Assembly (NCBI RefSeq): GCF_031624495.1
Contig: NZ_JAMQOP010000003.1
Coordinates: 62,001 to 126,000, forward strand
From: Halogeometricum sp. S1BR25-6
GTDB lineage: Archaea > Halobacteriota > Halobacteria > Halobacteriales > Haloferacaceae
Length of the DNA stretch: 64,000 nt
Direction: 5' to 3'
Position 1 is the stretch's first letter. Each line of letters begins with the position of its first letter. The notes under the pieces were generated by a model. The model did no database searches and was not told the origin of the DNA. It was given only the letters and a program-made list of their open reading frames with translations. The translations under genes were made by a program, and so were the position numbers. Shown here piece by piece: positions 1 to 64,000 of this stretch.

Positions 1-361
1 TCCACCGACCGCGAGGGTCCTCGGTCGACGTCATGTAGACGCCGCGGTCGGGGTCGCCGTAGTAGATGTAGAAGGTCCCGTCGTGGTAGTTGATCGACGG
101 CGCCCAGACGCCGTTACCGTGCTGCGGGCGGTCGAACGCGGGTGGCAACTCCTGGATGGCGTGGTTGATGAGCCGCCAGTTCACGAGGTCGCGCGAGTGA
201 AGAATCGGCAGCCCCGGCACGGCGTTGAAACTCGACGCGGTCATGAAGAACTCGTCTCCCACGCGGACCACGTCCGGGTCGGAGTAGTCCGCGTGGATAA
301 TCGGGTTTCGGTATCGGTCCTCGTCGACGTTCGGGTCCCACACGGCGTGCGTATGATTCAC
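1..361 (-). CDS. GH43-family glycosidase, N-terminal part (cut by window edge)
   Basis: The visible 120 residues read as the start of a family 43 glycoside hydrolase (five-bladed beta-propeller; beta-xylosidase, arabinofuranosidase or arabinanase type). The hallmark is the first blade around HADYSDPDVVRVGDEFF, whose DPD aspartate is the family's catalytic base, followed by SSFNAVPGLPILHS, DLVNWRL and VWAPSINYHDGTFYIYY. No signal peptide is seen, so the enzyme is probably cytoplasmic and acts on imported oligosaccharides. GTG at 361 is the most likely start; the frame stays open upstream, so the start is not certain. The catalytic acid lies beyond the left edge. Neighbouring TrmB regulator, oligosaccharide-type ABC importer and alpha-glucosidases support a sugar-use role. 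Confidence 0.8.
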   Translation of the reverse strand, partial: MNHTHAVWDPNVDEDRYRNPIIHADYSDPDVVRVGDEFFMTASSFNAVPGLPILHSRDLVNWRLINHAIQELPPAFDRPQHGNGVWAPSINYHDGTFYIYYGDPDRGVYMTSTEDPRGRW

Positions 362-501
362 GCCCGCGGTGTTACCTACCGCGTAGATAAACGTTAACAA
401 TCGTTTGACGACCGTCGATGCCGACGCGTCGGGTGTTCACCGCGCGCGCCTGTGGGCCGCAGAACACGAGCGAGAGCATCTCGGAGTCCGTCTTCGAGTC
501 C

Positions 502-780
502 TCACCCGAGGTTCGTCGTCGATTCGTTCACCTCGGCGTCGGCCCGGTCCTTCCAGACGATAGTACGCTGGCTGTTTGTGAAGTACCGGTATGCGGCGTA
601 CAGCAGGTTCGGGACGCCCATCGCCCACCAAATCGTCAGGATGGCGATGACGAGGTGGACGCCCGGATTGCCGAACTCGCGCTGTACGAGCGTCACGCGG
701 TCCTGCGTTTCCTCTTCGATCTTCCAGCCGGATTCGACCTTCGCGGTGACCTCTCGTCGATAGGAGGGGGAACGGTCCAT
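502..780 (-). CDS. Small membrane-anchored protein, haloarchaeal DUF (DUF8108-like)
   Basis: A 92-residue protein starting at ATG 780 (MDRSPSYRREV). The first 40 residues are charged (VESGWKIEEETQDRVTLVQRE); the middle has one or two hydrophobic segments (VHLVIAILTIWWAMGVPNLLYAAYR) and the tail is charged again. This pattern recalls small haloarchaeal proteins of the DUF8108 type; the name is from memory. The reading frame continues upstream to 927 but the added residues are Ser/Arg-rich and not protein-like. Function unknown. Confidence 0.6.
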   Translation of the reverse strand: MDRSPSYRREVTAKVESGWKIEEETQDRVTLVQREFGNPGVHLVIAILTIWWAMGVPNLLYAAYRYFTNSQRTIVWKDRADAEVNESTTNLG

Positions 781-1005
781 ACGGTCTCGTACGGCGCCGC
801 ACCGAAAAGCGGTTGCGCCGCTCGCGGACGTCACCCGTCGCTCCGCGGAGAAGGACTTCGAGGACGACGGAGAATGTGTGGAAGGGGACGACTCCCCTCG
901 GCAGGCAGCTACCCCGTCGGTTACCACCCCAAACGAGGTAACTGTATGTTGTCTGTGATTTTATAAATGTATTTTGGTCGCTGGCGAGTCGGGTTCGGGA
1001 GCGAC

Positions 1006-2064
1006 TCAGGGTTCCGACCGGAGCGCGACCATCTCCGCGCGGTGATCTTCGATGAACGCGCCGGGACCGCCGCAACTCACCGTCCCGGTGTCGGTTTCGA
1101 GGTGGATACTCGTCTCCAGCGTGTAGTCGTTCGTCGACGGTTCGACGAACGCCTGTCGCACGTCTACGACTCGCCCGGAGAGTTGCGTGCCGTCGTCGGT
1201 CACGACGTCGGCCCAGAGGTTGGTGCCCTGCTGACGGTGGAGGAACGCGTGGAAGACCGCCTGCCGGAACCAGTCGAACGTCGCGGGAAGCGGTTCGGGT
1301 TCGGCCACGTACTGTATCGTCGAGGCGGGCCAGTAGGCGCTGAGGTACATGCCGAGTACCGACCCCGAGAGGTGCCCCTGCGAGACGGTGACGGCATCCT
1401 TGTCGTTGTGCGTGAGCGAGAGCACGTCGGAGTTGCCGATCATCGCGGACTCGTCGTCGACGGCGTAGAGGAACGGGAGGCTCTGGTGCCAGTACCGAAC
1501 GACGTCCGCGACGCCGGCGAACTCGCGTTCGACGTCGTCGGCCTCGTCTCGTTCGCCGAGGAGCAGGAAGGTGAACACCCCTCGGTCGACGGCCGCTCTG
1601 AGTTCGTCTTCGATCTCGGGATAGACGTGGTCGGGGATGGCGACGAGCGCCTCGTGTTCGGCCTCCGAGAGACCGGACCGTAACCGCTTGAGCGCGGTGT
1701 TGCGGGACTTCACCATCCGAATCTCGGGGGTCTGCGACGTCGACTGGTCGAACCGCTCTTCGAGCGACGGGGTGATAGATTCGAGGCGTTCTTTCAGCGA
1801 CTCCATCGCCTCCTCCGGGGGGAGTGCGCTGATCGTCGTCGGCGACGCGTGGTCTTTCACCCGGACGAGTCCGCGCTCTTCGAGTCGCTCGGCGATGCCG
1901 TACACCGCCCGCTGTGTCACGTCGGCGTTCTCCGCGACTGTTCGCGTCGTCGCCTCCCCTCGCGAGAGGAGGGTGAGGTACGTATCGATCTCCGTGTCGG
2001 ACAGTCCGAACACGCTCAAATCCGCTCTGAGCGACGCGTCGTCTCGCCCGTTCGATCGACTCAT
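1006..2064 (-). CDS. TrmB-family sugar-responsive transcriptional regulator
   Basis: A 352-residue protein. Residues 20-85 form a TrmB-type winged helix (LSVFGLSDTEIDTYLTLL, then TTRTVAENADVTQRAVYGI with the recognition helix). A coiled region follows (MESLKERLESITPSLEERF), then a PLD-like middle domain (MVKSRNTALKRL..EALVAIPDHVYPE..YAVDDESAMIGNSDV) and a C-terminal sugar-binding-type domain. TrmB proteins control sugar-transport and sugar-metabolism genes according to bound sugar. The start at 2064 is chosen because a TATA box lies 28 bases upstream (2092-2101), the leaderless spacing; an ATG at 2094 falls inside that TATA box. Likely target: the GH43/importer/GH13 genes around it (inference). 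Confidence 0.88.
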   Translation of the reverse strand: MSRSNGRDDASLRADLSVFGLSDTEIDTYLTLLSRGEATTRTVAENADVTQRAVYGIAERLEERGLVRVKDHASPTTISALPPEEAMESLKERLESITPSLEERFDQSTSQTPEIRMVKSRNTALKRLRSGLSEAEHEALVAIPDHVYPEIEDELRAAVDRGVFTFLLLGERDEADDVEREFAGVADVVRYWHQSLPFLYAVDDESAMIGNSDVLSLTHNDKDAVTVSQGHLSGSVLGMYLSAYWPASTIQYVAEPEPLPATFDWFRQAVFHAFLHRQQGTNLWADVVTDDGTQLSGRVVDVRQAFVEPSTNDYTLETSIHLETDTGTVSCGGPGAFIEDHRAEMVALRSEP

Positions 2065-2091
2065 ACTGTCGGTGGGTCGTCCTTGCTGGGT

Positions 2092-2101
2092 CATATATAT
2101 A
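2092..2101 (-). promoter_or_regulatory. TATA box of the trmB-type gene
   Basis: On the minus strand CTATATATAT lies 28 bases before ATG 2064, the usual position for a leaderless haloarchaeal transcript. It decides the start codon of the regulator. Confidence 0.7.
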
Positions 2102-2140
2102 GCTGCTCGCACTCGCGACTCGAACGGCTCCGGCGTCCGC

Positions 2141-2602
2141 TCAGTTCATCCCGACGGTCACGGAGCCGTCGAAATCGAGGATGACGCGTTGGGCGCGGTC
2201 GCCGAAGATGGCCTTCTTCGTCGGCGACCGTCGGTACCCCGGGAGGAAGATGTGGTCACAGCCCGTTCGGTTCGCGACGCCGAGAAGCGCCTCGGCCTGC
2301 TCGTCCACCCCCGCGACGATCGTCCTGAGTTCGTACCCCACGTCCGGTTCGAGGACGTCGTTCGCCGTGTCCTCGACGTCCGCGGAGACGCCGTCGAGGA
2401 CGTCGTCTTCGGCGTAGGTCGTGTGCTCTGCCCGACCGATCACCGCCAGCGTCTCCTCGATTTCCTCGTACGCTTCGGGTGTCGCCAGTGCGACGACGAG
2501 GAGGTCTTCGTCCGTCTCCGCTCCGACGGCGAGCGCTTTCGCTCGCTCCAGGAGCGCTCTGTCTCGGTCCGCCCGTTCGACGGTGACGAGTACGCGTGTC
2601 AT
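2141..2602 (-). CDS. Universal stress protein (UspA family)
   Basis: A 153-residue single-domain Usp protein with the HUP-type alpha/beta fold: beta-1 TRVLVTVERADRDRAL at the N-terminus and the C-terminal nucleotide-binding loop around LPGYRRSPTKKAIFGD followed by RVILDFDGSVTV. The loop is a variant of the G-x2-G-x9-G-[ST] ATP motif (no exact match), so ATP binding is uncertain. It lies 31 bases behind the 66-residue membrane protein and the ABC importer operon on the same strand, so it may be the last gene of that operon. Its precise role is unknown. Confidence 0.85.
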   Translation of the reverse strand: MTRVLVTVERADRDRALLERAKALAVGAETDEDLLVVALATPEAYEEIEETLAVIGRAEHTTYAEDDVLDGVSADVEDTANDVLEPDVGYELRTIVAGVDEQAEALLGVANRTGCDHIFLPGYRRSPTKKAIFGDRAQRVILDFDGSVTVGMN

Positions 2603-2633
2603 TGTCCTCCCTTTTGGTCGCGCCGACTCGGTC

Positions 2634-2834
2634 TCATGCGTACAACTCCTCGAAGGGGTCCCAGTCGAGATAGATGAAGACGGAGGACCCGACGAGCATC
2701 ACGCCGAGCATCGCGAAACTCGCGACGGCGACGGCGAACGTCCCGGTTCCGGCGTCGATGAACGGCACGGAGAGTCCGAGGAAGGCGAGGAGGAACGCGC
2801 TGGAGACGAAGAACGCCCGCCAGACGGCCGTCAT
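2634..2834 (-). CDS. Small two-helix membrane protein
   Basis: A 66-residue protein with two clear membrane segments (AFFVSSAFLLAFLGLSVPF and FAVAVASFAMLGVMLVGSSVF) and a short acidic cytoplasmic tail (YLDWDPFEELYA). It starts 27 bases after the stop of the dppF-like gene, so it is probably part of the transporter operon. No family recognised; it could be an accessory subunit of the importer or unrelated. Confidence 0.6.
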   Translation of the reverse strand: MTAVWRAFFVSSAFLLAFLGLSVPFIDAGTGTFAVAVASFAMLGVMLVGSSVFIYLDWDPFEELYA

Positions 2835-2861
2835 CGACGTCCTCCTCCTCGGACTGGCGCG

Positions 2862-4004
2862 TCAGTCATCGCTCTCCTGGGGTGCGGAGTCGGCTTCGAC
2901 GCCGTCGAGCGGTTCGCTGCGCCAGTACTCGTGGTCGGGGTCGGTCCGGTGGCAGGCCGCACAGCGAGCCCCCGGTTGCGCGGCGTCCTCGCCGAGTTCG
3001 GGTGCTTCGCTCCGGCACACTTCGCGCGCCTCGGGACAGCGGGTGTGGAACCGACAGCCGGACGGGGGATCGACCGGGTCCGGAATGTCGATCGAGCGGA
3101 CCGGGGGGTCCGTCATCTGCCGTTCGCTCGGGTCGAGGTCGGCGGTCGCCCACCGGAGCACCTTCGAGTACGGGTGCTTCGGGTCGCGAAGCACCTCTTG
3201 GGGCGGTCCGATTTCGACGATTTCGCCGAGGTACATGATGCCGACGCGACCGCCGGCCTTCTCCGCGAGATAGCGGGCGTTCGACAGCGTGTGCGAGATG
3301 AAGACGAACGACGTGTCGAACTGCCTCTGTAGTTCGAGGAGCAGGTCCATCGTCTCCACGCGGAGCGAGACGTCGAGGGCGCTCACGGCTTCGTCCGCGA
3401 GAATCACGTCAGGGTTCATGAGCAGTGCGCGGACGAGCGCGACGCGTTGTTGTTCGCCGCCGCTCAGTTGGTGCGGGTACCGGTGCGCGTAATCCTGCGG
3501 CGGGTCCATCCCGACGCGGTCCAACAGCGCGAAGATACGCGCTCGGCGGTCTTCGGTGGACATCTCGGAGTTCCACCGCTTCAACGGCGCTTCGAGCGAC
3601 GCCAGCACCTTTCGGTTGGGATTGAGGGCGGCGCCCGGGTCCTGGTGGATTATCTGGAGCGCCCGTCGGATATCGCCGTGCGGGACCGTCACCTCGCCGG
3701 TTCCGTCCTTGGCATCCCACACGTCCTGTCCGCGGTACGCCACGGTTCCGTCGGTGGGGCGTTGCACGCCGATGATGGTCTTTCCGAGCGTGGTCTTCCC
3801 GCACCCGGACTCGCCGACCAAGGCGAGCACGTCGTTCTCCTCGATGTCGAGAGAGACGCCGTCGACGGCTCTCACCCGCTTCGGTTCGTTGCGTATCGAG
3901 TCGACGAACCCCTGCTCTTTCTCGAAGTGGACGGAGACGTCGTCGAGCGAGACGACCACGTCGTCGCCGCCGGTTGCTCGGCTGGAGTCGGTCCGTTCGC
4001 TCAC
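2862..4004 (-). CDS. ABC importer ATPase, DppF/OppF type
   Basis: A 380-residue nucleotide-binding subunit of the dipeptide/oligosaccharide (family 5) ABC importer. Visible motifs: Walker A GESGCGKTT, Q-loop IHQDPGAALNPN, signature LSGGEQQR, Walker B DVILADEA, H-loop FISHT, and the C-terminal oligopeptide-transporter extension with cysteines (CRFHTRCPEAREVC). The GTG start at 4004 is fixed by a strong Shine-Dalgarno GGAGGTGAT (complement of 4011-4019) six bases upstream; start and the stop of the preceding ATPase overlap as GTGA (4001-4004), so the two are translationally coupled. An open frame to 4139 is ignored for this reason. ATP hydrolysis by the DppD/DppF pair powers uptake. Confidence 0.93.
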   Translation of the reverse strand: MSERTDSSRATGGDDVVVSLDDVSVHFEKEQGFVDSIRNEPKRVRAVDGVSLDIEENDVLALVGESGCGKTTLGKTIIGVQRPTDGTVAYRGQDVWDAKDGTGEVTVPHGDIRRALQIIHQDPGAALNPNRKVLASLEAPLKRWNSEMSTEDRRARIFALLDRVGMDPPQDYAHRYPHQLSGGEQQRVALVRALLMNPDVILADEAVSALDVSLRVETMDLLLELQRQFDTSFVFISHTLSNARYLAEKAGGRVGIMYLGEIVEIGPPQEVLRDPKHPYSKVLRWATADLDPSERQMTDPPVRSIDIPDPVDPPSGCRFHTRCPEAREVCRSEAPELGEDAAQPGARCAACHRTDPDHEYWRSEPLDGVEADSAPQESDD

Positions 4005-5053
4005 GACTGAATCACCTCCGGTTCGAGCGGAACGGCCGATTCGGCCTCGTCGTGGTGGAAGCACGCCGTTCGCTGGTCGTCTCCCGCGTCGAACCACGGC
4101 GGGGTCTCCCGCCGACACTCGTCGGTCGCCAGCGGACATCGCGGCGTGTAGTGACAGCCGTCCGGCGTGTGGGCGGGGTTCGGCGCGCTTCCGGGAATCG
4201 GCTGCATCGTCTCAAGCGGCGCGTCGATGCTCGGAACAGCCCGGAGCAACGCTCGCGTGTAGGGGTGTTGTGAGTCGCGGACGATTCGCGTACTCGGACC
4301 GACCTCCACGAGTTCGAACGCGTACAGGATGGCCAACCGGTCGGCCAGGCCGGCGACGAGCGGTAAGTCGTGCGTGATGAACAGGATGGAGAGGTCGTAC
4401 TTCTCCTTGATATCGTCGAGCAGACTCAGGATGGACCGCTGCATGAGGAGGTCGAGCGCCGCCGTGGGTTCGTCCATCAACAGCACGTTCGGCTCTAAGA
4501 CCAGCGACAGGGCGATGAGCGCTCGTTGACTCATCCCGCCGGAGAGTTCGTGCGAGTACGAGTTCAGCACTCGCTCGGGATTCAGATACAGGTCGGAGAG
4601 CAGTTCCCGCGCGCGCTCCATCCCCTCGTCCACGTCGTAGCCGTGGGCTTCGAGCGTCTCCTCGAAGTGCCCCTCGATGGTCATCGTGGGGTTGAACGAC
4701 GACAGCGCCCCCTGGAACACCATGGCGATCTCCTCCCAGCGGAACGCCCGCAACTCCTCGTCTGACAGGCCGAGCACGTCGACCGGTTCGGCGGTCGGTT
4801 CGGGGACGTACTGAACCGTGCCGGTCGTGATTCCCGGCTCCTCGACGGCGTCCATCATCGCGTTGGCGAGCATCGATTTGCCCGACCCCGACTCGCCGAC
4901 GACACCGAGTATCTCGCCCCGTCTGAGGTCGAGACTCACGTCGTCCAGTACCATCGCCGCTCGGTGCTCCAGGTCGTAGGTGACGCTCGCGTCTCGAACC
5001 TCGACGATCGGGTCGTCGGCGCGGCGTCCGGCTTCTGTTCTGCTTCGTGGCAT
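4001..5053 (-). CDS. ABC importer ATPase, DppD/OppD type
   Basis: A 350-residue ATPase with Walker A GESGSGKSM, Q-loop MVFQGALSSFNP, signature SHELSGGMSQR, Walker B LLMDEPTAALD and H-loop ITHDL. The C-terminal extension has the four-cysteine pattern (CHYTPRCPLATDEC and a later C) that in bacterial DppD binds an iron-sulfur cluster. ATG 5053 follows the permease stop by one base (TGAGATG), so translation is coupled; the open frame to 5161 only reads through the permease end. It pairs with the DppF-type ATPase encoded next. Confidence 0.93.
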   Translation of the reverse strand: MPRSRTEAGRRADDPIVEVRDASVTYDLEHRAAMVLDDVSLDLRRGEILGVVGESGSGKSMLANAMMDAVEEPGITTGTVQYVPEPTAEPVDVLGLSDEELRAFRWEEIAMVFQGALSSFNPTMTIEGHFEETLEAHGYDVDEGMERARELLSDLYLNPERVLNSYSHELSGGMSQRALIALSLVLEPNVLLMDEPTAALDLLMQRSILSLLDDIKEKYDLSILFITHDLPLVAGLADRLAILYAFELVEVGPSTRIVRDSQHPYTRALLRAVPSIDAPLETMQPIPGSAPNPAHTPDGCHYTPRCPLATDECRRETPPWFDAGDDQRTACFHHDEAESAVPLEPEVIQS

Positions 5054-5054
5054 C

Positions 5055-6230
5055 TCAAATCTCTCCCGTCTTCGTCGTCTCGGTTCTGTCACCGTCTCCG
5101 TCCCCCGCGACGGACTTGGCGTGGCGTGCACGAACCCGCGGGTTGAACACGCGGTCGGCACCCTGCGCGAGGAGCGTCAAGCCGAGAGCGAGGATGATCA
5201 CCGTCACCATCGGCACGAGCAACCAGTGGAAGGCCGTGGGCGACGACGTCGCACCGGCGCGATTGACCGCGGCGTTCATCATCACTCCCCAGTTGGTGCT
5301 GTTGTAGGGGAGGACGCCGAGGAAGTACAGCCCGACGGAGCCGAAGATGACCGCCCGCGCCTGCTGGACGAAGTTCATCGTGATGTACGGCATCAGGTTC
5401 GGGATGATGTCGCCGGTGACGATGGTGGGCGTGCCCATACCCATGATGCGCGACGCTTCGACGTACTCATCGTCGCGGATGGTGAGCACCTGCGAGCGAA
5501 TCGCGCGAGCCAACCCGGCCCACGCGTTGATGGTGAGTAACACGCCGATGACGACCGGGTTCCCCTGAATCTGCAGCGCCGTCGCGAGCACGATGGTCAG
5601 CGGCAGACCCGGGATACTCAGCATGATGTCCGAGAGCGTCATCAGCACGCTGTCTGTTCGTCCGCCTTTGTAGCCGGCGACGGTGCCGACCGCCGTTCCG
5701 AGGACGACGGTGAACACCGCGCCCGCGGTTATCATCACGAGCATCGACGGCGTGGCGTGGACCACCTGCGAGAGGATGCTCGTTCCCGACGCCGTCGTCC
5801 CCAGCGGGTACGTCAGCGTTCGGAACGCGCCGACGAGAAGCGGCCCCTGGTTCGGCCGCGGTTCGGTGACGATGTAGGGTGCGACGATACCCATGAAGAG
5901 GTACGCCGCGACGACGAGCAGGCCGACTCTGGCGCGCCAATCGTTCCAGACGATTCGAGCGGGTGCGAGGAGTCGCTCGTCGAACCACTGGCGACGACGC
6001 TCCGCGTCGGTCATCGACACCTCGGCCATCTGTTCGAACTCCGAGACGGTCCGTCCGCCGTCGGCGATGCGTCTCCCCGTTCCGTCGTGTCCGGTGATCG
6101 CCGAGCGAGCGTCGCGTTCGGCTTCGGTCGAATCGGCGTACGCACCGCCGACGGCGTCCACTAACGGGTCGGACGCGTTCTCCTCGCGCGGCGCGTCGGC
6201 GCCGTCGTCCGGCCGGTCAGTAGGACTCAC
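5055..6230 (-). CDS. ABC importer permease, DppC type
   Basis: A 391-residue inner permease. A long acidic, non-membrane N-terminus (about 90 residues, rich in D, E, R) precedes a DppC-type start (ARIVWNDWRARVGLLVVAAYLFMGIVA), about six membrane spans, and the EAA coupling loop around EASRIMGMGTPTIVTGDIIPN. GTG 6230 is preferred because GGAGGT (complement of 6238-6243) sits seven bases upstream; a GTG at 6239 would lie inside that ribosome site. It overlaps the DppB-type gene by 14 bases. The N-terminal extension is longer than in bacterial DppC. Confidence 0.9.
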   Translation of the reverse strand: MSPTDRPDDGADAPREENASDPLVDAVGGAYADSTEAERDARSAITGHDGTGRRIADGGRTVSEFEQMAEVSMTDAERRRQWFDERLLAPARIVWNDWRARVGLLVVAAYLFMGIVAPYIVTEPRPNQGPLLVGAFRTLTYPLGTTASGTSILSQVVHATPSMLVMITAGAVFTVVLGTAVGTVAGYKGGRTDSVLMTLSDIMLSIPGLPLTIVLATALQIQGNPVVIGVLLTINAWAGLARAIRSQVLTIRDDEYVEASRIMGMGTPTIVTGDIIPNLMPYITMNFVQQARAVIFGSVGLYFLGVLPYNSTNWGVMMNAAVNRAGATSSPTAFHWLLVPMVTVIILALGLTLLAQGADRVFNPRVRARHAKSVAGDGDGDRTETTKTGEI

Positions 6231-7227
6231 GCGAGGCACCTCCTTTGGCCCGCGGGTCGATCCAGCCGTACGTCAGGTCCGCGATGGTGATGCCGATGAC
6301 CATCGCGACGGTGATGAGGATGAACGCGCCCATCATCAGCGGCGAGTCGCGCGCGTTGATGGCCTGAATCAGGTAGAACCCGATTCCGGGATACGCGAAG
6401 ATGTTCTCGATGATGACCGCGCCGCCGAACACCGTCCCGATGGCGATCATCAGCCCCGTGTACATCGGGAGAATCGCGTTCCGAGCGACGTACCGCATGG
6501 CGATGCGCCGAGTCGGAAGCCCCCGGAGTCTGGCGACCCGGAGGTAGTCCTCGCCGAGGACGCGGATGCTGTTCCCCCGCATGCTCAGCGCCCACCCGCC
6601 GAACCCGACGATGGCCATCGAGAGGATGGGTAGGGTGCCGTGGTACAGCACGCTGACGAAGAAGGGGACGTTGAGTCCCGGCGTCAACTCCGAGGCGTAC
6701 CGACCGCCGGTCGGGAACAGTTGGAACCGGTAGCCGAGGAAGGCGACGAACAGCAGTGCGACCACGTATCCCGGCGTGGAGTTGAGGACGAGTCCGACGC
6801 CGGTCGAGACGACGTCGAACCGCGATCCCTCTTCGTAGGCCATGAACGCGCCGAGCGACACCCCGACGGCGAACGCCAGAAACAGCGCGGTGGCCGTCAG
6901 GAACACCGTCCACGGGATGGCCGGCCCGATGACGCTCGCCACCGACTGGTCGTACCAGAGAGACTGCCCAAAGTCCCCCTGGAAGATGGCAGCCATGTAG
7001 TCGAAGTACTGGACGTACAGCGGTTCGTCCACCGCGATGTTCGTCTGGGCGGCGATTCGGCGGTTCAACTCGGCCGACGAGAGGTCGCTCCCGCCGCGCT
7101 GAATCATCTGCGCCCGCAGGTAATCCAGCGGTCCCCCCGGGAGCAGTCTGATGAGACCGAAACTGGCCGAGACCACCACGAAGATGGTGAGCACCGACCG
7201 CCCGATTCGCTTGAGTACGTAGCTCAT
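6217..7227 (-). CDS. ABC importer permease, DppB type
   Basis: A 336-residue permease starting MSYVLKRIGRSVLTIFVVVSA, the typical DppB first helix, with a large external loop after helix 1 (LPGGPLDYLRAQ, NIAVDEPLYVQYFDYM, a conserved DppB feature) and five more spans. The EAA loop is near VLGEDYLRVARLRGLPTRRI. It starts 13 bases after the binding-protein stop and overlaps the DppC gene. Together they form the membrane channel. Confidence 0.93.
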   Translation of the reverse strand: MSYVLKRIGRSVLTIFVVVSASFGLIRLLPGGPLDYLRAQMIQRGGSDLSSAELNRRIAAQTNIAVDEPLYVQYFDYMAAIFQGDFGQSLWYDQSVASVIGPAIPWTVFLTATALFLAFAVGVSLGAFMAYEEGSRFDVVSTGVGLVLNSTPGYVVALLFVAFLGYRFQLFPTGGRYASELTPGLNVPFFVSVLYHGTLPILSMAIVGFGGWALSMRGNSIRVLGEDYLRVARLRGLPTRRIAMRYVARNAILPMYTGLMIAIGTVFGGAVIIENIFAYPGIGFYLIQAINARDSPLMMGAFILITVAMVIGITIADLTYGWIDPRAKGGASRESY

Positions 7228-7239
7228 TGCTCGGATTTC

Positions 7240-9117
7240 TCACTCACTGGCCGTGGATAGCTTCGAGACGAGCGACCCGGGCGCGACCGTCTCACCGTCG
7301 CGAACCTGGTCGTGCAGGACGGGCGCGTCCAGTTCGCTCGGCACGTTCCAGTAGCCCGAATCGGAGCTGTCGTACATGAACTTGTAGTGGAAGTACGGAT
7401 GGGAGTTGTCGTAGGAGGCCCACCCCTGCAGACCGACGACGAAGTTGCCGTTCACGTAGTCCTGTCCCCAGTAGGCGGAGTTGTCCTTCATCACGGGTTC
7501 GGCTTCGATGCCGAACTGGTCAAGTTGGGAGACGGCCGTCTGCGCGCCGGCGACCCAATCGGAGAACCCGGAGGGTCCCTTGATCGGGATTCTGAGCGCC
7601 TGCCCGTCTTTGCCCCACGTGCCGCCCTGCTTCCGATACCCCGCCTCTTCGAGGAGGGACGCCGCTTTCTCGGTCTGTGATGCGCCGCGGCCGTACGTCT
7701 GGAACTGGTCGGTGACGCCGTCCAGCCACGTTCCCTCGACCTGCCCGCTGAACTCGCTCGTCAGTCCCGTCGGATAGGTGACGGCGATCTTCGAGTTGGT
7801 TCCGGCCCCGGAGTTCATCGCGACGGCTTCGCGGTTGATGACGTGCGCCAGCGCCTTGCGAACGCGCGGGTCGCTCACCGGTTCTTCCTCGTGGTTGAAC
7901 ACGAGACCCATCCCCCAGTGTCGGGGGATGAGGCTCGTCTGCACGGAGTCGGGGAGTTGGTTCAGCTTGTTGCTCGGGACGAACAGCGTCGCCGACCCGT
8001 CCGTCTCCTCGTTGATGAGCGAGTTCCACCGGCTCTGGTTCGACGGTTTGTAGAGGTACTCGACCTCGGGGAAGTTGATGTTCCCGGCGTCCGGGTGGTC
8101 CTCGAACTTCGAGACGAGCGTTCGCTGGGTGTCCGCGTTCTCGAATTCGAACGGCCCGCTCCCGACCGGTTCGGAAACCGCCAGACTCGTGAGTTCGCCC
8201 AGGACCGTCGAGCGCTCGTCGGCCGACCCCGCCTCGTCGAGTCGCGTCACGAACTCGCCGTACGTCTCCTCGTGGGCGACGAGGTACTTCGGCTGGAGGT
8301 ACGCCAACAGGATGTCCTCGTTCACCTGCGTGGCGAGCGTCAGTTCGGCGGTTCGTTCGTCCACCGCGGTGACGCGGTCCGCGACCGCCCCCTCGTCGTC
8401 GGGCGCGACGAACCGACCGAGACTGCCGCCGTTGTAGATGTCGAGTTTGATCTGGTTCACCACGTCCGTCGCGGTGACCGGCGTTCCGTCGTGCCACGTC
8501 TGCCCCTCGCGGACGGTCATCGAGAGAGTGTCCCCGTTCAGTTCCCACTCGGAGACGAGGTATCCGGAGTACTCCTGGGTCTTCAGATTGTAGTTCATGA
8601 ACCGGTCGAACAGCGTCCGACGGGGCTCGGCGAAGTTCTTCGCGTTCCACGTGTTGTACTGGGAATCCTTCGGAACGGCCCACTGTGCGAGCGTCAGCCG
8701 CTCGTCGGAGCTTCCATCGGTCGCGGTCCACTCGCCGTAGCGCGGCAGCCAGTCGGTCGGCCAGTACGTCTGAATCTTGGGGCTGTCCTTCGGCGGGACG
8801 TCCCAGCTATCCGTGGTCTGGAACGACTGTGCGAGCTTCTCCTGGAGCGGCAGCACCGGGAGCGTCTGGTTCGTCACGTACGCGAGCTCCTGTATCAGCG
8901 AAAGGGACTCGCTGTTGACCTCGACCGCCGTCGCCGTCGATTCGGTCTCGGTCGCCGACGCGTCGCCCCCGCCCTGGGTCTGCGTCGCCGTCTGTGTCGC
9001 CTGTTGTCCGCCACAGCCCGCGATTCCCGCCGTGATGCCCGTTGCGCCGACCGCGCGTACGAATCGCCGCCGCGAGAGCGGCGACCGATTCGAATCTGTC
9101 GTGTTATTTTTCCACAT
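7240..9117 (-). CDS. ABC importer substrate-binding lipoprotein (family 5)
   Basis: A 625-residue solute-binding protein. The N-terminus has a Tat signal (SRRRFVRAVGATGITAG) and lipobox (IAGC, about residue 34), then a Thr/Ser/Gln-rich linker, so it is exported folded and anchored outside the membrane. The body follows the SBP_bac_5 family (SLTVREGQTWHDGTPVTATDV region; VRKALAHVINREAV). First gene of the operon binding protein-DppB-DppC-DppD-DppF. Family 5 proteins bind peptides but also oligosaccharides; with GH43, TrmB and GH13 genes beside it an oligosaccharide ligand is more likely (inference). A TATA-like TTTTATT lies at 9148-9154 and GGTGA at 9121-9126. Confidence 0.92.
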   Translation of the reverse strand: MWKNNTTDSNRSPLSRRRFVRAVGATGITAGIAGCGGQQATQTATQTQGGGDASATETESTATAVEVNSESLSLIQELAYVTNQTLPVLPLQEKLAQSFQTTDSWDVPPKDSPKIQTYWPTDWLPRYGEWTATDGSSDERLTLAQWAVPKDSQYNTWNAKNFAEPRRTLFDRFMNYNLKTQEYSGYLVSEWELNGDTLSMTVREGQTWHDGTPVTATDVVNQIKLDIYNGGSLGRFVAPDDEGAVADRVTAVDERTAELTLATQVNEDILLAYLQPKYLVAHEETYGEFVTRLDEAGSADERSTVLGELTSLAVSEPVGSGPFEFENADTQRTLVSKFEDHPDAGNINFPEVEYLYKPSNQSRWNSLINEETDGSATLFVPSNKLNQLPDSVQTSLIPRHWGMGLVFNHEEEPVSDPRVRKALAHVINREAVAMNSGAGTNSKIAVTYPTGLTSEFSGQVEGTWLDGVTDQFQTYGRGASQTEKAASLLEEAGYRKQGGTWGKDGQALRIPIKGPSGFSDWVAGAQTAVSQLDQFGIEAEPVMKDNSAYWGQDYVNGNFVVGLQGWASYDNSHPYFHYKFMYDSSDSGYWNVPSELDAPVLHDQVRDGETVAPGSLVSKLSTASE

Positions 9118-9120
9118 GCT

Positions 9121-9154
9121 TCACCTACGTTTGTTACATACGTCTCAATAAAAT
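9121..9154 (-). promoter_or_regulatory. Promoter and ribosome site of the importer operon
   Basis: Minus-strand AATTTTATTG (around 9147-9156) is a TATA-like box about 33 bases before ATG 9117, and AGGTGA (9121-9126) a Shine-Dalgarno next to the start. The 253-base gap to the divergent alpha-glucosidase also holds a T/A-rich stretch (9186-9196) that could serve the other direction. Confidence 0.5.
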
Positions 9155-9370
9155 TTCGGGTAGAATCTATTCTTCGCGATATTAGTCTTTTTTAAGCGGG
9201 TGGCTCTTCCATCCAGTAGAGAGCGCGGAAGGACGTTCCCGACACATGAAGACGACACTCACACCCGCCCGACCGACGATAGAGACCCGCGCGACCGCAC
9301 GTCGCGCACAGACCGACCGTCCCGTCCGCCGACCGCAACGCCGCCGGGACGAACGCCGCCGCGAGGACCG

Positions 9371-11188
9371 ATGAGCAGCCCCGAGACGGAGCCGGCGCTC
9401 GACCGCGCGTGGTGGAAGGAGGCGGTCGTCTACCAGATCTACCCCAAGAGCTTCAACGACTCCGACGGCGACGTTCGCCGAACCGATGGTTCGGCGAGCC
9501 AGCCGGGAACCCGACGGATTTCCGGTGACGGCGTCGGCGATATCCCGGGCATCATCGACCGCGTCGACTACCTCGACGAGTTGGGCGTCGACGCCGTCTG
9601 GCTCTGCCCGGTGTACGAGTCGCCGCAAGCGGACAACGGCTACGACATCAGCGACTACCGGTCGATAGCCGACATCTACGGCGACTTGGATGACTGGGAA
9701 GCACTCCTCGACGCCCTGCACGCCCGCGACATCCGTCTCGTGATGGACCTCGTCGTCAATCACACCTCCGACGAGCACGAGTGGTTCCGGAAGTCCCGGC
9801 GCCGCGAGGGTGCGTACGAGGACTACTACATCTGGCGCGACGGCGACACGGACGAAGAGGGGGACCCGACGCCGCCGAACAACTGGGAGTCGGTGTTCGG
9901 CGGCCCGGCGTGGACGTACGACGAAGAGCGCGGGCAGTGGTACCTCCACCTGTTCGACGAGAAGCAACCGGACCTCGACTGGCGCAACCCCGACGTTCGC
10001 GAGGCGGTGTACGAGATGATGGAGTGGTGGCTGGAGAAGGGTATCGACGGCTTCCGGATGGACGTCATCAACCTCGTCTCGAAGGCGGAGGGACTCCCCG
10101 ACGGCGACCCCGACGCCGGGCTGACGGGGGCAGAGCACTTCTTCAACGGTCCGAACGTCCACGAGTACCTCGGCGAGATGTGCGACGAAGTGCTCTCGGA
10201 CGACGACCTGCTCACCATCGGCGAGACGCCCGGCGCGGACGTCGAAGACGCTCGGCAGTACGTCGCCCCCGACGGCGACGGTCTCTCGATGGTGTTCCAG
10301 TTCGAGCACGTCACCTTCGACCACGACGAACACAAGTGGGACGCCGGCGACTGGTCGCTCGTCGAGTTCAAGCGGACGCTCGCGAAGTGGCAGACCGGCC
10401 TCGCCGACGACGGATGGAACAGCGTCTATCTGAACAACCACGACCAACCCCGAATGGTCTCTCGGTTCGGCGACGCCGGCGACCGAGATTCGTCGGCCCA
10501 CCGGACGCGGTCCGATGACGACGAGGGGTACCGCCGGAAGTCGGCGAAACTCCTCGGGACGCTCACGCACACGCTCCACGGGACGCCCTTCGTCTACCAG
10601 GGCGAGGAGATCGGCATGACGAACGCCTCGTTCGCCTCGCCCGACGAACTCCGCGACGTCGAGGCGCTGAACTTCGTGGAGGAGGCCATCGAAGCGGGAC
10701 GCGCCGACTCCTACGACGACGTCCGCGACGCGGTGGAGTACGTCGCACGCGACAACGCCCGGACGCCGATGCAGTGGTCGGACGTACCCAACGCGGGCTT
10801 TACCGACGAGGACGCCGACCCGTGGCTCAAATGTAACGCGAACTACGAGACGGTCAACGTCGAAGCCGCCCGCGCCGACGAGGACTCCGTCTTCAACTAC
10901 TACCGCGACCTCATCGACCTCCGACACGACCGCGACGTCCTCGTCTACGGCGAGTTCGACCTCCTCCGCCCCGAGGACCCCGACGTCTTCGCGTACACGC
11001 GAACGCTCGGCGACGAACGCGGGCTGGTCGTGCTCAACTTCGCGGCGACCCCCGTCGAGTTCGCGACGCCCGAGCGCCTCTCCGTCGGCGGTCTCGAACT
11101 CGCGATTTCGAACGCCGAGGCTCCGACGGCGCCGCCGGAAACGCTCGAACTCGGGCCGTACGAGGCCCGCGTCTACCTCACGTCGTAA
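9371..11188 (+). CDS. GH13 alpha-glucosidase with a 19-codon insertion
   Basis: A 605-residue family 13 alpha-glucosidase (oligo-1,6-glucosidase type) that hydrolyses alpha-linked gluco-oligosaccharides in the cytoplasm. Start RAWWKEAVVYQIYPKSF is typical. Catalytic residues: nucleophile Asp231 (GFRMD), acid/base Glu285 (IGET), stabiliser Asp358 (NNHDQPR); also VMDLVVNH. ATG 9371 is chosen since homology begins there; the frame is open from 9200 but Arg/Thr-rich. Oddity: the early loop DSDGDGVGD, which binds a metal ion in the family, is split by about 19 codons (9473-9529). It diverges from the importer operon and precedes its paralogue by 47 bases. Confidence 0.92.
   Translation: MSSPETEPALDRAWWKEAVVYQIYPKSFNDSDGDVRRTDGSASQPGTRRISGDGVGDIPGIIDRVDYLDELGVDAVWLCPVYESPQADNGYDISDYRSIADIYGDLDDWEALLDALHARDIRLVMDLVVNHTSDEHEWFRKSRRREGAYEDYYIWRDGDTDEEGDPTPPNNWESVFGGPAWTYDEERGQWYLHLFDEKQPDLDWRNPDVREAVYEMMEWWLEKGIDGFRMDVINLVSKAEGLPDGDPDAGLTGAEHFFNGPNVHEYLGEMCDEVLSDDDLLTIGETPGADVEDARQYVAPDGDGLSMVFQFEHVTFDHDEHKWDAGDWSLVEFKRTLAKWQTGLADDGWNSVYLNNHDQPRMVSRFGDAGDRDSSAHRTRSDDDEGYRRKSAKLLGTLTHTLHGTPFVYQGEEIGMTNASFASPDELRDVEALNFVEEAIEAGRADSYDDVRDAVEYVARDNARTPMQWSDVPNAGFTDEDADPWLKCNANYETVNVEAARADEDSVFNYYRDLIDLRHDRDVLVYGEFDLLRPEDPDVFAYTRTLGDERGLVVLNFAATPVEFATPERLSVGGLELAISNAEAPTAPPETLELGPYEARVYLTS
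9464..9533 (+). repeat. In-frame 57-base insertion with inverted repeat in GH13 gene
   Basis: Compared with the paralogue next door (DSDGDGVGDIPG), this gene carries 57 extra bases (about 9473-9529) encoding VRRTDGSASQPGTRRISGD. The insert contains an inverted repeat, TTCGCCGAACC (9474-9484) against GGTTCGGCGA (9488-9497), and is bordered by GACGGCG at 9464-9470 and again 9527-9533. It looks like a tiny palindromic element inserted without breaking the frame; the direct repeat could also be coincidence of GAC/GGC codons. Confidence 0.6.
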
Positions 11189-11235
11189 CGCCCTTCGAAC
11201 GAACAGCACCCGACGCGACAACACAACACAATACG

Positions 11236-13035
11236 ATGTCTCAACACGACTCGAAGCCAGCCCGAGGACGGAGCGGGACCGCGAGAACGAACGACGATGC
11301 GAGCGCCGAAATCGACCGCGCGTGGTGGAAGGAGGCGGTCGTCTACCAGATCTATCCCCGGAGCTTCAACGACTCGGACGGCGACGGGGTGGGTGACATT
11401 CCCGGCATCACCGAGAAGGTATCCTACCTCGACGAGTTGGGAGTCGACGTCGTCTGGCTCTGTCCGGTGTACGGCTCTCCGAACGCGGACAACGGCTACG
11501 ACATCAGCGATTACCGCTCGATCATGGACGAGTTCGGGACGATGGACGACTGGGAGGAACTCCTCGACGCCCTCCACGACCGCGATATGCGACTCATCAT
11601 GGACCTCGTCGTCAACCACACCTCCAACGAGCACGAGTGGTTCCAGCGGTCGCGGCGCCGGGAGGGAACGTACGAGGACTACTACATCTGGCGCGACGGC
11701 GACACCGACGAGGACGGCGACCCGACGCCGCCGAACAACTGGAAGTCGTTCTTCGGCGGCCCGGCGTGGACGTACGACGAAGAGCGCGGCCAGTGGTACC
11801 TCCACCTGTTCGACGAGAACCAACCGGACCTGAACTGGCGCAACTCCGACGTCCGCGAGGCGGTCAAAGAGATGATCACTTCGTGGTTGGAGCGCGGCAT
11901 CGACGGCTTCCGGATGGACGCCCTCCACCACCTCTCGAAGGCCGAGGGCCTCCCCGACGGCGACCCCGAGGAGTCGCTTCCGGGGTCGGACTACTACACG
12001 TACGGCCCGAACCTCCACGAGTACATCCGGGAGGTGTACGACGACACCCTCTCGAACTACGACGTGATGACCGTCGCCGAGATGGGGGAGATGAGCGCCG
12101 AGCGAGCGGCGACGTATCTCGGCGAGGACGGCGCCGGATTGGACATGATCTTCGAGTTCGAACACCTCGGCGTCGACGTCGGCCCGAACGGTCCGTGGGA
12201 CCCCGACGAGCGGAGCGACTGGGACCTCTCGGAGTTCAAAGAGATAATCGACCGCAAACAGCGTGGGCTGGCCGACGAGGGGTGGAACGCGCTGTTCCTC
12301 GGAAACCACGACGTCCCCCGAATCGTTTCGCGGTTCGGCGACGACGGAACGGGGTCGGGTGACGGCGCCTACCGACGTAAATCGGCGAAGCTCATCGCGA
12401 CGTTCCTCTTGACGATGCGCGGGACGCCGTACGTCTATCAGGGCGAGGAGATCGGCATGACGAACGTTGACTTCGAGAGCCTCGACGAGATAGACGACCC
12501 CGCGACCCTCGGCATCGTCGAGGAACTCATCGCCGAGGGGACGGTTGAGTCCTACGACGAGGTGCGTGAGACGGTGAACCAGCGGAGTCGAGACCACGCC
12601 CGGACGCCGATGCAGTGGTCGGACGCACCCAACGCGGGCTTTACCGACGAGGACGCCGACCCGTGGCTCAAGTGCAACGCGAACTACGAGACGGTCAACG
12701 TCGAAGCCGCCCGCGCCGACGAGGACTCCATTCTCCACCACTACCGCGACCTCATCGACCTTCGCCACGACCGCGACGTCCTCGTCTACGGCGACTACGA
12801 ACTCCTCCTCCCGAACGACGAGCAACTGTACGTCTACACCCGAACGCTCGTCGACGAGACGATACTGGTCGTCCTCAACTGGTCGGACGAACCCGCGACG
12901 GTCGACACGGGAGACCTCGACGTGGCAGGCGCGGACGTGGTCATAAGCAACTACGACGACACCCCGGCGAACCCGGACGGAAAGACGTTCAGACCCTACG
13001 AGGCGACGGTCTACCGATTGGCGTGCGAAAGATAG
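11236..13035 (+). CDS. GH13 alpha-glucosidase (second paralogue)
   Basis: A 599-residue family 13 enzyme, closely related to its upstream neighbour but with an intact metal loop (NDSDGDGVGDIPG). Catalytic residues: Asp228 (GFRMD), Glu282 (VAEMG), Asp359 (GNHDVPR). The third motif is GNHDVP instead of NNHDQP, which may alter substrate preference. It has an acidic/polar 25-residue N-terminal extension before EIDRAWWKEAVVYQIYP. A segment around residues 455-498 is almost identical at DNA level to the first paralogue, suggesting gene conversion. Probably cotranscribed with it; a cytoplasmic alpha-glucosidase for maltose/isomaltose-type sugars. Confidence 0.92.
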   Translation: MSQHDSKPARGRSGTARTNDDASAEIDRAWWKEAVVYQIYPRSFNDSDGDGVGDIPGITEKVSYLDELGVDVVWLCPVYGSPNADNGYDISDYRSIMDEFGTMDDWEELLDALHDRDMRLIMDLVVNHTSNEHEWFQRSRRREGTYEDYYIWRDGDTDEDGDPTPPNNWKSFFGGPAWTYDEERGQWYLHLFDENQPDLNWRNSDVREAVKEMITSWLERGIDGFRMDALHHLSKAEGLPDGDPEESLPGSDYYTYGPNLHEYIREVYDDTLSNYDVMTVAEMGEMSAERAATYLGEDGAGLDMIFEFEHLGVDVGPNGPWDPDERSDWDLSEFKEIIDRKQRGLADEGWNALFLGNHDVPRIVSRFGDDGTGSGDGAYRRKSAKLIATFLLTMRGTPYVYQGEEIGMTNVDFESLDEIDDPATLGIVEELIAEGTVESYDEVRETVNQRSRDHARTPMQWSDAPNAGFTDEDADPWLKCNANYETVNVEAARADEDSILHHYRDLIDLRHDRDVLVYGDYELLLPNDEQLYVYTRTLVDETILVVLNWSDEPATVDTGDLDVAGADVVISNYDDTPANPDGKTFRPYEATVYRLACER

Positions 13036-13103
13036 CGAGGAGAATCGTCGAGGCCGGAGACTGGTTCGCCGAGAACCGCTGTTAGACGGTCAGGTACGCG
13101 ACT

Positions 13104-14171
13104 TCAGTCGTTGTGAGCCGACTCTTCCTCCCAGTCGAAGAGCGGCGCTCGCTCCGAACTGTGGAGAACGAACGGACCGATGGCGCCCGACTCCTTCGCG
13201 ATCGAAGCCGTCCGGAGCACGTAGGCGGTGAAAATAAAGAACGGGACCAGCGCGAGCGTCACGCCGGCGTTGATCACCCAGGCGAGGACGGGCACGTCGA
13301 GCACCGCTCCCGACACGGTCGCTGGTTTCAGATAGAGCGACGCGAAAACTGAGAGGATGAGCGCCGGAATTCCGGTGAAGAGAATCCGGCGCGACAGGTT
13401 GACTAACTCCCACTGGAGATAGTGCGCCTTGAAGAACTCCTCCGCCGGACCGAACAGCTCCAAGATATCGACGAGATCGCCGATCGCCTCTTCCGCCTCG
13501 TCGCTCAGACTCTCTTGGTGTTCCCAGTACAGTCGGCGAACCAGGTAGATCTTCCACGAGTAGTTGTACGACAGGGCGGCTCGCATGATCGTGAACTCCC
13601 CGAACGGGGCGTCCGCTAGGTCGTCGGTGATCTCGTCGGCGCTCGTGGTAATCCGGTCGACCAGCTGGTCGACCCGGTCTCGAAGGAGTCGGTCGGAGCT
13701 ACCGTCCACGGCCTCCTGAACCGCCTCGGCCCGATCGACGCTCGTGTTGATGAGCGTGCTGAGGAATCGGTCCGGCTCCGGGGGGCCGGTCCACTGGAAC
13801 TCCCGCTCGGCGTCCTTCCTGAACGCCATCGATTTGTCCATCCGCTCGCGTTGTCGCCCCAGCGATCCGAACTCCTCGGAGAGCACGAGTTGGTTGATTG
13901 AGACGACGAGCGTCATGCCGGTGATCAGGACGCCGATGAGCGTCTGGAACAGCGTCTCGATCGTGTCCCCCTCGGACAGTATTGACAGGTACGGAACGTC
14001 GAGCGTGCTGAAGATCGTCAGCGAACAGAAACAGCCGAGCGTCAGGATAGCCGTGACGGTCAGGCGGTTCGCACCGAACAGGAACCAGTCTCTGAGTGAT
14101 CGATCACGATCCATTATGCTCCGCGCGGAGAAGTCGGTCGTGGAACGGACAGTTCGAGACTCATCACTCAC
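13104..14171 (-). CDS. Four-helix membrane protein of unknown function
   Basis: A 355-residue protein with two N-terminal membrane helices (LTVTAILTLGCFCSLTIF; LIGVLITGMTLVVSINQLVL), a long charged helical cytoplasmic domain (about residues 100-250, rich in E, D, R) and two C-terminal helices (ILFTGIPALILSVFASLYL; WVINAGVTLALVPFFIFTAYVL). I do not recognise a named family; such proteins occur widely in haloarchaea. GTG 14171 is proposed because a TATA-like CTTATGAAT (14191-14199) lies about 25 bases upstream; ATG 14114 is the alternative. Convergent with the alpha-glucosidase. Confidence 0.7.
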   Translation of the reverse strand: MSDESRTVRSTTDFSARSIMDRDRSLRDWFLFGANRLTVTAILTLGCFCSLTIFSTLDVPYLSILSEGDTIETLFQTLIGVLITGMTLVVSINQLVLSEEFGSLGRQRERMDKSMAFRKDAEREFQWTGPPEPDRFLSTLINTSVDRAEAVQEAVDGSSDRLLRDRVDQLVDRITTSADEITDDLADAPFGEFTIMRAALSYNYSWKIYLVRRLYWEHQESLSDEAEEAIGDLVDILELFGPAEEFFKAHYLQWELVNLSRRILFTGIPALILSVFASLYLKPATVSGAVLDVPVLAWVINAGVTLALVPFFIFTAYVLRTASIAKESGAIGPFVLHSSERAPLFDWEEESAHND

Positions 14172-14354
14172 CCGCAAACACGAGTCAGAGATTCATAAGA
14201 CGTCGGGCTCTTCGGGACACATCTAACCGAAATCGCTTGCCATCGAACTCCCGTCACTGCATCCGCTCGCGGAGTACGAACCCAGTCTCGTGACTCTCAT
14301 GGGTCTATTCCGTGAAACCGGTACAGAAGCCGCTAGCTCGGAGTGATAGCCGTC

Positions 14355-14393
14355 TAAAAATTTCGAGAGTCGCTCGCCGCTGTGAGCGGCGAG
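14355..14393 (-). terminator. Hairpin plus T-run terminator after cold-shock gene
   Basis: Perfect nine-base stem CTCGCCGCT (14373-14381) / AGCGGCGAG (14385-14393) with a 3-base loop, followed on the minus strand by AAATTTTTAG (around 14355-14364). It lies 12 bases past the stop of the cold-shock gene, an unusually bacterial-looking terminator for an archaeon. Confidence 0.65.
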
Positions 14394-14405
14394 TGCGTTT
14401 CCGAG

Positions 14406-14612
14406 TTACTGTCGGACGACGTTCGACGCGCGAGGCCCCTTGGGCGAGGACTCGATGTCGAACTCGACCTCGGTACCTTCCGTGAGGTCTTCGCCGCCGA
14501 CATCTTCCATGTGGAAGAAGACGTCTTCGTCGTCGTCGAGGTCGCCGTCGTCAGTCGAAATGAAACCGTAACCGCCCGTGTCGTTGAAGAAGTCAACCTT
14601 ACCGTGTGCCAT
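14406..14612 (-). CDS. Cold-shock-domain protein (CspA type)
   Basis: A 68-residue single cold-shock domain: MAHGKVDFFNDTGGYGFIS with RNP1-like GYGFIS, RNP2-like VFFHMED, then DLTEGTEVEFDIESSPKGPRASNV. It binds single-stranded RNA/DNA and acts as an RNA chaperone. Length is exactly that of the family. It has the haloarchaeal acidic insertion DDGDLDDDED between RNP1 and RNP2. ATG 14612 is the family start; the open frame to 14690 adds unrelated residues. A hairpin terminator follows. Confidence 0.93.
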   Translation of the reverse strand: MAHGKVDFFNDTGGYGFISTDDGDLDDDEDVFFHMEDVGGEDLTEGTEVEFDIESSPKGPRASNVVRQ

Positions 14613-14769
14613 TACAGACAAACATTGAGTGGTGGGAGGGATAACCCTTCCGAGAGTCGAGGTACCATGACTACTGGGTGGGTTCGACACGGTGTGGGGA
14701 CGCCGATTTACACCGAGGTCGCCTCCGGTCGACGCTCTGAGAGTCGATTCGTGTTTACCGTCGGAAACT

Positions 14770-15441
14770 CTAGTCCATCCAGTCGGTCACGCGCGGCGAA
14801 CTGGCGATGACGCCGTCGACGCCTCGTCGTTCGAGCGCCCACGCGCCGAGTCGGGAGTCCACGGTCCACGCGTTCACCGTCATCCCCGCCTCGTGTGCCT
14901 TTTCGGCGACGTTCGTCAGCAGACACAGCCACGCGTTCGGGTGGACGTACGTACAGTCGAGCGCCGTCGCGACGCCGAGGTCGTCGCCGGGGCGCAGACC
15001 GAGCACGTACGCCAACTCGACGCCGGCGCTGCCGTTCGCGTGCACCCGCCGAATCGCGTCGGCGTCGAACGAGGAGACGATGACCTCGTGCTCGACCGAC
15101 CGAGCGACGTCGAGAGCCTGTTCGACGATCTCGGGGTCCTTGAGTTCGAGGTTCACCCCGGTGTCGGGCGGAATCGCGTCGAGGACGGTTCGGAGCGTCT
15201 GGACGCCCTCGCCGTCGTGCACGTCGAGACCGGCGAGTTCCGTCGCGGTCAGGTCGTCGACGCTCGTCACGCCGTCGATGGCGATGTCGACGAGGGGGTC
15301 GTGGACGACCACCAGTTCGCCCGACGCGCAGCCTCGCACGTCGATTTCGACCATATCGGCGTGCGGGACCGCCCGTTCGACGGCCGCGACGGTGTTCGCC
15401 GAGTACTGACCGTCGAACCCGCGGTGGGCGATGAGGCGCAT
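14770..15441 (-). CDS. Glycerophosphodiester phosphodiesterase (GDPD family)
   Basis: A 223-residue cytoplasmic TIM-barrel enzyme that hydrolyses glycerophosphodiesters to glycerol phosphate and an alcohol. Signature: IAHRG at residues 4-8, then a substrate/metal segment MVEIDVRGCASGELVVVHDP, VNLELKD in the middle and VNAWTVDS near the end, the standard GDPD order. ATG 15441 places the His-Arg-Gly motif at the usual place; the frame is open to 15753 but the extra 104 residues are Arg/Ser-rich and not credible. Stands alone. Confidence 0.9.
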   Translation of the reverse strand: MRLIAHRGFDGQYSANTVAAVERAVPHADMVEIDVRGCASGELVVVHDPLVDIAIDGVTSVDDLTATELAGLDVHDGEGVQTLRTVLDAIPPDTGVNLELKDPEIVEQALDVARSVEHEVIVSSFDADAIRRVHANGSAGVELAYVLGLRPGDDLGVATALDCTYVHPNAWLCLLTNVAEKAHEAGMTVNAWTVDSRLGAWALERRGVDGVIASSPRVTDWMD

Positions 15442-16359
15442 CGGTCGCTCACGGGTTGGCGGGGGGTACCGAAATGGGTTCGGATATCGGCCGATTCGTG
15501 CCGACGGGAGCGGTGGGGAGTGGGACTCGAAGGCGTCCTCTGCGAACTCTCTGCTCTCGGACGACGGTCGCCCATACTCCACCTCGGAACGTCTGGGGTC
15601 CCGAACCGAGGCGTGCGACTGTGTACGTACCGGTCTCGACAAACACCGACCGCGAAAAGTCGCTCCCGTATCGAGACACGACCGCGTCGAGTCCGAAAAC
15701 TGGTACGTTTTGGCGGGTCGACGAGCGTACACCCTGATGAGAGCGCGTTTCACCGGTACCAGACTAGCGAATACGGTCCGTGCGAGAGTACACTCACGGT
15801 CGTCCCCGGAGAGTGTGGGTCCAAGTAGGGTGTAGAATACCCCGGCCGTCGACGTCGTCGGGCCACCCGCTTCGTCGACGGTGCGATACCCACGGGATCC
15901 GTAATCGGGACAGAGACGACGTGAGGCGGTCGTATTCGATTCGGTCTCGGAAACGAGGTTTCGACGGGAGCCATCGGGCCGGCACCTCGTCGAATACTGA
16001 AACCCCGGTACACCCCGTCAAAGTGGGGGTGTATCCTCGAAATCCGGATTTCGGGCGTCGGTACTATCGGGCGGCGCACGACGCCGTCGTGTGACGAGGT
16101 GCGCTATTTCTCGTCGAGAGCGCGTGAGACGTCCGTATTCGAATCCGCGAATCCCCTCTTTCGAGTCGAGCGATCAGGCCAGCGTGCGACGCCGATGAAA
16201 GCAGCTACAGTCCACGGAGCAAGCCCTACTCCGGTGTTCGTGGGGGTGTAGACCGTTTCTCACCTCAGATTCCACTGCCCGATAGCTGATATGTCAGGTT
16301 CGTCAGGCTCCGTTTCCACTGGCAAGTCGGTGCTGGAGAGGGGCCGCGGACCGTCGAGT
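15442..16359. other. 918-base stretch without a credible gene
   Basis: Open frames here are Arg-rich and match nothing. Visible structure: an eight-base inverted repeat TACACCCC (16009-16016) / GGGGTGTA (16026-16033), and an 11-mer GTGGGGGTGTA present twice (16023-16033 and 16240-16250). GTTTCCACTGG at 16312-16322 resembles half of a haloarchaeal origin box, but no orc1/cdc6 gene is present. It may hold an unannotated RNA or be decayed sequence. Confidence 0.4.
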
Positions 16360-17391
16360 TCAGATGCCGACGAGGAGGTCGAACACGCCGGCCGTCTCGC
16401 CGACCACCCAGACGACGAACACGCCGTACACGAACAACAGCAGGTACGCTTCCGGACCGGTGAGCGCCAAGTCGGTTCGGAGAAGCGTGAACAGCAGGAC
16501 GGTTGCGACCGTCAGAACGCCGAACATGGGGGCGGCGACGGCGAACGAAACGGTCGCGCTCCCGACGATGAGCACCCCGACCGGAATCGCGACGAGGAGG
16601 TCGAACGTGTTCGAACCGAGCACGTTGCCGAGACTCGTTATCCCCCTGCCGTCCTTGGCCGCCCGAACGCTCACCAGAGCGTCGGGGAGGCTGGTCGCGG
16701 CGGCGATGATGGTCACGCCGGCGAGGAACTCGGGGATGCCGAACGCGGCGTTGAGCGTCTCGACCCCCCCGACGAGGAACTCCACGCCGACGAGAATCGT
16801 TCCGAGTCCGAGCGCCAGCGTTCCCCAACTGCGGACGACGTCGATATCGCCCGCCGGCGTCTCGCTCTCGTAGTCGCTCACGTCCTGCCACTGGATGAAC
16901 AAGTAGAGCCCGTACATGGCGAGCGGGATGGCCGCGAGCGGTCTCGTGATCCGGCCGTTCAGTCCCGCCCCGTCGGTCGGGAAGTAGATGACCGCGAGGG
17001 CGAACGTGATGATCAGCGCGGAGACGGCGATCATGTAGAACTGCGCCTCCTTGTACACGATCGTCCGGTCCGCTCCGACCGAGGTTTTCGACGCGATACC
17101 GGAGAGTGCGGGAATCACGAGGACGTTGAAGACGGCGGATCCGACGATCGCACCGACGCCCATCGAGAACGAACCGGACAGCGCGGTGATGACGACGCTG
17201 GCGAGTTCGGGAAAGCTCGACCCGACCGCGATGATGACCGAGCCTTGAACGACCGCTGGCAGTCCGTAGTAGGCGGCGAGACCTTCCGCGGCGGATTCCA
17301 GCCAGCCGCTTCCGACCCAGATGATACCGGTCGTGACGAGGATGACGACGACAGCGACACTCGGCGAGTCCGGGATGAGTCCTAGGGCCAC
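16360..17391 (-). CDS. Na+/Ca2+ exchanger-family cation antiporter
   Basis: A 343-residue CaCA-family (YrbG/NCX-like) antiporter with about ten membrane helices in two inverted halves. The two alpha repeats are clear: VGSSFPELASVVITALSGS with GSAVFNVL (residues 55-90), and AATSLPDALVSVRAAKDG with GSNTFDLL (about 235-270). The acidic residues in SFPEL and SLPDA form the ion site in the family. The second repeat has Asp instead of Glu, as in many prokaryotic members. It exchanges Ca2+ (or another cation) for Na+/H+ across the cell membrane. Single gene. Confidence 0.9.
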   Translation of the reverse strand: MALGLIPDSPSVAVVVILVTTGIIWVGSGWLESAAEGLAAYYGLPAVVQGSVIIAVGSSFPELASVVITALSGSFSMGVGAIVGSAVFNVLVIPALSGIASKTSVGADRTIVYKEAQFYMIAVSALIITFALAVIYFPTDGAGLNGRITRPLAAIPLAMYGLYLFIQWQDVSDYESETPAGDIDVVRSWGTLALGLGTILVGVEFLVGGVETLNAAFGIPEFLAGVTIIAAATSLPDALVSVRAAKDGRGITSLGNVLGSNTFDLLVAIPVGVLIVGSATVSFAVAAPMFGVLTVATVLLFTLLRTDLALTGPEAYLLLFVYGVFVVWVVGETAGVFDLLVGI

Positions 17392-17553
17392 AGGAACAAC
17401 TCAGGACCCGGGTTCTTATGTGCTAAGACATCCGGCGGTCGTGGCCTCCGACCGAGTGGCGAACGCCGCACTCGCCGTCGACAAGTCGACATCGGCGTCG
17501 ACGGCGAACAGTACGGTGAGAGCGTCCACACCGGGTGTCCGGGGACCGGCCGT

Positions 17554-18267
17554 TCACTCGAACGAGACGTCGACGTCGACGACGACGACGGACACCCGTT
17601 GTGTGTCCACCGTACAGGTGAGCGTCTCGCCGGAGACGGACCCACACGTCGCGCCCGCGTCGGATTCGAGCGTCCGTTGCCACGCGTCCGCGCGGGGCGA
17701 CGTTATCGTGATAGAGACACGTTGCGGCGTCCGGTCGGCGACGGCGACGCGCGTCGCCTCCCGAACCGTCGCCACCCTGGTCGACCCGCCGACGGCGGCC
17801 GGTCCCGTCGCCTCGTCAAGACGGACGACGGGGAGGACGACGCCCTGGTCCGAGAATTGGAGTCGTGGTTCGGTGAGCATCACGACCCCGTGCCCGTCGT
17901 CGCGGACGACCGCCCCGTTGACGTAGACGAGTTCCGTCCCGTCGTCACTTCGATAGACGAGCGGACGGACCTCGTACGTCTCGTCGAACGCGTCGCCTGT
18001 CACCGTCACCGTCACCGGGTCGCCGAGAGCCAACTGGCCGCCGTCGAGTCGGAACCCCGTCGACCGACGCGGAGCGTCGTTCCCGACCACGTCGTTGACG
18101 TTGCCCGCGAACGCCGCCATCCCGCGCTCGACGTTCGAGACGCGCTGGGAGTTCTGGACGTCTTCGATGGCCGGGTAGACGACGAGCGAGACGACGACGA
18201 TCATCAGCATGACCAGTCCGAAGACGGTGGAGAACCCGAGCGTCTCCGCCTGCGCTCTATCGGTCAC
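17554..18267 (-). CDS. Pilin-like protein (DUF7289-type)
   Basis: A 237-residue pilin-like protein: short basic leader MTDRAQAETLGF and one hydrophobic helix (GFSTVFGLVMLMIVVVSLVVYP), then a beta-rich extracellular domain (LALGDPVTVTVTGDAFD, VLPVVRLDEAT, RVSITITSPRADAWQRTL). The TLGF leader resembles pilin processing sites. Last gene of the pilus operon; its start overlaps the preceding gene by 11 bases. Probably a minor pilin or pilus-tip/assembly component. It is related in plan to the larger protein at 28281-30125. DUF number from memory. Confidence 0.75.
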   Translation of the reverse strand: MTDRAQAETLGFSTVFGLVMLMIVVVSLVVYPAIEDVQNSQRVSNVERGMAAFAGNVNDVVGNDAPRRSTGFRLDGGQLALGDPVTVTVTGDAFDETYEVRPLVYRSDDGTELVYVNGAVVRDDGHGVVMLTEPRLQFSDQGVVLPVVRLDEATGPAAVGGSTRVATVREATRVAVADRTPQRVSITITSPRADAWQRTLESDAGATCGSVSGETLTCTVDTQRVSVVVVDVDVSFE

Positions 18268-18703
18268 GGAGCGTCACCTCCGAGGACGTCGTGGGATCGT
18301 ACCCGACGTCGATCGGCCCGCCGCGGACCGTCCCCTCCGCCACCGTCGTCTCAGACCGGAACGGAACGTAAACGACGACGTCGGGGGTGGAACTCCGCAG
18401 CGTGAGTCGGTAGCTGTCGTCGCCGGTCGATTCGACGGTAACGGTGTAGGGAGTTCCGACGACGCGGTCGGGAAGGTCGCTTCGCAGACGGACCGTTCCG
18501 TCGGTCTGCCGCGCGACGCCGTCCACTGTGGCGACGTCGGCCGCGAGTCGGTTCCCGACCACGTCGAGTTGCGACCGGACGCCGCGCTCCTGTTGGTCGA
18601 CCACGAGGTCGCCGACGCCGACCACGAGCGTCGAGACGAGAATCGCCACGATGCCGAGGAGCAGCACGTAGTTCAGCGCGGTCGTCGAGGCGCGGTCACG
18701 CAT
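18257..18703 (-). CDS. Pilin-like protein (DUF7266-type)
   Basis: A 148-residue protein with leader MRDRASTTALNY, a hydrophobic helix (VLLLGIVAILVSTLVVGVG) and a small beta-rich outer domain (RLTLRSSTPDVVVYVPFRSE). ATG 18703 overlaps the preceding stop (ATGCGTGA, 18696-18703), so translation is coupled. A minor pilin of the operon; function unproven. Confidence 0.75.
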   Translation of the reverse strand: MRDRASTTALNYVLLLGIVAILVSTLVVGVGDLVVDQQERGVRSQLDVVGNRLAADVATVDGVARQTDGTVRLRSDLPDRVVGTPYTVTVESTGDDSYRLTLRSSTPDVVVYVPFRSETTVAEGTVRGGPIDVGYDPTTSSEVTLRDR

Positions 18704-19652
18704 CGGTCTCACCCGGGACGACCCGTAGTTCGGTCGCGTACGCCAACTGCGGCGTCTGGTACGCCACCGAAACGGTGACGGCGTAGACTGCGGGCGAGGT
18801 CGTCGGTCCGACGTCGTCGTACCGGTCCGGACTCGGACCCGTCACGGCCGACTCGTTCGCGTCGACGACCAGCCGGTACGTTCCGTCTGCCCGCGTCCCG
18901 CTCTCGTAGACGACGTCGTACGGTCCGGCGAGTCCGTCGGCGAACGGCGGAAACGAGCAGGTCCCGTCGGCCACCGTCCCCGAGGAGAGGTCGACGACCG
19001 CCGACGCGCCCGAGACGCTGCAGGTTTTCGTCCCGGTCGGGCCCTCGACGGTCACGTCGATGTCCGACCCCGTCTGCGTGAACGATGCGCGCCACGCGTC
19101 GCTTCCGTCGTCGGCGACGACGGCGAAGCACTCGGGCGTGCACGACGAGGAGAGGTTCGCCCGGGAGACGTTCATCTCGAAGGCGCGGGTCCGCTCGACC
19201 CCCGAGGCGAGCGTCCAGGTGTCGGTCGCGTTCGCGTCGGTGAAGGTGCGAGCGCCGCGCTGTTCGATGCTGGTCCCGCGTTCCCAATCGATCAGTTTGA
19301 CGGAGAGGTCGACACTTTCCGCGGCGCCACCGCGGGCGGCCGTCTCGTCCCAGTCGCCTACCGAGTCCGTGAGCGCGGCGTCGAGGTCGGCGTACGACCC
19401 GTCGCTCCGCCGGTTGAGTACTTCGACGGCGCCGCCGATGCCGCGGTGGACGCTGTGTTCGAACCGGACGACGTCGCGAGCGTCGTGGACGTCGGTCCGG
19501 TCGGTCGCCAGCGCTTCCCCGCTCGCGACGCCGTTCAGGATCATCGCCAGCGCCACGACGAGGAGGGCCAGGGAGAACGCCCCCACGAGGAGGAGTTGGC
19601 CGCGGTCGTGGTCGTGGCGTTCGGTTCGAAGCCGCGTGCTCAGACCGGCCAT
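18696..19652 (-). CDS. Pilin-like protein (DUF7261-type)
   Basis: A 318-residue protein: basic leader with DRGQ, hydrophobic helix LLLVGAFSLALLVVALAMILN, then a large outer domain with an N-terminal helical part and a beta-sandwich-like remainder. Three or more cysteines (SSSCTPECFAV, KTCSVSG, GTCSFPP) suggest disulfides outside the cell. The DRGQ-LLLVGA start is typical of haloarchaeal pilin-operon proteins. It overlaps the preceding gene by 13 bases. Probably a minor pilin. Confidence 0.75.
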   Translation of the reverse strand: MAGLSTRLRTERHDHDRGQLLLVGAFSLALLVVALAMILNGVASGEALATDRTDVHDARDVVRFEHSVHRGIGGAVEVLNRRSDGSYADLDAALTDSVGDWDETAARGGAAESVDLSVKLIDWERGTSIEQRGARTFTDANATDTWTLASGVERTRAFEMNVSRANLSSSCTPECFAVVADDGSDAWRASFTQTGSDIDVTVEGPTGTKTCSVSGASAVVDLSSGTVADGTCSFPPFADGLAGPYDVVYESGTRADGTYRLVVDANESAVTGPSPDRYDDVGPTTSPAVYAVTVSVAYQTPQLAYATELRVVPGETDA

Positions 19653-20239
19653 ACGACCACCTCCACGCGGACGACGTTGTATATCGGACCGTCACCGTCG
19701 ACGGCGTCGGGGACGTGGAACGACGACGCCTCGGTCAGCGTCGTCTCCGTCTCGGCGCCCGATGCGTCGAGCAACACGTCGTCGTCGTACAGCGTGACCG
19801 TCCGTCCCGCTCGCACCGCGTCGTCGGTCGGCGTTCCCTGTCTGATCACGGGAACGCGTCGCTGTTCGTTCGTCGTCGGGTCGACGTGGACTACATTCAC
19901 GTTATACGTGTATCCCGACCCCGCGAACGACTCGTTCAGCAACGTGCCGAACGCCGTCGGCATCTCGCCGTTGACGGAGTAACGGTAGTCGCCCGTGCCG
20001 TGGAACGAACTGTCGTCGGGGTCCCAAGAGAGCAGGGTGGCCCGAACGGCGCCGTCCGCCGCCGCGGCGTCGAGAACGCCCACGGCGACGCCGTACTGTG
20101 CTTCCGTTACCTGTTGGCTCGACGTACTCGCCGTGAGCGCGGTGACGCCGCCCACCTGCGTGACGAAGATGACGGTCCCCACGAGGAGCACCGCCGCCGT
20201 CACCGACTCCAGCGTGAACGTCTGTGCGCGGTCGGTCAT
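19640..20239 (-). CDS. Pilin-like protein (DUF7288-type)
   Basis: A 199-residue protein: leader MTDRAQTFTLESV, hydrophobic helix TAAVLLVGTVIFVTQVGG, then an outer domain (GTGDYRYSVNGEMPTAFG; YTYNVNVVHVDP). ATG 20239 follows the preceding stop by one base (TGAGATG). The FTLE segment resembles the F-T-L/I-E processing motif of classical type IV pilins, with Glu at +5 of the mature helix. Minor pilin by context. Confidence 0.75.
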   Translation of the reverse strand: MTDRAQTFTLESVTAAVLLVGTVIFVTQVGGVTALTASTSSQQVTEAQYGVAVGVLDAAAADGAVRATLLSWDPDDSSFHGTGDYRYSVNGEMPTAFGTLLNESFAGSGYTYNVNVVHVDPTTNEQRRVPVIRQGTPTDDAVRAGRTVTLYDDDVLLDASGAETETTLTEASSFHVPDAVDGDGPIYNVVRVEVVVWPV

Positions 20240-20240
20240 C

Positions 20241-20789
20241 TCACCACACCCTCACTTCGAGAACCGCGGGGTGGTCTCCGACGAGGACGGTTCGGCGTTC
20301 GGTCGCCGCCGACCGGTGGGCCTGTGGAACGTCCGGACCGACGGCGAGACGATCCGTCCCGCACGCGCCGACGTCGCCGTCGTTGTAGCACAGCGGGTCC
20401 AGTTCGGCGTCACCGGTCACGTCCCACTGCAGGGTGACGTTCACGCTGTAGGTCTCGTGGACGCCGACGATGTCGGTGAGTTCGCCGCCCGTCGAGAAGG
20501 GGCATCCGGTACCGCCGGACCCGGCGAAGAACGCGCCGGTACATTCGACGTCGAGCGTTCCAGGGGCGCCCGCACCCGACTCGACCAGCAGCGAGTCCGC
20601 GAGCGCCGTCGACGCGCGCTCTGCGACCAGCGGCGTCTCCTGTGCGTCGTACTGCGCGATCAGTTGCGGCGCGCTCGCGACGACGAACGACAGTGCGAGG
20701 AAAAAGACCACGATTCCGAGCAGGAAGTCGAGGTTCGTCTGTCCCCGGTCTCGCGTCGTCGCGACGGCCACATCGTCGGGTCGGGTCAT
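20241..20789 (-). CDS. Pilin-like protein (DUF7287-type)
   Basis: A 182-residue protein: leader with DRGQTNLDF, hydrophobic helix LLGIVVFFLALSFVVASAP, and an outer domain with four cysteines (VECTGAFFAGSGGTGC; LCYNDGDVGAC), probably paired outside the cell. ATG 20789 overlaps the PilC stop as ATGA (20786-20789). Much longer upstream frame (to 21554) is only a shadow of pilC. Minor pilin by context. Confidence 0.75.
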   Translation of the reverse strand: MTRPDDVAVATTRDRGQTNLDFLLGIVVFFLALSFVVASAPQLIAQYDAQETPLVAERASTALADSLLVESGAGAPGTLDVECTGAFFAGSGGTGCPFSTGGELTDIVGVHETYSVNVTLQWDVTGDAELDPLCYNDGDVGACGTDRLAVGPDVPQAHRSAATERRTVLVGDHPAVLEVRVW

Positions 20790-22810
20790 CCGACCACGCC
20801 CCAGACGAGGAGGGAGACGACGAGCAGTCCTACGACGTACTTCGCCCCCGAGAGCAGTCGCGCGTCGCGGACGTAGCCACTGACGAGGCCGGTGACGACC
20901 GCCTGCAGCGTCACGGCGTGGAAGAACAGCAGCGAGAGGAGCGACGCGTCCATGCTCGCCATGAACGACCGGCTCGCGCCCGAGGCCCCCTGTTGGGACG
21001 CCAACTGCGCGAGCACGTCGATGAAGCGCACCTTCAGGATGGCCATCACGCCGAGGAGCGTCAGGTAGGTCATCACGACGATGACGACCTGCATGCGCGT
21101 CCGTGACCGTCGGTCGCGTTCGATGTCGTCGCGGTTCTCCGCGGCCTGTGCGGCCGTCGTGAGCACCGACGAAATCTGCCCCGAGGCCTCCTGCGCTCTG
21201 GTGATGAGCTTGACGGTGCGCGCGAGGGCCGGGAGCCGGTACTTGTTGTTGAACACGATGAACGACTCGGAGATGTTCATCCCGTAGCTGCTCTTCGTGT
21301 AGATGATCTCCAGCTCCTCGGAGAGCCGACCCGAAGACGTGTCGACGACGGTCCGAACCGAGTCCAGTAGCGTGAGACCCGTGTCGTTCGCGCTCGCCAG
21401 TTTCCGGAGCGTCTCCGAGAGGGTGTCGAGGATGCCGTACCGCGAGCGGACGTTCCACTCGTAGAACACGACGACGGGGATGCCGACGACGAACGCCGGG
21501 AGGTACATGTAGACGAACGTCCCCCGGATGGGTTCGGCGACGAGGCCGTCCCACGTCGTCGGGGCCGACCCGGTCAGGACGGCCACGCCGACGAGCATCA
21601 CGGCGGCGGGAACCGTCAGCGCGAGCGTGTAGGTCGGGTTGTCCCGCAGGAACAGGTGGGGGCGCCTGACGATTTGCAGCGTCTGGAAGCTCCCCTCTCG
21701 GCGCGCGATGCGGTCGAAGACGCTGAATCGGCCGGTGAACTGGTCGACGAAGCCGCCGCCGAACAGCCCGTGGCTCAACTCGTCCTCGGCGAGGTACGCC
21801 CGCTCTTTCGTCCGGAGGACGCCGTCTCCGAGTTCGTCCTGCGTGATCGTCGAGAGAATGACGATGAACACGCCGCCGAACATGGGGATGAGGAGGTAGA
21901 CCGTGATGTACAGCACGATCTCCTGTCCCTCGCCGAGCATGCTGAGCACGATGAGGACGATGATGAGCAGGAGCGGGAACAGCGAGAGGGTAACGAATAC
22001 CTCCGCGAACAGTTCGAGCGTTTCGAGGATGTCCTCCTGTTCCTGCTTCGCGGTGCGGAAGTGCAGCGCCTTCTTGTCGTCGAAAAAGCGGGTGATGTCG
22101 CCGCCGCTGTCGATGACCGACAACATGTCGGTCAGGAACTGACTCAGTTCCGCGCTGGGCGTCTCGAACGCCTGCTTGCGTATCGCCGACCGGTAGTCGG
22201 TATCGAAGTACTCCGTCTCCAGCATGATCGTCCGGAACTCGCGGGACACCTCGCCGTACGTGTCGTCGGCGTCCGCGATGGCCTCGAATATCTCGAGTTG
22301 ACTCATCCCGCCGATCGAGAGCGCGTACATGAACGAGACGGCGTCGGGAAGCAGGAGGTTGATCTCGCGGCGTCGGGCGCTCGATCGGAGGTAGGGCACG
22401 AGCACGGTGGTGCCGAACCCGGTCCCGAACCCGAGAGACCCGAACACGAGGCCGGTCACGACGACCAGGGCGGGAACCCGAACGGTCTCTATCGTCGCGA
22501 GGACGGTCGGGTTCGAGACGGAGACGTCGAGCACCGGCCCGAGGAGGACGAGGTTGCTGACGAACAGCACGTAGCCGACGACCAGTCCGGCGAACCAGAG
22601 CGCGAGCCCCGACGCCGTCCCGACCGCCAGCGCGACGGAGAGATACATCTCCACGTTGTACGGCATCCGCGACTCCGCCAGCTTCCGCTCGACGCCGGCG
22701 GCGAAGTCGCTGTCCGACCCGAACAGCCGTCGGTAGAGCGGGTAGAACGTATCTCCGAACGCCTCCATCGTTCGCTCGGAGACCCCGCGTTCGACGAAGC
22801 CAGTGCTCAT
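20786..22810 (-). CDS. pilC: Type IV pilus membrane platform protein (PilC/TadC/FlaJ family)
   Basis: A 674-residue integral membrane platform with two T2SSF domains (about residues 150-300 and 470-600), each followed by membrane helices; short conserved stretches are LLPDAVSFMYALSIGGMSQLEIFEAIA and LRKLASANDTGLTLLDSVRT plus ARTVKLITRAQEASGQIS. It anchors the ATPase and drives pilin insertion. It lies nine bases behind the P1/L12-like gene and overlaps the next gene. The doubled T2SSF layout is usual for archaeal PilC. Equivalent to the PilB3/PilC3 system of Haloferax by order and size. Confidence 0.9.
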   Translation of the reverse strand: MSTGFVERGVSERTMEAFGDTFYPLYRRLFGSDSDFAAGVERKLAESRMPYNVEMYLSVALAVGTASGLALWFAGLVVGYVLFVSNLVLLGPVLDVSVSNPTVLATIETVRVPALVVVTGLVFGSLGFGTGFGTTVLVPYLRSSARRREINLLLPDAVSFMYALSIGGMSQLEIFEAIADADDTYGEVSREFRTIMLETEYFDTDYRSAIRKQAFETPSAELSQFLTDMLSVIDSGGDITRFFDDKKALHFRTAKQEQEDILETLELFAEVFVTLSLFPLLLIIVLIVLSMLGEGQEIVLYITVYLLIPMFGGVFIVILSTITQDELGDGVLRTKERAYLAEDELSHGLFGGGFVDQFTGRFSVFDRIARREGSFQTLQIVRRPHLFLRDNPTYTLALTVPAAVMLVGVAVLTGSAPTTWDGLVAEPIRGTFVYMYLPAFVVGIPVVVFYEWNVRSRYGILDTLSETLRKLASANDTGLTLLDSVRTVVDTSSGRLSEELEIIYTKSSYGMNISESFIVFNNKYRLPALARTVKLITRAQEASGQISSVLTTAAQAAENRDDIERDRRSRTRMQVVIVVMTYLTLLGVMAILKVRFIDVLAQLASQQGASGASRSFMASMDASLLSLLFFHAVTLQAVVTGLVSGYVRDARLLSGAKYVVGLLVVSLLVWGVVG

Positions 22811-22819
22811 CTGAACCCC

Positions 22820-23188
22820 TTACCTACCTTTGGTCGGGTCGTCGCTGTCGGTCTGTTCTGCGTGCGCAGTCGGGAGACCGCCGTCGGTCGCCGGCGGTTC
22901 GGCGTCCCCGTCGTCGACCGCGACCAGATCGAACGCGTCGGTCGGCTCGTCGGCGACGGGTTCGTCCGCCGTCTCCTCCTCGACGTGGTCGTCGTGGCCG
23001 CCGTCGTCGCCCGTCGGTGCCGCGGCGACGTGTTCGTCGATGTCCACGTCTTCGAGGGCCGCGATGACCGCTTTCACCCGCGAGACGGAGAACTCCGTCT
23101 GTGACGCCTCGAGGACGGCCGACAGGTTCTGTTCGTTGATCTCAGCGCCGGTTTCGTTCAGCAGCAAGGTTGCGTAGGTGTACTTCAT
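22820..23188 (-). CDS. Ribosomal stalk P1/L12-like protein inside pilus operon
   Basis: A 122-residue protein. Residues 1-57 closely follow the archaeal ribosomal P1 (L12) N-terminal dimerisation domain: MKYTYATLLLNETGAEIN, then SAVLEAS, SRVKAVIAALEDVDIDEHVAAA. A long acidic tail follows (D/E/A/P-rich), as in P1, but the tail ends DSDDPTKGR and lacks the conserved C-terminal factor-binding motif (L-G-x-L-F-G) of true P1. So it should dimerise but not recruit elongation factors. The gene sits three bases after pilB and nine before pilC on the same strand. Its job in pilus assembly is unknown; it is not the housekeeping stalk gene, which normally clusters with L10/L1. Confidence 0.8.
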   Translation of the reverse strand: MKYTYATLLLNETGAEINEQNLSAVLEASQTEFSVSRVKAVIAALEDVDIDEHVAAAPTGDDGGHDDHVEEETADEPVADEPTDAFDLVAVDDGDAEPPATDGGLPTAHAEQTDSDDPTKGR

Positions 23189-23191
23189 GAG

Positions 23192-25945
23192 TTATCGAGT
23201 CCGTGATTCGTCTCCGCGCCGTTCGTCGTCCGTCTCCGCACCGTCGCGTGCGTCCGCGTCCGTGCCGCCGTCGCTGACGGCTTGCACGGGGTCGCCCTCC
23301 GCGTCCGCGGGGCTGGCGGGCGTAGCCGTCGGTCCGTCGTCCGACCCCAGCAGCGTCGCGCCGTGGAACATGTCCGCGAGTCGCTCTCGCTGACCGGGTT
23401 CCGCGATGACGTTCTCCGAGTCCGAGATGTCCGCGAGAATCGTCGCGAGCGACCTCGGCTCTCTGTTCCGGTAGTCGGCGAACAGGTCCGTCTCGGCGCC
23501 GTCGAGGAACGCCCGCGCCCGTTCGTACGTCTTCACGTCCGGGTCGGGACGGGGGACGAGCGCCTCCTTCTCGGGGTCCACGTCGATGACGACGCTCTCC
23601 ATCTTTCGGAGTTCGCCGAGGTGGTCCTCGAGGGTCCCGTTCGACATCATGGTCAGGATGGCGTCGGGGTCGTTGAGGAAACCCTGCAGCGTCGCCGCGA
23701 CCTGCGTGTACTCGTTGAGGCCGTTCACGACGAGGTACGCGAGGACCGCCTGTCGCTTGTAGAGTTCGCGTTCGAGCGTCTCCGTGTCCCACCCGCGGTC
23801 GAATCTGATCTTCTGAAGGGTGTTGGACTTCCCCATCGTCTCGTACTCGTCGGAGTCGGCGCTCCACTGGTAGACGTCCTGAACGTTGATCTCGTCGTTC
23901 TCGGCGTCGTAGTGGTTGATCTCGGTGAGCGACTTGTTCCGACGCACCTTCCGGCCCTGTATCCGCGTCTGGGTCTGGACCGAGACGAGATCGAGCGACG
24001 TGAACAGCGACTTCGAGACGTTGATGGGTTCGGTCGTGAAGCGCTTGAGTACCTCACCGACGCTGTCGGCGTGGAAGGTGGTGTACGTCGTGTGGCCGGT
24101 GCTCATCACCTGGAACAGCGTTCGTCCCTCCTCGCCGCGGACCTCGCCCATGACGATGTAGTCGGGGCGCTGTCTGAGGGCGGCCTCCAGCAGGTCGAAC
24201 TCGTCGATGTCGCCCTTGTCGCTCGTCCCGAACGCGGGGCGGGTGACGGAGGCGATCCAGTTTCGCTGCGGGAGTTCGACCTCTCGGGTGTCCTCGATGG
24301 AGACGATTTTCGTGTTGTTCGGAATGAACAGCGACACCGCGTTCAGCGAGGTGGTCTTCCCGGAGGCGGTCCCGCCGGCGAAGATGAGTGACCGGTTGTT
24401 CTCGATGCAGAGCCACAGGAACGCCATCTGCTCGAGCGAGAACGTGTGCCAATTGATGAGGTCGACCGGCGTGAACGGTACGTCCTTGAATTGCCGGATG
24501 GTGTAGTTCGTCCCGTGCCCGGAGACGGTCTTTCCGAGCGTGAGTTGCGCGCGGGAGCCGTCGGGGAGGGTCGCGTCGACCTGCGGGCGGCGCTGGCTGA
24601 TACCCTTCCCGGAGCGCTGGGCGAGTTTGATCACGAAGTCGTCGAGTTCGCCCTCCCCGTGTTCGACGTTCGTGATGATCTGCTCGTAGTCGGTGTGGTA
24701 GACGAACACCGGCGAGTTGTAGCCGTCGCAGGAGATGTCCTCGACGTTGATGTCGTGTTTGACGCCGTCGATGCGCTCGTAGCCGAGGAAGTTCCGCTTC
24801 AGCAAGTAGAGCAGTTTGTGCACCTGGTACTCGGTCAGCGTGTCCGCGTCCTCCGCCAGCACGGCGGGTTCGGGGCGCGCCGCGATGCCGTCCAGTTCCC
24901 CCTGCGTCTCGGTCTCGAAGGTGCTGTCGTCGTCGAGGAGGCGCAGCAGTTCCTCGATGCGTCGGCGGGGATTCGAGAGCAGCGAACTGCCGTCACCGTA
25001 CAGGTCGTAGCGGTTCAGGAGTCGGTGCGTCTCGCGTTCGAGAACCCGCTCTCTGTCGGCGTCCGGCCCGCGGACGATGACGTCGTCGTCGGAGTACTTG
25101 ATGGCGGTACGAAGCTTCCCCGAGAGGAACCGCATCAGCGACTGTTCAATCTCGTTGCGGTACGGCGAAACGAGGTAGTACTTCTTCTCGTTCTCCCGCA
25201 GCGAGTGGAAGATAACGACGAAGGAGTAGGGCTTGTCCACCCAGTACCGCTCGACCTCGAAGAAGTGACCCTTCTTCTCCATCGACACCGCCTTCTCCAG
25301 GTCGTAGCGGTTGACCAGCGTCGTGTGTCCCTCGAGCGTCGAGAAGAACACGTCCTCGTCGAGTTCGGGGTGGACGTTGACCGTCCGTCTGTCGATGAGC
25401 GTGCGAACGTCGCGGGCGGCGTCCGCGCCGTGGTCGAGTCTGTCGCCGAACGCGTCCGGGTCGAATCCGAGGTGCGCTTCGGGACGGAACGGCACCACCT
25501 CGCCCTCCTCGCGGGGGAGGCTGCCGTCCTCGTAGTAGTACTCCCACTTGAAGTGCTCCCACGTGTACTCGCCTTTGGTGACGGGCGTGTTCTCGATCAA
25601 CCGGACGAACCACCCGCGGAACGCCTTCGCTCGGGTCGCCGCCAGTTCGATACGGCCGGGGAGTTCCTCGGGGTCGAACCCGAGCCACTCGGCCGGGTCG
25701 AACGCCACGGCGCTCCAGTCGGGCGCGGACGGCGACGTCCGATCACCGGACCGAAGCCCGAACCACCCGCCGCTCGACTTCGACTTCGATTTTGACTTCG
25801 AGTCCGTCTTCACGTCGCGGTAGGCCGCGGCGACGTCTTCGCCGTACCCGTGTTCCCGCATGAACTGGGCCCAGGTGTACGCGCCGACGGTGACGGGTAC
25901 TTCCTCGTCTTCGCGGACGTCCGTCCACCGAGAGTCCGTAGTCAT
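23192..25945 (-). CDS. pilB: Type IV pilus assembly ATPase (PilB/TadA/VirB11 family)
   Basis: A 917-residue secretion ATPase. Core motifs: Walker A GGTASGKTT (about residues 522-530), Asp box IVSIEDTREVELP, Walker B YIVMGEVRGEE (about 592-602), His box GHTTYTTFHADS (about 615). The N-terminus carries two copies of a unit beginning PVT-x-G-x-YTW (residues about 16 and 125) and ending LGFDP, separated by a Lys/Ser linker (DSKSKSKSKSSGG, about residue 50). A Ser/Asp/Glu-rich tail ends the protein. It powers pilin polymerisation at the cytoplasmic face together with PilC. ATG 25945 overlaps a short upstream frame as ATGA. Confidence 0.92.
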   Translation of the reverse strand: MTTDSRWTDVREDEEVPVTVGAYTWAQFMREHGYGEDVAAAYRDVKTDSKSKSKSKSSGGWFGLRSGDRTSPSAPDWSAVAFDPAEWLGFDPEELPGRIELAATRAKAFRGWFVRLIENTPVTKGEYTWEHFKWEYYYEDGSLPREEGEVVPFRPEAHLGFDPDAFGDRLDHGADAARDVRTLIDRRTVNVHPELDEDVFFSTLEGHTTLVNRYDLEKAVSMEKKGHFFEVERYWVDKPYSFVVIFHSLRENEKKYYLVSPYRNEIEQSLMRFLSGKLRTAIKYSDDDVIVRGPDADRERVLERETHRLLNRYDLYGDGSSLLSNPRRRIEELLRLLDDDSTFETETQGELDGIAARPEPAVLAEDADTLTEYQVHKLLYLLKRNFLGYERIDGVKHDINVEDISCDGYNSPVFVYHTDYEQIITNVEHGEGELDDFVIKLAQRSGKGISQRRPQVDATLPDGSRAQLTLGKTVSGHGTNYTIRQFKDVPFTPVDLINWHTFSLEQMAFLWLCIENNRSLIFAGGTASGKTTSLNAVSLFIPNNTKIVSIEDTREVELPQRNWIASVTRPAFGTSDKGDIDEFDLLEAALRQRPDYIVMGEVRGEEGRTLFQVMSTGHTTYTTFHADSVGEVLKRFTTEPINVSKSLFTSLDLVSVQTQTRIQGRKVRRNKSLTEINHYDAENDEINVQDVYQWSADSDEYETMGKSNTLQKIRFDRGWDTETLERELYKRQAVLAYLVVNGLNEYTQVAATLQGFLNDPDAILTMMSNGTLEDHLGELRKMESVVIDVDPEKEALVPRPDPDVKTYERARAFLDGAETDLFADYRNREPRSLATILADISDSENVIAEPGQRERLADMFHGATLLGSDDGPTATPASPADAEGDPVQAVSDGGTDADARDGAETDDERRGDESRTR

Positions 25946-26061
25946 GTCGGCACCACCCCGGTACCGGGTCGATACGCCCCTCCCTCTCGTTCGCTTCGCG
26001 CGATACGACTCAGAAACGCTGAATCCCCCGCACGGAGCTGCTTTCGAATGTTCGTGTCCAT
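25942..26061 (-). CDS. Candidate 39-residue leader gene coupled to pilB
   Basis: A short frame from ATG 26061 encodes MDTNIRKQLRAGDSAFL and 22 more residues and ends with a TGA that overlaps the pilB ATG (ATGA, 25942-25945). The residue mix is protein-like and the 4-base overlap is the coupling seen in the rest of this operon. A TATA-like TTACTATTACAAT lies about 60-75 bases upstream. No family recognised; it could be a real small protein or simply a leader peptide, and chance cannot be excluded. Confidence 0.35.
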   Translation of the reverse strand: MDTNIRKQLRAGDSAFLSRIARSEREGGAYRPGTGVVPT

Positions 26062-26203
26062 AGCTCTCTTCGGACGCCGGTCCGACCGCAGTCGTCTCAG
26101 CGTCCCTACTACGGAGGCGACATGTAGGTAGATTGTAATAGTAAGAATAACTGAACGAAACGGGTTGTTAAACGGTCACAAGGACGGCGAGAGAGGAATC
26201 GAA

Positions 26204-26827
26204 TCAGACGATGTTTCGACTGACGTCGACGTCGACGTCGGTCGTCAGCGTGAGCTTGATGACGTCTTCGAGCGCCTGCCCGCCCCGGAACTTCGGAACC
26301 GTGAGGAAGTTCTCGACGACGTCGCCGCGCCGCTCCGTCGAGAGCTCGAACACCAAGTCAGCGACGTACTCAGTCGTGTCGCGCTGTGACGGGACCCGCC
26401 GGCCGTTCAGGCAGTGGAGGAATCCGACCGCGTTCGCCGCGTCGAGACCGTCGCGCAGGTCGTTCAAGAACGACCAGTACCGTGCGGACGGAAGCGCCTC
26501 GAACACCTCCATCGGGTCGACGACGAGCGTCGACGCGTCGGGCAGCGCCTCGAGCAATCGGAGGACCATCTCCGGTTCGGTCGGGTCGACGGACGTGACG
26601 ACGATGTCGTCGCGGGCCCGCCGCAACCCGACCATCGCGGCGTCGACGTCGTCGGCGGCGCGCACCGGACTGACGTACAGCGTCGGCCGAGCCGTTGCGA
26701 TCTCGTACAGCAGAAGTTCGGACTGGCTGGCGGGAGGTGCCAGCACGGCGGTGAGACTCCCGCGGGGGACGCCACCGCGCAGTTTTCTGTCGAGCAGTTC
26801 GATGCCCGTCTCGAATCGATCGGTCAT
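26204..26827 (-). CDS. RecA/KaiC-superfamily protein with degenerate P-loop
   Basis: A 207-residue protein with the KaiC/RAD55 start (TGIELLDRKLRGGVPRGSLTAVLA) but where the Walker A glycine-lysine loop should follow, the sequence is PPASQSELL, so no ATP-binding lysine is visible. Walker-B-like STLVVDPMEVF and a later VGFLHCLNG support the fold. It is therefore probably a non-hydrolysing regulator. It lies 140 bases before the short ORF/pilB unit on the same strand. FlaH, the KaiC-like partner of archaellar ATPases, is a possible analogue (inference). Confidence 0.75.
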   Translation of the reverse strand: MTDRFETGIELLDRKLRGGVPRGSLTAVLAPPASQSELLLYEIATARPTLYVSPVRAADDVDAAMVGLRRARDDIVVTSVDPTEPEMVLRLLEALPDASTLVVDPMEVFEALPSARYWSFLNDLRDGLDAANAVGFLHCLNGRRVPSQRDTTEYVADLVFELSTERRGDVVENFLTVPKFRGGQALEDVIKLTLTTDVDVDVSRNIV

Positions 26828-26892
26828 GCGCCGACCTCCGCCGGGGTGCGTGAGTCGTCCCGGTCCCGTCGCATCGTCGTGTTGTCTCGCAT
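26824..26892 (-). CDS. Candidate 22-residue leader gene coupled to the KaiC-like gene
   Basis: Short frame from ATG 26892 (MRDNTTMRRDRDDSRTP and five more residues) ending TGA that overlaps the next ATG as ATGA (26824-26827). Same arrangement as the 39-residue frame before pilB. Too short to judge by composition; listed because two neighbouring genes share the design. Confidence 0.2.
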   Translation of the reverse strand: MRDNTTMRRDRDDSRTPAEVGA

Positions 26893-27365
26893 GCGTGAGA
26901 GGACCTACGAAGAACGTCCGTATTGTTACACATCCGATTCCGTCGGGTAGTGCACCGGTTAGAATCGTGTGAATTGTTCGCGCACGTACGAAGCCACTGG
27001 ACGGATCGTGCGGTCGAATCAGGCCGACAGCGAAAATCCCGTGTATCGGGGTTGAACGGGATGTAACGACCCATTGAGCGGCGAAAGCCGTGATTGAGGG
27101 ATGTTAATCAATCACGTACAGCCGCCGCGGTGAGCTAAACGTGTAGTTCTAACAAAATTATAAGTTCAATTACAATGGTGGTATCTGCCATCGAGGGAAC
27201 CACACCGATGAGCCGAACAGGACGACAACACTCGAACGCGAACTGGGGTGGGGCGCACGGCGTCCACGCCCGGGTGGTAACTGGGGGGCGGGGTCACACC
27301 CGCTCGTCTGGGTGCGTTCCGCTGTCGTCTCCGTCCGGCCGTGTGCGGTGTGTAAAAAACCAACC
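26893..27365. promoter_or_regulatory. Divergent promoter region and long G-rich pilin leader
   Basis: The region separates the KaiC-like gene from the pilins. On the plus strand AATTATAAG (27156-27164) with an A-rich element before it is a strong TATA box, but the first pilin starts about 200 bases later, giving a predicted leader near 180 bases. The leader has several G-runs between 27243 and 27295 (GGGGTGGGG, GGGTGG, GGGGGGCGGGG) that could fold as a G-quadruplex. No credible gene; a 64-residue frame from 27175 is Arg/Gly/Ser-rich. Confidence 0.5.
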
Positions 27366-27779
27366 ATGAAGCTATTCGAAGCCTTCCGAACGGACAACCG
27401 GGCAGTCTCCCCTGTCCTCGGTGTCGCGCTGCTGATCGCCATGACCGTCATCCTCGCGGGTGTCGTCGGCTACGTCGCCCTCGGCGTCGACGCCGACAGC
27501 GCGAACGCGCCCAGCGCGAGTCTCAAGTTCACAGAGGAAACTGTGTCCAGTGTCGATAAGGTCTACATGCACCACAAGGGCGGTCCTGTCCTTGATGGCG
27601 CTAACGTCGTGGCGAAAGTGGAAGGTACGGGTACTCCCATGACTATTTCAGGGGACGTTGCAACCGGCTCCAAAACAGAAGTCGCGACCGCTGTCGACCC
27701 TGGCGATGTTGTCAGTATCGTTTGGCAAGATCCCAACAGCGACCGTGAAGTGCTCCTCGCCGAGTACGTGGTGGAATAA
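27366..27779 (+). CDS. Type IV pilin (archaeal PilA-like), first of tandem pair
   Basis: A 137-residue pilin with a PibD-type leader: MKLFEAFRTDNR followed by AVSPVLGVALLIAMTVILA and GVVGYVALGV, the haloarchaeal pilin H-domain (cleavage expected before or near AVSP). The rest is a small beta-rich head ending IVWQDPNSDREVLLAEYVVE. Forms the pilus shaft after membrane insertion by PilC. No Shine-Dalgarno is visible. Its H-domain DNA differs from the next gene by about one base in 105, while the heads differ greatly. Confidence 0.92.
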   Translation: MKLFEAFRTDNRAVSPVLGVALLIAMTVILAGVVGYVALGVDADSANAPSASLKFTEETVSSVDKVYMHHKGGPVLDGANVVAKVEGTGTPMTISGDVATGSKTEVATAVDPGDVVSIVWQDPNSDREVLLAEYVVE

Positions 27780-27781
27780 AA

Positions 27782-28198
27782 ATGAAGTTCTTCAAAATCC
27801 CTGAGCGGTTCAGCGCGGACGACCGGGCAGTCTCCCCTGTCCTCGGTGTCGCACTGCTGATCGCCATGACCGTCATCCTCGCGGGTGTCGTCGGCTACGT
27901 CGCCCTCGGCGTCGACGCCGACAGCGCGGACGCGCCGCAGACAAAGCTCGCCTTCAAGCAGAGCGGTACTGGAGCCGACAACGTTACTGTTACCGTGGTC
28001 CACAAGGGCGGAGACAAGCTTGTGGCCGGTGAAGTAGTTGCTAAAACGACGGGCGCTGACGGCGGCGACGTCGGTGTTCTAACCACCGGTGACACGAAGA
28101 AATTCGATAACACGAGTCCGAACGACGTCATCACCATCGTCTGGCAGGACCCCGATAGCGACCGCGAAGTGCTCCTCGCCGAGTACGTGGTGGAGTAA
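27782..28198 (+). CDS. Type IV pilin (archaeal PilA-like), second of tandem pair
   Basis: A 138-residue pilin starting two bases after the first pilin's stop. Leader MKFFKIPERFSADDR, then the same H-domain (AVSPVLGVALLIAMTVILA) and the same end (QDPDSDREVLLAEYVVE), but a different middle (TKLAFKQSGTGADNVTVTVV, DGGDVGVLTTGDT). Surface diversity between identical ends suggests alternative shaft or minor subunits. Cotranscribed with the first. Confidence 0.92.
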   Translation: MKFFKIPERFSADDRAVSPVLGVALLIAMTVILAGVVGYVALGVDADSADAPQTKLAFKQSGTGADNVTVTVVHKGGDKLVAGEVVAKTTGADGGDVGVLTTGDTKKFDNTSPNDVITIVWQDPDSDREVLLAEYVVE

Positions 28199-28280
28199 AC
28201 CCCGAACGACCCTTCGACGCACAGCCTTCCGACCGCCTGTTCGCGTGACGCGAACGACATTCGGTCCCACTCATATTACG

Positions 28281-30125
28281 ATGCTACCCAACGTACCCAC
28301 GCAGCGACAGTTTGATACAGACAGGGGCGGGATCCGACGCCGATTCACTCGTCGCGTCCGACCGTCCGTGAGCGGGACCGAGCGCCGACGAACGCGCGAC
28401 GACCGGGGGCAGTCCGAGGTTCTCGGATTCATCCTTCTGACGGCCGTCGTCGTCTTCGCGTCGAGCACGCTCGTCGTCTACGGGAGCATGGCCATCAGCG
28501 GACAGGAAGACGTCGCCGCCGTCTCCCACGCTGAACGCGGCCTCGACCAGTTCGACGCGCGCGCGAGTCAGGTCGCCCTCGGCGGGTCGTCGGTCCAAGA
28601 GGTCGACTTCGCGAACCTCGACAGCCTCGGGCACGCCCACGCCGCCGACGACGGCTGGCTCAGCGTCACTCTCCGTCCCGAGTCTGGCGCGCCGACGGAG
28701 GTCGTGAACGAATCGCTCGGGAGCGTCTTCTACCGGCGCGGCGAGACGACCGTCGCGTACCAGGGCGGGGGTATCTGGCGCGCCGACGGCGAGGGGACGG
28801 CCATGCTCTCGCGTCCGGAGTTCCACTACACCGAGGGGACGCTGACGATACCCGTCGTCTCCGTCGACGGCGACGCGGGGTTGACCGACCGCGCGTACGT
28901 ACAGAAGAACGGCGCGCCGACGCGGGCGTTCCCGGACCGGAGCCGCGACCTGCACAACAAACTCGAGAGCGGACGGGTCGTGGTCACCGTCCAGAGCGAC
29001 TACTACGAGGCCTGGGGGCGGTACTTCGAGGACAGCACGGACGGCGTGGTGACGTACGACCACGACGCCGACACGGTGACGGTGGTCTTCTTCGCGCTAC
29101 CCGACGTTCGGAAGTACGACGTGGGGATCGTCGCCACCTCCGGGACGGGTGAACTCCGAGTCGAGGGGAACGGAGCTTACGTCGACAGTTACGACTCGAC
29201 GCAAGGAGACTACGCCGCCACGCAGTCCGCCAACGGGTCGATGCGAATCTCCGGTGACGTGTATACCACCGGTGACTCCCGTATCGAGGGAGACGTCACC
29301 TCTGGCGGCATCGTCGACGTCGACGGGAGTTCGGAGATACGCGGCGACGTCCAGTGGACCGACGAACCCGAACCCGACGCGGCGGCGCGGTCGAAGATCA
29401 GCGGGACGGTGACGAGGATAGACGGCATCGAGAGCGTCGCTCCGGTCGACAGCTTCGTGCAGGCGTACACGGACCGCATCCGAGCCGACGCCGACAACGA
29501 CGAGACCCCGTACATCACCGACAATGAACTCTCGATCCCGGGAGCGACCGGCGAACTCGGACCGGGAGACTACTACCTCGAGAATCTCAACCTCGAAGGC
29601 GGCGAAACGCTCGTCCTGAACACGACCGACGGAAACGTCAGAGTCGCGGTCCGCGACTGGGTGAATCTCGACGCGGGGAACGTGCACGTCGTGGGCGACG
29701 GTACCGCCCACATCGTCGTCGCGAGCGAGGCCACGACGAGAGCGCAAGTGACGGGCGAGGGGTCGAAAGACGTGCACTTCCACGTCGGAAAGTCCTCGAG
29801 CGTCCACGTCCCCGGCGAGAAAGCGGACCGACTCGTCGTCTTCGGCCCGAGTCACTTCAGCGCGACCGTCGCGGGGTCGAACGGAAATCCGGCGTCGTTC
29901 GACGGCGTCATCTTCGCGCCGGCCGGCGAGACCGGGTCGGGGTACCTCTACGTCAAGCAGGGCGACGTCTACGGCCTCGTCATGACGGGGAACCTGACCG
30001 CCGGACAGAACGGCGCAGTCCACTACGACCGCGGCCTCGACAACACGCTGACGGACGATTCGACGCTCTCGGAACTCGAGTACCTGCACGTCTCCGTCCA
30101 CCGCGTGCTGGTAAAGAGCGCCTGA
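28281..30125 (+). CDS. Large pilin-like protein with bactofilin-like repeats
   Basis: A 614-residue protein. A basic 40-residue leader ends DDRGQSEVLGF, then a hydrophobic helix (ILLTAVVVFASSTLVVYGSMAI), the pilin-like plan of the DUF7289 type. About residues 60-300 resemble the protein at 17554-18267 (RPEFHYTEGTLTIPVVSVDGD). Residues about 310-400 contain bactofilin-like hexapeptide-type repeats (SMRISGDVYTTGDSRIEGDV, IVDVDGSSEIRGDV, SKISGTV), and about 430-600 are another beta-helix-like stretch with VHVVGDGTAHIVV and LVVFGPSHFSATV. It may be a pilus-tip adhesin or cell-surface component. It follows the pilins by 82 bases. Confidence 0.75.
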   Translation: MLPNVPTQRQFDTDRGGIRRRFTRRVRPSVSGTERRRTRDDRGQSEVLGFILLTAVVVFASSTLVVYGSMAISGQEDVAAVSHAERGLDQFDARASQVALGGSSVQEVDFANLDSLGHAHAADDGWLSVTLRPESGAPTEVVNESLGSVFYRRGETTVAYQGGGIWRADGEGTAMLSRPEFHYTEGTLTIPVVSVDGDAGLTDRAYVQKNGAPTRAFPDRSRDLHNKLESGRVVVTVQSDYYEAWGRYFEDSTDGVVTYDHDADTVTVVFFALPDVRKYDVGIVATSGTGELRVEGNGAYVDSYDSTQGDYAATQSANGSMRISGDVYTTGDSRIEGDVTSGGIVDVDGSSEIRGDVQWTDEPEPDAAARSKISGTVTRIDGIESVAPVDSFVQAYTDRIRADADNDETPYITDNELSIPGATGELGPGDYYLENLNLEGGETLVLNTTDGNVRVAVRDWVNLDAGNVHVVGDGTAHIVVASEATTRAQVTGEGSKDVHFHVGKSSSVHVPGEKADRLVVFGPSHFSATVAGSNGNPASFDGVIFAPAGETGSGYLYVKQGDVYGLVMTGNLTAGQNGAVHYDRGLDNTLTDDSTLSELEYLHVSVHRVLVKSA

Positions 30126-30167
30126 GGTCCTCCTCGGACTCTGCGGTGTGACGTGAACGCCCCCCGC

Positions 30168-31232
30168 TTACGCGAGTTCTTCGGTGTCGTCTCGCTCGAC
30201 GCCGGAGAACTCGAGCACGTAGTCCGCGCCGAACGCCGCACTCGGCGTGTGGAATCCGGCGTCGACGTCACCGTCGAGCACGCGTCCCGCGGCGTCGACG
30301 GCGGTCTGTGCGGTGAGGTCGTACGTGTCGGGCGTCCGGAGGCCGGCCGACGCGGTGTCGCCGTCCGCCCCCTCGACTTCGGCGGCGATGCGATTGATGC
30401 TCTGTGCGCGTTCGGCCGCGGTCGGGCCCTCGACCACGGCGTCGACCGCCGCTTGCAGGGCCGACTGGAGCGGGTCCCAGCCGAAAACCGGCGCGAATCC
30501 GCGAGCCCGCTTCATCGCCGTCTGCGCGTACTCGGGGACCGTCGCGTACGTCTCGACGTTCGGGATACCCGTCGCGTGGTAGGCCGTCGAGACTTCCCCC
30601 CAGGGGACGGTCACGGCCGACTTGGTTTCGCCCTCGAACGTGAACTCGCGGCTTTTCCACGCGAGCGGGACGCTCCGAAGCCGCCCGTCCTCGCGGACCG
30701 TTCCGGGTTCACCGGCCTGTTCGAGGATGGCTTTCACCGTTCCGGGCGAGAAGGTGCCGAGGCCGTCGATCGCCACGCGGAGGTGGGTCGGGTCCTCGAC
30801 CCGTTCGGCGAGATAGCTCGTCAGACAGTTCGTCGGCACGACGTCGAAGCCGACGGCCGGCAGAAGCGTGATGCCGGCGTCGGCCGCCTCCTCGTCACGC
30901 TGAGCGGTCTCCTCGAGAACGTCGTACCGACCAGCGATATCGAGGTAGTCCGTCCCCGTTTCCAAGCAGGCGTTGAGGAGCGGTCGGGCGGTCGAGGAGA
31001 ACGGACCGGCGCAGTTCAGGACTGCGTCGGCGTCGGCGACCTGGTTCTCGACGACGTTCGGATGCGTGAGACTGAACGTTCGGTGGTCGAGTCCCAACTC
31101 GGTCGCCTGCGTTTCGAGCGGTTCCGCTCGGCGACCGGCCAGTATCGGCTCGAAGCCCCGTTCGACGGCGGTCTCCACGATCAGCGACCCGGCGTAGCCG
31201 TACGCACCGTAGAGCAGGAGGTTCTCGGTCAC
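30168..31232 (-). CDS. Saccharopine-dehydrogenase-like NAD(P)-binding oxidoreductase
   Basis: A 354-residue protein with a Rossmann start LLLYGAYGYAGSLIVETAV (GxxGxxG), AGRR at the adenosine-ribose site suggesting NADP, then VLNCAGPFSSTARPLLNACL and TDYLDIAGRYDVLE, a pattern shared by saccharopine-dehydrogenase-like and trans-acting enoyl-reductase-like proteins. No membrane segments. Substrate unknown; in haloarchaea such proteins are often single genes and here it is not in an operon. Its end faces the pilin operon. Confidence 0.8.
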   Translation of the reverse strand: MTENLLLYGAYGYAGSLIVETAVERGFEPILAGRRAEPLETQATELGLDHRTFSLTHPNVVENQVADADAVLNCAGPFSSTARPLLNACLETGTDYLDIAGRYDVLEETAQRDEEAADAGITLLPAVGFDVVPTNCLTSYLAERVEDPTHLRVAIDGLGTFSPGTVKAILEQAGEPGTVREDGRLRSVPLAWKSREFTFEGETKSAVTVPWGEVSTAYHATGIPNVETYATVPEYAQTAMKRARGFAPVFGWDPLQSALQAAVDAVVEGPTAAERAQSINRIAAEVEGADGDTASAGLRTPDTYDLTAQTAVDAAGRVLDGDVDAGFHTPSAAFGADYVLEFSGVERDDTEELA

Positions 31233-31564
31233 GGACGTGACTTGGCATCGGGGTTCAGATAGGTCTCGTGGCAGAACGACTTCCGGTCCTCGAAGGAACG
31301 GGTCGGTCTCCCGCCGTACGCGGTGGCTGTCCGTGAAGACGTGCGACGAACGGCGCGTCTACCTCGACGGAAACGGAACTAACTCCCACACGGTCTCGCA
31401 GTTGGGGTGCCTCTGTGCGGTGGGAGTTAGTGCGAATCAGTCTCAGCGGCCGTCAATAATAGCTGTTCCTACGTTCACTCACGCGGCTGTTCCGCCCGAT
31501 TTGGGACTCCTCGACGGGAACGAACGCGTCGTGGCCGGCGCGGACGCCCGTCGTCTCCGCTCGC
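31233..31564. other. 332-base gap with a 12-base inverted repeat
   Basis: No credible gene. It contains ACTAACTCCCAC (31378-31389) and its exact reverse complement GTGGGAGTTAGT (31420-31431), separated by 30 bases that can pair further near the arms. It lies between the end of the 102-residue gene and the start of the oxidoreductase, so it may be a structured leader, terminator or decayed mobile-element end. Confidence 0.5.
31378..31431. repeat. Perfect 12-base inverted repeat
   Basis: Arms 31378-31389 and 31420-31431 are perfect complements, loop 30 bases. No poly-T tract follows on either strand, so it is not an ordinary terminator. Confidence 0.7.
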
Positions 31565-31873
31565 TCAGTACAACGGGTCGGGCTCGTCACCGGCCACGGG
31601 TTCGACGCCGATCGCCTCGGCGATCGCTTCGAGTTCCGCCTTCGAGAAGTTGCCCTCGTCCGCCGTTTCGACGTTGTCGGCGACGCCCGCGGCGACGCGG
31701 ATCTGTCGACGCATCGTCTGCGTCGACTCGACCGGCGTGTCTGTCGCGGCGATGTCCAGATGCGCACACAGCGCCCCGAGTTCCTCTTTCGTAAACGGCG
31801 CGGTGACGTCTCGTTTGAACCGCCCGACGCCCCCCCGGATTCCGTTTCGGATATCGTGTTTCGTCACGCCCAT
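31565..31873 (-). CDS. Small acidic haloarchaeal protein of unknown function
   Basis: A 102-residue soluble protein with two similar halves: FTKEELGALCAHLDI near residue 25 and FSKAELEAIAEAIGVEP near residue 82, each a helix with a KxEL..I/A pattern, joined by a helical RRQIRVAAGVADNV part. I do not recognise a family. ATG 31873 follows a GGAAGG ribosome site; the frame is open to 32014 (ATG 31987 is possible because a TATA-like CCTTATTTGA lies at 32027-32036), so the start is uncertain. Confidence 0.6.
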   Translation of the reverse strand: MGVTKHDIRNGIRGGVGRFKRDVTAPFTKEELGALCAHLDIAATDTPVESTQTMRRQIRVAAGVADNVETADEGNFSKAELEAIAEAIGVEPVAGDEPDPLY

Positions 31874-32301
31874 GCACCCTTCCTCAGCCCGTATCGACAA
31901 AGTCGCTGTGACTACCGCGTCGCTATCGGTGCGGTGAGCTAACCCAGACGTACCCGAATCCATTCCTGTATTCGGAACTCGACCCATGTACTGCCTCTTC
32001 TTACCGTAGTGCATGCCTATCTCACAGTCAAATAAGGAAACACAGGAATATATCTACTAATATGGGCAGACAACCCCCACAGATAAAAATAGAACCGGCA
32101 CGATAGTTGTGCTAGCGGAGAGACAGCGATTAGTGACCTACCGCGTGATCGCGACGGGGGCGAGACCGCGTGTAGAGTGTAGTGCTGAGCATCCACAGTC
32201 GGTCGTGTACGCTCAGCGGAGGGATATTTTTGACCCATCACCGCACGTAGCCGGCCCCATTCGACGGTGGGTTATTTGATAGCTGCCCGCAGAAGCCACC
32301 T
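31874..32301. promoter_or_regulatory. Divergent promoter region before uxuA-like gene
   Basis: 428 bases, no credible gene apart from a possible N-terminal extension of the preceding small protein (to 32014). A/T-rich boxes occur at 32027-32036 and 32052-32066 for the minus strand and GTTATTTGAT (32271-32280) for the plus strand, the last about 26 bases before ATG 32302. Confidence 0.5.
32271..32280 (+). promoter_or_regulatory. TATA box of the first uxuA-like gene
   Basis: GTTATTTGAT ends 21 bases before ATG 32302, the leaderless distance. Confidence 0.6.
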
Positions 32302-33276
32302 ATGGTCGAACCAGCACTTATCCTGCCGCCGACCCCGGACGACCGATGGCATCTCGCGACTCAACTGGGCGTCGAGAAAGCCGTCATCCACCCGCTCGAA
32401 ATCGGCGACGGACGGACTCAGTGGACGTACGACGACCTCTTGGGCTTGGACAACTGGCTCGCGGAGGTCGGATTGGAGTTCGCAGTTCTCGAAGGGTCCG
32501 TCCCCATCTCGGACCGCGTGCGCCTCGGTCAACCGGGACGCGACGAAGACATCGAGACGTTCAAACGGTTCCTGCGGGCGTGTGGGTCCGTCGGTATCCC
32601 CGTGGTGTGTTACGACTGGATGGTCGGCGTCCGATGGGCGCGAACGCGCGCGCACGTGCCGGCGAGAGGCGGGTCGTACGTGACGGCGTACGACGCCGAC
32701 GACACGGCGGAGCACCCCCCGACATCAGGGTACGAGGGGGTCGACCGAGCGCAACTCTGGGAGGCGCTCGAACACTTCCTCGCGGAAGTCGTTCCGGTCG
32801 CCGAGGAGGCCGGCGTCAAACTCGGGCTCCATCCGGACGACCCGCCGCGTTCGGAACTCAGAGGGATTCCGCGCATCGTCACCTCCGTCGACGCCTACGA
32901 CCGCGTCCTCGAAAGCTACGACAGCCCGTTGAACGGAATCACGTTCTGTCAGGGCAACTTTGCGGCGATGGGCGCGGACATCCCGGCGGCGATCGAACGG
33001 TTCGCCGACCGCATCCACTTCGTGCACTTCCGCGACGTCGAGGGGGACGCGGACCAGTTCGTCGAGACGTGGCACGACGCCGGACCGACGGACATGCTCG
33101 CTGCGATGCGCGCCTACGTCGAGCACGTCGACGAGGACGTTCCGATGCGACCGGACCACGTCCCGACGATGGTCGGCGAAGACAACTCGAATCCGGGGTA
33201 TCACACGAAGGGACGACTGTTCGCCATCGGCTACATGCGGGGGCTGCTCGAAGCCGCGCGCGACGGCGAGCGCTGA
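32302..33276 (+). CDS. uxuA: Mannonate dehydratase (UxuA family), copy 1
   Basis: A 324-residue TIM-barrel enzyme of the UxuA family, which removes water from D-mannonate (or a related sugar acid) to give 2-keto-3-deoxygluconate. Family marks: LGLHPDDPPRSELRGIPRIV, GITFCQGNFAAMG, IHFVHFRDVEGDADQFVE, MRPDHVPTM, and the end GYMRGLLEA; His and Cys in these stretches bind the metal. Length is shorter than E. coli UxuA (394) but normal for archaeal members. It is the first gene of a sugar-acid cluster with a second UxuA 49 bases downstream under its own TATA box. Confidence 0.87.
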   Translation: MVEPALILPPTPDDRWHLATQLGVEKAVIHPLEIGDGRTQWTYDDLLGLDNWLAEVGLEFAVLEGSVPISDRVRLGQPGRDEDIETFKRFLRACGSVGIPVVCYDWMVGVRWARTRAHVPARGGSYVTAYDADDTAEHPPTSGYEGVDRAQLWEALEHFLAEVVPVAEEAGVKLGLHPDDPPRSELRGIPRIVTSVDAYDRVLESYDSPLNGITFCQGNFAAMGADIPAAIERFADRIHFVHFRDVEGDADQFVETWHDAGPTDMLAAMRAYVEHVDEDVPMRPDHVPTMVGEDNSNPGYHTKGRLFAIGYMRGLLEAARDGER

Positions 33277-33325
33277 TCCTCTCGTCGAAGATACGCTTAT
33301 TCCGTCGCTGCGCGAGTGGACCGTC

Positions 33326-34366
33326 ATGAGTCAGACAGCCGATTCGCCGTTCGACGAACTACCCCTTCGGATCGGACTCGGGCAGTTCAGAGAGCCGACC
33401 GACGACCGCCTCCGGTTCATCAAACAACTCGGCGTCGACGACGTATTACTCAACATGTATCGGTACTCGCCCGACTACCCGCACCTTCCCAACGAGGACC
33501 GGCCGCTCCTCGCCACCCCCGAGGAGTGGACCGTGGAGGCGCTCGTCGAACTCCGAGAGCGGATCGAGCGAGCGGGGCTCCGACTGAACGCCATCGAGAA
33601 CGTCCCTATCGCGTTCTACGACCACGTCATGCTGGGCGGCGACCGGCGCGACGAACAACTCGACGACCTCCGACGGATCGTGCGGAACATCGGCGAGGCG
33701 GGGATTCCGATGTTCGGCTACCACTGGATGCCGAGCGGGGTGTGGCGAAACGCCGAGGTGGCGGTCAGAGGCGGCGCCCGGGCGTCGGGGTTCGACCTCG
33801 ACGCGGTCGACGACGACCTCACTCACGGACGGGAGTACGCCGAAGCGGAACTCTGGGAGAACTACGAGCGGTTCCTGCGTGCGGTCCTGCCGGTCGCCGA
33901 GGAAGTCGGAGTGAAACTGTGTCTGCACCCGAACGACCCGCCCGTGGACTCGCTCGGCGGCGTCCCGCAACTCTTCCGAAACTTCGAAAACTTCCGGCGC
34001 GCGATGGACCTCGTGCCGAGCGACACCCACGGACTGGAGTTCTGTCTCGGCTGTTGGTCGGAGATGGGCGAGGACCTCGAATCCGCGATTCGTTACTTCG
34101 GGTCCCGAGGGAAGTTGTACTACGTCCACTTCCGAGACGTTGAGGGGACCGTTCCCCGATTCAACGAGACGTTCGTGGATCAGGGGAACTACGACTCCGC
34201 TCGGATTCTCGAACTGCTCGACGACGTCGGGTTCCGCGGCATGGTCATCCCCGACCACGTCCCGCACGTGGAAGGCGACTCCAACTGGGACCACCGGGGT
34301 CGCGCGCACGCCGTCGGCTACCTGCAGGGACTACTCGCCATGCACCGCGCCCACGCTGACACCTAG
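33326..34366 (+). CDS. uxuA: Mannonate dehydratase (UxuA family), copy 2
   Basis: A 346-residue paralogue with the same marks: LCLHPNDPPVDSLGGVPQLF, LEFCLGCWSEMGEDLES, LYYVHFRDVEGTVPRFNE, VIPDHVPHVEGDSNWDHRG and GYLQGLLAMH. Overall similarity to copy 1 is only moderate, so it may act on a different sugar acid or epimer. A TATA-like GCTTATTCC (33295-33302) about 27 bases before ATG 33326 suggests separate control; the frame open from 32960 is a shadow of copy 1. Confidence 0.87.
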   Translation: MSQTADSPFDELPLRIGLGQFREPTDDRLRFIKQLGVDDVLLNMYRYSPDYPHLPNEDRPLLATPEEWTVEALVELRERIERAGLRLNAIENVPIAFYDHVMLGGDRRDEQLDDLRRIVRNIGEAGIPMFGYHWMPSGVWRNAEVAVRGGARASGFDLDAVDDDLTHGREYAEAELWENYERFLRAVLPVAEEVGVKLCLHPNDPPVDSLGGVPQLFRNFENFRRAMDLVPSDTHGLEFCLGCWSEMGEDLESAIRYFGSRGKLYYVHFRDVEGTVPRFNETFVDQGNYDSARILELLDDVGFRGMVIPDHVPHVEGDSNWDHRGRAHAVGYLQGLLAMHRAHADT

Positions 34367-34412
34367 TGGGGCGAGTGCGTTCCTCGAAATACGCGTCCGC
34401 CGGCCGACGTTC

Positions 34413-35177
34413 TCACGCGTAGGTGACGTTCAATTCGATGACGTTGACCGTCTCGAGAAGCTTCTGGGCGAGTTCTTCCTCCAGGTACTCGCCCTGAACG
34501 CGGTTCGACGGACCGGAGACGCTCACCGCACCGAGGATGCGGTCGTTGTTGCTGAGAATCGGCGCTGCGACGCATCGGAGTCCGCGGATGCGCTCGCCGT
34601 CGTCGAACGCCAGCCCCCGTTCCCTGATCGTTTCGAGTTCTTCGTACAGCGTCTCCCGGTCGGTGATGGTGTTCGCGGTCACGGGTTCGAGCCCGTGAGT
34701 ATCGAGAATCTCTTCGACTCTCGACTCGTCTAAGTTCGCCAAAATCGTCTTTCCGAGGGCGGTGCTGTGAAGCGGCACGCGCGTTCCGACGTGCGACTCG
34801 ACGCGGACCGCGTTCGCCCCCCGGGCCCGGTGGAGATACGACCCGCGGCCGTACTCTTCGACCATGAGGTTCGCGAGTTCACCGGTCGAATCGGCCAGCT
34901 TGTCCACCTCGGGGGTCGCGATCTCGAAGATGTTCGACCGCTGGCGAGCGTAGGCTCCGTACTCTAAAAACCGAATCCCGACGTGGTACTTCGACTCCTC
35001 TTTCACGACGAGTTCTTCTTGCAGCAGCGTGCTGAGGTAGTTGTGAATCGTGCTCTTCGGCATGCCGAAGTGCGCCGCGAGCTCGGTGCTTCCGGCTCCG
35101 TCCAGTTCCATCAGCGCATCGAGGATACTGAACGCGATCTCCACCGACTTCACCCCGTTCTTGGCTTTCTGTGTCAT
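34413..35177 (-). CDS. IclR-family transcriptional regulator
   Basis: A 254-residue regulator. N-terminal winged helix (KSVEIAFSILDALMELD, then TELAAHFGMPKSTIHNYLS as recognition helix, residues about 10-75), then the IclR effector domain (ALGKTILANL, ERGLAFDDGERIRGLRCVAAPI, and ILGAVSVSGPSNRV near the end). IclR regulators sense small acids and repress or activate catabolic genes. It converges with uxuA copy 2 and diverges from nothing immediate; three copies of a shared motif lie upstream. Likely controls this sugar-acid cluster. Confidence 0.92.
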   Translation of the reverse strand: MTQKAKNGVKSVEIAFSILDALMELDGAGSTELAAHFGMPKSTIHNYLSTLLQEELVVKEESKYHVGIRFLEYGAYARQRSNIFEIATPEVDKLADSTGELANLMVEEYGRGSYLHRARGANAVRVESHVGTRVPLHSTALGKTILANLDESRVEEILDTHGLEPVTANTITDRETLYEELETIRERGLAFDDGERIRGLRCVAAPILSNNDRILGAVSVSGPSNRVQGEYLEEELAQKLLETVNVIELNVTYA

Positions 35178-35692
35178 ACAATCACTAACGATTGCGATAG
35201 ATATAGCTCTGTGCTATACTGCTGAACGGTCTACGCTAATCGGGAGAATCGTGCGCTCATCACGCCGTCCGTCCACTATTGCCGGATATCGGTTCAGTAT
35301 CGGCGCGTGCGCCGTCGTTCTCTGCGATGTTCGGCATTGTAGCACGCTGTTCAGGATTCGAGCCGCAAGCGAATTACAGTATTATGTTTGTAATGCCCAC
35401 TTCGTGACGGGCGTACCGTGTATCGAAACAACCGGCCGGTGGCGGATTTCACATTGTCGTGCGCCTGTTCAGCATTGTGGGACGGGTTTGTTGCGGGAAC
35501 GACACGATCGTCTCGAAGCGGCTATGGCCGTTGGCATCCAGTACAAGGGGGAGACGGCCGCAGTGGTTCGATTTCGCGTCGGAAGACGCGCAATCCTCCG
35601 AAAACTATCTCTCGGCTGCCGCCGCACAGTCCGGTTCTCGGCGAGTGTACTGGCGGATCGGCGCAAAAACCCGGAGGAGAGGGGGACTTCGA
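35178..35692. promoter_or_regulatory. iclR promoter and a thrice-repeated 17-base motif
   Basis: TATA box GCTATATCTA (minus strand, 35198-35207) lies about 25 bases before the iclR ATG. A motif GTTC[AG]GCA-T-T-[AG]G-AC occurs three times: minus strand 35211-35227 (immediately upstream of that TATA box), plus strand 35329-35345 and 35467-35483. Possible binding sites of the IclR protein. No credible gene in the 515 bases; the far end runs into the stop of the next gene. Confidence 0.5.
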
Positions 35693-36565
35693 CTAAACAT
35701 CCACGACCGGGTTCACGAGCGTGCCGATGTCCTCGATGTCGATAGAGACGACGTCGCCTTCGGCCAGCGTGAACTCCTGCGGGGGAACCAGCGACGTACC
35801 GGTCATCAGTACCGCGAGTTCCGGTACCGCGTTGTGGGCGGTGAAGTAGTGGACGAGTTCTTCGTCCGTCCGGACCATCTCGGCCGTCGAGGTCGACTCC
35901 GAGAAGACCGTCTCGCCGCTTCGCGCGATCTCCATCGACATCCGAAGGTCGTGCGGGTTCTCGATCGATTCGGCGGCCACCACGCACGGGCCGATCGAGC
36001 AACAGCGATCGTAGATTTTCGCCTGTGGAAGATACAAGGGATTGCGTCCCTCGATCGACCTGCTCGAAACGTCGTTGCCGACGGTGTAGCCGACGATTTC
36101 TCCTCGATACAGAACCACGGCGAGTTCCGGTTCGGGGACGTTCCAATCCGAGTCGCCCCTGATTCCGACGGCCTCGTCGGGACCGACGGTCCGACTGGGG
36201 GTCGCCTTGAAGAAGATCTCGGGGCGGTCGGCGTCGTAGACGTCGATGTAGACCTCCGCCATCGAACTCTCCGATTTCCGCGCCTCTTCGCTGATCTCGT
36301 ACGTCACCCCCGCAGCCCAGATCTCGTCCGGGACGAGGGGGAGCAGTCGGTCCTCCACGAGCGCTCTGCTCGGGACAGTGTCGGCCGAGTCGATCTGGCG
36401 ACGAGTGAGTTCGGCCATCGACGCACCGGATACGGACGCGGCCTGCGCGAGTTCACTGAACTCCGTGATACCGGGGTGTGCGGACGTCAAATCGAACACT
36501 CCCTCGTCGGTCTCGACCACGAATCGCTGGACGTGTCCCTGCTCCGCTAGCTGATAGTACCGCAT
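35693..36565 (-). CDS. Fumarylacetoacetate-hydrolase-family enzyme, KdaD-like
   Basis: A 290-residue FAH-superfamily enzyme. The segment AAGVTYEISEEARKSES, ADRPEIFFKATPSRTVGP, WNVPEPELAVVL and GYTVGNDVSSRSIEG matches the family's metal-binding EPE and active-site parts, and is closest in style to 2-keto-3-deoxy-D-arabinonate dehydratase (KdaD) of archaeal pentose degradation. Alternatives: a 2,4-diketo-3-deoxy-sugar-acid hydrolase. Start ATG 36565 has GAGGTGGT just upstream and a TTTTATG TATA-like box at 36586-36592. Acts in the cytoplasm downstream of the dehydratases. Confidence 0.82.
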   Translation of the reverse strand: MRYYQLAEQGHVQRFVVETDEGVFDLTSAHPGITEFSELAQAASVSGASMAELTRRQIDSADTVPSRALVEDRLLPLVPDEIWAAGVTYEISEEARKSESSMAEVYIDVYDADRPEIFFKATPSRTVGPDEAVGIRGDSDWNVPEPELAVVLYRGEIVGYTVGNDVSSRSIEGRNPLYLPQAKIYDRCCSIGPCVVAAESIENPHDLRMSMEIARSGETVFSESTSTAEMVRTDEELVHYFTAHNAVPELAVLMTGTSLVPPQEFTLAEGDVVSIDIEDIGTLVNPVVDV

Positions 36566-36753
36566 ACCACCTCATCGCTGGATTTACATAAAACGTTACT
36601 GGTAATTTTGCTGACTCTTATCGGGTCGGTGACCTGTTTCGCGGAGTTCGCGAGAGGGGAGGACCGTTCGCAAGACTCTCGCCCTCCGTCAGTGGCTAGT
36701 AGAGTCCATCTACCGGGCGTCTGTACGTAGGACTGTTAACGGACCCCACAATC

Positions 36754-36763
36754 ATTATATACT
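36754..36763 (+). promoter_or_regulatory. TATA box of the PPC-domain gene
   Basis: ATTATATACT about 35-44 bases before ATG 36798; the remaining short leader holds GGAG (36787-36790). Confidence 0.5.
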
Positions 36764-36797
36764 CTCCCGGCAACAGTGAGGCCGTAGGAGACTACCA

Positions 36798-37232
36798 ATG
36801 GAAACTTTTGAATCAGACGACGGACACGTGTTCGTACTACTCCAGCCGGGCGATTTAGCCCTCGAATCGATCACCGAGGCGTGTGAGAAACACGACGTCG
36901 ACTCCGGCGTCGTGGTCTCGGGTATCGGGACGTTCCGGAACCTCAACTTCCACTACGTCCCCACGACCGACTTCCCGGCGGAGAAGGCAAAGCGAAATAC
37001 GTTCTTGAACTTGGACGGCGCGTGGGAGATCGGGACCATCGACGGCGCCATCGCGGACGGGAAGCCGCATCTTCACCTCGTCGCCTACAACGGCGAGGAG
37101 ACCGTGGCCGGTCACATTGAGGACGGCTGTGAGGTGCACATCCTGAGCGAACTCGTCATCCGGAAGATCGACGGGCTCGAACTGACCCGAAAACCGAACG
37201 AAAAGAACGTGAGCACGCTCCAGCGGCGGTAG
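36798..37232 (+). CDS. PPC/DUF296-domain protein
   Basis: A 144-residue protein of the PPC (DUF296) fold: HVFVLLQPGDLALESITEAC, VVVSGIGTFRNLNFHYV, KPHLHLVAYNGEETVAGHI-EDGCEVHILSELVI. The conserved H-x-H and GH residues fit a metal-binding trimer in the prokaryotic family. Function is not established: DNA binding in plant AT-hook relatives, but these single-domain prokaryotic forms often sit in sugar-acid gene clusters, as here. A SDR gene follows. Confidence 0.85.
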   Translation: METFESDDGHVFVLLQPGDLALESITEACEKHDVDSGVVVSGIGTFRNLNFHYVPTTDFPAEKAKRNTFLNLDGAWEIGTIDGAIADGKPHLHLVAYNGEETVAGHIEDGCEVHILSELVIRKIDGLELTRKPNEKNVSTLQRR

Positions 37233-37294
37233 CCGCCGGAGACGAACGCCCGTCTCGACCGTCTATGCCGAGGTACTCGAAACCGACCCACACT

Positions 37295-38059
37295 ATGCCT
37301 GATTATCCACCTGTTACCGTACGCGGAAAGACCGCAGTCGTCATCGGCGGCACTAGCGGCATCGGAGAGGCCATCGCACTCGCGTTCGCCGAGGACGGAG
37401 CGAACGTCGTTGCGACCAGCCGAACCGACTCGGCCGTCGCGGAGACGGCGAGGAAGATCGAATCCTACGGGGCTCGAACGCTCGAACAGTCGTGTGACCT
37501 CACCGACCGCGACTCCATCGAGGCGCTCTGCGAGGCGGTCCTCGCGGAGTTCGGGGACGTCGACGTGCTGGTCAACTCCGGTGCGGCCGCCGCGCGCAAG
37601 CCGTTTCTCGACCTCGAAGACGCGGAGTGGGACCACGTCCTCGACGTGCTTCTCACGGGCGTCTTCCGCTCGTGTCAGGTGTTCGCGAGAGAGATGACCG
37701 AAGGCAGCATCATCAACATCTCGTCGATGTCCGCGGACCTCGCACGCGCCCGGTTGATGCCGTACTGTACGGCCAAATCCGGGATCAACGCGCTGACGCG
37801 GTGTGCGGCCCGAGAGCTCGCACCGGACGTGCGGGTGAACGCCATCGCACCGGGGTTCGTGATGACGCCGCTCACCGAAGAAGCGTACGGCGAGGGAACG
37901 GCACTCCGCGCCGGCATCGACGAGCGCGCGTTGACCGGCCGCGTCGCCCGCCGCGAAGAGATCGTCGGGTCCGCGGTGTATCTCGCCAGCGACGCGGCGA
38001 GTTACACCACGGGAGAAGTGTTGTTCGTCGACGGCGGGTTCACCAGAAACGCCCTCTGA
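37295..38059 (+). CDS. SDR-family oxidoreductase (sugar-acid cluster)
   Basis: A 254-residue classical short-chain dehydrogenase: TGxxxGIG motif GGTSGIGEA, NAD(P)-site ATSRTD, catalytic Ser in INISSMS, Tyr-Lys in PYCTAKSG, and C-terminal LASDAASYTTGEVLFVDGGF. The usual NNAG is VNSGAAA here, a change at the structural Asn. By context it could oxidise or reduce a keto-deoxy sugar acid (for example fructuronate/mannonate or 2-keto-3-deoxy acids). ATG 37295 places the glycine motif normally; 37265 is an alternative start. It ends exactly where the next gene, on the other strand, ends. Confidence 0.85.
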   Translation: MPDYPPVTVRGKTAVVIGGTSGIGEAIALAFAEDGANVVATSRTDSAVAETARKIESYGARTLEQSCDLTDRDSIEALCEAVLAEFGDVDVLVNSGAAAARKPFLDLEDAEWDHVLDVLLTGVFRSCQVFAREMTEGSIINISSMSADLARARLMPYCTAKSGINALTRCAARELAPDVRVNAIAPGFVMTPLTEEAYGEGTALRAGIDERALTGRVARREEIVGSAVYLASDAASYTTGEVLFVDGGFTRNAL

Positions 38060-39124
38060 TCACCCGAGCGTCGACGGCGCCTCGATTCCGTACTCCGCTC
38101 CGATCGCCGTCAGTTTCTCGAAGACGCTCCCGTTGACCGGCACGCCGCGCTCGCGGTTGGCGATGAGCGCTTTCGATTCGATTTCGCCGGGTAACATCAC
38201 CTCTTCGACCCCGTCCTCCGTTTCGACGGCTTTCAGCCCCTCGATGAACCGGCCGACGTGCTTGAGGAACGCGTCGAGTTCCCTGAAGCGAGCGACGTCA
38301 ATCGCGAGGTAGAAGTGACCGAGATCCATCGACTGGTCGTACTCGTCGTACAGCGACCCCACGTCGGCGCTGATGTTCGCACCCGACAGCACGCCGCTCA
38401 GGAGGTCGACGATAACTCCGAGACAGTACCCCTTCGGTCCGCCCAGGGGTCTGAGCGCCGTAATCTGGTTCGGGTCGGTGGTCGGGTTCCCCTCGGCGTC
38501 GACGCCCCACTCCTCCGGCACCGATTCTCCTTTCTCGGCCGCGACGTGGTCGATCTTTCCCATCGCGACGACGCTCGTGGCCATGTCGAGGGTGATGGGG
38601 TACTCGAGCGGAGACGGAACGGAGACCGATATCGGGTTCGTTCCGAGGTACGGCTGTTTCCCCCCGAACGGAATCACTTGGGCGGGGACGTTCGTCATCG
38701 CGAAGCCGATACAGCCGTGTTCGGCCGCCATCTCGGTGTAGTAGGCCGCGGTCCCGAAGTGGTTGCTGTGTCTGACGACGCCGACCGCGACGCCCGTCTC
38801 CGCCGCCATCTCGATGAGCCGTCGCATCGTCTCCGTTCCCGCGCTCTGTCCCGGGCCGTGGTCCGCATCGACGACTAACGCGCTCGGACCGCGTTGATCG
38901 AGGGTGATCTCCGGATCCGGATTGTATCCGCCCGCCTCGAGGTGCTCGACGTACGGTTCGAGTCGGGCGACGCCGTGCGAGTCGACCCCGCGGAGGTCCG
39001 CACGGACGAGCGCCTTCGCGACGGTCTCACAGTGCGGCGCGGTGAGACCCGCTGCCCCGAGGAGGTTTTCGGCGAACTGTTCGAGTACTTCCGGTTCGAA
39101 TCGAAGCGTGTCTGCTCGTGTCAT
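38060..39124 (-). CDS. Ldh-family (malate/L-lactate/YiaK-type) oxidoreductase
   Basis: A 354-residue NAD(P)H-dependent 2-oxoacid reductase of the second malate/lactate dehydrogenase family (not Rossmann-type), which includes 2,3-diketo-L-gulonate reductase YiaK. Family marks: DLRGVDSHGVARL, VGVVRHSNHFGTAAYY, NPISVSVPSP, LDMATSVVAMGKI, GGPKGYCLGVIVDLLSG and VMLPGEIE. Start ATG 39124 has GGAG and a TATA-like CTTAATATG upstream. Probably reduces a 2-keto sugar acid; exact substrate unknown. Stop codon abuts the SDR stop in TGATCA (38057-38062). Confidence 0.87.
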   Translation of the reverse strand: MTRADTLRFEPEVLEQFAENLLGAAGLTAPHCETVAKALVRADLRGVDSHGVARLEPYVEHLEAGGYNPDPEITLDQRGPSALVVDADHGPGQSAGTETMRRLIEMAAETGVAVGVVRHSNHFGTAAYYTEMAAEHGCIGFAMTNVPAQVIPFGGKQPYLGTNPISVSVPSPLEYPITLDMATSVVAMGKIDHVAAEKGESVPEEWGVDAEGNPTTDPNQITALRPLGGPKGYCLGVIVDLLSGVLSGANISADVGSLYDEYDQSMDLGHFYLAIDVARFRELDAFLKHVGRFIEGLKAVETEDGVEEVMLPGEIESKALIANRERGVPVNGSVFEKLTAIGAEYGIEAPSTLG

Positions 39125-39319
39125 TACATTCAGCTCTCCTAAGCAGTATCCTCATATTAAGTGTTGGTATCGTACGGGTCCACGACGAGTCGCTCGCGTC
39201 GTGCTGGTGGACGAAGAGACCCACTAGGACGGCTCTGCGTCCACATCCGGTCGGAGTCGGCGCGGCTCTCTGTGCTGAGAAGCGACATGACTGTCCGTAC
39301 CCAATGATTAATAGATAGG

Positions 39320-39327
39320 TATATATG
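39320..39327 (+). promoter_or_regulatory. TATA box of sugar importer operon
   Basis: TATATATG (39320-39327) about 31 bases before ATG 39358. Confidence 0.55.
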
Positions 39328-39357
39328 CACCAGGAGCAACCGTTATGAACGTGAGTC

Positions 39358-40875
39358 ATGACACAAGATAGCACCTCAAACGGGAGCGGCGGAAACGTGC
39401 GTCGGCGACGATTCCTACAGGGAGCGGGCGCGTCGAGCGTCGCTCTAATCGCCGGCTGTGCGGGCAGCGGTGACGGCGGAGACACCGGTAACGGGAACAC
39501 CGACGGCGGCGACACCGAAACTGACGGCGGCGGAAGCGGCGGGACGACCACCGGTTCGACCGGACCGAAGTACGAGGGTCTCACGATTCGGTACTGGAAC
39601 CGGTTCCACAACAACTCGGGCAGGGCGTCCGAATCGATCAAGAACGCGATCAGCAGGTTCGAGGACGAAACCGGCGCGACGGTCGAAGTGAACTACTCGG
39701 CGGGCGATCCGGGGCAACGTTGGCTCACCCTCGCGCGGGAGGGAGAGCGCCCCCACATCATGGACCAGGTGTCCGGATTCGTCGGACCGTTCGTCGAACT
39801 GGGTATCGCCAAGCCGTTCCCGGAGTATCGAGACCTCTTCAGCGACGAACTCCTCGACCGCACGTCGTGGCTGATGGACCCCCTCGGCGAGCAGGCGTAC
39901 GGTGGCTACGACGGCATCGCTCACGAGTTCAAGTTCAGCAGCGAGCCGCCGCGACTCTTCCTCGCCCGGAGAGACCACTTGGAAGCGGCGGGGCTCGACC
40001 CGGAAAGCGACTTCCCGCCCACCGACTTCGAGGACAGCGTTCGCATCGCCGAGGCGCTTCAAGCGGACGGGCCGGGGAAGTACGGCTGGCAGATATACGG
40101 CTCCTCGGGCGACGTCACAGACACCTGTACCGAAGACTGGCCGGTCGCACAGGCGGGACAGGAGGGGAAAATCCTGAATCAGGACTGGACGGACACGCAG
40201 ATCGACGGCGAGCCGATCAAGACGACCTACGAGAACTTCGTCTCGCTTCACGTCGAGCACGAACTCTCTAGTCCGGGGACGGTCTCGATGTCCGACGAGG
40301 ACGGGACCCAACTCCTCATCAGGGGCGAAGCGAGCATGACGCAGGTGCCCGCCGCGACCTACGCGGACCTGCTCGCCAACGCCGAAGACCAGGTCATGAA
40401 CGGCGACTTCGTCTTCGGGCCGGCGTGGAAGGGTGAATCCGGGTCGCGAGGGATCACGGGCGGCGACGGCGTCGTCTTCATCAATCCGCCGGACGGCGCG
40501 GACGAAGCCCAGTGGGACCGAGCGCACGAAGCGGCCGCCGACCTGCTCGAGAACTACCTCTATCATTCGATGGAGTTCCAGCGAACGATGTTCAGCACCA
40601 TCGGCGGCGCAAACATCCGCGACGACGTCACCCCCGAGGACATCAGGGCGGCCGTCGACGACCCGGCGGGCTACGACCAAACGCAGATCATCGAGGCGAC
40701 GAACACCTGCATCACCGACCAGGAGGGCTACTACATCCAGGAGGCGGCTCCCTTCTTCGGACAGATCCAAGGAGAGATCATGCCGGGGTACATCCAGCAG
40801 GCGCTCCAGGGGCAGATCACCGCGAGCGAGGCGCTCGACCGAGCCGCACAGGAGGCGCGCGATCAGTTCTTCTGA
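39358..40875 (+). CDS. Carbohydrate ABC importer substrate-binding lipoprotein
   Basis: A 505-residue family 1 solute-binding protein. Tat signal RRRRFLQGAGASSVALI with lipobox AGC (about residue 38), then a Gly/Thr/Asp linker rich in GGDTGNGNTDGG. The mature domain has two lobes typical of sugar-binding proteins (LTIRYWNRFHNNSGR; RFEDETGATVEVNY; LLANAEDQVMNGDF). Exported folded by Tat and lipid-anchored. First gene of a binding protein/permease/permease/ATPase set; ligand probably a sugar or sugar acid handled by the cluster (inference). Confidence 0.9.
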   Translation: MTQDSTSNGSGGNVRRRRFLQGAGASSVALIAGCAGSGDGGDTGNGNTDGGDTETDGGGSGGTTTGSTGPKYEGLTIRYWNRFHNNSGRASESIKNAISRFEDETGATVEVNYSAGDPGQRWLTLAREGERPHIMDQVSGFVGPFVELGIAKPFPEYRDLFSDELLDRTSWLMDPLGEQAYGGYDGIAHEFKFSSEPPRLFLARRDHLEAAGLDPESDFPPTDFEDSVRIAEALQADGPGKYGWQIYGSSGDVTDTCTEDWPVAQAGQEGKILNQDWTDTQIDGEPIKTTYENFVSLHVEHELSSPGTVSMSDEDGTQLLIRGEASMTQVPAATYADLLANAEDQVMNGDFVFGPAWKGESGSRGITGGDGVVFINPPDGADEAQWDRAHEAAADLLENYLYHSMEFQRTMFSTIGGANIRDDVTPEDIRAAVDDPAGYDQTQIIEATNTCITDQEGYYIQEAAPFFGQIQGEIMPGYIQQALQGQITASEALDRAAQEARDQFF

Positions 40876-40934
40876 TCTGATCGCCGCGGCCCGCGCGGAA
40901 TCAGCGATACACAACCCATGACACACCCAACCTC

Positions 40935-41870
40935 ATGTCGACTGTAAGAGTGAAACTGGACGTCGCCAGAGAGCGTCTCGATCACACGCGAGCGGCCTTC
41001 AGTCGCGATTGGTTGACGTACAGTATGCTGGCGCCCGTCCTCCTCATCATGGGAGTGCTCGTCTGGGGTTCGCTGCTCGACGGCATCTGGATGAGCTTTC
41101 ACTCGTTCGACTTCCTCGGTCGGCGGGAGTGGGTCGGCCTCGAGAACTATCAGTACATCCTCGGCTGGGACACGTTCTGGACCTCGGTCAGAGCGACGCT
41201 CATCTTCGGACTGGTCACGTTCTTCCAGTTGGCGATTGCGCTGGTCGCCGCCGTCGCGGTGAAACACGCTCGCTTCCGCGACTACATCAGCGCGCTGTTC
41301 GTCATCCCGTACACGATTCCGGGCTTGGTGTCCGGGACGCTCTGGGTGTTCATCCTGCACCCTGACCTCGGTCCGATCCTGCCGCTGCTCGTGGATCTCG
41401 GGATCCTCGACCAGACGATTTACTGGGGCACGCAAGGCAACACCGCGATGGCCGTAATCATGTTCGCGGCGACCTGGGCGTACTGGCCGCTCGTGTTCAT
41501 CATCCTCACGGCGTCGCTGGACGGAATTCCCGAAGAGCAGTACGAGACCGCACGCGTCTACGGCGCGAGCAAGGTCCAGGCGTTCTTCCACATCACGCTC
41601 CCGCAACTGAAGGGTGCGATTCTCGTCGCCGTCAGCCTGCGAACTATCTACAACCTCACCAAAGTCAGCCAACCGCTCCAGATCACGGGCGGCGGACCCG
41701 GCTTCGATACGTCCGTGCTCGGGATTCTCGTCTACCGATTCACCGAGGGCTCACAGCGCTTCGGACTCGCGATGAGCGTCGGCGTGGTTCTGGTGCTCCT
41801 GACGATGCTCTTCGTCGTCCCCTACATTAGATCGTTCGAGCGCAACGCCGATACCGGAGGTATGACATGA
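40935..41870 (+). CDS. Carbohydrate ABC importer permease, MalF/UgpA type
   Basis: A 311-residue permease with six membrane helices, starting with a long charged N-terminus before YSMLAPVLLIMGVLVWGSLL. EAA loop: EEQYETARVYGASKVQAFFHITLP. It forms the channel with the next gene. The first of two permeases, 59 bases behind the binding protein. Confidence 0.92.
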   Translation: MSTVRVKLDVARERLDHTRAAFSRDWLTYSMLAPVLLIMGVLVWGSLLDGIWMSFHSFDFLGRREWVGLENYQYILGWDTFWTSVRATLIFGLVTFFQLAIALVAAVAVKHARFRDYISALFVIPYTIPGLVSGTLWVFILHPDLGPILPLLVDLGILDQTIYWGTQGNTAMAVIMFAATWAYWPLVFIILTASLDGIPEEQYETARVYGASKVQAFFHITLPQLKGAILVAVSLRTIYNLTKVSQPLQITGGGPGFDTSVLGILVYRFTEGSQRFGLAMSVGVVLVLLTMLFVVPYIRSFERNADTGGMT

Positions 41871-42730
41871 GACTGAGCATCGACGCCATCAGCGGCTCGC
41901 GGTCGGGGCTGCAACTCGAAGACGTCGTCTTCAAGGCCGCGGTGTACGGCGTCATCCTCGCGCTGGTGCTGCTGATCGTGATACCGCTGTTGGTCGTCGT
42001 GTCGGTCGCGTTCACGCCGACCAGCGAACTGTTCTCGAATCCGTCCGCGTGGTTCCCGGAGAACCCCACGCTGGAGTGGTGGTCGATCGGATTCGCCGAA
42101 CTGCAGGAGGGACTCCTCCACAGCCTCGTCATCTCCGTCGGAACCGCGCTCATCGCGCTGGTCATCACGATTCCGGGCGCGTACGTGTTCGGTCGCAAGG
42201 AGTTCGTCGGCAAGCAGTTCGTGTTCTACGCGATCATTCTCTCGCTGCTGTTCCCCTCTATCGTGCTCGTCGTTCCGATTACGGCGCGGTGGCTCCAGTG
42301 GGGTCTCTACGACTCCTATATCGGTCTCTGGATCGCGTTCCAGATCTTCATCACCCCCTTCGCGATATGGATTCTTCGCGATTACTTCAGCAAGCTCCCC
42401 GAGAACTTAGAGGAGGCGGCGCAGGTGTACGGCTGTACCGAGTTCGGTGCGTTCGTCCGAGTCATCCTCCCCATCGCGAAACCTGCGCTCATCGCCGTCG
42501 GGTTCCTCGCGTTCCTCAACGGCTGGAACGAGTTCCTGTTCGCCAACCTGCTCACCACGAGCAGCGGGGTCCAACCCGCGATCGTACAACTGTATGCGAC
42601 CCTGCATTCCGGGCAGGGCGAGAGCATTCCGTGGTCGATGCTGATGGCGCAGGCGCTCATCATCGGGACGCCGCCCGCGATCCTCTACTTCGTCGCGCAG
42701 AAGGGACTCAGGGGGGCGTTCGGCCCGTGA
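41867..42730 (+). CDS. Carbohydrate ABC importer permease, MalG/UgpE type
   Basis: A 287-residue permease, six helices, EAA loop NLEEAAQVYGCTEFGAFVRVILP, and the C-terminal QKGLRGAF typical of MalG/UgpE-type. Start overlaps the previous stop as ATGA (41867-41870), so the two permeases are coupled. Confidence 0.92.
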   Translation: MRLSIDAISGSRSGLQLEDVVFKAAVYGVILALVLLIVIPLLVVVSVAFTPTSELFSNPSAWFPENPTLEWWSIGFAELQEGLLHSLVISVGTALIALVITIPGAYVFGRKEFVGKQFVFYAIILSLLFPSIVLVVPITARWLQWGLYDSYIGLWIAFQIFITPFAIWILRDYFSKLPENLEEAAQVYGCTEFGAFVRVILPIAKPALIAVGFLAFLNGWNEFLFANLLTTSSGVQPAIVQLYATLHSGQGESIPWSMLMAQALIIGTPPAILYFVAQKGLRGAFGP

Positions 42731-42863
42731 ACGCCACCTTGTTCGGCCGTCTCCCGAGGCATCACGAGGCGAGCGATTCCGAACGCACGGCCGATCGGAG
42801 CGAACGCCACGGACGAAACGCTTATTCGTGTGCTTCGAGACCGATTAGCATGGAGAGATACGT

Positions 42864-44012
42864 ATGAACGAGGTCGTCAGCGACGAATCCGAGCGGAAGG
42901 TACGGGACGACACCGGTCGAGCCAGCGAGCCGGTTATCCGAATCACCGACCTCCGCAAGACGTTCGACAACGGTTCGATCGTCGCGTGCGAAGACGTGAA
43001 CCTCTCGATCAATAACGAGGACTTCGTCGTGCTCCTCGGCCCCTCGGGCTGTGGGAAGACGACGACGCTGCGGTGTATCTCCGGGCTCGAACTCCCCGAC
43101 AGCGGCGAAGTCATCATCGACGGGATCGACATGACCGGCGTCAAGCCGAAAGACCGGAACCTCGCGTTCGTCTTCCAGAGCGTCGCGCTGTTTCCCCACA
43201 AGAGCGTCCGGGGGAACCTCCAGTTCGGTCTCGACATGTCCACGAAGCTCTCGAAAGCCGAGAAGAAAGAGCGCGTCGAGGATATCGCGAAGATGCTGGG
43301 CATCGAGGACAAACTCGACCAGAAGCCGAGTTCGCTCTCGGGCGGCCAACAGCAGCGCGTGAGCCTTGGACGGGCGATGGTCATGGAGCCGGCGGCGTTC
43401 CTGCTCGACGAACCGTTCTCGGCGCTCGACGCGAAGCTCCGAAAGCGGATGCAGACGGAGATCAAAGAGCTCCAAGGGCGTCTCGAAACGCCGATGGTGT
43501 TCGTCACGCACGACCAGGAGGAGGCGATGGCGATCGGCGACAGGATCGTCATCATGGACGGCGGAATCATCCAACAGATCGGCTCCCCGTACGAGGTGTT
43601 CAACGAACCGGTGAACCAGTTCGTCGCGGAGTTCATCGGCTCTCCCTCGGTCAACGCCATCGAGAGTCGCCTCTCGCGGTCGCCCGACGGGTTCGTCCTC
43701 GAAAACGACCTGTTCTCGCTCCCGCTCGACGCCGAACTCCCCGCCGCTCTCACCGACGGCGAGCCGGTGACGTTCGCCATTCGACCGCAGTATATCCACG
43801 TCGCACAGCCCGGCGAAGAACTGTTCTCCGGAACCGTCAAACTCGTCGAGCCGCAGGGCGACCGGGATACGATCTATCTCGACGTGGAGGGGCGCGAGAT
43901 TCGAGCGGTCGTGCCGCAGAACACGGTTACGCCGGAGCAAGAAGCGCTCTCCCTGACGATCGAACAGGACAAGTTCTGGATATTCGACGAGTCGGGAGGC
44001 CGACTTCACTGA
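42864..44012 (+). CDS. Carbohydrate ABC importer ATPase, UgpC/MsmX type
   Basis: A 382-residue ATPase: Walker A GPSGCGKTTT, Q-loop FVFQSVALFPHKS, signature LSGGQQQR, Walker B FLLDEPFSALD, H-loop VTHDQEEAM, then a C-terminal TOBE/OB regulatory region (TFAIRPQYIHVAQPGEEL, VVPQNTVT). It energises the sugar permeases. It starts 133 bases downstream of them with its own TATA-like CTTATTCG (42821-42828), about 36 bases upstream of ATG 42864, so it may be expressed separately. A conserved charged N-terminal extension of about 25 residues precedes VIRITDLRKTF. Confidence 0.92.
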   Translation: MNEVVSDESERKVRDDTGRASEPVIRITDLRKTFDNGSIVACEDVNLSINNEDFVVLLGPSGCGKTTTLRCISGLELPDSGEVIIDGIDMTGVKPKDRNLAFVFQSVALFPHKSVRGNLQFGLDMSTKLSKAEKKERVEDIAKMLGIEDKLDQKPSSLSGGQQQRVSLGRAMVMEPAAFLLDEPFSALDAKLRKRMQTEIKELQGRLETPMVFVTHDQEEAMAIGDRIVIMDGGIIQQIGSPYEVFNEPVNQFVAEFIGSPSVNAIESRLSRSPDGFVLENDLFSLPLDAELPAALTDGEPVTFAIRPQYIHVAQPGEELFSGTVKLVEPQGDRDTIYLDVEGREIRAVVPQNTVTPEQEALSLTIEQDKFWIFDESGGRLH

Positions 44013-44508
44013 GCGTCGATGCTCGGAGACGTCGGCGCGAGGTCTCTCGAACGAGCCGTTGGGCCGTTCTCTTCCGTCTTCTGAGAAAGGGGGCTTAGCA
44101 CCTCGATGCAGCTACATACAGTAACCCTGTCCCGTAGGTGTACTTGTATTCGTGCCACGTATCGCCCGGTGGAATCAAGTAGGTGTGTTAGTGGCGTATA
44201 TACAAGCGAATTGGGACGGAGAGGCAGTTCAGAGAGGAGTATAAACACACAATCAACTATCAAGAATCATCGCGAAAAATTCGGCTGTCGGGAGACGAAC
44301 CGATGGGTAGGAGCCGGCGACGCCGCTCCTCACGGCTTCGATACCACGTCGGATTCCTCCTCAGACAGGATTCGCGGTCGACTGCGTTCGGGTGGGAGGG
44401 TACTCGCACAGGCTTTCTCGGCGCTCCGCGCAGAAGTTACGCAGTGTCGCCTGACGGGCGAACCTGGTCGTCGCCTGCTGACCGTCGCCGCAGCACTCGG
44501 TAGCCACC
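44013..44508. other. 496-base gap without a credible gene
   Basis: The ends of two convergent genes face each other. It contains A/T-rich boxes (GTATATAC at 44195-44202, GTATAAAC at 44239-44246) that would fit a plus-strand promoter, but the frames after them are Arg-rich with no recognisable protein. Possibly a small RNA or remnant; nothing supported. Confidence 0.4.
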
Positions 44509-45261
44509 TCAGACGTAGCCGGCGTCGACTTTTATCGGACGCCCGGTCACGTACGACGCGTCGTCGCTGGCGAGGAACGCGACGCACGCGGCGACCTCTT
44601 CGGGTTCGCCCCATCGGTTGAACGCCGTCCGCATCGGGGCTTGCTCTCGCATCTCGTCGCTGAACCACGTCCGGGTCATCTGCGTGTCGATGAGTCCCGG
44701 ACAGATCGCGTTGATCCGGATCCCGTACTCGCCGAGTTCCGGAGCGACCGACTCGGTGAAGTGAAGAACGGCCGCCTTCGTCATCCCGTACGTCGTGATG
44801 TTCGAGGGAAGCCATCCCGCCATCGAAGAGGTGTTGACGATGGACCCGCTCCCCTGTTGTTCCATGATGGGAAACACGGCGTGACAGCCGTTCCAGACGC
44901 CTTTGACGTTCACGTCGATCAGTTGGTCGACGTGATCCGGTTCCGTCTCGGTGAATCCCTGCATCTCTCCGATGCCCGCGTTGTTGAACAACACGTCGAC
45001 GCTTCCCAGTTCGTCGTCGGCTTCCGCCAACGCGGCGTCGAACTCGTCTACGTCCCGCACGTCGAGTTCTCGGAAGTACGCGTTTCCGCTCGCGTCCTCG
45101 TTTTCCTCGTTGATCTGTCGAACCGTCTCCTCGCCGCCGTCGACGTCGACGTCGGTGACGTACACGTCCGTCCCTTCCTCGGCGAGTCGGTGCGACGACG
45201 CTCGACCGATACCCGATGCTCCTCCGGTTACGACCGCTGACTTGCCGTCCAATCCGCGCAT
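44509..45261 (-). CDS. SDR-family oxidoreductase (acetoin/butanediol region)
   Basis: A 250-residue classical SDR: GGASGIGRA nucleotide motif, VTDVDVD site favouring NAD, FNNAGIGEM, catalytic NTSSMAG, TYGMTKAAV (YxxxK) and C-terminal LASDDASYVTGRPIKVDAGYV. Start ATG 45261 has a TTTTTATCC TATA-like box at 45287-45295. It diverges from the butanediol-dehydrogenase-like gene 306 bases away; a diacetyl/acetoin or butanediol dehydrogenase role is possible but not shown by sequence. Confidence 0.85.
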   Translation of the reverse strand: MRGLDGKSAVVTGGASGIGRASSHRLAEEGTDVYVTDVDVDGGEETVRQINEENEDASGNAYFRELDVRDVDEFDAALAEADDELGSVDVLFNNAGIGEMQGFTETEPDHVDQLIDVNVKGVWNGCHAVFPIMEQQGSGSIVNTSSMAGWLPSNITTYGMTKAAVLHFTESVAPELGEYGIRINAICPGLIDTQMTRTWFSDEMREQAPMRTAFNRWGEPEEVAACVAFLASDDASYVTGRPIKVDAGYV

Positions 45262-45567
45262 ACAGTGTTCGTGTCGTTAGACTGGGATAAAAACCTATGC
45301 TATAGAATATGATGGATCACGCTCAGGTCTGTCTGGGTGCTTTCGACATCTACTGCTCGTTACAGGTAGTAACCAATAATTTCTATAACTACCTTTTCGT
45401 TCATACAATAGATTTTTATTTACGTACCGTGATATCTATGTGGCTTGCTACCAAACACGAGCCGTGAAGCGGCCGGTTAGACACTTCACTACTAGTATTG
45501 TAACGGTTTGCGTCCCTATCTGTAGGTAAAAATTATATAGGATCCCGTCCGAACCGCGTGTGTACCA
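45262..45567. promoter_or_regulatory. Divergent promoter region with inverted repeat
   Basis: Both outward genes have TATA boxes: minus GTTTTTATCC (45287-45296) and plus AATTATATAG (45531-45540, 28 bases before ATG 45568). Between them, AGGTAGT (45365-45371) and AACTACCT (45386-45393) form an imperfect dyad that could be a regulator site. Overall A/T-rich. Confidence 0.55.
45531..45540 (+). promoter_or_regulatory. TATA box of butanediol-dehydrogenase-like gene
   Basis: AATTATATAG ends 28 bases before ATG 45568, ideal leaderless spacing. Confidence 0.7.
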
Positions 45568-46626
45568 ATGCAAGTAGCGAAGCTATACGGCACGGAAGAC
45601 ATCAGGGTGATCCGAGAGGACGAACCGAGGCTCGAACCCGGGACCGTTCGAGTGGATATCTCGTACACGGGCGTCTGTGGCTCGGACGTCCACGAGTACA
45701 AGATCGGACCGGTGCCGATTCGCGCGGAGGATTCGAACCACGAGATTCCCGAGTCCGAGTGGGACGAGTATCTCCCGAAACCGATGGGCCACGAGATAGC
45801 CGGGGTCGTCTCGGAAGTTGGCGAGGGGGTGGACGGCGTCTCCGTCGGAGACGAAGTGGCACTGAACGTCCTCCTCTCCTGCGGGGAGTGCCGATACTGC
45901 GAAGTCGGGAAACCGCAACTCTGTACGGCGTTCGACGGAACCGCCGTCGGAAGTCCGGGGTTCGCCGACAACATGGTCGTCCCCGCGGCGGCGACGGTTC
46001 CGGTTCCGGACGGCGTCTCGATTCGTCACGCCGCGCTTGCCGAACCGCTGAGCGTGTCGGTGCACGCTGTGAGACGCTCTCGAATGCGGGTCGGCGACAC
46101 CGTCGCCGTCTTCGGAGCGGGACCCATCGGACTCGGTATCGTCGACGCGGCACAGAGCGCGGGCGCCGACCGGATACTCGTGAGCGAACCGCGCGACGCG
46201 CGCCGGGATATCGCGAGCGAACTCGGTGCGGACGTCGTCGTCGACCCCCGGGAGGAAGACCCGACGGCGCGGTTCAAGGCTGAGACGGAGGGCGGCGTCG
46301 ACGTCGGATTCGAGGCGGCGGGTATCAGCGAGACGCTCACGCAGACGCTTCGCTCGACGAAGTACGACGGTACCGCGGTCGTCGTGAGCGTCTTCGAGGA
46401 CGACGCGCAGTTCCACCCGAACGACATCATGCAGGCGGAGCGAACCGTCGTCGGATCGTTCGGCTACACCGACGAGTTCCCGATCACGCTCCGGATGATG
46501 GCTGACGGACGACTGAACCCGGAGGCGTTCGTCACCGGGACGGTCGAACTCGAGGACGTCGACAGCGCCTTCCGGCAACTCGTCGATCCCGACAGCGAAC
46601 ACGTCAAGATACTCGTGGAACCGTAA
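45568..46626 (+). CDS. Zinc alcohol dehydrogenase, 2,3-butanediol dehydrogenase-like
   Basis: A 352-residue medium-chain dehydrogenase. Catalytic zinc site: TGVCGSDVHEY and GHEIAGVV; structural zinc: SCGECRYCEVGKPQLC (four Cys); NAD site GAGPIGLGIVDAA with an acidic residue after the second strand (VSEPRD). The long loop IRAEDSNHEIPESEWDEYLPKPMGHE between the first Cys and GHE is typical of (R,R)-butanediol/sorbitol-type dehydrogenases. Next to a complete acetoin-type dehydrogenase complex, oxidation of 2,3-butanediol to acetoin is the most likely reaction (inference). Confidence 0.85.
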   Translation: MQVAKLYGTEDIRVIREDEPRLEPGTVRVDISYTGVCGSDVHEYKIGPVPIRAEDSNHEIPESEWDEYLPKPMGHEIAGVVSEVGEGVDGVSVGDEVALNVLLSCGECRYCEVGKPQLCTAFDGTAVGSPGFADNMVVPAAATVPVPDGVSIRHAALAEPLSVSVHAVRRSRMRVGDTVAVFGAGPIGLGIVDAAQSAGADRILVSEPRDARRDIASELGADVVVDPREEDPTARFKAETEGGVDVGFEAAGISETLTQTLRSTKYDGTAVVVSVFEDDAQFHPNDIMQAERTVVGSFGYTDEFPITLRMMADGRLNPEAFVTGTVELEDVDSAFRQLVDPDSEHVKILVEP

Positions 46627-46743
46627 CGGGGTCGACGCTCGCGGCGTGGGCGTTCGGAGCACGGACGGAGAACGGAGGCACAACGGGCCACACGAGCCCT
46701 CGTCCACCGCGCGGGAACCGCGCTCGGGAGAGGTGAGTCCGGA

Positions 46744-47709
46744 TCAGAACACCGACTCGATGCCGGCTTTGATACGGTCGGCGCTCGGGAGCACCTCCTG
46801 CTCTAACACCGGACTCACCGGGATCGGAACGTCCTTCACGCCGATGGTCTTCGGCGGCGCGTCGAGGCTGAAGAAGTTGTTCTCGACGATTTCGTTGGCG
46901 ATGTGCCCCTGCGTTCCGTAGCGTTCGACCGTCTCGTCGACGACGACGAGTCGTCCCGTCTTCTCGACGCTCTCGGCGATGGTGTCGGTGTCGAGCGGTG
47001 CGAACGTCCGCGGACTGACGAGTTCCACGCTCACGTCGAGGTCGGCCGCCGCCTCCCTGGCCCGGTGGAACATCAACTGCGTCGCCACGACGGTGACGTC
47101 GTCTCCCTCCTGTTCGACCGCCGCCTCACCGAGCGGTAGCGTGTACTCCTCTTCGGGAACTTCGCCCTTCGCCTCGGTGAGCATCTTGTGGGGGAGGAAG
47201 AACACGGGGTTGTCGTCGCGGATGGCGCTCTTGAACAGCCCTTTCGCGTCGTACGGCGTCGTCGCGGTGACGACGACCCACCCGGGGACGTTGCCGATCC
47301 ACGAGTGGACCGATTGGGAGTGTTGCGCGCCGGCGCCGACGCCGGCCCCCGAGGGGGCGAATATCGTCAGCGGCGCTTTGAGGTCCCCGCCGCTCACGTA
47401 CGGCTGTTTCGGGATTTGATTGAACATCTCGTCGCCGGCCGTGGCGGCGAAGTCGGCGAACTGCAGTTCTGCGACCGGTCGAATCCCGCCGACGGCGGCT
47501 CCGAGCGCCATCCCGGCGATTCCGATCTCCGACAGCGGGGTGTTCCTGACGCGGTCCCGCCCGTGGGTCTCCCACAGACCGGCCGTCTCGCCGAAGTTGC
47601 CGCCGAACTCCTGGACGTCCTCGCCGAAGAGGATGACGTCTTCGTCCCGTTCCATCTCCTCGCTGATCGCCTCCGCGATCGCCTCGATGTATGTTATCTC
47701 TCTCGTCAT
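46744..47709 (-). CDS. 2-oxoacid/acetoin dehydrogenase E1 beta subunit
   Basis: A 321-residue transketolase-type E1 beta: TYIEAIAEAISEEMERDEDVILFGEDV, PLSEIGIAGMALGAAVGGIRPVAELQFADF, then LVSPRTFAPLDTDTIAESV and VDETVERYGTQGHIANEI. Binds the thiamin diphosphate with the alpha chain in an alpha2beta2 enzyme. It begins three bases after the alpha gene's stop, so the pair is one transcript. By gene neighbourhood (acoA/acoB style) it could be the acetoin dehydrogenase beta chain. Confidence 0.9.
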   Translation of the reverse strand: MTREITYIEAIAEAISEEMERDEDVILFGEDVQEFGGNFGETAGLWETHGRDRVRNTPLSEIGIAGMALGAAVGGIRPVAELQFADFAATAGDEMFNQIPKQPYVSGGDLKAPLTIFAPSGAGVGAGAQHSQSVHSWIGNVPGWVVVTATTPYDAKGLFKSAIRDDNPVFFLPHKMLTEAKGEVPEEEYTLPLGEAAVEQEGDDVTVVATQLMFHRAREAAADLDVSVELVSPRTFAPLDTDTIAESVEKTGRLVVVDETVERYGTQGHIANEIVENNFFSLDAPPKTIGVKDVPIPVSPVLEQEVLPSADRIKAGIESVF

Positions 47710-47712
47710 CGG

Positions 47713-48699
47713 TTACTCCTCCTGTCCGTACAGCGGCAGCCGGTACACGTTCTTGTAGGCGTCCTCGGGTTTCGGGTCGTCGCTGTTCTTGGCGAAGTCG
47801 ACGGATTCTTCGACCTCTTCGCGGATCGTTTCGAGTCTGTCTTCGATCTCCTGTTCGGTGACGACGCCGCTCTCGAGCAGCCGTTCTCGGTGGTTCTTCA
47901 CCGGGTCCTTCTCCTCTTTCGCGACTTCGAGTTCCTCCGGGTCCCTGTACGACTCTTTGTCACCCTCGAAGTGCGGGCCGAGTCGCACCACGTTGCACTC
48001 GATGACCGACGGTCCGTCCCCGTTTCGCGCCCGCTCTATCGCCCCGGAGACCGACTCGTAGACCGCCTCCACGTCGCTGCCGTCGATGCTCTCGTTGTGC
48101 ATCTTGTGCGGGATGCCGTAGTCGGAGAGGTGATCCGGTGCGAGGTCCGAAGAGGGCGTGGAGATGGCCCACTGGTTGTTCTCGATGACGAACACGACCG
48201 GTAGGTTCCAGTACGCTGCGAACACCAACGCCGTGTGGAACGAACCCCGACTCGTCCCGCCGTCGCCGATGGTCGTCACGGCGACGTTGTCCGTTCCTTT
48301 CACGTCCTCGGCAAGGGCGAGTCCGACCGCCGGGTTCTGGCCGGAACCGATGGTGGCCGCGTGGCCGTACAGCTTCCGTTCGACGTTGGAGACGTGCATC
48401 TGCCCGCCGTATCCCTTGTTCGACCCGGTCGATTTCCCGTACAGTTCGGCCATGATTTCACCGAGGGGGACGCCCTTCGCGACGTACTGACCGACGAGTC
48501 TGGCGCCGCCGACGGCCAACCAGTCGTCGTCCCCCATCGCCAACCCCATGCCGGCGTGGTTCCCCTCGTGTCCGCGGTCCAAGTGGACGAATCCCGGAAG
48601 GTCGCCCGCTTGGAAGCGCGATTTGATCTCGTCTTCGAACTCCTGAATCCGGAGCATCTCCCAGAGGAGTTCCTTCGAGGTATCTTCGTCAACTGTCAT
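47713..48699 (-). CDS. 2-oxoacid/acetoin dehydrogenase E1 alpha subunit
   Basis: A 328-residue E1 alpha. Thiamin-diphosphate/Mg motif GDGGTSRGSFH...ENNQWAIS (GDG-x-N pattern, residues about 140-175), preceded by GHEGNHAGMGLAM and KSTGSNKGYGGQMH, a stretch closer in style to AcoA than to pyruvate E1 alpha. A TATA-like TTTTATAG lies around 48732-48740. Decarboxylates or cleaves the 2-keto substrate and passes the acyl group to E2. Confidence 0.9.
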   Translation of the reverse strand: MTVDEDTSKELLWEMLRIQEFEDEIKSRFQAGDLPGFVHLDRGHEGNHAGMGLAMGDDDWLAVGGARLVGQYVAKGVPLGEIMAELYGKSTGSNKGYGGQMHVSNVERKLYGHAATIGSGQNPAVGLALAEDVKGTDNVAVTTIGDGGTSRGSFHTALVFAAYWNLPVVFVIENNQWAISTPSSDLAPDHLSDYGIPHKMHNESIDGSDVEAVYESVSGAIERARNGDGPSVIECNVVRLGPHFEGDKESYRDPEELEVAKEEKDPVKNHRERLLESGVVTEQEIEDRLETIREEVEESVDFAKNSDDPKPEDAYKNVYRLPLYGQEE

Positions 48700-48852
48700 T
48701 ATCTACCACGCACGAATCTCCACCGTGACTAACTATAAAACTATCCCAGCGAACGACTCCATAACCGGGTTGTACCCTTCGGTGAAGCAAGCGTCTGCGC
48801 TTGACACCGAAAAGAGGAGAACGTTTATCACGATAGATTGTCACATGGTGGT
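48700..48852. promoter_or_regulatory. Divergent promoters between E1 genes and SDR
   Basis: Minus-strand TTTTATAGTT (48731-48740) serves E1 alpha; plus-strand GTTTATCAC (48823-48831) lies about 27 bases before ATG 48853 of the SDR gene. Confidence 0.55.
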
Positions 48853-49674
48853 ATGGATCTCGTTAGCAATAGTGCCATCGTGACGGGGGGTGCGCGAGGT
48901 ATCGGCCGCGGCGTCGCCGAGGCGTTCGCGGAGCACGGCGCGTCGGTCGTCCTCGCCGATATCGACGAGGAGGCGGCCGAAGAGACCGCGGCGGAGATAA
49001 CCGAGTCGTTCGAGGGCGAAGCGGTCGCCGTCCAGTGCGACGTGACGGACGCCGACAGCGTCGAGGCGACGGTCGACGCGACCGTCGAACGATTCGGGGA
49101 CGTCGGAATCTTGGTGAACAACGCGGGTGCGGCGGAACTCGCGCGCACCTGGGAGATGTCCGAATCCGAGTGGCGGCGGACGATAGACGTCTGTCTCAAC
49201 GGCCCGTTCCTCTGTACGAAGGCGGCGCTCGGCCACATGCTGGAAGGAGATGACCACGGAGACGGCAGGGGCGCAATCGTCAACGTCAGTTCCCTCAACT
49301 ACCTCGCCGCGACCGACGGACTCCCTCACTACTCCGCGGCGAAGGCGGGCCTCAGCCAGTTCACCAAGGTGGTCGCCGCCGAGGCCGGCCGGCACGGAAT
49401 CCGCGTCAACGCCGTCGCCCCCGGATCCACGCGGACGCCGATGACCGAGGGGAACGGACTGCTGGAGGGGCGGATGGGCGAGGAGTTCGTGGAACGGACC
49501 CCGCTGGGTCGCATCGGCGAACCCGAGGACGTGGCGAAGGTGGTCACGTTCCTCGCGTCGGACCAGGCGCAGTGGGTCACCGGCGAGACGATCTGCGTCG
49601 ACGGCGGCCAGCACATCCGGGGGCTTCACAGCTACTGGGATACGCTGGAAGAGATGGGTCTCTTCGAGGAGTGA
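48853..49674 (+). CDS. SDR-family oxidoreductase
   Basis: A 273-residue classical SDR: TGGARGIGRGVAEAF, LADIDEE (NAD-type), VNNAGAAEL, catalytic NVSSLNYLAA, HYSAAKAGLS (YxxxK), LASDQAQWVTGETICVDGGQ. ATG 48853 is set by the TATA distance; TTG 48838 would lie upstream. Between the divergent E1 operon and the E3/E2 genes; candidate diacetyl/acetoin dehydrogenase or butanediol dehydrogenase of the opposite stereochemistry. Confidence 0.85.
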   Translation: MDLVSNSAIVTGGARGIGRGVAEAFAEHGASVVLADIDEEAAEETAAEITESFEGEAVAVQCDVTDADSVEATVDATVERFGDVGILVNNAGAAELARTWEMSESEWRRTIDVCLNGPFLCTKAALGHMLEGDDHGDGRGAIVNVSSLNYLAATDGLPHYSAAKAGLSQFTKVVAAEAGRHGIRVNAVAPGSTRTPMTEGNGLLEGRMGEEFVERTPLGRIGEPEDVAKVVTFLASDQAQWVTGETICVDGGQHIRGLHSYWDTLEEMGLFEE

Positions 49675-49734
49675 GGTCGGAACGCGGCCCCACGCACGCA
49701 AGGCTTTTCTGAAGTGCGAGTGACTCACAGTCGC

Positions 49735-51114
49735 ATGGAGACAGAGCTGTTAGTCGTCGGTGGCGGTCCCGCGGGGTACACCGCCGCCATACGCGGGGCA
49801 CAGCGCGGGCTCGACGTCGCCCTCGTCGAGGACGGACTGATCGGCGGGACCTGCCTCAATCACGGCTGCATCCCGTCGAAGGCGCTTCTCTCGGGGACCG
49901 GGACCGTCCACGAGATGGAGACGGCCTCGGAGATGGGCATCTACGTCGAGCCCTACGTCGACCTCGGCGAGATGGTGGCGTGGAAGGACGGGGTCGTCGA
50001 CCGACTCACGGACGGCGTCGCCGCGCTGTGCCGGCAGAACGGCGTCGAACTCGTCGACGGGTTCGCTCGCTTCGTCGACGAGCGCACGGTCGCCGTCGAC
50101 GACGGGCGGGAGATCGAGTTCGAGAACGCGGTTCTCGCGACCGGGAGCCGACCGATCACGCTTCCGGGGTTCGGATTCGACGCCGACCCCATTTGGGACT
50201 CCCGGCGAGCGCTCGCCGCCGAACGGGCGCCGCCGCGACTGCTCGTCGTGGGTGCGGGCTACATCGGCATGGAGCTCTCGACGATATTCGCGAGACTGGG
50301 TTCGGACGTGACGGTCGTCGAGATGCTCGAGGAACCGCTTCCCCAGTATGAGTCGGACCTCACCGACCCGGTGCTCGAATCGGTGGCCGAACTCGGGGTA
50401 GACATCAACTTCGGGGAGGCGGCCACGAACTGGCACGAGGACGGTCGCGACGTCGTTGTGACGACGGAGACGGAGGACGGAGAAGAGTCGACGTACTCCG
50501 TCGACGAGGTTCTCGTCGCCGTCGGACGAGAGCCGGTGACGGCGGGATTGAATCTCGGGGCGGCCGCCGTGGAGACGGACGACCGGGGCTTCGTCGAAAC
50601 CGACGAGCACGGACGCACGACCGCGGAGAACGTCTTCGCCGTCGGCGACGTCGCCGGCGAACCGATGCTCGCTCACGCCGGGATGCACGAGGGAATCGTC
50701 GCCGCGGAGACCGTCGCCGGCGAAGACCCCCCGGAGGCGCGTGCGGTCCCCGCCGTGGTCTTCACCGCCCCCGAAATCGCGACCGTCGGGCTGAATCCAG
50801 ACGAGGCGAGGGCGGAGGGTATCGACCCGCTCGTCGGCGAGTTCCCGTTTTCGGCGAGCGGACGAGCGATGACGACGCGGGAGGCGACCGGGTTCGTCCG
50901 TCTCGTCGCCGCCGGGGACGGGCGGGTCGTGGGCGGACAGATCGTCGGCCCGGAGGCGTCCGAACTTATCGCGGAGATCGGACTTGCGGTACAGGAGGGC
51001 GTCACCCTCGAAGCGGTAGCCGAGACGATACACACGCATCCCACCCTCTCGGAGGCGACGATGGAAGCTGCCGAACACGCGCTGGGACGGGCGATTCACA
51101 CGGCGAATCGGTAG
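49735..51114 (+). CDS. Dihydrolipoamide dehydrogenase (E3)
   Basis: A 459-residue flavoprotein that reoxidises the lipoyl arm of E2 with NAD. FAD motif VVGGGPAGYTAAI, redox disulfide GGTCLNHGCIPSK, second Rossmann VVGAGYIGMELSTIF, FAD-ribityl stretch ENVFAVGDVAGEPMLAH, catalytic His-Glu HTHPTLSE. Starts at ATG 49735, 60 bases behind the SDR gene. E. coli-type length; part of the same complex as the E1 and E2 genes. Confidence 0.93.
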   Translation: METELLVVGGGPAGYTAAIRGAQRGLDVALVEDGLIGGTCLNHGCIPSKALLSGTGTVHEMETASEMGIYVEPYVDLGEMVAWKDGVVDRLTDGVAALCRQNGVELVDGFARFVDERTVAVDDGREIEFENAVLATGSRPITLPGFGFDADPIWDSRRALAAERAPPRLLVVGAGYIGMELSTIFARLGSDVTVVEMLEEPLPQYESDLTDPVLESVAELGVDINFGEAATNWHEDGRDVVVTTETEDGEESTYSVDEVLVAVGREPVTAGLNLGAAAVETDDRGFVETDEHGRTTAENVFAVGDVAGEPMLAHAGMHEGIVAAETVAGEDPPEARAVPAVVFTAPEIATVGLNPDEARAEGIDPLVGEFPFSASGRAMTTREATGFVRLVAAGDGRVVGGQIVGPEASELIAEIGLAVQEGVTLEAVAETIHTHPTLSEATMEAAEHALGRAIHTANR

Positions 51115-51165
51115 CGAATCCGAGCGGACGTAGTTTTAAATAGGCCGCACTTCCCTTAGTAGACG

Positions 51166-52572
51166 ATGGTAGACGTTATCAGGATTCCTAAGCTGGGGCT
51201 GAGCGACTACGGCGAACTCGTCTCGTGGGAGGTCGACATCGGCGACACAGTGTCGAAAGAACAGGTCGTCGCCGTCCTCGAATCAGAGAAGGCCAGCGCC
51301 GACATCGAATCGACGTCGGACGGCGTGCTGCTCGAGACGTACGTCGAGACGGGCGAGGAGGTCGCGATCGAGGTGGGAAAACCGCTCGCCGTCGTCGGCG
51401 AAGAAGGGGAATCCGTCCCGTCGCTGGACGAACTCGACGAGACGGCGGAGGAGGACGACGCGCAGTCGAAACCGGAATCGGAGACGGAAACGGCCGCGAC
51501 GCAGTCCGACGACGGGCAAAGCGGCGCGTCGGCGTCGGACGTCAAAGCGACCCCGCGAGCGAAGCGGCGCGCGCGCGAGGTGGAGGTTGACCTCGCCGCC
51601 GTCGACGGAACCGGGCCACAGGGCGCCATCACCGAAGACGATATCGAACGGCACCGCTCCGAGAACGGTCAGGATAGCGGGTCGACGACCGAGAGAAGCG
51701 ACGAGGAGGTCAAGGCCACGCCCCGTGCGAAGCGTCGGGCGACCGAGGACGGCGTGGAACTCGCGAACGTCAAGGGGAGCGGACCGGAAGGAGCCGTGAC
51801 GGAAGACGACGTCGAAGCGTATCTCGAATCGGCCGCGGAAGGGGAGTCGGAAGCGGAACCGGCATCGGCATCTTCCGGCGATCTGACGGTCACCGAGTCG
51901 CACGAACTTTCGGGCATCCGGAAGACCATCGCCGACCGCCTGAGTCAGAGCGCGCGCGAGAAGCCGCACGTGATGGGCACCAGAGAGGTGAGCATCGAGC
52001 AACTCGAACGCGTCCGCGACCGTCTCCGAACGAACCACGACGTCGACGTCTCCCTGAACGACCTCCTGTTACACCTCGTCGGGAGGGTTCTCGACGACCT
52101 GCCCGAGTTCAACGCCCACTTCGAGGACGGGACCCACAAGTTCATCGACGAGATAAACGTCGGATACGCGGTCGACGGGTCCCGCGGACTGGTCGTGCCG
52201 GTGATTCCCGACGTGCTCGAACGGTCGCTGTCCGAGTTGTCGGAGATGCGGCGGTCGTTAGTTCAGCGGGTCATCGACGACGAGTTCGAACCGGCGGACC
52301 TCCAGGGCGGAACGTTCACCGTCACGAACGTGGGCGTCTTCGAGATGGACGTCTCGTACTCCATCATCAATCCGCCCGAGGTTGCCATCCTCGCCATCGG
52401 GCGCCGGAAGCACGCGCCGGTCGAACGAAACGGCGAGGTGGACTTCGAGAAGGTCATCACGTTTAGTCTGACTATCGACCACCGCGCTCTCGACGGCGCG
52501 GACTCGGGCGCGTTCCTCGACCAACTCGCCGAGTACGTCGAGCACCCCGGAGTGGTGCTGGACGCCGTGTGA
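51166..52572 (+). CDS. 2-oxoacid/acetoin dehydrogenase E2 with two subunit-binding domains
   Basis: A 468-residue acyltransferase core. Lipoyl domain residues 1-80 (lipoylated Lys42 in LESEKASA), an acidic linker, then two peripheral-subunit-binding domains (PSBD): residues about 126-163 (KATPRAKRRAREVEVDL...GPQGAITEDDIE) and about 182-219 (KATPRAKRRATEDGVEL...GPEGAVTEDDVE), another linker, and the catalytic domain with D-HRALDG-AD (about 438-446). E2 normally has one PSBD. It accepts the acyl/acetyl group from E1 and transfers it to CoA. TATA-like TTTTAAATA (51134-51142) about 24 bases upstream of ATG 51166. Confidence 0.92.
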   Translation: MVDVIRIPKLGLSDYGELVSWEVDIGDTVSKEQVVAVLESEKASADIESTSDGVLLETYVETGEEVAIEVGKPLAVVGEEGESVPSLDELDETAEEDDAQSKPESETETAATQSDDGQSGASASDVKATPRAKRRAREVEVDLAAVDGTGPQGAITEDDIERHRSENGQDSGSTTERSDEEVKATPRAKRRATEDGVELANVKGSGPEGAVTEDDVEAYLESAAEGESEAEPASASSGDLTVTESHELSGIRKTIADRLSQSAREKPHVMGTREVSIEQLERVRDRLRTNHDVDVSLNDLLLHLVGRVLDDLPEFNAHFEDGTHKFIDEINVGYAVDGSRGLVVPVIPDVLERSLSELSEMRRSLVQRVIDDEFEPADLQGGTFTVTNVGVFEMDVSYSIINPPEVAILAIGRRKHAPVERNGEVDFEKVITFSLTIDHRALDGADSGAFLDQLAEYVEHPGVVLDAV

Positions 52573-52740
52573 CCGCCCAGTAACGGTTCGATTTCTCATA
52601 GTCGCCGGTCGTACGTCTGCGAACCTACGGTTTCCGATGCCCGTTCGTTTCGGCGAATCGCATCACGGGAACGTTACAGTACTAACTATGTAAGGTATGC
52701 TCGCAGCTCATTGTTACCAACTCACGTGGAGATGGCATAA

Positions 52741-52757
52741 ATTTACGGGTCGTAAAT
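52741..52757. promoter_or_regulatory. 17-base palindrome (candidate operator)
   Basis: Perfect seven-base arms ATTTACG / CGTAAAT around GGT. Found 170 bases past the E2 stop and 220 before the first hairpin; regulator unknown. Confidence 0.4.
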
Positions 52758-52976
52758 ACAGAACGTGATATACAAACTAGATACCGGCGCAGAGGGATAT
52801 ATCCGACAGTTAGTTTGTATCCGTATGAGGCCGCCGATAGAGTCTCTCGGGCTCAGTTTGGCCCTACGCTCGGCTCAAGCGGTCGGATTCCCCGCGGTTC
52901 CGCTGACACGGAAGATAACGACGTGCGGAGCAAGCATCTCGTCTCCTCGGTCTGACGGAGAGATTCAAGGCGCAAG

Positions 52977-53148
52977 CCTCGCCGTTTACGGCGGGGTAAG
53001 CCGACCATTCGTGGATACCGAGCCGACGCGAGAGCGGACGGGAACGCGATGGTCGCTTGACCAACGAGGAATCGTCGAACCCGAGAGTTCACTCGGCGCG
53101 ATAGCTGGCTGCATCGCGACCGAGGAATCCTCGCCGTTCACGGCGGGG
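52977..53148 (+). ncRNA. Twin hairpins like the 3' end RNA of haloarchaeal IS1341/IS605 elements
   Basis: Two hairpins with stem CCTCGCCG / CGGCGGGG and four-base loops TTTA (52977-52996) and TTCA (53129-53148). Flanks (GCGCAAG before the first; GAGGAAT before and AGGAAGTCAA after the second) match the 3' end of haloarchaeal tnpB elements as I recall them, where a sense-overlapping/omega-type RNA ends in this hairpin. TnpA and TnpB are absent here. Likely a remnant or a TnpB-independent RNA locus. Confidence 0.5.
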
Positions 53149-53198
53149 AGGAAGTCAAAAGCGGGGATGGTGCGCGAGGCAATCTGGGGGCGGGTAAA

Positions 53199-53207
53199 AC
53201 CTTATCT
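53199..53207 (+). promoter_or_regulatory. TATA box of the lva-like SDR gene
   Basis: ACCTTATCT about 23-31 bases before ATG 53230. Confidence 0.5.
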
Positions 53208-53229
53208 CGGGCGGCCGTGTAACGCCCCT

Positions 53230-53997
53230 ATGGCACTGGATCGGTTCTCCTTGGAGGGGAGCGTCGCGGTCGTCACCGGCGGCAGTCGAGGTATCGGCGA
53301 GGAGACGGCCGTGGCCATGGCGGAGGCCGGCGCGGACGTCGTCCCCGTCGCCCGCTCGGAGGACGCCCTCCGAGAGACGACGGAACGAATCGAAGCGACC
53401 GGGAGCGAGACGCTGTTGTTCCCACAGGACGTGACCGACCGCGAGGGCATCGAGCGGCTGTTCGAGGAGGTCGAAGAGCGAATCGGTCCCGTCGACGTCC
53501 TCGTGAACAACGCCGGCGTGAACCCCTACTTCGGCAGTACGAACGAACTCGACCCCGAGACGTGGGAGCACATCTTCGCCGTCAACGTGCAGGGGGCGTT
53601 CACCTGCGCCCAGCAGTTCGGGCGGCGCATCGCGGAACGGGAGGGGACCGGGTCGCTCGTCAACGTCTCCAGCGTCGGCGGCGTCGTCGCGCTTCCGTAC
53701 CAGACGCCGTACACGGCCTCGAAACACGCCATCGTCGGGCTGACGAAATCGTTAGCCGTCGAGTGGGCGCCCGACATCCGGGTCAACGCGCTGGCGCCGG
53801 GGTACGTGAAGACCGAGTTCACCGCGGGCGTCCGGGAGAACGAGAGCATCCGGGAGGACATCCTGGCGAACATCCCGCAGGACCGCTTTGCCGACCCCGA
53901 GGAGGTCGCCGCGAGCGCCGTCTACCTCGCGAGCGACGCCGCCTCCTACGTCACGGGGGAGGTCCACCTCGCGGACGGCGGCATGGCGGCACAGTAA
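53230..53997 (+). CDS. SDR-family oxidoreductase (lva-like cassette)
   Basis: A 255-residue classical SDR: TGGSRGIGEETAVAM, PVARSED, VNNAGVNPYFG, catalytic NVSSVGG, PYTASKHAIV (YxxxK), LASDAASYVTGEVHLADGG. ATG 53230 is set by the TATA spacing; the upstream open frame belongs to the remnant. It precedes a kinase-like protein by 42 bases on the same strand. In bacterial levulinate pathways an SDR (LvaD) interconverts 4-keto and 4-hydroxyacyl-CoA, a role that would fit here (inference). Confidence 0.88.
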   Translation: MALDRFSLEGSVAVVTGGSRGIGEETAVAMAEAGADVVPVARSEDALRETTERIEATGSETLLFPQDVTDREGIERLFEEVEERIGPVDVLVNNAGVNPYFGSTNELDPETWEHIFAVNVQGAFTCAQQFGRRIAEREGTGSLVNVSSVGGVVALPYQTPYTASKHAIVGLTKSLAVEWAPDIRVNALAPGYVKTEFTAGVRENESIREDILANIPQDRFADPEEVAASAVYLASDAASYVTGEVHLADGGMAAQ

Positions 53998-54039
53998 CGC
54001 GCGACCGAGACGGCGGAGCGACGGAGACACCATCAAACC

Positions 54040-55122
54040 ATGTCAGAGGATCCACAGCCCGACACCTACTTCGAACGAATCGTCGACAGCGGTGCGCTCG
54101 CTGACTACCTGAAAGCACAGCTCGGACCGGCCGAACCGTACGATATCTCCCACCACGGGGAGGGCCACTCCAACGAGACGCTGTTCGTCACGTGGGGTGA
54201 CACCGAACTCGTGATTCGGCGGCCGCCGCCGGGCGAAGTCGCCTCCAGCGCCCACGACGTCCTTCGCGAGTACTCCGTCGTCGACGCGCTTCAGGACACG
54301 GACGTCTGTGTCCCGCCGACTGTCGCCGCCTGCGAGGACCACTCGATTCTCGGGAGCGACTTCTACGTAATGGAGGCCGTCGACGGCGACGTGATCAGAA
54401 CCGCCGTCCCCGACAGGTTCGAAACGTCGGAGCACAGGCGGCGACTCGGCACCGAACTCGTCGACACGCTCGTCGAGATTCACGATGTCGACTACGAGTC
54501 GGTCGGCCTCGGCGAGTTCGGCCGCCCGGCGGGGTTCACCGAGCGACAGGTCGAGCGGTGGCGGAAGCAGTTCGAGTGGGCCGCGGAGGTCACGTTCGAG
54601 GACAGACGCGTCCCCGGAATCGAAGACGTGGGCGAGTGGTTGGCGGAGAACGTCCCGGAGACGCACCCGCACACGCTCGTCCACGGCGATTACAAACTCG
54701 ACAACGTGATGTTCGGCCCCGGAACGCCGCCCGAAATCGTCAGCGTCTTCGACTGGGAACTGAGCACGCTCGGTGACCCGCGGACGGACGTCGGTTGGAT
54801 GCTCTCGTTTTGGTGGGACGAGACGGACCCCGACCCGCCGGGGTCGACGGGCGACCTCTACCCGACGTTCATGCGCCACCCCGACTACCCGACGCGGCGA
54901 GAACTGGTCGATAGATACGAACGCGCCGCCGGCATCGAGTTCGAGCACCAGCGATTTTACCGCGTCCTCGCGGTCTACAAGCTTGCGGGCCTCGGCGAGA
55001 TGTTCTACCGGCGCTACCTCGAGGAGAACGCGAACGACCCGCTGTACCCGAAGATGGAAGACGGCGTCCCCGAACTCGCCGACCGAGCACGTCGAATAAT
55101 CGACGGTAACGAACCGCTGTAG
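54040..55122 (+). CDS. APH-family phosphotransferase (ACAD10/11-N or LvaA-like)
   Basis: A 360-residue aminoglycoside-phosphotransferase-like kinase: YDISHHGEGHSNETLFV, LVIRRPPPG, then catalytic loop LVHGDYKLDNVMF (H-G-D-x-K-x-x-N) and metal motif VFDWELSTLGDPRTDVGW. LVIRRPPPG and FDWELSTLGDP are the hallmark of the acyl-CoA-dehydrogenase-linked kinase family, which in ACAD10/11 and bacterial LvaA phosphorylates 4-hydroxyacyl-CoA. Not an antibiotic-resistance gene by context. It lies between an SDR and an acyl-CoA dehydrogenase. Confidence 0.85.
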   Translation: MSEDPQPDTYFERIVDSGALADYLKAQLGPAEPYDISHHGEGHSNETLFVTWGDTELVIRRPPPGEVASSAHDVLREYSVVDALQDTDVCVPPTVAACEDHSILGSDFYVMEAVDGDVIRTAVPDRFETSEHRRRLGTELVDTLVEIHDVDYESVGLGEFGRPAGFTERQVERWRKQFEWAAEVTFEDRRVPGIEDVGEWLAENVPETHPHTLVHGDYKLDNVMFGPGTPPEIVSVFDWELSTLGDPRTDVGWMLSFWWDETDPDPPGSTGDLYPTFMRHPDYPTRRELVDRYERAAGIEFEHQRFYRVLAVYKLAGLGEMFYRRYLEENANDPLYPKMEDGVPELADRARRIIDGNEPL

Positions 55123-55224
55123 CCTCGAAACTCCGTTGCGAGTCGCTCTTTCCGGCCACGTGCCGTCGAGAGCGCGGTCCGATTCGACCTGACTCGACCC
55201 GGTTCGACTCGTCTCGCCGAGCCT

Positions 55225-56442
55225 TCACACACCGTAACGGACGACGTTTTCTAACTCCGACTCGTCGACGTCCTCGAACGCGGCGCGTGCGATGGAGCGT
55301 TTGTGCACCTCGTCGGCGCCGTCGACGATGCGGAACTGCCGGACGCTCTCGTAGAAGTCCGCCAGCGGCAGGTCCCGACCGATGCCGTTCGCTCCGCAGT
55401 ACTGCAGCGCCGTGTCGATGGTCTCCTGCACGACGTTCGCGGTGAACACCTTACACATCGCCACCTCGATGCGGGCCTCCTCGCCGGCCGCGATGCGCCT
55501 CGCCGCCGTTCGGTTCAGCGACCGCGCGGCCTGCAACCGCATCTCCTGCTCTGCGATGTCGAACCGCGCGTGCTGTTTCTCGCTTAGTGTCTCTCCGAAC
55601 GCCTCTCGCTCCGAGAGATACGCTTTCGCGACCGACAGCGAGCGCTGCGCCATGCCCGAAAAGCGGAGACAGTGCGTCAGGCGTGCGGGTCCGAGTCGCT
55701 CTTGGACGTGCTGAAATCCCTTCCCCTCCTCGCCGAGCAGGTTCTCCTCGGGAACGCGAACGCCGTCGTATTTGATTTCGGCGTGACCCTTCCCCTCGAT
55801 GTCGCTCTCGACGTGCGGGATGTCGCGGACGACGTTCACCCCGTCCATCTCCTTCGGAACGATGAACACGGAACACCCGGCGTAGGGGTGGGCGTCCATG
55901 TCTGTACGGGCGAAGACGAGCAGCACGTCCGCCGCCGACCCCTGCGTCGTCCACCACTTGTGACCGTCGATGACCCACTCGTCGCCGTCCTTCTCGGCGG
56001 TCGTCCGAATCATCTTCGGGTCCGACCCGGCGCCCTGCATCGGTTCGGTCATCGAAAAGCCCGAGCTAATCTCTCCCGCGACCAGCGGACGGAGGTACTC
56101 CTCTTTCTGGGACTCGGTGCCCTGCATCTCGAGGAGGTGCATGTTCCCCTGGTCGGGCGCGGCCATGCGCATTGCCATCGGTCCGAGCAGACTCCGGCCC
56201 GCCTGCTCGAACGTCGGCAACACGTCCCGGAAGTCGTAGCCCATCCCGCCGTACTTCTCGCTGATCTGCGGCGCGTAGATGCCGGCGTCCCGCGCCGCGC
56301 GCCTGAGTTCGCGCACCGTCTCCGCGGAGACGCTCTCCCCGCCGCCGAGTTCGCGTTCGGCGGGGATGACGACTCCCTCCATCAGGTCGCGGGCGCGGTC
56401 GGCAAGCTCCTCGGCGGCATCCGAATCATCGAACGTGATCAT
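55225..56442 (-). CDS. Acyl-CoA dehydrogenase (LvaC/ACAD11-like)
   Basis: A 405-residue flavin acyl-CoA dehydrogenase: APQISEKYGGMGYDF, FSMTEPMQGAGSDP (flavin/substrate), KWWTTQGSAADVLL, then REAFGETLSEKQH and the C-terminal QYCGANGIGRDLPLADFYESVRQFRIVDGADEVHK. The GADEVHKRSIAR end and EPMQGAGSDP suggest the ACAD10/11 branch. ATG 56442 has a TTTATGG TATA-like box at about 56472-56478; the open frame to 56661 is spurious. It converges with the kinase gene. With the kinase it could eliminate the 4-phosphate group to yield an enoyl-CoA (inference). Confidence 0.88.
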   Translation of the reverse strand: MITFDDSDAAEELADRARDLMEGVVIPAERELGGGESVSAETVRELRRAARDAGIYAPQISEKYGGMGYDFRDVLPTFEQAGRSLLGPMAMRMAAPDQGNMHLLEMQGTESQKEEYLRPLVAGEISSGFSMTEPMQGAGSDPKMIRTTAEKDGDEWVIDGHKWWTTQGSAADVLLVFARTDMDAHPYAGCSVFIVPKEMDGVNVVRDIPHVESDIEGKGHAEIKYDGVRVPEENLLGEEGKGFQHVQERLGPARLTHCLRFSGMAQRSLSVAKAYLSEREAFGETLSEKQHARFDIAEQEMRLQAARSLNRTAARRIAAGEEARIEVAMCKVFTANVVQETIDTALQYCGANGIGRDLPLADFYESVRQFRIVDGADEVHKRSIARAAFEDVDESELENVVRYGV

Positions 56443-56492
56443 CTCTCGGATCGAAATTCCCGGCGCACCCCCATAAAGCTGTAGTCGCCCGC

Positions 56493-57011
56493 TCAGTCCT
56501 TCAGGAGCGTCCGGAACACCTCCGGGTCCGCGCTGAACTTGAGGACGTTCGTGACGACGGTGTTCTTGAGGTCCAAGATGAGGTCGCCGTACGCCTTGTA
56601 GAACTCGTGAATCCACCGCGACTGCTGTTCGATGTCGCGGAAGATCATCACCGACTTCCACTGGTACTGCCCGTCGGCGAGGAAGAAAAACAGGGTGTGC
56701 TCATCCGACCGGATGAACTCCATGGCGGCGCGCCACTCGGCCGCGAAGTTCGGCGGGAAGAACTGGTACTCGAAGAGGCTGAAAAAGAGATACTCCTCGT
56801 TCGGGATGACCGTCTCGCGGAAGACGCCCTCCTCGCGCATCTGCCGGATCGACTCGCTCACGGTGACTCGCGAGACGTCGATGCCGTACTTCTCCTCCAA
56901 GAGGTCGCGGAGTTCCTGTGCCGAGAGCGTCGGGTCGTCCGCCAGTTCGCCGAGGATGTATCGATCCCGGTCTTTGAGATCCCAATCGGGGTACCGCGCG
57001 TTCTCGTTCAT
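56493..57011 (-). CDS. Winged-helix regulator (Lrp/AsnC-like)
   Basis: A 172-residue protein. Residues 10-75 are a winged helix (WDLKDRDRYILGELADDPTLSAQELRD, then VSRVTVSESIRQMREEGVF as recognition helix), followed by a C-terminal domain (NEEYLFFSLFEYQFFP, LFFFLADGQYQWKSVMIF) that resembles a RAM-type ligand domain only loosely. ATG 57011 has AGGAGGT immediately upstream (57012-57018) and a CGATAAGACT box at about 57040-57049. It is 50 bases before the acyl-CoA dehydrogenase gene on the same strand and may regulate it. Confidence 0.75.
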   Translation of the reverse strand: MNENARYPDWDLKDRDRYILGELADDPTLSAQELRDLLEEKYGIDVSRVTVSESIRQMREEGVFRETVIPNEEYLFFSLFEYQFFPPNFAAEWRAAMEFIRSDEHTLFFFLADGQYQWKSVMIFRDIEQQSRWIHEFYKAYGDLILDLKNTVVTNVLKFSADPEVFRTLLKD

Positions 57012-57236
57012 ACCTCCTACTCAGAAGATTGGCGTGTTAGTCTTATCGGACGAACGACCCAGAGACACAGGTGAGCGAACTTCCGCCAGGATGTGACCAG
57101 ATCCCGTTTAGATATGATGGGATATTGCGTTCCTGAGTATAGACTCTCGATAGTGAGAACAGATACGATAGGTACGTTTTCGAATGGGTCTAATATATCT
57201 TCATCCTTCTCGTTATGAGACTGAACTGAGTCTTCA

Positions 57237-57539
57237 GAAACGCTTCATCACAAAGCTGTGCACCTCATGCGCCTCTTGGTCGCCGACCACCCATTCGTCG
57301 ACGGCAACAAACGAACTGCACTCGACACAGTCGCGACGTTCTACCGGGTACATGTTCGATTATGGCGATGAGGTTCGAGCACTGATTCCTCACGTTCTGC
57401 CAACGGCGAAGTCCGCAAACTCTACGAGCGGTATCACGCGGCAGAGACCGACGACGAACGCCGCGAGGCTGCACTTGAGATGGCGCTACTCGACAGACGC
57501 CGTCATGCGGATATCTATGCGGCCCTCGAAACCGAGTGA
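57237..57539 (+). pseudogene. Fic/Doc-family toxin remnant (frameshifted)
   Basis: One frame gives ETLHHKAVHLMRLLVADH with PFVDGNKRTALDTVATFYR, the Doc/Fic catalytic motif HPFxDGNKRT; a second frame continues MFDYGDEVRALI, and a third gives VRKLYERYHAAETDDERREA with ALLDRRHADIYAALETE to a stop at 57537. So frameshifts and a small deletion broke one Doc-like gene. No antitoxin gene (Phd-like) is visible. Part of the decayed island. Confidence 0.75.
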
Positions 57540-57839
57540 AGCACGTGTCGAATGTGTACCACTCCTGAACGGATGGGTTTCTTTGCCGCGTCCGTCTGAT
57601 TCGGTCCGAGTTCTGTATCTCACCCCAGAGACTCGACTCTCGTTCTTCAGCACCTCTACTTTCTACTAGCAAGGTGGTAGATTTCTGCGGTCGTGCTGAA
57701 TACAGAGCCGAATCGGTCACGGCCTCAGTCTCAGTATGAGAGAATCGAATCGCTCAGAACAGACGTGCGAGTGTCTCATTTCTACTGTCGGGAACGGTTC
57801 TATGGCGTCAACGCCTCGGCGTGTTTGAGACAAATGTGC
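57540..57839. other. Gap with copy R1 of the island repeat
   Basis: No gene. Contains repeat R1 (57685-57772). Sequence is clearly less GC-rich than the main window. Confidence 0.5.
57685..57772 (+). repeat. Dispersed repeat copy R1
   Basis: Starts CTGCGGTCGTGCTGAATA and continues CGAATCGGTCACGG; roughly 75-80% alike to 59841-59938 (R2) in the same orientation, with ATCGCTCAGAACAG shared near its end. R1 and R2 flank the MATE gene. Confidence 0.65.
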
Positions 57840-59336
57840 TCACGTCGAGACCTCTTCGTCCGTATCAGTGGCTGAGCACTCTGTGGAATTGTCTGCAAGG
57901 ACGTTTCCCATCCACCGACCACGGAAGAAGACAACCGCTCCTGTGATGGCCGCAGTGGCGTTGGAGAGCGCGATGGCGTACCACGCACCAGTGGCGCCGA
58001 ACCTGAGGACGAACACCAGTACGAGTGCCGTCACCGCACGAACACCCCAGAGCGTCGTGACGCCGATGCTCATCGCCAGCCGAGTCGACCCGGCTCCGTA
58101 GAACGCTCCGTTCATCATGTGATACGACACCATGATGGCCCACGTGGGTGCGACGATTCGGAGGAAGGTTGCGCCGTGGCTGATTATCGAGGGTGCGTCT
58201 GGACCGCTGATGAACACCCCGATGATTGGTTGAGCGAACCAGACGGTGATGAAACCGACAATCAGGAAGGCTGTGGCGAGGATTGTGATAGCGCTATACA
58301 CCGTTCGACGGGCCCGGTCGGGCTGACCACCGCCGAGGTTCTGACCGACGACCGTCTCGACGGACATCCCCATCGCTACCGTCGGCAGCCAGACCAGCGA
58401 GATGAATCGGTTGCCGATACCGTACGCAGCCACAGCGTCAGTACCCACCGTGGCAATCAGTGCCGTCATGACGATAGCTGCAATGGACTGGGTGCTCTGG
58501 TCGATGGCTCCGGGGCCCCCGATTCGGACGATTTGTGCAACCGTGTCCGCCTCTAACAGGAGGTCATCACGGCTGAGTTGCAGGCCGACTCGCGCACTGA
58601 ACAGCAACCACAGACCAACGATAGCAGCAACAGCACGCGAGAGGACGGTCGCCAGTGCAGCACCTTTGACACCGAGTCCGGTGAACCCGGTAGCGGCGAG
58701 CAGCGACGCCTGAAGGTCGTTGAGTCCCACCCAGCCGAAGAGGGGGTTGTCGGCGAATCCGAGGACGAAGAACGGGTCGAGGACGATATTGAGGCCGACG
58801 CTGAGCGCCATCAAGTACATCGGCGTCTTCGTGTCTCCCCACCCGCGTAGGAGCGCCATGAAGACGAAAAATCCGAAGGTGAACGGCATTCCGGAAACGA
58901 TAATCCGGGTGTACGTGACGGCGAGACCGTATACTGCCGTTCCCGGAGGAACGCCTATCAGCCGGAGGAGTTGTGGTGCGAACAGCACGCCGAGTGTCGC
59001 CACGCCGACGGAGAGCAACCCAACGAACGCAATTGTCTGACCGGCGATATGGTTGAGCCGACCATCGTTCCCTGCACCGACGTGCTGAGAGACGAGAATC
59101 GTTCCAGCGTTCGTCATCCCCCCACCGACGCTTATCAGCAGGAAGAGCAGCGGCCACGAGAAAGAGAGTGCACTCACTGCGTCAGCACCCAGCCGACCGA
59201 CCCAGAACGCATCGGTGAGGTTGTACGCTACCTGAAGCAACTGGGTTGCAGTAAGGGGGCCTGCGAGTACAAGCAGTGGCCAGACAACCGACCCTTCGGT
59301 GAACCGCCCCGATTGGGTGGTCGACGGGTCGGTCAT
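57840..59336 (-). CDS. MATE-family multidrug/metabolite exporter
   Basis: A 498-residue transporter with about twelve membrane helices in two halves. Marks: VVWPLLVLAGPLTATQLLQVAYNLTDAFWVGRLG in helix 1, TILVSQHVGAGND, GGPGAIDQSTQSIAAIVMTALIA, and NLGGGQPDRARRT after the middle. Exports cationic compounds using Na+ or H+. ATG 59336 (MTDPSTTQ) is the family start. Codon use is less GC-biased than neighbours (more A/T third positions), and repeats R1 and R2 flank it, which suggests recent arrival. Confidence 0.9.
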   Translation of the reverse strand: MTDPSTTQSGRFTEGSVVWPLLVLAGPLTATQLLQVAYNLTDAFWVGRLGADAVSALSFSWPLLFLLISVGGGMTNAGTILVSQHVGAGNDGRLNHIAGQTIAFVGLLSVGVATLGVLFAPQLLRLIGVPPGTAVYGLAVTYTRIIVSGMPFTFGFFVFMALLRGWGDTKTPMYLMALSVGLNIVLDPFFVLGFADNPLFGWVGLNDLQASLLAATGFTGLGVKGAALATVLSRAVAAIVGLWLLFSARVGLQLSRDDLLLEADTVAQIVRIGGPGAIDQSTQSIAAIVMTALIATVGTDAVAAYGIGNRFISLVWLPTVAMGMSVETVVGQNLGGGQPDRARRTVYSAITILATAFLIVGFITVWFAQPIIGVFISGPDAPSIISHGATFLRIVAPTWAIMVSYHMMNGAFYGAGSTRLAMSIGVTTLWGVRAVTALVLVFVLRFGATGAWYAIALSNATAAITGAVVFFRGRWMGNVLADNSTECSATDTDEEVST

Positions 59337-59765
59337 TCGCTGCCCTCGACGACTGGGGCACATCGAGCAGCTCGATTGGATGATGTTCGCACTCGGTCGA
59401 GGAGTGGCGATCCGGTAGATGGCACGTGTGGCGATTCAGTCATTTGGCGATATTCGTATCTTATCGAGATTCGTGGCTGTCGAGCGAGGCACTACTGTAC
59501 GAGAAGAGTACGGGCCGTAAGCCGAGCGCCGCTGAGAAAGCGGCACGAGGATTACTCACTGGAACGGCGTCGCTCCCGAGTGAGGCGACCGGCGATGGGC
59601 CCGCGTGTGTCGGACCCAGCTACAGCGCGGCGCTCATGAGAACTATCGCAGTGAACGGAAGTATCGTACAAATAAGTTCGTCACTGAACCGGCCCGCACC
59701 TGTCTCGCATATCGAGATGATACATTCACAGGCGCTACTCAGTGGTTAGTTCAGCGGTCGGGACG

Positions 59766-59940
59766 AAAATAACGAGCCTTCGGTAGTAAATACATCCTCT
59801 GTACTCAGCACGCCGCTCCTGACAGCGTTCGGCGAGGTTGCTGCGAGCGTGCTGAATAGAGGGCGCGAATCGGTCACGGACTCGGCACCTGCTGTGAGAG
59901 AATTGCATCGCTCAGAACAGGCGAGCTACGAGTCGCTCGG
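59766..59940 (+). repeat. Dispersed repeat copy R2 (longest)
   Basis: Two linked parts: AAATAACGAGCCTTCGG through CTCAGCACGCCGCTCCTGAC and TTCGGCGAGGTTGCTGC (59766-59844, also seen in R3a and R3b), then GCGTGCTGAATAGAGG and CGAATCGGTCACGG (59845-59940, also seen in R1). Confidence 0.65.
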
Positions 59941-60052
59941 TCTCGGTGTTCGTCAGTCAGCATAAGTGTCTTGAGGACGAGTAGACGTTTCCAGCCCGAT
60001 TTCATTCCCTCGAACCCGGCAATCAGCAAACCAACTGAACTACGGACATGTG

Positions 60053-60207
60053 AAAGTCGCAGCGGGGAGGCGACTTTGGGTGGCCAATGTCAGACCAAGG
60101 GGGGAATTGGAGGCATAGACGGATGTCGCGTCCATCGGCGGGTGTCTCCAAGGTGAGTGATTCTTGGTGGACAGGTGGACAGTTGACCCGGCGTTCCGCC
60201 GATGGAC
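60053..60207. repeat. Stem-loops and 12-base inverted repeat
   Basis: AAAGTCGC (60053-60060) / GCGACTTT (60070-60077) make a perfect hairpin with nine-base loop; GTCCATCGGCGG (60130-60141) / CCGCCGATGGAC (60196-60207) are perfect 12-base arms 54 bases apart. TGGACAG occurs at 60168, 60176 and 60203. Confidence 0.6.
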
Positions 60208-60595
60208 AGTTCAACCTGAAGGTGTATCACACTGAGGCTCCGGGTTGTTCCTAAGCACCCTTCAAGTCAATAACGGCAAAATAAGCCGACTGTTTGCGTT
60301 CTTCGAGACTCCATATCAGGTGCAACATAGACTAAATGCGTCGGCGGAGAAGTAGAAGTTGGTCGGCTGAACGCCCCTTTGTGTGCGCCTCTCACGGGAC
60401 CCAGATGTGGGTTGCTGGCAGTCCGTTCGTCGCGTAGACGAGTGGACGCATAATCGGCTTGTACGCGCCCACGAGGCTAGTACCCATGATTCTCGCTCAA
60501 CCGCGGCTCCACGACTGCCTTCGCCGTCGACGACCGCTCGTCTCCCTCACTCCTCAAGCGAACGCCCGCTCAATAGATACCGAGGGTGAGAGCGA

Positions 60596-61240
60596 ATGAC
60601 GGCGTTTCTGGACTTTACCATCCAAAGTAACGAATTCACCCTCGGGGAAATCTTGGACGTAGAGGCGGCAACACAGGTCGAACTAACGCAGCTCGTCCCT
60701 GTCGGGGAATCCCTCGCTCCGTATTTCTGGGCCGATACGGACGACGACGATGCGGTCGCCTCGGAGGTCCTCGCGTCACCGCACGTCGAGACAGTGAGCA
60801 AACTGGACGGGGCGACCGGACGGAGTCTCTTCCACGTGCGATGGAAGACGCACGTCGACGAGTTGTTCGATACGCTCCAAGCCCACGACCTCGCAGTGCT
60901 TCGAGGGGTGGGTTCCGAGGGATGCTGGAAGTTCAGACTTGTTGCCGAGAATAGGGCGACGTTCAGCGAGTTCCAGTCCGCCTGTCAAGAGAAAGGTATT
61001 CGTCTGACCGTAAATCGGCTCTCGAACAGCGCCGCCGACAACAATCCCATATACGGAGTGACCGCCAAACAGCGAGAAGCACTCCTGCACGCGTACAAAT
61101 CCGGGTACTATGACGTGAACAAGCCGGTACAATTAGGGAAATTGAGTAACGGATTAAACATCAGCCAACAAGCGTTCGGCTCCCGTTTGAAAAGAGGAAC
61201 CGGCAACTTAATTCGGAACACGATTGTCGTCGATGGCTGA
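60596..61240 (+). CDS. Bat-like HTH_10 DNA-binding protein
   Basis: A 214-residue protein with the C-terminal HTH_10 domain of bacterio-opsin-activator-like regulators (residues about 155-205: TAKQREALLHAYKSGYYD, then GLNISQQAFGSRLKRGTGNLI). The N-terminal domain (MTAFLDFTIQSNEFTLGEIL, a Bat-associated GAF-adjacent start, to about residue 140) is typical of single-domain haloarchaeal Bat paralogues. ATG 60596 follows GAGGGTGAGAGCG, a good ribosome site. Regulates transcription of unknown genes; it stands alone in the island. Confidence 0.85.
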   Translation: MTAFLDFTIQSNEFTLGEILDVEAATQVELTQLVPVGESLAPYFWADTDDDDAVASEVLASPHVETVSKLDGATGRSLFHVRWKTHVDELFDTLQAHDLAVLRGVGSEGCWKFRLVAENRATFSEFQSACQEKGIRLTVNRLSNSAADNNPIYGVTAKQREALLHAYKSGYYDVNKPVQLGKLSNGLNISQQAFGSRLKRGTGNLIRNTIVVDG

Positions 61241-61400
61241 TAATAACGTGCCCCTCAGTTACTAACGACAATCTAAGGGGTGAATATCGTCCGTGTGTCA
61301 GACGTGACTCTTTTACAGTACATCGCTCAGTTTGCACGCGCTATTGAACGGCTATTTCGAAATCAATGGCGTGAAACGAATCGCAGTGGCGTGCTGAACT

Positions 61401-61452
61401 CATCCTCTGAGTGTTGCACGCCGCTCTTGGCAGTGTTCGGTGAGGTTTCTGC
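61401..61452 (+). repeat. Dispersed repeat copy R3a
   Basis: CATCCTCTGAGTGTTGCACG, CCGCTCTTGGCAGTG and TTCGGTGAGGTTTCTGC align with 59793-59844 of R2 at about 80%. It ends five bases before the methyltransferase remnant. Confidence 0.6.
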
Positions 61453-61456
61453 AGTG

Positions 61457-61663
61457 GCCTCCGAGGAGGGTATAGAGTGGACCGGATCGAATCCAGATTG
61501 GCTCGACAGCGGGACGGAAATCCGGTGGCCGATGGCGGGTTCGGACCGAACTCGTGAGCAACTGCAGAGCTGCGGGTTCGAACTGCTGGGGGAATGGGAT
61601 GTTCCGGACCCGACGACAACCGATGAAACGAAACCCTTCTTCCTCGCTCAACGTATCGAATAG
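61457..61663 (+). pseudogene. C-terminal remnant, probably of a SAM-dependent methyltransferase
   Basis: In frame this reads EGIEWTGSNPDWLDSGTEI, AGSDRTREQLQSCGFELLG and EWDVPD, ending DETKPFFLAQRIE. The [RE]QL-GF-L...D...PFFLARR end is common in class I methyltransferases, suggesting the last 68 residues of such an enzyme; the rest is missing. Repeat R3a lies just before it and R3b just after. Product name is a guess. Confidence 0.4.
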
Positions 61664-61668
61664 TTCTC

Positions 61669-61720
61669 AAAACAACTAGCCTCCGGCTGCACACACCCTC
61701 TCTATTCAGCACGCGGCTTC
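61669..61720 (+). repeat. Dispersed repeat copy R3b
   Basis: AAAACAACTAGCCTCCGG through CTCTATTCAGCACGCGGC aligns with 59766-59819 of R2. It begins six bases after the methyltransferase remnant's stop. Confidence 0.6.
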
Positions 61721-61785
61721 TCTCAATCTCTGAAAATTTCAGCGGAGTCTCTCGTGCAGCAACGAACGCTTCGCCGCGCGAGTCC

Positions 61786-63960
61786 TTACTCCCGGAAGCC
61801 GAGCAGTCGAAGGCCGTTCAGAGACACGACGACAGTTGACCCTTCGTGTCCGACCACCGCGAGCGGCAGCGGGATGCCTCTGAGGAGAATCGCGCCGACC
61901 ATGAGCGCAATCGCACCGAATGCGATGGCGAGGTTGACAGAGAGCGTCCGGCGAGTCCGTCGGCCGAGACGGAGCACGTACGGAATCTTACTCAGGTCGT
62001 CGCCCATGAGGACGACGTCGGCGGTTTCGAGCGCCACGTCGGTTCCAGCGCCGCCCATGGCGATACCGAGAGTCGCTGTGGCGAGCGCCGGCGCGTCGTT
62101 CACGCCGTCACCGACCATCGTCACGGTCTCGTGCTGCTCAACCAGGTCTTCGATGGTCGCGACTTTCTCCTCCGGCAGCAGTTCGGCGCGGTAGTCGTCG
62201 ATACCGACTTCGTCGGCGATTCGCTTTGCCACGCGTTCGTTGTCGCCGGTCAGCATGACGATCTGTTCCACACCGAGTGCGCGCAGATCGGCCACCATCT
62301 CGGCCGCGCCGGGGCGAAGCGTGTCGGTGAACCCGAGCCAGCCCAGAACGCGAACCCCGTCGGCGGCCTCCCGTGCGACGAGAACGCTCGTCTTCCCCTC
62401 CGCCTCCAGCGACTCCAACCGCTTTCGTCCGCGTTCGTACCCCTCTATCGACGCGTTCTCGAGGACGGTCCCGAAGTAGCTCCGATTACCGATGTGGACC
62501 GTCGCGTCGCCGACCGTCGCTCGAACGCCTTTCCCGGCGACCGCCTGGAATCCGCGGGCGTCTGCGACGTCGAGCGTTCGCTCCGCTGCCGCGGAGACCG
62601 TCGCGCGGGCCAAGTGGTGCTCCGAACGGGCTTGGACGGCAGCGGCGAGTGCGAGCAGGTCGTTCTCGCTTAGTGACGCCGTCTCGGGGTCGCGGACTTC
62701 CACGTCGGTCAGTTGCGTATCTCCCTGCGTGAGCGTTCCCGTCTTGTCGAAGGCGACGGCGTCGATGTTCGCCGCCGCTTCGACGTGCTCGCCGCCCTTG
62801 AACAGGACGCCTTGGCGCCCGCCGGACGCGATCGCGGATAACACGGCCGCCGGTGTCGAGATAATGACCGCGCACGGAGAGGCGGCGACCATGAGCGTCA
62901 TCGCCCGGTAGAACGTGCTCGAGAACTCGCCGCCGAGTGCGAGCGGAATCGCAATCGCCGCGACCGTGAGCCCGAACACGCCGAGGACGTACGGCTGTTC
63001 GAGACGGTCGATGAGACGCTGCGTCGGCGCCTTCTCGCTCTGGGCCTCTTCGACCATGGTGATGAGGCGGGTGATCGCCGATTCGTGGGCCTGCCGGGTG
63101 ACTTCGATTTCCAGACTGCCGCTCTCGTTGATGGTGCCCCCGAACACCTCGTCTCCGGGCGCTTTCGAGACGGGGGCCGATTCGCCCGTCAGAGAGGACT
63201 GGTCGACCGTGCTCTCTCCGGCTTCCACGACACCGTCGAGCGGGATTCTGTCGCCCGGCCGGACGACGAACACGTCTCCGACGGCCACCTCGTCGATGGG
63301 CGTCGTCACTTCTTCTCCGTCGCGAAGGACCTGCGCCTCGTCGGGGCGCATCTCGACGAGCGACTTGATGGCGCGGCGGGAGCGACCGATCGCGTAGTGC
63401 TGTAGCGCGTTCGAGAGCGAGAATAAGAAGAGAAGCATCGCCCCCTCGAACGGTGCGCCGATGGAGAGTGCGCCGAGCGCGGCGACAATCATCAGGAGGT
63501 CGATGTCGACCCGCCGGTGACGCAGGGTCTCCATCGCGCCCTTGAGTCCGTACCATCCGCCGAAGACGTACGCGACGGCGTACCCGCCCCACGCGAGAAG
63601 TTGGGGTCCGTCCAGCCATCCCGTCGCGACGCCGGTCACCATCCCGAGAAGCGCTAGTCCGACGAACGCAGATTCCCTCCGCAGTTCCGCACGCGTACTG
63701 ACGCCGTCCTCCGCTTCGGACTCGTCTCGAATCGAGACGCGGTGCCCGCGAATCAGTGCTTCGAGTTCGTCACTCGTGACGCTGCGGGAGTCGTACGTGA
63801 TTCGGACATCGCCCGTCCGGAACGAGACGTCCGCCTCGTGAACGCCCGGCGTCTCTTTCAGCGCCCGTTCGAGCGACAGCGCTCCCGCTTCGCTTCGCCC
63901 GCCTCGTCGTTCGACCGAGAACGTGCACGTCGATTTCGGAGGGGCTGTGGATTGTGGCAT
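61786..63960 (-). CDS. Heavy-metal P-type ATPase, P1B-4 type
   Basis: A 724-residue ATP-driven exporter. Phosphorylation site DKTGTLTQGD (about residue 403), actuator TGESAPVSK, hinge MVGDGVNDAPALA, and membrane-site SPC (about residue 360, in AASPCAVII instead of CPC) with HEGS near residue 703 (GHEGSTVVVSLNG). SPC plus HEG[GS]T marks the P1B-4 group (Co2+, Fe2+ or Zn2+ export), not Cu or Zn/Cd types. The N-terminal domain (residues about 10-80, VHEADVSFRTGDVRITYD) has the HMA fold pattern but no CxxC. Upstream promoter region is cut by the window end. Confidence 0.88.
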   Translation of the reverse strand: MPQSTAPPKSTCTFSVERRGGRSEAGALSLERALKETPGVHEADVSFRTGDVRITYDSRSVTSDELEALIRGHRVSIRDESEAEDGVSTRAELRRESAFVGLALLGMVTGVATGWLDGPQLLAWGGYAVAYVFGGWYGLKGAMETLRHRRVDIDLLMIVAALGALSIGAPFEGAMLLFLFSLSNALQHYAIGRSRRAIKSLVEMRPDEAQVLRDGEEVTTPIDEVAVGDVFVVRPGDRIPLDGVVEAGESTVDQSSLTGESAPVSKAPGDEVFGGTINESGSLEIEVTRQAHESAITRLITMVEEAQSEKAPTQRLIDRLEQPYVLGVFGLTVAAIAIPLALGGEFSSTFYRAMTLMVAASPCAVIISTPAAVLSAIASGGRQGVLFKGGEHVEAAANIDAVAFDKTGTLTQGDTQLTDVEVRDPETASLSENDLLALAAAVQARSEHHLARATVSAAAERTLDVADARGFQAVAGKGVRATVGDATVHIGNRSYFGTVLENASIEGYERGRKRLESLEAEGKTSVLVAREAADGVRVLGWLGFTDTLRPGAAEMVADLRALGVEQIVMLTGDNERVAKRIADEVGIDDYRAELLPEEKVATIEDLVEQHETVTMVGDGVNDAPALATATLGIAMGGAGTDVALETADVVLMGDDLSKIPYVLRLGRRTRRTLSVNLAIAFGAIALMVGAILLRGIPLPLAVVGHEGSTVVVSLNGLRLLGFRE

Positions 63961-64000
63961 GGAGTGGGGAACGCTGTATCCGTGCGATGGAGAACGTACA

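Follow-up and report, generated by a model that had tools for sequence, protein, structure and literature searches.

The archaeal ribosomal stalk protein P1 (aP1, L12P; model TIGR03685, structure 3a1y) has a helical N-terminal domain followed by an acidic, flexible tail. The dimer interface of human P1-P2 brings helices 1, 2 and 4 face to face (PMC3794596). Several haloarchaea possess a second P1 that keeps the terminal GLGxLFG motif, as on a plasmid of Natrinema caseinilyticum. Among pili, the relevant system is the PilB4-type pilus of the H. volcanii HVO_1160 locus, and probably of Hbt. salinarum pil-2, which is compared here by its description in the census of archaeal pili (Makarova 2016, PMC4858521): a PilB with halobacteria-specific N- and C-terminal extensions, a PilC and a set of pilin-like genes. 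Ribosomal and stalk proteins go unmentioned in the main text of that census, and in the open-licence full texts that we searched no P1/L12 protein is described from a pilus locus. The stretch analysed here, 64,000 nucleotides from Halogeometricum sp. S1BR25-6 (the window), carries a P1-like gene between pilB and pilC. We term this gene P1pil.

A P1 paralog in a pilus operon

A sequence-only reading of this DNA had recognized the N-terminus of P1 in the product, and the homology is borne out by sequence and by fold. Residues 1-59 match TIGR03685 (ribo_P1_arch) with an E-value of 6.7e-16 and 58.5 bits, which rules out chance similarity. The whole protein falls below the 100-bit equivalog cut-off of the model because its second half is unlike P1; the canonical P1 of the same genome scores 129.7 bits. 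A Pfam search with P1pil gave no match. In a PDB sequence search the top match was P. horikoshii P1 in the P0-P1 stalk complex, 3a1y (E 1.3e-12), and Foldseek with an AlphaFold2 model, based on just five aligned sequences, likewise placed 3a1y_A first (E 2.1e-4, rmsd 1.7 across 54 columns). The model has helices at residues 2-13, 19-28 and 35-47 and a short one at 50-53, with good confidence to about residue 48 and a pLDDT near 50 in the tail. The tail lacks the factor-binding GLGxLFG at its C-terminus. P1pil is thus a P1 N-domain joined to a non-stalk tail. Nor is it the only P1 of its genome, an explanation that can be discarded: the canonical gene lies on another contig (G000:C2:168591) next to P0 and encodes GLGELFG, whereas P1pil adjoins pilB and pilC instead. 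P1pil is a paralog of archaeal ribosomal P1 and not the ribosomal copy.

The gene had also been placed inside a tight pilus operon, and the spacing agrees, P1pil starting 3 nt after pilB and ending 9 nt before pilC (Table 1). It is the only gene separating the T2SSE and T2SSF genes (PF00437, PF00482), and pilin-like DUF genes follow downstream, the first overlapping the pilC stop by 4 nt. The series DUF7288, DUF7261, DUF7266 and DUF7289 is repeated in the same order in three other P1pil operons (L036, L038 and L116). The window PilB shows weak matches to PilB3_N and PilB3_C, and its match to NF058587 (E 3e-113) is under the cut-off of that model. Near the operon, at 27312-28198, two genes for PilA-like pilins stand in tandem, their products almost identical at both termini.

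Table 1. Features of the window, with positions, and the other loci at which P1pil was found
Feature	Position or locus	Strand	Basis or remark
P1pil, P1-like gene, 122 aa	22820..23188	-	ORF with these exact bounds, ATG start; TIGR03685 and 3a1y matches; order kept at 14 loci
P1 N-terminal (dimerisation-type) domain, residues 1-59	23012..23188	-	TIGR03685; AF2 and Foldseek to 3a1y_A; 8 syn/0 nonsyn (codons 1-60)
Acidic, fast-evolving, probably disordered tail without GLGxLFG	22823..23011	-	4 syn/18 nonsyn vs H. pallidum; pLDDT ~50
Tail motif FDLV, residues 86-89, candidate interaction motif	22922..22933	-	Sequence comparison; inference
pilB, T2SSE/VirB11-type assembly ATPase, 917 aa, N- and C-terminal extensions	23192..25945	-	PF00437 E 8e-31
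PilB residues 752-771, sole (non-significant) match to P0 spine-helix profile	23633..23692	-	hhalign E 0.23, probability 0.3%
pilC, T2SSF membrane platform protein, 674 aa	20786..22810	-	PF00482 E 1.9e-25
Pilin-like protein, 182 aa from MTRPDD	20241..20789	-	ORF frame, start picked by eye; same position in L036, L038
DUF7288 protein (pilin-like)	19640..20239	-	PF23959 E 4e-52
DUF7261 protein (pilin-like)	18696..19652	-	PF23922 E 6e-5
DUF7266 protein (pilin-like)	18257..18712	-	PF23928 E 1.7e-24
DUF7289 protein (pilin-like)	17554..18267	-	PF23960 E 1.7e-52
KaiC/ArlH-like DUF7125 protein, upstream of pilB	26204..26827	-	PF23442 E 4e-46; KaiC weak
Halogeometricum pallidum	G001/L034/L061		P1pil locus
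SHRA6	G005/L036/L050		P1pil locus
G015	L038		P1pil locus
Haloarculaceae MAG	L051		P1pil locus
Halococcaceae MAG	L052		P1pil locus; contig starts just before P1pil, pilB outside contig
G363, G309, G336, G306, G303, G182, G394	L069-L075		P1pil loci
Haloferax mediterranei ATCC 33500 plasmid pHME505	L116		P1pil locus

Conservation of the gene order

The sequence-only reading had proposed a check of whether this order recurs in other haloarchaea. It does: pilB-P1pil-pilC is kept at 14 loci including that of the window, four of which lie outside our sample of 392 genomes. Neither condition that the reading had set for its own refutation, a sole P1 gene or an order not shared elsewhere, applies. With the best start codon chosen for each gene, P1pil begins 2-6 nt after pilB where the distance is measurable, and pilC follows at -14 to +9 nt; 4 nt are shared by pilB and P1pil in H. 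mediterranei. The computed gap of 741 nt in H. pallidum arises from a break of the PilB frame at an ambiguous base (L034, approximately 8084-8123), probably an assembly error. The scattered taxa, together with the plasmid location in H. mediterranei, suggest horizontal spread.

Individual loci show further peculiarities. The gene table of pHME505, which is known to be incomplete, omits both pilB and P1pil although both ORFs are intact (L116, 6209-9438); P1pil occupies 9001-9438 of this locus, its ORF starting at 321738 on the plus strand of the plasmid. In G015, tandem repeats occur in the tails of both proteins, as EPTSEAMD units in PilB and PAMED units in P1pil (L038, 4200-5340). In G394, P1pil measures only 62 aa and its helix 3 is degenerate (L075, 4981-5169, minus strand); this copy is possibly decaying or further specialised.

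That degenerate copy, and the loss of P1pil from Halorarius, would fit a copy of P1 that arose by chance and became stuck in the operon without a function. However, the same slot is held across several families, the reading frame is open at all 14 loci, and the domains of the two closest copies differ by 8 synonymous and no nonsynonymous changes. We regard a mere hitch-hiker as very improbable.

Copies of P1 and of the pilus genes

The 392 Halobacteriales genomes were searched with TIGR03685, genomes with at least two matches were re-examined, and the neighbors of the extra copies were read. Many weak second matches proved to be the C-terminus of P0, and one in G142 (36 residues, E 8e-4) had no recognizable P1 gene at its locus. 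All 10 of the clear P1 paralogs lacking LFG in these genomes are found between pilB and pilC, ruling out that such duplicates land anywhere. By comparison, extra P1s that keep LFG occur in 15 genomes, and none of the 16 regions fetched adjoins pilB/pilC or P0. In a smaller, phylum-wide sample no LFG-less second N-domain appeared beyond Halobacteriales among the matches listed.

The second P1s of these 15 genomes are full-length and lie away from P0 (L077-L083, L085-L093 and L117). The one on the Natrinema caseinilyticum plasmid (L117) is near genes for Hsp20, a CBS-domain protein and universal stress proteins, and LFG-bearing extra copies are possibly a stress-linked variant of the stalk. An exception is G037, in which two convergent P1 genes adjoin P0 (L039, 4252-5277) and one has an atypical C-terminus (DLGGLFGDGEEEG).

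The PilC family is present in 360 of the 392 genomes. P1pil operons are second copies; in the core pil copies of the same genomes pilB leads directly to pilC, without P1pil. On a PilC tree, 13 P1pil loci fall inside one group of 15 rows (support 85/82). The two exceptions are Halorarius (L058), a true absence, and L056, in which the slot is off the contig. Presence of P1pil requires 3 changes on this tree, as compared to 11.6 expected in shuffles. Further extra PilB/PilC copies (L101, L103 and L105) are without P1pil, which therefore marks one copy group and not all duplicates. P1pil is tied to a single PilB/PilC group, and from the published description of the HVO_1160 locus we infer that its pilus is PilB4-like (PMC4858521).

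The KaiC/ArlH-like DUF7125 gene upstream of pilB raises the possibility that P1pil is the partner of this ATPase, a KaiB-like second component of a motor-regulating pair. The two genes do tend to occur together: DUF7125 is encoded in or beside nine P1pil operons with enough flank (the window, L050, L051, L061, L069-L072 and L116) and no 18-kb core pil locus that was fetched contains it. For some KaiC proteins linked to type IV pili, moreover, second components are predicted (Makarova 2016, PMC4858521). The association fails in both directions, however, since L073, L074 and L075 have P1pil but no DUF7125 gene within the fetched flank, and L058 and L103 have DUF7125 without P1pil. Such a partnership appears quite unlikely.

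Evolution of the domain and the tail

The two halves of P1pil evolve differently. Between the window and H. pallidum, the closest pair, codons 1-60 hold the synonymous changes given above and no others, and the tail differs by 4 synonymous and 18 nonsynonymous codons. In three other closest pairs nonsynonymous changes also exceed synonymous ones in the tail, and in the domain the two are about equal. The case for constraint on the domain consequently comes chiefly from conserved columns and from the window pair; these indicate that the domain is under strong constraint between the closest copies.

Conserved columns were compared with 36 canonical P1 sequences and 16 LFG-bearing paralogs. P1pil retains the core of helices 1-3 (e.g. 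Y3, Y5, A6, L8, L10, E16, N21, S36, R37, A40, A43-E46 and V48) and is relaxed at positions 4, 31-35, 41, 50, 52, 53 and 57, among them helix-4 positions that are conserved in both canonical P1 and the LFG-bearing paralogs. In N-domain trees of 49 columns, from which the degenerate G394 copy was excluded, uniting 13 P1pil sequences by constraint raised the likelihood 6.5 lnL units above that of the unconstrained tree (p-AU 0.63). A single origin of the P1pil domains is thus not rejected, and is allowed rather than proved by some 50 columns.

These data bear on whether P1pil still serves in the stalk, either bound to P0 or paired with canonical P1 in a heterodimer, where it might tether ribosomes making pilus proteins to the motor, or slow translation through factor-poor stalks. 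The domain core is strongly conserved, most P1pil domains being approximately 60-78% identical to ribosomal P1, and at this level P1pil could still meet P0 or canonical P1. The pilus genes share its operon, and three P1pil tails retain an internal LxxLF. Conversely, none of the 13 aligned P1pil tails ends in the factor-binding LFG, as compared to 53 of 54 other P1s, in line with the earlier view that the tail lacks the motif that recruits elongation factors. A further point against a stalk role is that effective binding to EF1A is not seen with a P1 peptide that lacks its final three residues (PMC6791870). The helix-4 positions that P1pil has lost are also kept by canonical P1 and the LFG-bearing paralogs, although their loss may affect dimerisation instead, as helix 4 lies at the human P1-P2 dimer interface. 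The missing LFG terminus and the relaxation of helix 4 argue against P1pil being an ordinary stalk P1, and we consider a continuing role in the stalk unlikely.

Tails of PilB and P1pil

Where P1pil is missing from the operon, the C-terminus of PilB is in most cases an acidic tail that carries aromatic motifs (GFGEFE, GGFEFG, SIFG). PilB tails contain 0-1 aromatic residues in P1pil operons and 2-19 in 18 of 19 P1-less operons (Mann-Whitney p 4e-5, ignoring kinship). The 19th, L102, scored 0 only since the tail cut-off fell past its FGGF motif. On the tree this pattern is one event, and hence a single correlation; Halorarius (L058), having lost P1pil, has not regained the aromatics in its PilB. 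The P1-less PilBs of L045 and L048 have long acidic C-termini in which the aromatic motifs GGFEFG and SIFG are repeated. Among P1pil tails, 8 of 13 bear short hydrophobic motifs, and 5 of the 13 aligned tails contain no aromatic residue. The motif FD[LI]V is common to three loci, as FDLV in the window and H. pallidum and as FDIV in H. mediterranei.

We searched PilB and PilC for a docking site. A helix resembling the P0 spine was not significant in either protein (hhalign E 0.23 for PilB, 0.49 for PilC) and the PilB stretch also occurs in P1-less PilBs; the candidate is kept as a lead only. PilB and PilC columns specific to P1pil operons are scattered substitutions, some in the N-terminal region of the YTW motif, and define no clear docking segment.

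A proposed role at the pilus motor

The conserved order, the constraint on the sequence and the restriction to one clade uphold the idea, raised in the sequence-only reading, that a stalk domain has been re-used in a pilus system. Of the two roles then suggested, supplying PilB/PilC with a dimer bearing an acidic tail fits better than coupling translation to the pilus. We think it probable, on balance, that P1pil was exapted to serve, as a dedicated and dimeric cytosolic accessory, the motor of one PilB4-like type IV pilus that is itself an accessory, second-copy system. The P1pil domain would dimerise as that of P1 does, and the dimer would grip a helix in PilB or PilC in much the way that P1 dimers clasp the spine helices of P0. 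The two acidic tails could then present short hydrophobic motifs at the motor (FDLV, SLDTLF or FEFE, depending on lineage), taking over the job of the aromatic-rich acidic C-terminal tail of PilB in P1-less sister systems. P1pil would thereby tune or scaffold assembly of the motor rather than act in translation. The specific version of this proposal, a structural subunit of the motor whose domain holds PilB or PilC and whose tails have assumed the role of the aromatic, acidic PilB tail, is put forward tentatively, being distinctly less secure than the general one.

If this is correct, one of the most highly conserved proteins of the ribosome would have taken on an unusual new job, and archaeal pilus motors would gain an accessory of unexpected origin. 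A gene of the P1pil type can pass for an ordinary 50S ribosomal protein P1 in annotation. The proposal is directly testable, since the whole operon is on a plasmid of Haloferax mediterranei, an organism for which genetics is published.

Comparison with known systems

P1pil resembles archaeal stalk P1 in its general plan, in its first residues (M[EK]YxYA..L) and in the motif SRVKAxxAALEDVD, and differs from it in the absent GLGxLFG, in the lost helix-4 positions and in residing in a pilus operon of a genome with a separate canonical P1. The LFG-keeping second P1s are likewise extra copies besides canonical P1, but they retain GLGxLFG and are not near pilB/pilC. With the archaellum motor, ArlI with ArlH, the likeness is by analogy only: a cytosolic accessory on a VirB11-type motor, although ArlH is a KaiC-type protein and has no P1 domain. 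The P1pil operon shares the extended PilB, the PilC and the pilin-like gene set of the PilB4-type pilus as described, and departs from it in the extra gene between pilB and pilC, in usually having the KaiC-like DUF7125 gene, in the few aromatics of its PilB tail and in being a second copy in few genomes. The pilus itself is of a known kind; what is new is an accessory of ribosomal origin.
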